Shown piece by piece: positions 1 through 13,867 of a DNA stretch of 13,867 bases. The stretch spans positions 1 to 13,867 of the forward strand of contig SCUQ01000297.1 in NCBI GenBank assembly GCA_004297635.1, in the 5' to 3' direction. Every line of letters begins with the position of its first letter. Position 1 is the stretch's first letter. The position numbers were made by a program, and so were the translations under genes. The notes beneath the pieces are model-generated. The model was not told the origin of the DNA, made no database searches, and saw only the letters and a list, made by a program, of their open reading frames with translations. Source of the DNA: Rhizorhabdus sp. (GTDB lineage Bacteria > Pseudomonadota > Alphaproteobacteria > Sphingomonadales > Sphingomonadaceae).

Positions 1-2
1 TC

Positions 3-692
3 ACCAATTTCCCGCTGATGCTCGCCGGACAGATCGGCTTCGCCTTTCTGGACGAGGGCGAGACCCCTTCGGTCGAGGTCTGGAAAGTGATGGGGGACGA
101 GGTGATCTTCGTCGCCAGCCCGGAACGTCCCGAAGCGCTGGTCAACATGCTGCTCGCACTGTTCCGCACGATGAACGCCTATGAGGAGCGCTATCTCGAA
201 GACCTGCCGCTGCGCCTGAAGGGTACCGCCTGGCTCGCCGATTTCGGCGGCCGCAACATCGAGCTGGAGATACCCGAGCTGTCGGGCGGCGAAGGCGTCC
301 GCGCGATCGACTTCATCGGCCCCGATCTGGACCTGGGCTTCCGCGTCACCAAATTCGCGCGCCCCGCCTGCCTCGCCTTGTCCTTCGATGTCGCGGACCT
401 CGTGATCGCGGCGGACAATGCCGGGGAGGCTGCGCTGCACCTGATCGGCGCCGAGGAACTGAAAGGCGTGATGTTCGGCCGCCCCTATCCGATCATCTGG
501 ATGCTGGAGGCCGGCACCGATTTCAACTTCATGCCCTGGGAAATCGAACAATGCCCGCACATGGCGAAGGCCGCGACGATGCCGCCGTCGCCGGTCTCCG
601 ACATCGAGCGCGCGATCGGCAATATGCGGCTCTACCTGCGCAAGATGCACGGCGTCGACAGGCCGAGGCTGAAACTGGGCAATAGCGGCTGA
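3..692 (+). CDS. Hypothetical protein, possibly nucleotide-cyclase-like, 5' end outside window
   Basis: The frame is open from the left edge, so the N-terminus is missing. An ATG at 18 exists, but the residues before it (TNFPL) read on naturally, so I treat that ATG as internal. About 229 residues are visible, with no membrane segment. The stretch around residues 23-33 counted from that ATG (VWKVMGDEVIFVA) looks like the metal-binding strand-turn-strand of class III adenylate/guanylate cyclases or GGDEF domains. A later stretch (DFIGPDLDLGFRVTKFARP, near residue 97) resembles the GxDVNxAARL region of class III cyclases. This assignment is inference from short motifs; the protein could be a catalytically inactive relative. 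It converges on the GFA-family gene with 44 bases between the stop codons. Confidence 0.7.
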   Translation, partial: TNFPLMLAGQIGFAFLDEGETPSVEVWKVMGDEVIFVASPERPEALVNMLLALFRTMNAYEERYLEDLPLRLKGTAWLADFGGRNIELEIPELSGGEGVRAIDFIGPDLDLGFRVTKFARPACLALSFDVADLVIAADNAGEAALHLIGAEELKGVMFGRPYPIIWMLEAGTDFNFMPWEIEQCPHMAKAATMPPSPVSDIERAIGNMRLYLRKMHGVDRPRLKLGNSG

Positions 693-736
693 TCGCCGAA
701 GCAGCAGGCATGTCTGGTGGCGCGGCGGGCCGACGA

Positions 737-1156
737 TCAGTCCGGCAGCACCCCGGACCCAAGGATGCGCGCCTCGCGCACATAGCCGAACTCGCCCCCC
801 GACCATGACCGGCCATCGGGATAGCGCAGCTCGATTCCGACAAGATCGTCCTCGTCCGCCAGACGCATGTTGACGCCCATCTGGCTGTTTCCGAACATGG
901 CCACCGCGCTCGCCGTGAGCGTGAAATGGGTGGTCGATCCACAGGAGCCGCAGAACTGGATTTCGGCGGCCGGCGCGTCCTTGTCCTTCCGGCTATAGCG
1001 GTTCGCCTGACCCTCCACCGTCACGTCGGACGGATGGAAATAGGCCCAGTCCGCGCCCGTCTTGCTGCACAGCGAGCAATTGCACGCATGGATGAAGTCG
1101 GGGCGCTTCGCGACGGCGATGCGGATCTGGCCGCAATGACAGGACAGCTTCAGCAT
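737..1156 (-). CDS. GFA-family zinc protein (CENP-V/GFA domain)
   Basis: A 139-residue protein matching the glutathione-dependent formaldehyde-activating (GFA/CENP-V) fold, a small beta-sandwich that binds structural and catalytic zinc. The cysteine pattern is complete: C6 and C8 (CHCG), C25, C27 and C30 (CNCSLC), then C69 and C72 (CGSCG). Length is normal for the family. Despite the family name, most members have no proven reaction with S-hydroxymethylglutathione, so the substrate is unknown. The ATG at 1156 is preceded by a G-rich stretch (TAGGGGGCG) that can act as ribosome binding site. It lies 69 bases downstream of the SpoIIE phosphatase gene on the same strand and may be co-transcribed with it. 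No functional link is apparent. Confidence 0.9.
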   Translation of the reverse strand: MLKLSCHCGQIRIAVAKRPDFIHACNCSLCSKTGADWAYFHPSDVTVEGQANRYSRKDKDAPAAEIQFCGSCGSTTHFTLTASAVAMFGNSQMGVNMRLADEDDLVGIELRYPDGRSWSGGEFGYVREARILGSGVLPD

Positions 1157-1225
1157 CGCCGCCCCCTATCATGGCGGCGGCCCGTTCGACAGCCATCAAG
1201 GCGCCATTCCGCGGCGTGCCGGCGA

Positions 1226-2842
1226 TCAACCCCGATACTGCACCACCAGGATCGCGATATCGTCGAACTGGGGGGCCGTCCCGACGAACAGGCCGACCCG
1301 ATCGGACAGGCCCGTCGTGATCGATTGCGCGCTATGGCCGTGCGCCAGTTCGGCCAACGCGGCGCTGATCCGCTCGACCGAGAACAGCTCCTCGTCGGCG
1401 GCGGTCGCCTCGGACACGCCATCGGTGAACAGCACCAGCGAATCGCCCGGCTCCAGCCGCACGGCGGCGCTTTCGAAATCGACGTCGTCGAACACGCCCA
1501 GCGCCATGCCCTCGGGCTTCGCCAGCCGGCTGACGCTGCCGTCGGCGCGGACCAGGAACGGCGCCTCATGGCCAGCATCGCTATATTCGACATGCCCGTC
1601 GCGCAGGTCGATGATGCCGGCAAAGGCGGTGACGAACAGATTGGCGACATTGTCGCGCGCCAGCTCGCTGTTGACCCGCGCCATCAGCGCGGCGGCCGAC
1701 GTCGACGTCATCGACGCCGCCTTGAACAGCGTGCTCGTCATCGCCATGAACAGCGCGGCGGGGACACCCTTGCCCGAAACGTCGCCGATCACGAAGAACA
1801 TCCGGTTCTCGTCGATCATGCCATAATTATAGAGGTCGCCGCCCACTTCCTTGGCGGGATCGAGCAGCGCATGGATGTCGATCTCCGCCCGTTCGGGAAA
1901 GGCGGGGAATTGCCGCGGCAGCATGCCGAGCTGGATGTCGCGCGCCGCCGATAGCTCGCCCTCGACCCGCTCGCGCGCCACCGTCGCCGCTTCCATCTCG
2001 ATCAGATAGCGCTGGAGCCGCGCGATCATTCCGGACATCGCTTCGGCCAGGCTGCCGACCTCGTCGGCGCGGGCGCCGCTGATCGCGCGCATTGCGTGCA
2101 GCTCCTCCTCGTTCGACTGGAAGCTGCGCTCCTCGATGCTGCGCGTATAGGATGTCAGCCGCACGAGCGGGCCGATGATGCGGCTGATCAGCAGCGATCC
2201 GACGATCATCGACAGCGCGAACATGGCCAGGCCGACGATGATCGATGTCCGCAGCGCCTGGTTCAGCCGCCGGTCGAGCGAGGCCAGCTCGACATCGGCA
2301 CCGACCACATAGGTCCGCCCGTCATAGGCCTGGATCGGCATGTAGATCGACCGGAAGCTGCCGAAACTGTCCTCATAATCGTCGAAGCGGACGCGCTTGT
2401 CGGCGAAGCCCTGATAGAGCTTGGCCGGGGCGGTATCATAGCGTGTCCAGTAACGGACGGCGGTGCCCGCCTTCTCTTCCCGCGGCGTGGCGCTGGTGGA
2501 GACGGTGTAGATGCTTCGTCCGATCCGCATATAGGTATAGACATAGACCAGCCCCGCGCGATCGGCGAAGCGCGACAGGGTCTGCTGCAGACGATCGAAT
2601 TCCGCCGGAGCGATCGAGTCCGGGCCATGGACGCGCGGGTGATAGTCCTCCGGCAATATCTCATGGACCGCATGCGCCGCCGTCCTCAGCTTGTTGTCGA
2701 TGCCGGTGATGATCTCGCGCCGGTCGATCATATAGAGCAGGGTCGAATAGGCGACCGCCGCGACCAGATTCAGCAGGAACAACAGCAGCAGCAATTGCGG
2801 CCTCAGGCCGAAGCGGCGGCGGCGCTTTTCAGCCTCGTTCAT
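1226..2842 (-). CDS. Membrane sensor SpoIIE/PP2C-type serine phosphatase with HAMP domain (RsbU-like)
   Basis: This 538-residue protein is built as TM (about 16-38), periplasmic sensor (about 39-198, Cache-like), TM (199-220), HAMP (221-275), a short coiled linker ending in ARDIQLGMLP, and a C-terminal SpoIIE/PP2C phosphatase (about 300-538). Catalytic motifs are intact: GGDLY with D336, GDVSGKG with D354, FTDGVSE with D474 and DDIAILVV with D527/D528. These aspartates hold the two metal ions. By family knowledge such enzymes dephosphorylate a phosphoserine on a STAS antagonist in response to the sensor. The obvious substrate here is the STAS protein at 8035-8367. The ATG at 2842 has an AAGGGG ribosome binding site about nine bases upstream. 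It is divergent from the transporter operon, with a 111-base shared intergenic region. Confidence 0.93.
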   Translation of the reverse strand: MNEAEKRRRRFGLRPQLLLLLFLLNLVAAVAYSTLLYMIDRREIITGIDNKLRTAAHAVHEILPEDYHPRVHGPDSIAPAEFDRLQQTLSRFADRAGLVYVYTYMRIGRSIYTVSTSATPREEKAGTAVRYWTRYDTAPAKLYQGFADKRVRFDDYEDSFGSFRSIYMPIQAYDGRTYVVGADVELASLDRRLNQALRTSIIVGLAMFALSMIVGSLLISRIIGPLVRLTSYTRSIEERSFQSNEEELHAMRAISGARADEVGSLAEAMSGMIARLQRYLIEMEAATVARERVEGELSAARDIQLGMLPRQFPAFPERAEIDIHALLDPAKEVGGDLYNYGMIDENRMFFVIGDVSGKGVPAALFMAMTSTLFKAASMTSTSAAALMARVNSELARDNVANLFVTAFAGIIDLRDGHVEYSDAGHEAPFLVRADGSVSRLAKPEGMALGVFDDVDFESAAVRLEPGDSLVLFTDGVSEATAADEELFSVERISAALAELAHGHSAQSITTGLSDRVGLFVGTAPQFDDIAILVVQYRG

Positions 2843-2953
2843 GACATCTTGCCCCTTGCATCGGCCGGCGTTCGCCCCGAAAGCTCTATCGCATCACCGG
2901 ACGGGCAGCGGTAGCCCCTACGGAAAGAAGGGGGTCGGGGTCTGAACCCTGGG
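2843..2953. promoter_or_regulatory. Divergent intergenic region between phosphatase and transporter operon
   Basis: This 111-base gap separates two divergent genes of the same putative signalling module, so it should hold both promoters. I see no convincing -35/-10 pair on either strand. On the minus strand AAGGGG (2855-2860) serves the phosphatase. On the plus strand a purine/G-rich run (2922-2940) lies unusually far, about 14-30 bases, before the transporter ATG at 2954. Confidence 0.45.
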
Positions 2954-5371
2954 ATGCAGCGCTTCTTGAACCGACTGCTCCGGGTAAATCCCGGCGAATG
3001 GCCGAAACTGGCGCAGTTCGGCCTGTTCGGTTTCCTCCTGCAGATGGGATTGGGCATCGGCTTCTCGGCTGGTGACGCCGCCTTCCTCGCCCATGCCGGT
3101 GCCGATCGGCTGGCGCTGATCTTCATGATGACCCCGGTGGTGATGCTGCTCTACACGGCGGTCTTCTCCTATCTGCTCGTCCGCTTCTCGATCGAGCGGG
3201 TGATCGATGCGACGATCGCGCTGCTCGTCGTCGGGGGCCTGCTGTCCTGGGCCATCCTGGGCATGGCCCTGCCCGACGCCTGGGAGCTGCCGGTCTATTT
3301 CGGCCTGAAGCTCTATCTGGCGATGTGGTACATCGCGCTCTACTCGCTGTTCTGGAACTATATCGACGGCTATTTCACGATCCAGGACGGCAAGCGGCTC
3401 TTCCCGCTGCTCGCCGCGGCGATGGCGTTCGGGATGACCTGCGGCGGGCTGCTCGTCAGCCAGCTGGCCGGCACCGTTTCGCTGCGCGGCTTCTTCCTGA
3501 TCTGGGCGGGGATCGCGGTCGTGACCCTGCCGGTCGCGCTGCTGGTCCGGCGGCGCTGGGCGCGGATCGCCGACAGCGAGGTCGACGAAAGCGGCGGCGG
3601 CAATGTCGCCGGCCAGATCCGCCAGGTGATGAAGACCTTCCGTACCTCGCGCTACACGCTGATCCTCACCTTCACCCTGTTCGTCACCCTGCTGATGACC
3701 AATCTCGCCGAGTTCCAATATTCGAGCGTCTTCCAGCAGGGCCGCAGCGAGGCGGAACTGGCGAGCCTGCTCGGCCGGCTCTACGCGGCGGCGAACATCT
3801 TCAACGTCTTCGTCTGCCTGTTCGTCTTCACCCGGCTGGTCGGCCGGATCGGCGTGCGCAACGTCGCGCTGATCATGCCGCTGGCCTATTTCACCGCCTT
3901 CGGCATCCTGTTCGTGACCGGCTCGTTCGAAGGCGCGCTCGCCGCCTTCTTCGCCTATCACGGCATCCTGACCTCGATCGAATATAACAACCAGAACCTG
4001 CTCTTCAACGCGGTCCCGTCCGAGACGAAGCGGCCGGTGCGCACCATCGTCGAGGGGCTGGCCGAGCCGCTCGCCAGCTTCGTCGCGGGCGGCTTCCTCT
4101 TCTACGCCGCCGAGCGCACCGATATCCGCGAACTATCGGGCATCGGCGTGATCCTCGGGGTGATGCTGCTGCTGGTCGTCATCGTGCTGCGCCAGCTCTA
4201 TCCCACCGCGATGGCCCGCAACATGCAGGCGATGCTGCTCGATTTCGGCGCCCGTCGCCGGATCGCCCCCGCCGCCGCCGGCGACCCCGCGCCAGCGACC
4301 GCCGATCTGATCGCGCGCCTCCGCACCGCCCAGGGCGAGGAGCGCGATCGGCTGATCGCCCGGCTCCATGCGGGCCGCGACGTCGAAGCCCTGCCCGACA
4401 TATTGACCTGTGCCGCGGGGCTCAGCCCGCAGGACCGGCACGCCATCGAGCATATGATCATCGACTGGGGCGATATCGCGATCCCCCGCCTGATGGCGGC
4501 GATGTCCGATGGCGCCCAATCCTATCGCGGCCGCTCGGTTGCCGCCCGCGCGCTCGCCCGGCTCTCCGCCCCGATTTTCGCCTGGCGGCTCGACGATATG
4601 GTCCGCGAGGAGCTGGGCCGCGCCGAGCCGCGCTTCGCGCTGGCCGAGGCGCTGGAAGCGGTGCCCGAGCCGACCCGCGCTACCCGTACCCTCGCCCGGC
4701 TCCAGCGGCAGCAGATTGCCCAGGCGACCGATTTCGCGATCGAACTGCTGGCGCTCGGCGGACGACTGCCGGACTATGATCTGCTGATCGTCTCGCTGCA
4801 CTCGAACAACCCCAAGGTGCGCGCCAATGCGATCGAGGCGATCGAGAATGGCACCGACCGGCCGACCTTCCTGACGCTCAGGGCGCTGATCGAGGCGCGC
4901 CCGGCGACCGCGCCGCGTCCGGAGCAATTGCTCGCCATGCTCGGCGATCGGCTCGCGTCGCCCAGCACGGTCGAGCTGATCGCCGCCGCCCAGGCGATCC
5001 GCGATCTTGCCCCGCCCGAAGAGCGCGCCGCGCGTCTCCGCCCCGCGCTGCGCCCCGGTCTCCATGCGCTGGGCCGATCCACCATCGCGGCCTTGCTCGG
5101 CCTGCCTGGCAGCACCGCCGTCACGCTGATCGACAGGATCGACGGCATAGCCGGCATGCCGCAATTCGCGGCCGCCTCGATCGAGGTGCAGACCCGCCTC
5201 GCGCTTGCGCTGACCGGCACCCGGCCGGCCGACGACGCCGTCGCCGTGCACGTCGCGGGCGCGCCGCCGCTGTGGCTGGCCGCCGACATCATACGCGACC
5301 TCGCCGTCCGGCAGGTCGATCTCGCCCTGGCGATGTACCGGGCCAGGGACGATCGCGCCTATGCGGCCTGA
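2954..5371 (+). CDS. Npt/TLC-like (MFS superfamily) polytopic membrane protein with C-terminal HEAT-repeat domain
   Basis: An 805-residue protein in two parts. Residues about 18-415 are very hydrophobic, with roughly 10-12 membrane helices, and resemble the ATP/ADP-translocase (Npt1/Npt2, TLC) branch of the MFS superfamily. The segment RLFPLLAAAMAFGMTCGGLL (148-167) matches the conserved 'R-L-F-x-L-x-x-x-x-x-x-G-x-x-x-G' region of that group. Residues about 450-800 are soluble and alpha-helical, in repeated helical pairs rich in Ala, Leu, Arg and Glu (for example LHSNNPKVRANAIEAIENG, 615-633), consistent with HEAT repeats on the cytoplasmic side. Whether it transports nucleotides or acts as a sensor is unknown. 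The ATG at 2954 has only GGG directly before it and no well-placed Shine-Dalgarno, so the start is uncertain; a CTG at 2942 is in frame. The next gene starts inside its last codons (11-base overlap), indicating translational coupling. Confidence 0.88.
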   Translation: MQRFLNRLLRVNPGEWPKLAQFGLFGFLLQMGLGIGFSAGDAAFLAHAGADRLALIFMMTPVVMLLYTAVFSYLLVRFSIERVIDATIALLVVGGLLSWAILGMALPDAWELPVYFGLKLYLAMWYIALYSLFWNYIDGYFTIQDGKRLFPLLAAAMAFGMTCGGLLVSQLAGTVSLRGFFLIWAGIAVVTLPVALLVRRRWARIADSEVDESGGGNVAGQIRQVMKTFRTSRYTLILTFTLFVTLLMTNLAEFQYSSVFQQGRSEAELASLLGRLYAAANIFNVFVCLFVFTRLVGRIGVRNVALIMPLAYFTAFGILFVTGSFEGALAAFFAYHGILTSIEYNNQNLLFNAVPSETKRPVRTIVEGLAEPLASFVAGGFLFYAAERTDIRELSGIGVILGVMLLLVVIVLRQLYPTAMARNMQAMLLDFGARRRIAPAAAGDPAPATADLIARLRTAQGEERDRLIARLHAGRDVEALPDILTCAAGLSPQDRHAIEHMIIDWGDIAIPRLMAAMSDGAQSYRGRSVAARALARLSAPIFAWRLDDMVREELGRAEPRFALAEALEAVPEPTRATRTLARLQRQQIAQATDFAIELLALGGRLPDYDLLIVSLHSNNPKVRANAIEAIENGTDRPTFLTLRALIEARPATAPRPEQLLAMLGDRLASPSTVELIAAAQAIRDLAPPEERAARLRPALRPGLHALGRSTIAALLGLPGSTAVTLIDRIDGIAGMPQFAAASIEVQTRLALALTGTRPADDAVAVHVAGAPPLWLAADIIRDLAVRQVDLALAMYRARDDRAYAA

Positions 5372-6485
5372 CGGTATCCCCATCCGGGCGCTGCTGCTCC
5401 GGGCCTTTCTGCCGGCGATCGCGATTGTCGCGATCGGGCTCGGCCTGCTCACCTATAACCGGCTCTACGATGCGATCCTCGACGGCTTCGACCGCAAGCT
5501 GATCGCCACCAGCGCATTGACGGGGGCACTGCTCGATCCGGTCGACCATGACCGGCTGATCGCCATCGCGCGCACCGAACCCGACACCGATATCGCCGAG
5601 CGCAGCCCCGAATATCGGCACGCGGTCCTGCCGATGCAGCGAATTCGCGGCGGGCTCGACATCACCTATCTCTATACCCAGATCCTCGGCGGATCGCAGG
5701 ACATCATCTATGTGCTCGACGCGACCGTCGGCGAAGAACATTCGCGGATCGGATCGGAAGACGATCTCCCCGCCGAGACGCTGGCCGGGATCAGGCGCGT
5801 CCAGGCGAAGGATGTGATCCACCTCTCGCCGATCGAATTCCAGCAGCAATGGGGCCTGCTCAAGACCGCGGCGGCGCCGGTCCGCAATGCCGGCGGTCGG
5901 ATCGTGGCGACGGCCGGTGCCGACGTGAACGTCTCGCTGATTCGGGTCGCGACCCAGAACGCGCTGTTCGCCAGCGTCGTGATCGGCATGGTCTCGTTGC
6001 TGGCCTGCACGCTCGTCACGCTGCTGATCGTGCGCAGGATCGCCCGCCCCCTCGACCGGCTCCGCCATGAAGCGCTCCGTATCGCCGGCGGCAACCATCG
6101 GCCGATCGCCCCCTTTCCCGCGCCGGCCGACATCGCCGGCCTGCAGACGGCCCTGTCGGACAGCTGCTCGACGCTGACCGGCCGGCTTGCCGACGCGCGG
6201 AGCGCCGCCGGGGCGGCCACGCTCTCCGCCAGCCTCGCCGCCTTCGATGCCGAACTGGCAAGGGCCGGCGCCGCGCCCCATCTCCATTTTGAAAGCGCCG
6301 CATCCGACAGCGGGGCGCTGCTCCGCCGCGCTGCCGCCGCCCGGCTCGCGGAGCGGATCATCGCCGATCCCACGCTTGCCGATCGGATCGAAGACGAGGG
6401 ACCGCTGCTTGCCCTCGCGGACCGCGAACAGGCCGTGGCGGTGCGCGACGATGGCCGCCGCATCGTCATCGGACGCGGCGCATGA
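5361..6485 (+). CDS. Two-TM sensor protein with HAMP domain and no recognised output domain
   Basis: A 374-residue protein with TM1 (about 10-32), a periplasmic sensor region (33-199), TM2 (200-225) and a HAMP-like segment (226-275). The final ~100 residues are an Ala/Arg-rich helical tail that matches no enzyme domain I recognise; there is no histidine kinase, phosphatase, GGDEF or methyl-accepting motif. The periplasmic part resembles that of the neighbouring SpoIIE phosphatase: DITYLYTQI...IIYVLDAT here compares with LVYVYTYM...IYTVSTSAT there, and both end in a 'G-x-x-x-x-x-x-G-A-D-V' strand before TM2. It therefore looks like a paralogous sensor whose phosphatase domain has been lost or replaced. 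It overlaps the upstream gene by 11 bases and the next gene by four (ATGA), so it sits within the operon. Signal transfer presumably goes through protein contacts; this is inference. Confidence 0.85.
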   Translation: MRPDGIPIRALLLRAFLPAIAIVAIGLGLLTYNRLYDAILDGFDRKLIATSALTGALLDPVDHDRLIAIARTEPDTDIAERSPEYRHAVLPMQRIRGGLDITYLYTQILGGSQDIIYVLDATVGEEHSRIGSEDDLPAETLAGIRRVQAKDVIHLSPIEFQQQWGLLKTAAAPVRNAGGRIVATAGADVNVSLIRVATQNALFASVVIGMVSLLACTLVTLLIVRRIARPLDRLRHEALRIAGGNHRPIAPFPAPADIAGLQTALSDSCSTLTGRLADARSAAGAATLSASLAAFDAELARAGAAPHLHFESAASDSGALLRRAAAARLAERIIADPTLADRIEDEGPLLALADREQAVAVRDDGRRIVIGRGA

Positions 6486-6847
6486 TCGAGCGGTTGCGCC
6501 GGCTGCCTGGCTTCGACCGGCTGGACGATGCCGCGCTCGCGGTGATCCTCGCCCGCGCCACGGTTCGCCGCTTTGCCTCAGGCCAGCTCGTCCTCCCGGC
6601 GGGTGGCAGCGCCGACATGCTGCTCGCGCGCATCGGGGGGGCGCTTGTCGGCGTCAGCGGGAAGGCCGCGCCGCCGGTGTTCGATGCGCCGGGGCTGCTG
6701 TTCGGACTGGCGGTGGAGGAAGACTATCTGGCCGGCCCCGAAGGACTGGAGGCGATCGCCATCGCCAAGCCGCATGTCTTCACCATCGCCCGCGAGTTTC
6801 CCGAGTTCATCGTGTCGCTGATGGACGATGCGGGAACCGCCGCATGA
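6482..6847 (+). CDS. Small protein resembling a degenerate cyclic-nucleotide-binding (Crp-like) domain
   Basis: A 121-residue protein with no membrane segment and no DNA-binding helix-turn-helix. Its opening, 'LRRLPGFDRLDDAALAVILA' followed by RRFASGQLVLPAGGSADMLL (29-48), closely follows the start of cNMP-binding domains: two helices, then a beta strand with F-x-x-G-x-x-L-x-x-x-G. The region where the phosphate-binding cassette (G-E-x-x-x-L-x-x-x-x-R-x-A) should be reads GLLFGLAVEEDYLAGPEGLE (71-90) and lacks the conserved Arg. Nucleotide binding is therefore doubtful. As family knowledge, some Npt-HEAT proteins carry a fused cNMP domain; here it may be a separate subunit. ATGA overlaps on both sides (four bases each) put it firmly in the operon. 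The start at 6482 is set by that overlap. Confidence 0.8.
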   Translation: MIERLRRLPGFDRLDDAALAVILARATVRRFASGQLVLPAGGSADMLLARIGGALVGVSGKAAPPVFDAPGLLFGLAVEEDYLAGPEGLEAIAIAKPHVFTIAREFPEFIVSLMDDAGTAA

Positions 6848-8031
6848 GCGTGCGGATCATCATCGTCCTGCTGGCGCTCCCGCTGTTCCTGCTGCTTGCC
6901 GCGGCGAACAGCCTGTTGCTCTACCAGCAGGAGGTCGACGACGTGGAGCAGGGCCTGCGGGGCGAAGCGCTCGCGGCGGCGGTGACGGTCGCCGAATTCG
7001 CCCGTGGCATGGATGATCCCGTCGCGGAGCTGGCCCGGCCCGCCCGGCTCGCCGCGATCCGCGCCGCCGGCGCGAAGATTCCGGGGCTCGACGCCCTCTA
7101 CCTCGCCGCACCCGACGGCCGCATTCTCAACCTGCTCGATCGGCCCGCGATCGTCCGATACAGCCTCAAGGCGCCTGAGCGACCGATCATCGTCGGCGAC
7201 TGGCACGACGATGCGCGCCAACCGCTGATCGCTGCGCGTGCGCCCGCCGGCCGGGGTTATGTGGCTGTCGCGGATATCGATGCGACGCCGCTCACCCGGC
7301 GCGCCTTCCATCTGAAGCGGCTGTCGGCCGCGCTGATCGCCGGTTCGGCGGCCCTGGCGATCCTGCTCGGGCTGGTCGTCGCCACGCGTGTGACGCGCGA
7401 ATTCCGCCGGACGCGGTCGATCATCGCATCGCATGGCGGCGACGTGCCCGGCGAGGCACTCGGCATCCGTGAGGTGCGCGACCTAGCCGATGCCATCGGC
7501 CTGATCGACAAGAGCGTGACCGCCGAGCAGGCCCGGCTGGACGACGGGAGCGAACCGGATCTCGCCGCCGCCATTGCCTCGCTGCGCGAGCAACATTTCC
7601 CCGACATCTCGGAAAGCCGCGACGGTATCGAACTGTCGATCCGTTCGCTGCCGAGGGCTGCGGCCGGCGCTTTTCACCTCCATCGGATCGAGGACGGCCG
7701 CTGCACCGTCATCCTGGGAATGGTGGACGGCGCCCCGGCCGAAGCCCTGGCCTCGGCCATCGCGATGCGGGATTATGTCATGGCGGGCGCAGCCGGAGAT
7801 TTCGAGACGCGGCTGGAGCTGGCCGCGCTGGCCTTCGGCGCGGAGTGGACGAAGACGACTGTCACCGGCGCGCAGCCGATGGCCGTCGCGTTACGGGACG
7901 AGGCCGGCGCGATCGGCGCCTATCTGGGCCATGTCCCCGATCTCGATCCCGACAGCCTCACGGCCGATCTCGCGATTCTCTATCCCGATGCCGGTATCGT
8001 CGCGGCGGCGCGGCCGATCCCGCGGGGATGA
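6844..8031 (+). CDS. Two-TM sensor with degenerate SpoIIE-like phosphatase domain (predicted pseudophosphatase)
   Basis: I chose the ATG at 6844, which overlaps the previous stop as ATGA; the frame is open much further upstream, but that part lies under other genes. The 395-residue protein has TM1 (4-26), a periplasmic sensor (27-159), TM2 (160-181), a short HAMP-like linker and a cytoplasmic domain (about 235-395). That domain follows the order of the intact SpoIIE phosphatase in this window: LREQHFPDI matches the IQLGMLPRQFPAF region; AAAGAFHLHRIEDGRCTVIL (272-291) matches EVGGDLYNYGMIDENRMFFV; LGMVDGAPAEAL (291-302) matches IGDVSGKGVPAAL; and LAILYPDAGIVAA (376-388) matches LVLFTDGVSEA. 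Two metal-binding Asp positions are Ala276 and Met293, and the domain is clearly shorter. Catalysis is therefore unlikely. A role as a binding or scaffold protein for the STAS partner is inference. Its stop lies only three bases from the convergent STAS gene's stop. Confidence 0.87.
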   Translation: MSVRIIIVLLALPLFLLLAAANSLLLYQQEVDDVEQGLRGEALAAAVTVAEFARGMDDPVAELARPARLAAIRAAGAKIPGLDALYLAAPDGRILNLLDRPAIVRYSLKAPERPIIVGDWHDDARQPLIAARAPAGRGYVAVADIDATPLTRRAFHLKRLSAALIAGSAALAILLGLVVATRVTREFRRTRSIIASHGGDVPGEALGIREVRDLADAIGLIDKSVTAEQARLDDGSEPDLAAAIASLREQHFPDISESRDGIELSIRSLPRAAAGAFHLHRIEDGRCTVILGMVDGAPAEALASAIAMRDYVMAGAAGDFETRLELAALAFGAEWTKTTVTGAQPMAVALRDEAGAIGAYLGHVPDLDPDSLTADLAILYPDAGIVAAARPIPRG

Positions 8032-8034
8032 GGT

Positions 8035-8367
8035 TCAGCCCAGTTTCGCCAGTGCCGCCTCGACATCGGGCTCGATCGTGAAGATCTTCGAGAAACCGCT
8101 GATATCGAACACTTCGCGCACCGCCGGCGCCACCCCGGTGATCGTCAGGCTGTGGCCGGCCGCCTTGGCCGCCTTGGCGCCGATCAGCAAAACGCGCAGC
8201 CCCGCCGAACTGACATAGGGGACATTGCCGAGGTCCAGCACCACCGCGCCGTTCTCCTTGACGCGGGCCGGCAGTACCGCCTCGAGCGCGCCTGCCGTGC
8301 TGCTGTCGAGCCGCCCGGCCGCCGAAATCACGAGCGCGCCGTCTCGGCTATTTTCGCTGATGTCCAT
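8035..8367 (-). CDS. STAS-domain anti-sigma factor antagonist (RsbV/SpoIIAA-like)
   Basis: A 110-residue single-domain STAS protein. The family pattern is clear: DGALVISAAGRLDSSTAGAL at residues 9-28, then AVVLDLGNVPYVSSAGLRVL (41-60). The conserved phosphorylatable serine is most likely S54, with S53 adjacent; the Asp often found before it is replaced, as in many proteins with a 'Y-[IV]-S-S-A-G-L-R' motif. By family knowledge the unphosphorylated form binds the kinase and frees that kinase's target, and a SpoIIE phosphatase regenerates it. I preferred the ATG at 8367 (MDISENS) because the domain begins there. An in-frame ATG at 8412 would add 15 residues, and neither start has a strong ribosome binding site. 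It is divergent from the kinase gene at 8492 and convergent with the pseudophosphatase gene. Confidence 0.92.
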   Translation of the reverse strand: MDISENSRDGALVISAAGRLDSSTAGALEAVLPARVKENGAVVLDLGNVPYVSSAGLRVLLIGAKAAKAAGHSLTITGVAPAVREVFDISGFSKIFTIEPDVEAALAKLG

Positions 8368-8491
8368 CTGGTCTAGAATCCGATCCGGGCCGCCTGTTCG
8401 GCATAGCTGCATATCAGGAGTGGATGTCCATTTTCCACACGATTATCGCCGAAGCGGTTCCGGGCGGCACGATGGGGCCGGACGGTGAAGC
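8368..8491. promoter_or_regulatory. Divergent intergenic region between STAS and kinase genes
   Basis: About 124 bases that must drive two divergent partner-switch genes. On the minus strand GGAAC (complement of 8457-8461) is followed after 15 bases by CGTG (complement of about 8438-8441). This is close to, but not the same as, the alphaproteobacterial EcfG general-stress promoter (GGAAC, 16-17 bases, CGTT). A GATAAT-like hexamer lies between them. On the plus strand GGTGAAG just before 8492 can serve as ribosome binding site. The promoter reading is tentative. Confidence 0.3.
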
Positions 8492-8893
8492 ATGACCGCC
8501 GCTAGCTTCACGCGCCGGCAACGCGCGACCGAGGCCGACCTTCCGGCCCTGATAGGCGCGATCGAGGACTGGCTGGAGCACGCCGGCGTTCCGCCCGCAG
8601 ACGTCGCGCGGCTGATGATCGCCTTCGACGAGGTACTCAGCAATATCGCCCATCATGGCGGCGGCACCGTCGACCTGGCCATCACCAGCGACGCCGGCGC
8701 CGTGACCGCGGTGATCGCGGACGACGGCCCTCCGTTCGACCCGCTCGCCCTGCCCGCCCCCGACACCAGTCTTGGGATCGACGAGCGCGCGGTCGGCGGG
8801 CTCGGCATCCACCTCGTCCGGGAAATGATGGACGAGGTCCGCTACGCCTATGATCACGGGCGCAACATGCTGACATTCCGCAAGACTTTCTGA
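8492..8893 (+). CDS. Anti-sigma-type serine kinase, HATPase_c_2 (RsbW/SpoIIAB-like)
   Basis: A 133-residue single-domain GHKL ATPase of the RsbW type. The N-box is FDEVLSNIAHHG (45-56), with E47 as likely catalytic base and N51 for magnesium. The G1 box is IADDGPPFDP (75-84) and the G2 box is VGGLGIHLVREM (101-112). There is no phospho-acceptor histidine and no membrane segment, as expected for the family. By family knowledge these proteins phosphorylate their STAS antagonist and sequester a target, classically a sigma factor but in other systems a cyclase or response regulator. The divergent STAS neighbour is the likely partner. The ATG at 8492 follows GGTGAAG, and an in-frame stop lies just upstream, which fixes the start. 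It is followed 41 bases later by the SET-domain gene. Confidence 0.92.
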   Translation: MTAASFTRRQRATEADLPALIGAIEDWLEHAGVPPADVARLMIAFDEVLSNIAHHGGGTVDLAITSDAGAVTAVIADDGPPFDPLALPAPDTSLGIDERAVGGLGIHLVREMMDEVRYAYDHGRNMLTFRKTF

Positions 8894-8934
8894 GCGTTTC
8901 GCGCTAGCCTGACCGCCTTGCGAAAGGGTTGCCG

Positions 8935-9399
8935 ATGACATCTGCGCCGGAGTGGGCAACGGCACGGACCATGGACGACGAGGCGCTGGAGGTGCTCCGC
9001 ATCGACGAGCGTCGCGGCCTTGGCGTGCGTGCGCGACGGGGCTTCGCGGCGGGCGAGGTCATGCATCGCTTCGCGGGTGTGGTCGGCGAGACGATCTGCC
9101 AGCACAGCCTTCAGGTCGATGCCGAGCGGCATATCAGCGGCACCCGCTATATCGGCTATCTCAGCCATGGCTGCGATCCCAACGCGCGGCTCGACATGGC
9201 CGGCTTCGCGCTGATCGCATTGCGCGCGATCGCCCCCGGCGAGATCGTGACGATCGACTATGCCGCGACCGAGGACCGCCTCCACCGCCAGTTCGCCTGC
9301 ACCTGCGGCGCGGCCGTCTGTCGCGGCTGGATTCATGGCCGGGGCGAAGGCCCCGATGCCCGGGGCATGGCCTGGCGCGCGGATCATGATGTCGCCTGA
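8935..9399 (+). CDS. Small SET-domain protein (putative protein lysine methyltransferase)
   Basis: A 154-residue protein made almost entirely of a SET fold with a post-SET-like tail. The N-terminal strand is RRGLGVRARRGFAAGEVMHR (26-45), matching the 'G-x-G-[VL]-x-A-x-x-x-[IF]-x-x-G-E' opening of SET domains. LSHGCDPNARL (76-86) corresponds to the SAM-binding N-H-S-C-x-P-N motif, with Ser for the first Asn. IAPGEIVTIDYA (99-110) corresponds to G-E-E-[IL]-x-x-x-Y. A CTCGAAVCRG cluster (121-130) matches the post-SET C-x-C-x(4)-C. By family knowledge it should transfer methyl groups from SAM to lysine; the substrate is unknown. The ATG at 8935 has a GAAAGG site about seven bases upstream; a TTG at 8929 is the alternative. 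It overlaps the decarboxylase-like gene by 14 bases. Confidence 0.87.
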   Translation: MTSAPEWATARTMDDEALEVLRIDERRGLGVRARRGFAAGEVMHRFAGVVGETICQHSLQVDAERHISGTRYIGYLSHGCDPNARLDMAGFALIALRAIAPGEIVTIDYAATEDRLHRQFACTCGAAVCRGWIHGRGEGPDARGMAWRADHDVA

Positions 9400-10594
9400 A
9401 TGGTGGACGCGCGATGACCTGCGGCGCGGCACCGACGGCAGGCTGATCTTCGCGGGCCACGATGTCGCGGCGCTGGCGGCGGAGCATGACCGTCCCCTCT
9501 TCCTCTACAATGGCGCCCGCATCCGCGCCAACGCCGCCCGGCTTCGCGCCGCCCTGGCCGTCTCGGGCTGCGCGCACCGGCTCTATTATGCGATGAAGTG
9601 CAACCGCTTCCCCCCGCTGCTCCGCATGCTGGCGGCCGAAGGCGGGATCGGCATCGACATCTGCTCGCCCGACGAGATGGATCTGGCCATCGCCTGCGGT
9701 TTCGCGCCCGGCGACATCAGCTTCACCGGCACCGCCGTGGCCCCGCGCGATCTCGATCGGCTGCTCGCCCGCCCCGATCTCCACATCAACTGCGACTCGC
9801 TCGCCCAGATCCGGATGATCGGCGAGCGCACGCCGGGCCGGACGATCGGCATCCGGGTCAATCCCGGCCTCGGCACGGGCTATGGCGACAGCGCGCGGCT
9901 CACCTATGCCGGGGAACGCACCACCAAATTCGGTATCTATCGGGAACAATGGGCGGACGCGCTCGGTCTCGCCGCGCGCTATGGACTGACCGTCTCGACC
10001 ATCCATTTCCATGTCGGCTGCGGCTATCTCTCGCAACAGCTGGACGCCTGGGACGCCGCGGTCGGCGAAGCCGCCAGCTTCCTCGCCGATCTTCCGCAGG
10101 CGACCACGGTGAACATCGGCGGCGGCCTGGGCCTGCCGCATCGCGCGGGCGAGCCACCGCTCGATCTCGCCCGCTGGTCGGCGATCATCGCGCGGCATTT
10201 CGGCGGACGCGGCCTCACCGTCGCCGTCGAGCCGGGCGACTATCTGGTCAAGGATGCCGGGCTGCTGCTGCTCTCGGTCGTGTGGGTCGAGCGCAAGCGC
10301 GACACGCTGTTCGTCGCGGTTGACGGCGGCTTCAACCTCCATCCCGAACCGGCCCATTACGATCTGCCGTGCGAGCCTGTCGCCTGCACCGTGCGGGAGC
10401 CGGACCCAAGCCGCTGGCACGCCGTCACGGTCGCCGGCAACATCAACGAGGCGCTCGACCTCTGGGCCGAGGACCATCCCATGCCGCCGCTGCGCGAAGG
10501 TGATCGGATCGCGCTGATCAATGCGGGCGGCTATGGTTCGGCGATGAGTTCGAACCACTGCATGCGCGGCGACTTCGTCGAACTGCTGATCTGA
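9386..10594 (+). CDS. Fold-type III PLP-dependent decarboxylase-like protein (DapDC/ODC family)
   Basis: A 402-residue protein of the alanine-racemase-fold decarboxylases. The PLP lysine is K71 in YYAMKCN. IHFHVGCG (206-213) and the glycine loop NIGGGLGLP (243-251) hold the cofactor. GGYGSAMSSNHCMRGDF (381-397) matches the C-terminal 'G-A-Y-x-x-x-M-x-S-x-Y-N' motif. Two motifs depart from classical enzymes: the phosphate-binding EPGR is EPGD (282-285), and the C-[DE]-S-x-D loop carrying the essential Cys from the partner subunit reads NINEALD (352-358). The substrate, and even decarboxylation, are therefore uncertain; diaminopimelate, ornithine and lysine types are possible relatives. I chose the ATG at 9386 (GGATC before it); 9389 is equally possible. 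It overlaps the SET gene by 14 bases and should be translated with it. Confidence 0.88.
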   Translation: MMSPEWWTRDDLRRGTDGRLIFAGHDVAALAAEHDRPLFLYNGARIRANAARLRAALAVSGCAHRLYYAMKCNRFPPLLRMLAAEGGIGIDICSPDEMDLAIACGFAPGDISFTGTAVAPRDLDRLLARPDLHINCDSLAQIRMIGERTPGRTIGIRVNPGLGTGYGDSARLTYAGERTTKFGIYREQWADALGLAARYGLTVSTIHFHVGCGYLSQQLDAWDAAVGEAASFLADLPQATTVNIGGGLGLPHRAGEPPLDLARWSAIIARHFGGRGLTVAVEPGDYLVKDAGLLLLSVVWVERKRDTLFVAVDGGFNLHPEPAHYDLPCEPVACTVREPDPSRWHAVTVAGNINEALDLWAEDHPMPPLREGDRIALINAGGYGSAMSSNHCMRGDFVELLI

Positions 10595-10597
10595 TCT

Positions 10598-10617
10598 CCC
10601 TCCCCGCACGGGGAAGG
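10598..10617. terminator. Palindromic hairpin between convergent genes (likely bidirectional terminator or short repeat)
   Basis: CCCTCCCC, loop GCAC, GGGGAAGG forms a GC-rich stem with one mismatch, between the stops of the decarboxylase-like gene and the convergent GGDEF-EAL gene. No U-tract follows. Similar 'CTCCCTCCCCG...GGGGAGG' palindromes are common between genes in sphingomonads (recalled, not checked), so it may be one copy of a dispersed repeat. Confidence 0.4.
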
Positions 10618-10623
10618 CGGCGG

Positions 10624-12849
10624 CTATGCCCCGGCCTGCGCGGCCAGGAAGCGCGCCTCGATGTCGGCCATGTCGAGCGGCCTCGCCAGCAGAAAGCCCT
10701 GCAGCGCAGCGCAGCCGATACTGGTCAGGAACAGCCGCTGCTGCTCGGTCTCGACTCCCTCGGCGGTGGTCTCCAGCCCGCTGAGCCGGGCCAGGCCGAC
10801 AATCGCCTGGATCACCGGGCTGCCGGGTTTGCCCGGCTGGATCGTCGACACGAAGCTCTGGTCGATCTTGACCCGATCGACCTCCAGCCCGGCGAGATGC
10901 TTGAACGAGGAATAGCCGGTGCCGAAATCGTCCAGCGCGATCCGCACGCCGACATCGCGCAGCCAGCCGAGGCTGCTGCGGCATTTCTCGCTGCTGTCGA
11001 GAAAACTGGTCTCGGTGATCTCCAGCTCGAGCCGGGCGGGCGAAAGCCGCGTGCGCTTCAGGATCGAGAACACCCGCTCGGCGAGCGCCGCGTTGCGAAG
11101 CTGCACCGCCGACAGGTTGACCGAGATCGTTCCGGTCGGCCAGCGCGCCGCGGCCAGGCAGGCCTGCTCCAGCACCCATTCGTTGAGTGTTTCGATCAGC
11201 CCGCATTCCTCGGCGATCGGGATGAACTGATCGGGCAGCATCGTTCCGCGATCGGCATGCTGCCAGCGGATCAGCGCCTCCGCGCCGATCAGTGCGCCCG
11301 TTCGGGCCTCGAAATAGGGCTGGTAGACGATATCCAGCCCTTCGCCGGTGCGCATCGCCTCGCGCAGATCGGCCTCGATCCCGTTGCGGTCGCGGACCCG
11401 CTCTCCCATCGCGGCGGTGTAGAAGGCATGGCGACGGCGCCCGCCGCGCTTGGCTTCGTACAGCGCGATGTCGGCGGCCCGCACCAGATCGACCGGGCTG
11501 CCCGCATCCCGCGGCGCCACCGCGATGCCGATGCTCGCACCGATCAGCACCTCGCCATCGCCCAGGTCAATAGGGCGGGCCAGCGCGCGATGGATGCCAC
11601 GGGCCAGCGTCTCGGCCGATGTCGCCGCCGGATCGCCGAAATGGATGATCGCGAACTCGTCGCCGCCCAGTCGGGCGACCACGTCATCGGGCGCGATATC
11701 CGACAGGATGCGGGACAGCGCGCAGATCAGCTGGTCGCCGGTCGGGTGCCCGAAATGATCGTTGACGTTCTTGAAGTGATCGAGATCGACATAGAGCAGC
11801 GCGAGCGATCGGCCGCCCTCCGCCACCCGCGCCAGCTCGATGCCGAGCCGCTTGTCGAACAGCGCGCGGTTGGCGAGGCTGGTCAGCGGATCATGGTCGG
11901 CCAGATGCTGGGCGCGCGACGTGGCGGCGCTGAGCTGGAGGGTGCTGAACCGTATGCGGCGCAGCAGCCATGTGACGATCGCGAACACGATGATGAGCGA
12001 GGCACCCAGCGCGGGGGCGACCTGACCGAGCATCGCCGTGCCGGGCAGGAAGGGCTCCCACACGAAATAGCCGAGCAGCGAGCCGCTGCGCGTACGCAGG
12101 GCAACGCGGCTCAGCCCCGGATCGTCGGGCAGCTTCGCTGCGAAGCGCCCGCCGCCCAGCTCATAGCGGCCGGCGATATCCGCAATGAAACTGCCGTCGA
12201 GGTAGCGGATGCTGACATGGATATATTCGCTGCCAGGACGCTGCGGGCGCTCGCCGGTATCGGAAACGATCGGCTTGGCGCTGACGATGGCGGGATGGCC
12301 GTTGATCATGCCGAGGTCGATCGCCCCCGGCGTGAGCACGGCGCTGGCGCGGCGAATGGGCAGACCGTTGCGCATGCGGACGCGCAGCTCGGTCAGCAGA
12401 GGCTGAGCGGTGATGCGGACGAGCCGGGCGGCGCCGGCGATATCGTCGCGCCGGCCTTCCCGCATCGCGTAGATCAGCCGATCGTTCGGATCGACGATCA
12501 TGATCTCGTCGTGGCCGTAATAGCTGTGAAACCAGATGCCGAGATTGTCATCGAGCCATCGGAGGTCGATCGGTCGCTTGCGCAGCTCGTCGACGCTGTC
12601 GTCCCAGACCGTCGCGGCCTCCTGATCATGGGCGATCGACCGGAAATTCTGTTCCAGCACCGTCGCGATCAGCTTCTGCTGGCGCGCGATCGACAGCTCG
12701 TCGGCCTTGCGGGCGGCGACCAGCATGAAGCCGGCGAGCAACGCCGCCATCAGCAGGACGATCACGACCGAGCGGATGATGATCTGCGGCACGAACGCTT
12801 CGTGCCGCTCGCTGGAGACGAGCGCGCCAAGGCGCCGGAGACGCTCCAT
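10624..12849 (-). CDS. Membrane CHASE4-GGDEF-EAL cyclic-di-GMP turnover protein
   Basis: A 741-residue protein: TM1 (about 21-45), a periplasmic CHASE4-type sensor (about 60-260, with ATVWDDSV and LGIWFHSYYGHDEIMIVDP), TM2 (about 275-297), GGDEF (about 315-475) and EAL (about 490-735). The cyclase motif GGDEF (395-399) is intact. The inhibitory site R-x-x-D, expected five residues before it, reads APDD, so product inhibition is probably absent. EAL residues look complete: EALIRW (524-529), SVNLS, ELEITET, IALDDFGTGYSS (with DD at 640-641), VKIDQ and TAEGVETE. Both synthesis and hydrolysis of c-di-GMP are therefore possible; which dominates cannot be told from sequence. I chose the ATG at 12849; a TTG at 12870 would add seven residues. 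Neither has a strong ribosome binding site. It ends by convergence with the decarboxylase-like gene. Confidence 0.92.
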   Translation of the reverse strand: MERLRRLGALVSSERHEAFVPQIIIRSVVIVLLMAALLAGFMLVAARKADELSIARQQKLIATVLEQNFRSIAHDQEAATVWDDSVDELRKRPIDLRWLDDNLGIWFHSYYGHDEIMIVDPNDRLIYAMREGRRDDIAGAARLVRITAQPLLTELRVRMRNGLPIRRASAVLTPGAIDLGMINGHPAIVSAKPIVSDTGERPQRPGSEYIHVSIRYLDGSFIADIAGRYELGGGRFAAKLPDDPGLSRVALRTRSGSLLGYFVWEPFLPGTAMLGQVAPALGASLIIVFAIVTWLLRRIRFSTLQLSAATSRAQHLADHDPLTSLANRALFDKRLGIELARVAEGGRSLALLYVDLDHFKNVNDHFGHPTGDQLICALSRILSDIAPDDVVARLGGDEFAIIHFGDPAATSAETLARGIHRALARPIDLGDGEVLIGASIGIAVAPRDAGSPVDLVRAADIALYEAKRGGRRRHAFYTAAMGERVRDRNGIEADLREAMRTGEGLDIVYQPYFEARTGALIGAEALIRWQHADRGTMLPDQFIPIAEECGLIETLNEWVLEQACLAAARWPTGTISVNLSAVQLRNAALAERVFSILKRTRLSPARLELEITETSFLDSSEKCRSSLGWLRDVGVRIALDDFGTGYSSFKHLAGLEVDRVKIDQSFVSTIQPGKPGSPVIQAIVGLARLSGLETTAEGVETEQQRLFLTSIGCAALQGFLLARPLDMADIEARFLAAQAGA

Positions 12850-12954
12850 CACCAAGACATCGGCTCGCAACGCAGCAACATTACCGGATCATCGTCCCCC
12901 TGCGGATCGATCTACTCCGAAAATTGCCCGAAAGCCACCGCCCAGCGCTGCCGG

Positions 12955-13125
12955 CTATCGCGGGCGCAACGCCTCGTCGATCGCCTGCGCTTCGCGATCG
13001 AACATCGCGGCCATCGCGGTCAGGCGGTCCCGCTCGGCCTGATCGTCCGCATTATGGGCCAGGAGACGGGCTTTGGCCGCTTCCCGGCGCAGTCGCGCCG
13101 CAGATCCGTTGGAGGCATCGGCCAT
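12955..13125 (-). CDS. Small uncharacterised protein (56 residues)
   Basis: A short reading frame, MADASNGSAARLRREAAKAR..., ending in AQAIDEALRPR and a TAG stop. It is charged, soluble and probably wholly alpha-helical, with alternating Arg/Glu/Ala and a segment ERDRLTAMAAMFDREAQAID (31-50) of coiled-coil character. There are no cysteines and no membrane segment. The ATG at 13125 lies five bases after the stop of the dienelactone-hydrolase gene on the same strand, so the two are very likely co-transcribed and translationally coupled. That spacing and the helical, non-random composition argue for a real gene. Function is unknown. Confidence 0.65.
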   Translation of the reverse strand: MADASNGSAARLRREAAKARLLAHNADDQAERDRLTAMAAMFDREAQAIDEALRPR

Positions 13126-13130
13126 GGCGA

Positions 13131-13859
13131 TCAGGCGGCCTTCTCAAAGATTTCGTCGAAGAATGCCAGCATCTCCGCCCAGGAGCGCCGATCGGCGGCG
13201 GCGTCATAGCGGGCGAATTCGGGCATGCCCATCGCATCCGCATCGGGGTTCGTATAGCTGTGAACGACGCCGCCATAGAGGTGCATCCGCCAGTCGACGC
13301 CGGCGGCCCGCATCTCGGCCTCGAAACCGGCGCGCATCTCGGGCGGAATGCCCGGATCGTCGGCGCCCAGCAGCACCAGGATCTTCGCCCGGATATTCGC
13401 GGCGTCCTCGGGCCGCTTGGTCCGCAGCCCGCTGTGGAAACCGACGACGGCGGCGATCGGATTGCCGTCCCGCGCCAGTTCCAGCGACATGGTGCCGCCG
13501 AAGCAGAAACCGATCGAGGCGATCCGCGCCGCATCCACCCCCGGCTGCGCCAGCAGCGCATCGAGCCCGCCCTTCGCCCGGGCCCGGACCCGCTCGGGCG
13601 CCTCGAACAGGGCGCCCAGCTCGGCCATCATCGCATTGCGGTCGGTCATGATCCGGCCCTGGCCATGAAGATCGCAGGCAAGTGCCGCATAGCCGAGCTC
13701 GGCCAATTTCCTGGCCTTGCCCTTGGCATGGTCGCCCAGGCCGAATGCTTCGGGGAAAACGAGCACGCCGGGGCGCGAACCCGCACGGCTGTCGTCGACA
13801 TAGAGATGGCTCTCCATGACGAGGCCGTCGGCTTCGTAGCTCAGAATATCGCCGCGCAT
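13131..13859 (-). CDS. Dienelactone hydrolase family protein
   Basis: A 242-residue alpha/beta hydrolase of the dienelactone hydrolase (DLH) family, of normal length. The Cys-His-Asp triad is visible: C119 in GFCFGG, D167 or D168 in LLGADDPGIP, and H200 in GGVVHSYTNPDA. E36 (FPEAFG) matches the glutamate that orients the nucleophile in characterised DLHs. Those enzymes hydrolyse dienelactone in chlorocatechol breakdown, but many paralogues act on other esters or lactones, and no aromatic-degradation genes lie nearby, so the substrate is open. No signal peptide is seen, so it is cytoplasmic. The ATG at 13859 is preceded by GGAGA with good spacing, which fixes the start. The small gene at 12955-13125 follows five bases downstream. 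Confidence 0.94.
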   Translation of the reverse strand: MRGDILSYEADGLVMESHLYVDDSRAGSRPGVLVFPEAFGLGDHAKGKARKLAELGYAALACDLHGQGRIMTDRNAMMAELGALFEAPERVRARAKGGLDALLAQPGVDAARIASIGFCFGGTMSLELARDGNPIAAVVGFHSGLRTKRPEDAANIRAKILVLLGADDPGIPPEMRAGFEAEMRAAGVDWRMHLYGGVVHSYTNPDADAMGMPEFARYDAAADRRSWAEMLAFFDEIFEKAA

Positions 13860-13867
13860 GATTCTCC

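Follow-up and report, generated by a model that had tools for sequence, protein, structure and literature searches.

In the classical operon, sigB sits after the kinase gene, and one related pair, RbaV/RbaW, belongs to the alphaproteobacterium Rhodobacter capsulatus. According to PMC8256260, RsbW-type kinases classically hold sigma factors; the RbaV/RbaW pair is also described there. An Rsb-type switch in alphaproteobacteria thus has a precedent. The RsbW kinase of Chlamydia is reported to act on the primary sigma factor, which is encoded elsewhere (PMC4552016). Fusions of NTT carriers with HEAT repeats have also been published; Major et al. 2017 (PMC5381601) present them with functions not assigned and suggest that a cNBD tunes NTT-mediated ATP uptake.

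We analysed a 13,867-nt stretch of Rhizorhabdus sp. DNA (the window), in which a preliminary description had tied a full partner-switch gene set to a HEAT-tailed NTT/MFS-like membrane protein. This linkage holds across loci, and the open reading frames from SpoIIE to HATPase_c_2 were re-found at the coordinates first assigned to them. The seven-gene association stood, whereas the extent proposed for the unit was too small, since the conserved block also takes in the genes for a SET protein, for a decarboxylase resembling LysA and for a protein of class III cyclase fold. The whole conserved set comprises about ten neighbouring genes:

1..692, plus strand: g1, protein with a predicted class III nucleotide cyclase fold; gene truncated at its 5' end by the contig start
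1226..2842, minus strand: membrane sensor (HAMP)-SpoIIE-type PP2C phosphatase (Pfam; catalytic residues kept; 34/34 loci)
2954..5371, plus strand: 805-aa protein with an MFS/NTT-like membrane domain (~1-420) and a HEAT-type domain (~430-805) (profiles, hydropathy)
5361..6485, plus strand: HAMP-containing membrane sensor protein, paralogous to the sensor half of the phosphatase (hhalign; 34/34 loci)
6482..6847, plus strand: 121-aa CNBD-like protein with a degenerate phosphate-binding cassette (CNBD structure profiles; 34/34 loci)
6844..8031, plus strand: membrane sensor (PAS/Cache-like)-pseudo-PP2C, 395 residues (fold by model)
8035..8412, minus strand: STAS anti-anti-sigma-type antagonist (Pfam, TIGR00377; 32/34 loci)
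8492..8893, plus strand: RsbW-type Ser kinase, HATPase_c_2 (Pfam; N box, GGLG; 32/34 loci)
8929..9399, plus strand: SET-domain protein methyltransferase with a post-SET-like CxCx4C (Pfam; 32/34 loci)
9386..10594, plus strand: LysA-like PLP decarboxylase (Pfam; 32/34 loci)

The pseudo-PP2C gene is placed at 6844-8031 because of an ATG at 6844. The listed decarboxylase frame begins at 9260, and its true start is probably near 9386, since family conservation begins at about residue 48 of that frame. The first 38 residues of g1 were found at the end of another contig of the same genome (C241). The four genes between the phosphatase and STAS genes had been read as overlapping, and the overlaps are real in relatives: with start codons chosen by script, the 805-aa and HAMP genes overlap by 11 nt in 33/34 loci and the CNBD and pseudo-PP2C genes by 4 nt in 32/34. 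The kinase, SET and decarboxylase genes lie close together on one strand, and neighbouring genes of the block are presumably co-transcribed.

The neighbourhood search proposed with the preliminary description was carried out with the 805-residue protein as anchor and gave 34 loci, namely the window, 32 collection genomes and one plasmid. The order and orientation of the block genes present are kept in all 34, across Sphingomonadales and Phenylobacterium, and the plasmid copy is intact. The seven-gene arrangement is unbroken in these loci, with exceptions for STAS and kinase at L045/L132 and L055. These are the two loci that lack the four right-hand genes: the contig ends before them in L055, and in the split block of L045 STAS, kinase, SET and decarboxylase still form one group at another position of the genome (L132). 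The lowest pairwise protein identity per gene ranges from 25 to 57% (28 loci). Among 309 sampled genomes, the 12 that have the decarboxylase are also the 12 that have the transporter (the same 9/14 in the genus sample and the same 4/296 in the order sample), and g1 is present in the same 9/14 genus genomes. Draws from the wider groups gave transporter profile matches in 1/385 for the class (E up to 1e-20) and 2/398 for the phylum (E up to 1e-10).

We conclude that the block is almost certainly one functional unit. Order and orientation kept despite such low identities, the co-occurrence of decarboxylase, transporter and g1, and the cohesion of the right-hand group of L045 speak for the signalling unit proposed below. 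The close same-strand spacing of kinase, SET and decarboxylase argues in the same direction, as does the fusion of SET to the decarboxylase in two proteins (L064 and P0217), which are 61% identical. Between the distance matrices for pseudo-PP2C and for NTT-HEAT the correlation is 0.97, a value from which shared ancestry is not removed; between those for STAS and SpoIIE it is only 0.58. Trees of the left five and the right four genes have 14/25 splits in common and four strongly supported conflicting pairs; because of these conflicts, some mixing may have happened. The own genome contains a second SpoIIE (C71), with no STAS or kinase match across its 10-kb stretch. A second SpoIIE-STAS-kinase cluster in G298 was taken as a different system because its matches are much weaker (1e-19, 1e-9 and 4e-5). 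An anti-phage defence reading was dropped, PADLOC giving zero matches for ten proteins.

The phosphatase had been called intact, and all three core proteins keep their key residues. All exceed the Pfam cut-offs (SpoIIE 1.1e-50, STAS 6.2e-18, HATPase_c_2 4.4e-25), and the STAS protein also exceeds that of TIGR00377. The five Asp positions checked in the phosphatase are D in 18/18 rows; YVSSAGL, within which we place the phospho-acceptor serine by homology, is invariant in the STAS protein (32/32); the kinase has its N-box Asn in 32/32 and Glu in 31/32 rows, and its GGLG (G box) is conserved. The roles of the Asp positions and of the kinase residues are those we presume from the motifs. Very probably the kinase places a phosphate on the STAS protein, which SpoIIE then removes.

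Two of the proteins encoded between phosphatase and STAS have degenerate domains. The HAMP protein matches the SpoIIE family across sensor and HAMP (hhalign probability 98, E 1.5e-13); its C-terminal tail is variable, and no relation of this tail to PP2C was found by hhalign. The 121-aa protein, described from the start as cNMP-like, has no Pfam match alone, and its profile matches CNBD structures at 1.7e-14 summed over repeated domains and at 5.5e-6 against the single-domain 1vp6. The Glu and Arg that we take as the motif of the phosphate-binding cassette are missing, replaced by Leu76 and Gly85 (each 18/19 rows, placed by eye). The 395-residue protein is, as first named, a pseudophosphatase: the predicted structure has a PP2C fold, with the SiaA PP2C among the closest fold matches, and the metal-Asp positions are lost. 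Where the alignment to SpoIIE is weak, residue 276 (aligned to D336, the first metal Asp) is Asp in 0/74 rows, and residue 293 (aligned to D354, the second) is Asp in 1/74 and Glu in 53/74; the neighbouring Gly275 is invariant. The domain alone gave no significant hhalign match to PP2C, and the whole-length match to the SpoIIE family (87.7%) is carried mainly by the sensor half. The phosphatase, the STAS protein, the kinase, the SET protein and the decarboxylase retain their key residues, and pseudo-PP2C and CNBD have lost theirs, a pattern that, together with the homology between the sensors of HAMP protein and phosphatase and the pseudo-PP2C/NTT-HEAT correlation, also speaks for the signalling unit proposed below.

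The 805-aa protein of the window matches MFS_1, TLC and HEAT below the Pfam cut-offs (HEAT 0.013), and among 22 relatives MFS_1 is found in 15, HEAT_2 in 13 and TLC in 10. In an 80-row alignment, hydrophobic segments lie within residues 28-413, with one weak peak at 603-607, and most invariant columns of the family are in the membrane half. A profile of the C-terminal part finds artificial proteins of HEAT type, with its best match at 3.9e-22 to a synthetic fusion and one at 1e-15 to alphaRep 6fsq, by which this domain is assigned to HEAT repeats. At the right-hand end, the SET protein is above its Pfam cut-off (3.5e-07), with His, Cys and the Tyr of IDY invariant in 31/31 rows; the decarboxylase scores 198.5 bits against a TIGR01048 cut-off of 297.9, and its PLP Lys is invariant in 31/31 rows. 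At the left-hand end, the class III cyclase homology domain fold of g1 is visible in the predicted model only: no Pfam match (Guanylate_cyc) was obtained, an hhalign comparison with 16 cyclase domains, taken out of 30 cyclase loci of the genus, gave a probability of 0.4, and the PDB profile match, 1ybt, reached an E of only 0.066. D9, D66, K62, D137 and R148, which by motif we take to be the two metal Asp, the adenine-specifying Lys/Asp and the transition-state Arg, are present in 31/31 rows, as is Asp144 at what we presume to be the position of the transition-state Asn.

We propose a membrane-gated partner switch with an output other than a neighbouring sigma factor, a reading that favours the SET-decarboxylase pair and to which we give about an even chance. 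The NTT-HEAT assembly is somewhat more likely than not the input: NTT-HEAT, HAMP protein, pseudo-PP2C and pseudo-CNBD would form a membrane assembly that reads a periplasmic or transported ligand, in which the HAMP protein and the pseudo-PP2C would act as sensor-phosphatase paralogues without activity or output. The assembly would gate the active SpoIIE-type sensor phosphatase, which would take the phosphate off the STAS serine; dephosphorylated STAS would then bind the kinase and make it drop its other partner. That partner may be the SET-decarboxylase pair, whose genes come next after the kinase gene, with no change of strand, where sigB is found classically; the pair is our leading, still tentative, candidate for the output, and the co-inheritance data are silent on which protein the kinase holds. 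Against this preferred reading stand the low STAS/SpoIIE correlation, the tree conflicts, the hhalign result for the pseudo-PP2C domain and the sub-threshold Pfam matches of the NTT-HEAT protein in the window.

A canonical switch, with the kinase as anti-sigma factor for a distant sigma factor and the SET, decarboxylase and cyclase genes merely co-regulated, would accord with what classical RsbW-type kinases hold (PMC8256260) and with a chlamydial target encoded away from its kinase (PMC4552016). The initial observation that no sigma factor lies nearby speaks against it and was borne out, sigma-factor families being absent among the window proteins scanned and none being recognised by eye among recurrent flank ORFs. 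The promoter patterns that we assumed for EcfG, sigma54 and sigma32 were also nearly absent from the two divergent intergenic regions (strict, 0/34 and 0/32; relaxed EcfG, 1/34 and 0/32, with nothing common), though this result bears on the regulation of the block and not on the target of the kinase. We regard a distant sigma factor as somewhat unlikely. The switch could instead control transport, with STAS or kinase docking on the HEAT tail to toggle a carrier of nucleotides or other cargo that the enzymes process. The suggested cNBD tuning of NTT ATP uptake (PMC5381601), a porin gene (TorF/Gcw_chp-like) adjoining the block in 21/34 loci, a glutaminase-type gene near its right end in 8/34 and the invariant columns of the membrane half fit this alternative; NTT-HEAT fusions, however, have no assigned function, and three sensor-type proteins and two degenerate domains resemble signalling more than transport, which makes it quite improbable.

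An output through c-di-GMP, raised earlier from the proximity of the GGDEF-EAL gene at 10624 in the window, falls as a general reading because an orthologue is found in only 5/34 loci, window included; four other loci end before that place, and one more, weaker GGDEF match lies on the plasmid. In its favour, the annotation of the plasmid shows a diguanylate cyclase close to the block. We rejected this output as highly improbable. That the genes are unrelated and lie together by chance or by passive synteny might be argued from the discovery of all 34 loci through one gene and from the shared history of relatives, but order kept across Sphingomonadales and Phenylobacterium, patchy presence or absence as a unit and the intact plasmid copy render it exceedingly improbable.

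If the membrane-gated reading is true, this is a partner switch built around enzymes, with no sigma factor, and one in which free-living bacteria combine a living sensor phosphatase with a dead one. More broadly, NTT-HEAT fusions might be transceptors of partner switches that drive the enzyme pair of SET methyltransferase and decarboxylase instead of a sigma factor; the carrier domain would sense cargo, and the HEAT tail and dead PP2C paralogue would relay its state to the living phosphatase. We consider this generalisation unlikely as it stands. The fusions are widespread and uncharacterised, and here they come with a strict genetic context and an assayable readout, the phosphorylation of one STAS protein. 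In the open-access literature searched, we found no report of NTT-HEAT paired with partner-switch genes. To our knowledge, the living/dead pairing is otherwise known only from Chlamydia, and we know of no SET, decarboxylase or cyclase link for Chlamydia RsbU/CT589 and of no NTT-HEAT, SET or decarboxylase association for RbaV/RbaW.

Compared with RsbU-RsbV-RsbW and SpoIIE-SpoIIAA-SpoIIAB as presented in PMC8256260, the block has the same active SpoIIE-type phosphatase, conserved-serine STAS and HATPase_c_2 kinase; it differs in having no sigma gene, a kinase followed by SET and decarboxylase, and an NTT-HEAT assembly in the locus. It has a STAS and kinase pair in common with RbaV/RbaW (PMC8256260). 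HsbR-HsbA-HsbD and SiaABCD of Pseudomonas aeruginosa, by the accounts consulted, are modules of partner-switch type whose outputs, second-messenger or other, run through a diguanylate cyclase or through RpoS, whereas the block has no conserved diguanylate cyclase-type neighbour. The fusions of Major et al. 2017 (NTT-HEAT(-cNBD); PMC5381601) resemble the 805-aa protein in their NTT/MFS-like domain, HEAT tail and same-operon cNBD protein; our block differs in its degenerate cNBD and in the HAMP protein placed in between, and the word SpoIIE is absent from the main text of that paper. Chlamydia RsbU (CT588) and CT589, according to PMC4552016 and PMC5177608, likewise combine a membrane sensor phosphatase with a membrane paralogue whose PP2C lacks metal residues, and their target, unlike the one proposed here, is sigma66. 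Chlamydiaceae also have an NTT-HEAT fusion (PMC5381601); if the transceptor reading held widely, it would extend to RsbU, the dead RsbU paralogue and the NTT-HEAT protein of Chlamydia.

Loci were searched for with 22 aligned relatives of the 805-residue NTT-HEAT protein as query. The collection yielded 32 loci and one more was found on a plasmid of Sphingomonas paeninsulae, giving 34 with the window; they belong to Rhizorhabdus/Sphingomonas, Novosphingobium, Sphingopyxis, Sphingorhabdus, Erythrobacter, Phenylobacterium and, in a few cases, MAGs classified no further than family, order or class. The neighbourhood check proposed for the 805-residue protein bore out the association, since the genes present keep one order and orientation in 34/34 loci, as follows.

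Genes of the block in their invariant order, with window coordinates, strand and occurrence
g1, 1–692, plus strand, predicted cyclase-fold protein; 33/34 loci (missing at L039, where the contig ends)
SpoIIE, minus strand, phosphatase; 34/34 loci
NTT-HEAT, 2954–5371, plus strand, NTT/MFS-like membrane and HEAT protein, search anchor; 34/34 loci
HAMP, 5361–6485, plus strand, membrane sensor; 34/34 loci
CNBD, 6482–6847, plus strand, small cNMP-binding-domain-like protein; 34/34 loci
pseudo-PP2C, 6844–8031, plus strand, fourth operon gene, starting at 6844; 34/34 loci
STAS, minus strand; 32/34 loci (missing from L055 and L045)
kinase, plus strand, RsbW-type; 32/34 loci (same two missing)
SET, plus strand; 32/34 loci (same two missing)
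decarboxylase, plus strand; 32/34 loci (same two missing)

Every locus was retrieved through the NTT-HEAT gene, so this conservation holds given NTT-HEAT. Apparent disorder in 11 of 33 loci, seen when genes were ranked by frame starts, was an artefact of long open frames. At L055 the contig ends where the right-hand four genes are absent; at L045, the sole genome with a split block, they lie together at a different site of the same genome, and SIMPL-like and tyrosine-integrase-like genes (15389–18152, named by eye) stand behind the pseudo-PP2C gene. In a Sphingopyxis MAG (L047, 12393–13781), the HAMP and CNBD matches fall inside one ORF. ORF and family scans of the window proteins returned the gene content of the preliminary description; its gene set stands, within a larger block to which SET, decarboxylase and g1 also belong.

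The window is one entire contig (C435) of a 2.73-Mb genome that is 82% complete. The contig start cuts off the 5' part of g1, whose first 38 residues form the end of another contig (C241), preceded by a porin gene. Such a TorF/Gcw_chp gene lies upstream of g1 in 15/34 loci (PF09694 for two copies), and a weaker relative (E 6e-19 to 2e-25) directly behind the decarboxylase gene in 6/34; found at either end, the porin is probably a genuine associate of the block. In 8/34 loci (L056, L059, L060, L061, L062, L063, L065 and L066, seven labelled Phenylobacterium and one alphaproteobacterium MAG) a glutaminase-type gene is found close to the right-hand end of the block (Pfam assignment for the L060 copy). 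Between g1 and SpoIIE the window carries a GFA-family gene (737–1156), for which the search gave no match in the 32 collection loci.

The block is rare and patchy (1/385 genomes in an even class draw, 2/398 in a phylum draw). Of 296 order genomes, 4 have a decarboxylase orthologue (E up to 1e-60), and exactly these four show a strong, near-full-length NTT-HEAT match; 16 others have weak or partial NTT-HEAT matches only. Within the genus, NTT-HEAT, g1 and a decarboxylase orthologue (76–100% identity) share the same 9 of 14 genomes, the remaining five having decarboxylases only about 30% identical. Over 309 genomes, NTT-HEAT and decarboxylase fall on the same 12 (p about 8e-22 if independent, shared descent being ignored). 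In the 28 loci left after six incomplete or fused ones were set aside, comparison of the ten proteins' distance matrices gives correlations of 0.57–0.97, and left-half and right-half trees have 14 of 25 splits in common, with four strong conflicts; one copy sits on an 850-kb plasmid. We read the block as an ancient unit that has mostly been passed on intact, perhaps with some exchange. A further SpoIIE-STAS-kinase cluster, only remotely similar, is present in a relative (L140, genome G298, contig C11).

Family alignments (SpoIIE, 18 of 34 loci; STAS and kinase, 32 each) agree with the description of these three proteins as intact: all the residues that we take to be needed, from their presumed roles, are present. 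The "pseudophosphatase" likewise deserves its name. The 395-residue protein is modelled as sensor plus PP2C, and in 74 aligned rows, taken from the loci and from database proteins, its two metal sites all but lack Asp: the first, residue 276, is Ser in 31, Cys in 20, Ala in 17, another residue in 6 and Asp in none, and the second, residue 293, is Glu in 53 and Asp in one, the sites being placed from an alignment with SpoIIE that is weak by itself over that stretch. Its modelled sensor part resembles, among other sensors, Cache domains of amino-acid chemoreceptors, a likeness of fold, not ligand. The HAMP protein is paralogous to the sensor half of the SpoIIE phosphatase, and no output domain was recognised in it. 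Two sensors without evident activity, a degenerate CNBD and a carrier-like HEAT protein around one living phosphatase give the left-hand proteins the look of a receptor complex.

No Pfam match was found for g1, and sequence-profile tests against cyclases did not recover a cyclase relation; its confidently predicted structure is a class III cyclase domain, and across 31 aligned loci it retains the metal, adenine-selecting and Arg positions, with Asp replacing Asn (positions assigned by the class III motif). On this model g1 is a candidate class III cyclase. CNBD (19 loci) lacks the Glu/Arg pair, so it is unlikely, from its sequence, to read any cAMP that g1 might make.

Following the Rsb paradigm (PMC8256260, in part), the SpoIIE phosphatase would dephosphorylate STAS, which would then take the kinase away from the kinase's other partner. 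As to that partner, SET and then decarboxylase follow the kinase gene on the same strand and are as constant as the kinase; they are taken as the likeliest partner or effector, a tentative assignment that we would put somewhat below even chances. The main rival has the kinase act on a distant sigma factor; no sigma factor gene was found within the block, as had been stated of its surroundings. The CHASE4-GGDEF-EAL protein (10624–12870), earlier floated as a c-di-GMP output, drops out as a general output, having orthologues only in L037, L038, L039 and L044 besides the window. Of the favoured pair, SET (aligned from 31 loci, fused L064 omitted) and decarboxylase (likewise 31, cut L057 omitted) form a single protein in both L064 (Novosphingobium mangrovi) and P0217 (source label, Magnetospirillaceae MAG); these SET-decarboxylase fusions are 61% identical and may go back to one event or to two. 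Although LysA-like, the decarboxylase scores under the LysA cut-off, and in 31/31 rows has Asn-Glu-Ala at the site (placed by eye) of what we take to be the Cys-Glu-Ser motif of LysA, which makes a different substrate probable. In P0199 a same-family decarboxylase is fused C-terminally to a DUF559 nuclease-like domain.

A 2017 paper (PMC5381601) describes NTT-HEAT fusions, some with a cNBD gene right behind, as a monophyletic and widely conserved group whose function is unknown. Chlamydia has a living RsbU and, as the next-numbered gene, CT589, a membrane paralogue without the metal residues (PMC4552016, PMC5177608). No paper joining these two themes turned up in the literature searched. Judged from sequence, the locus is real, wider than first claimed and a new variant of partner switching.
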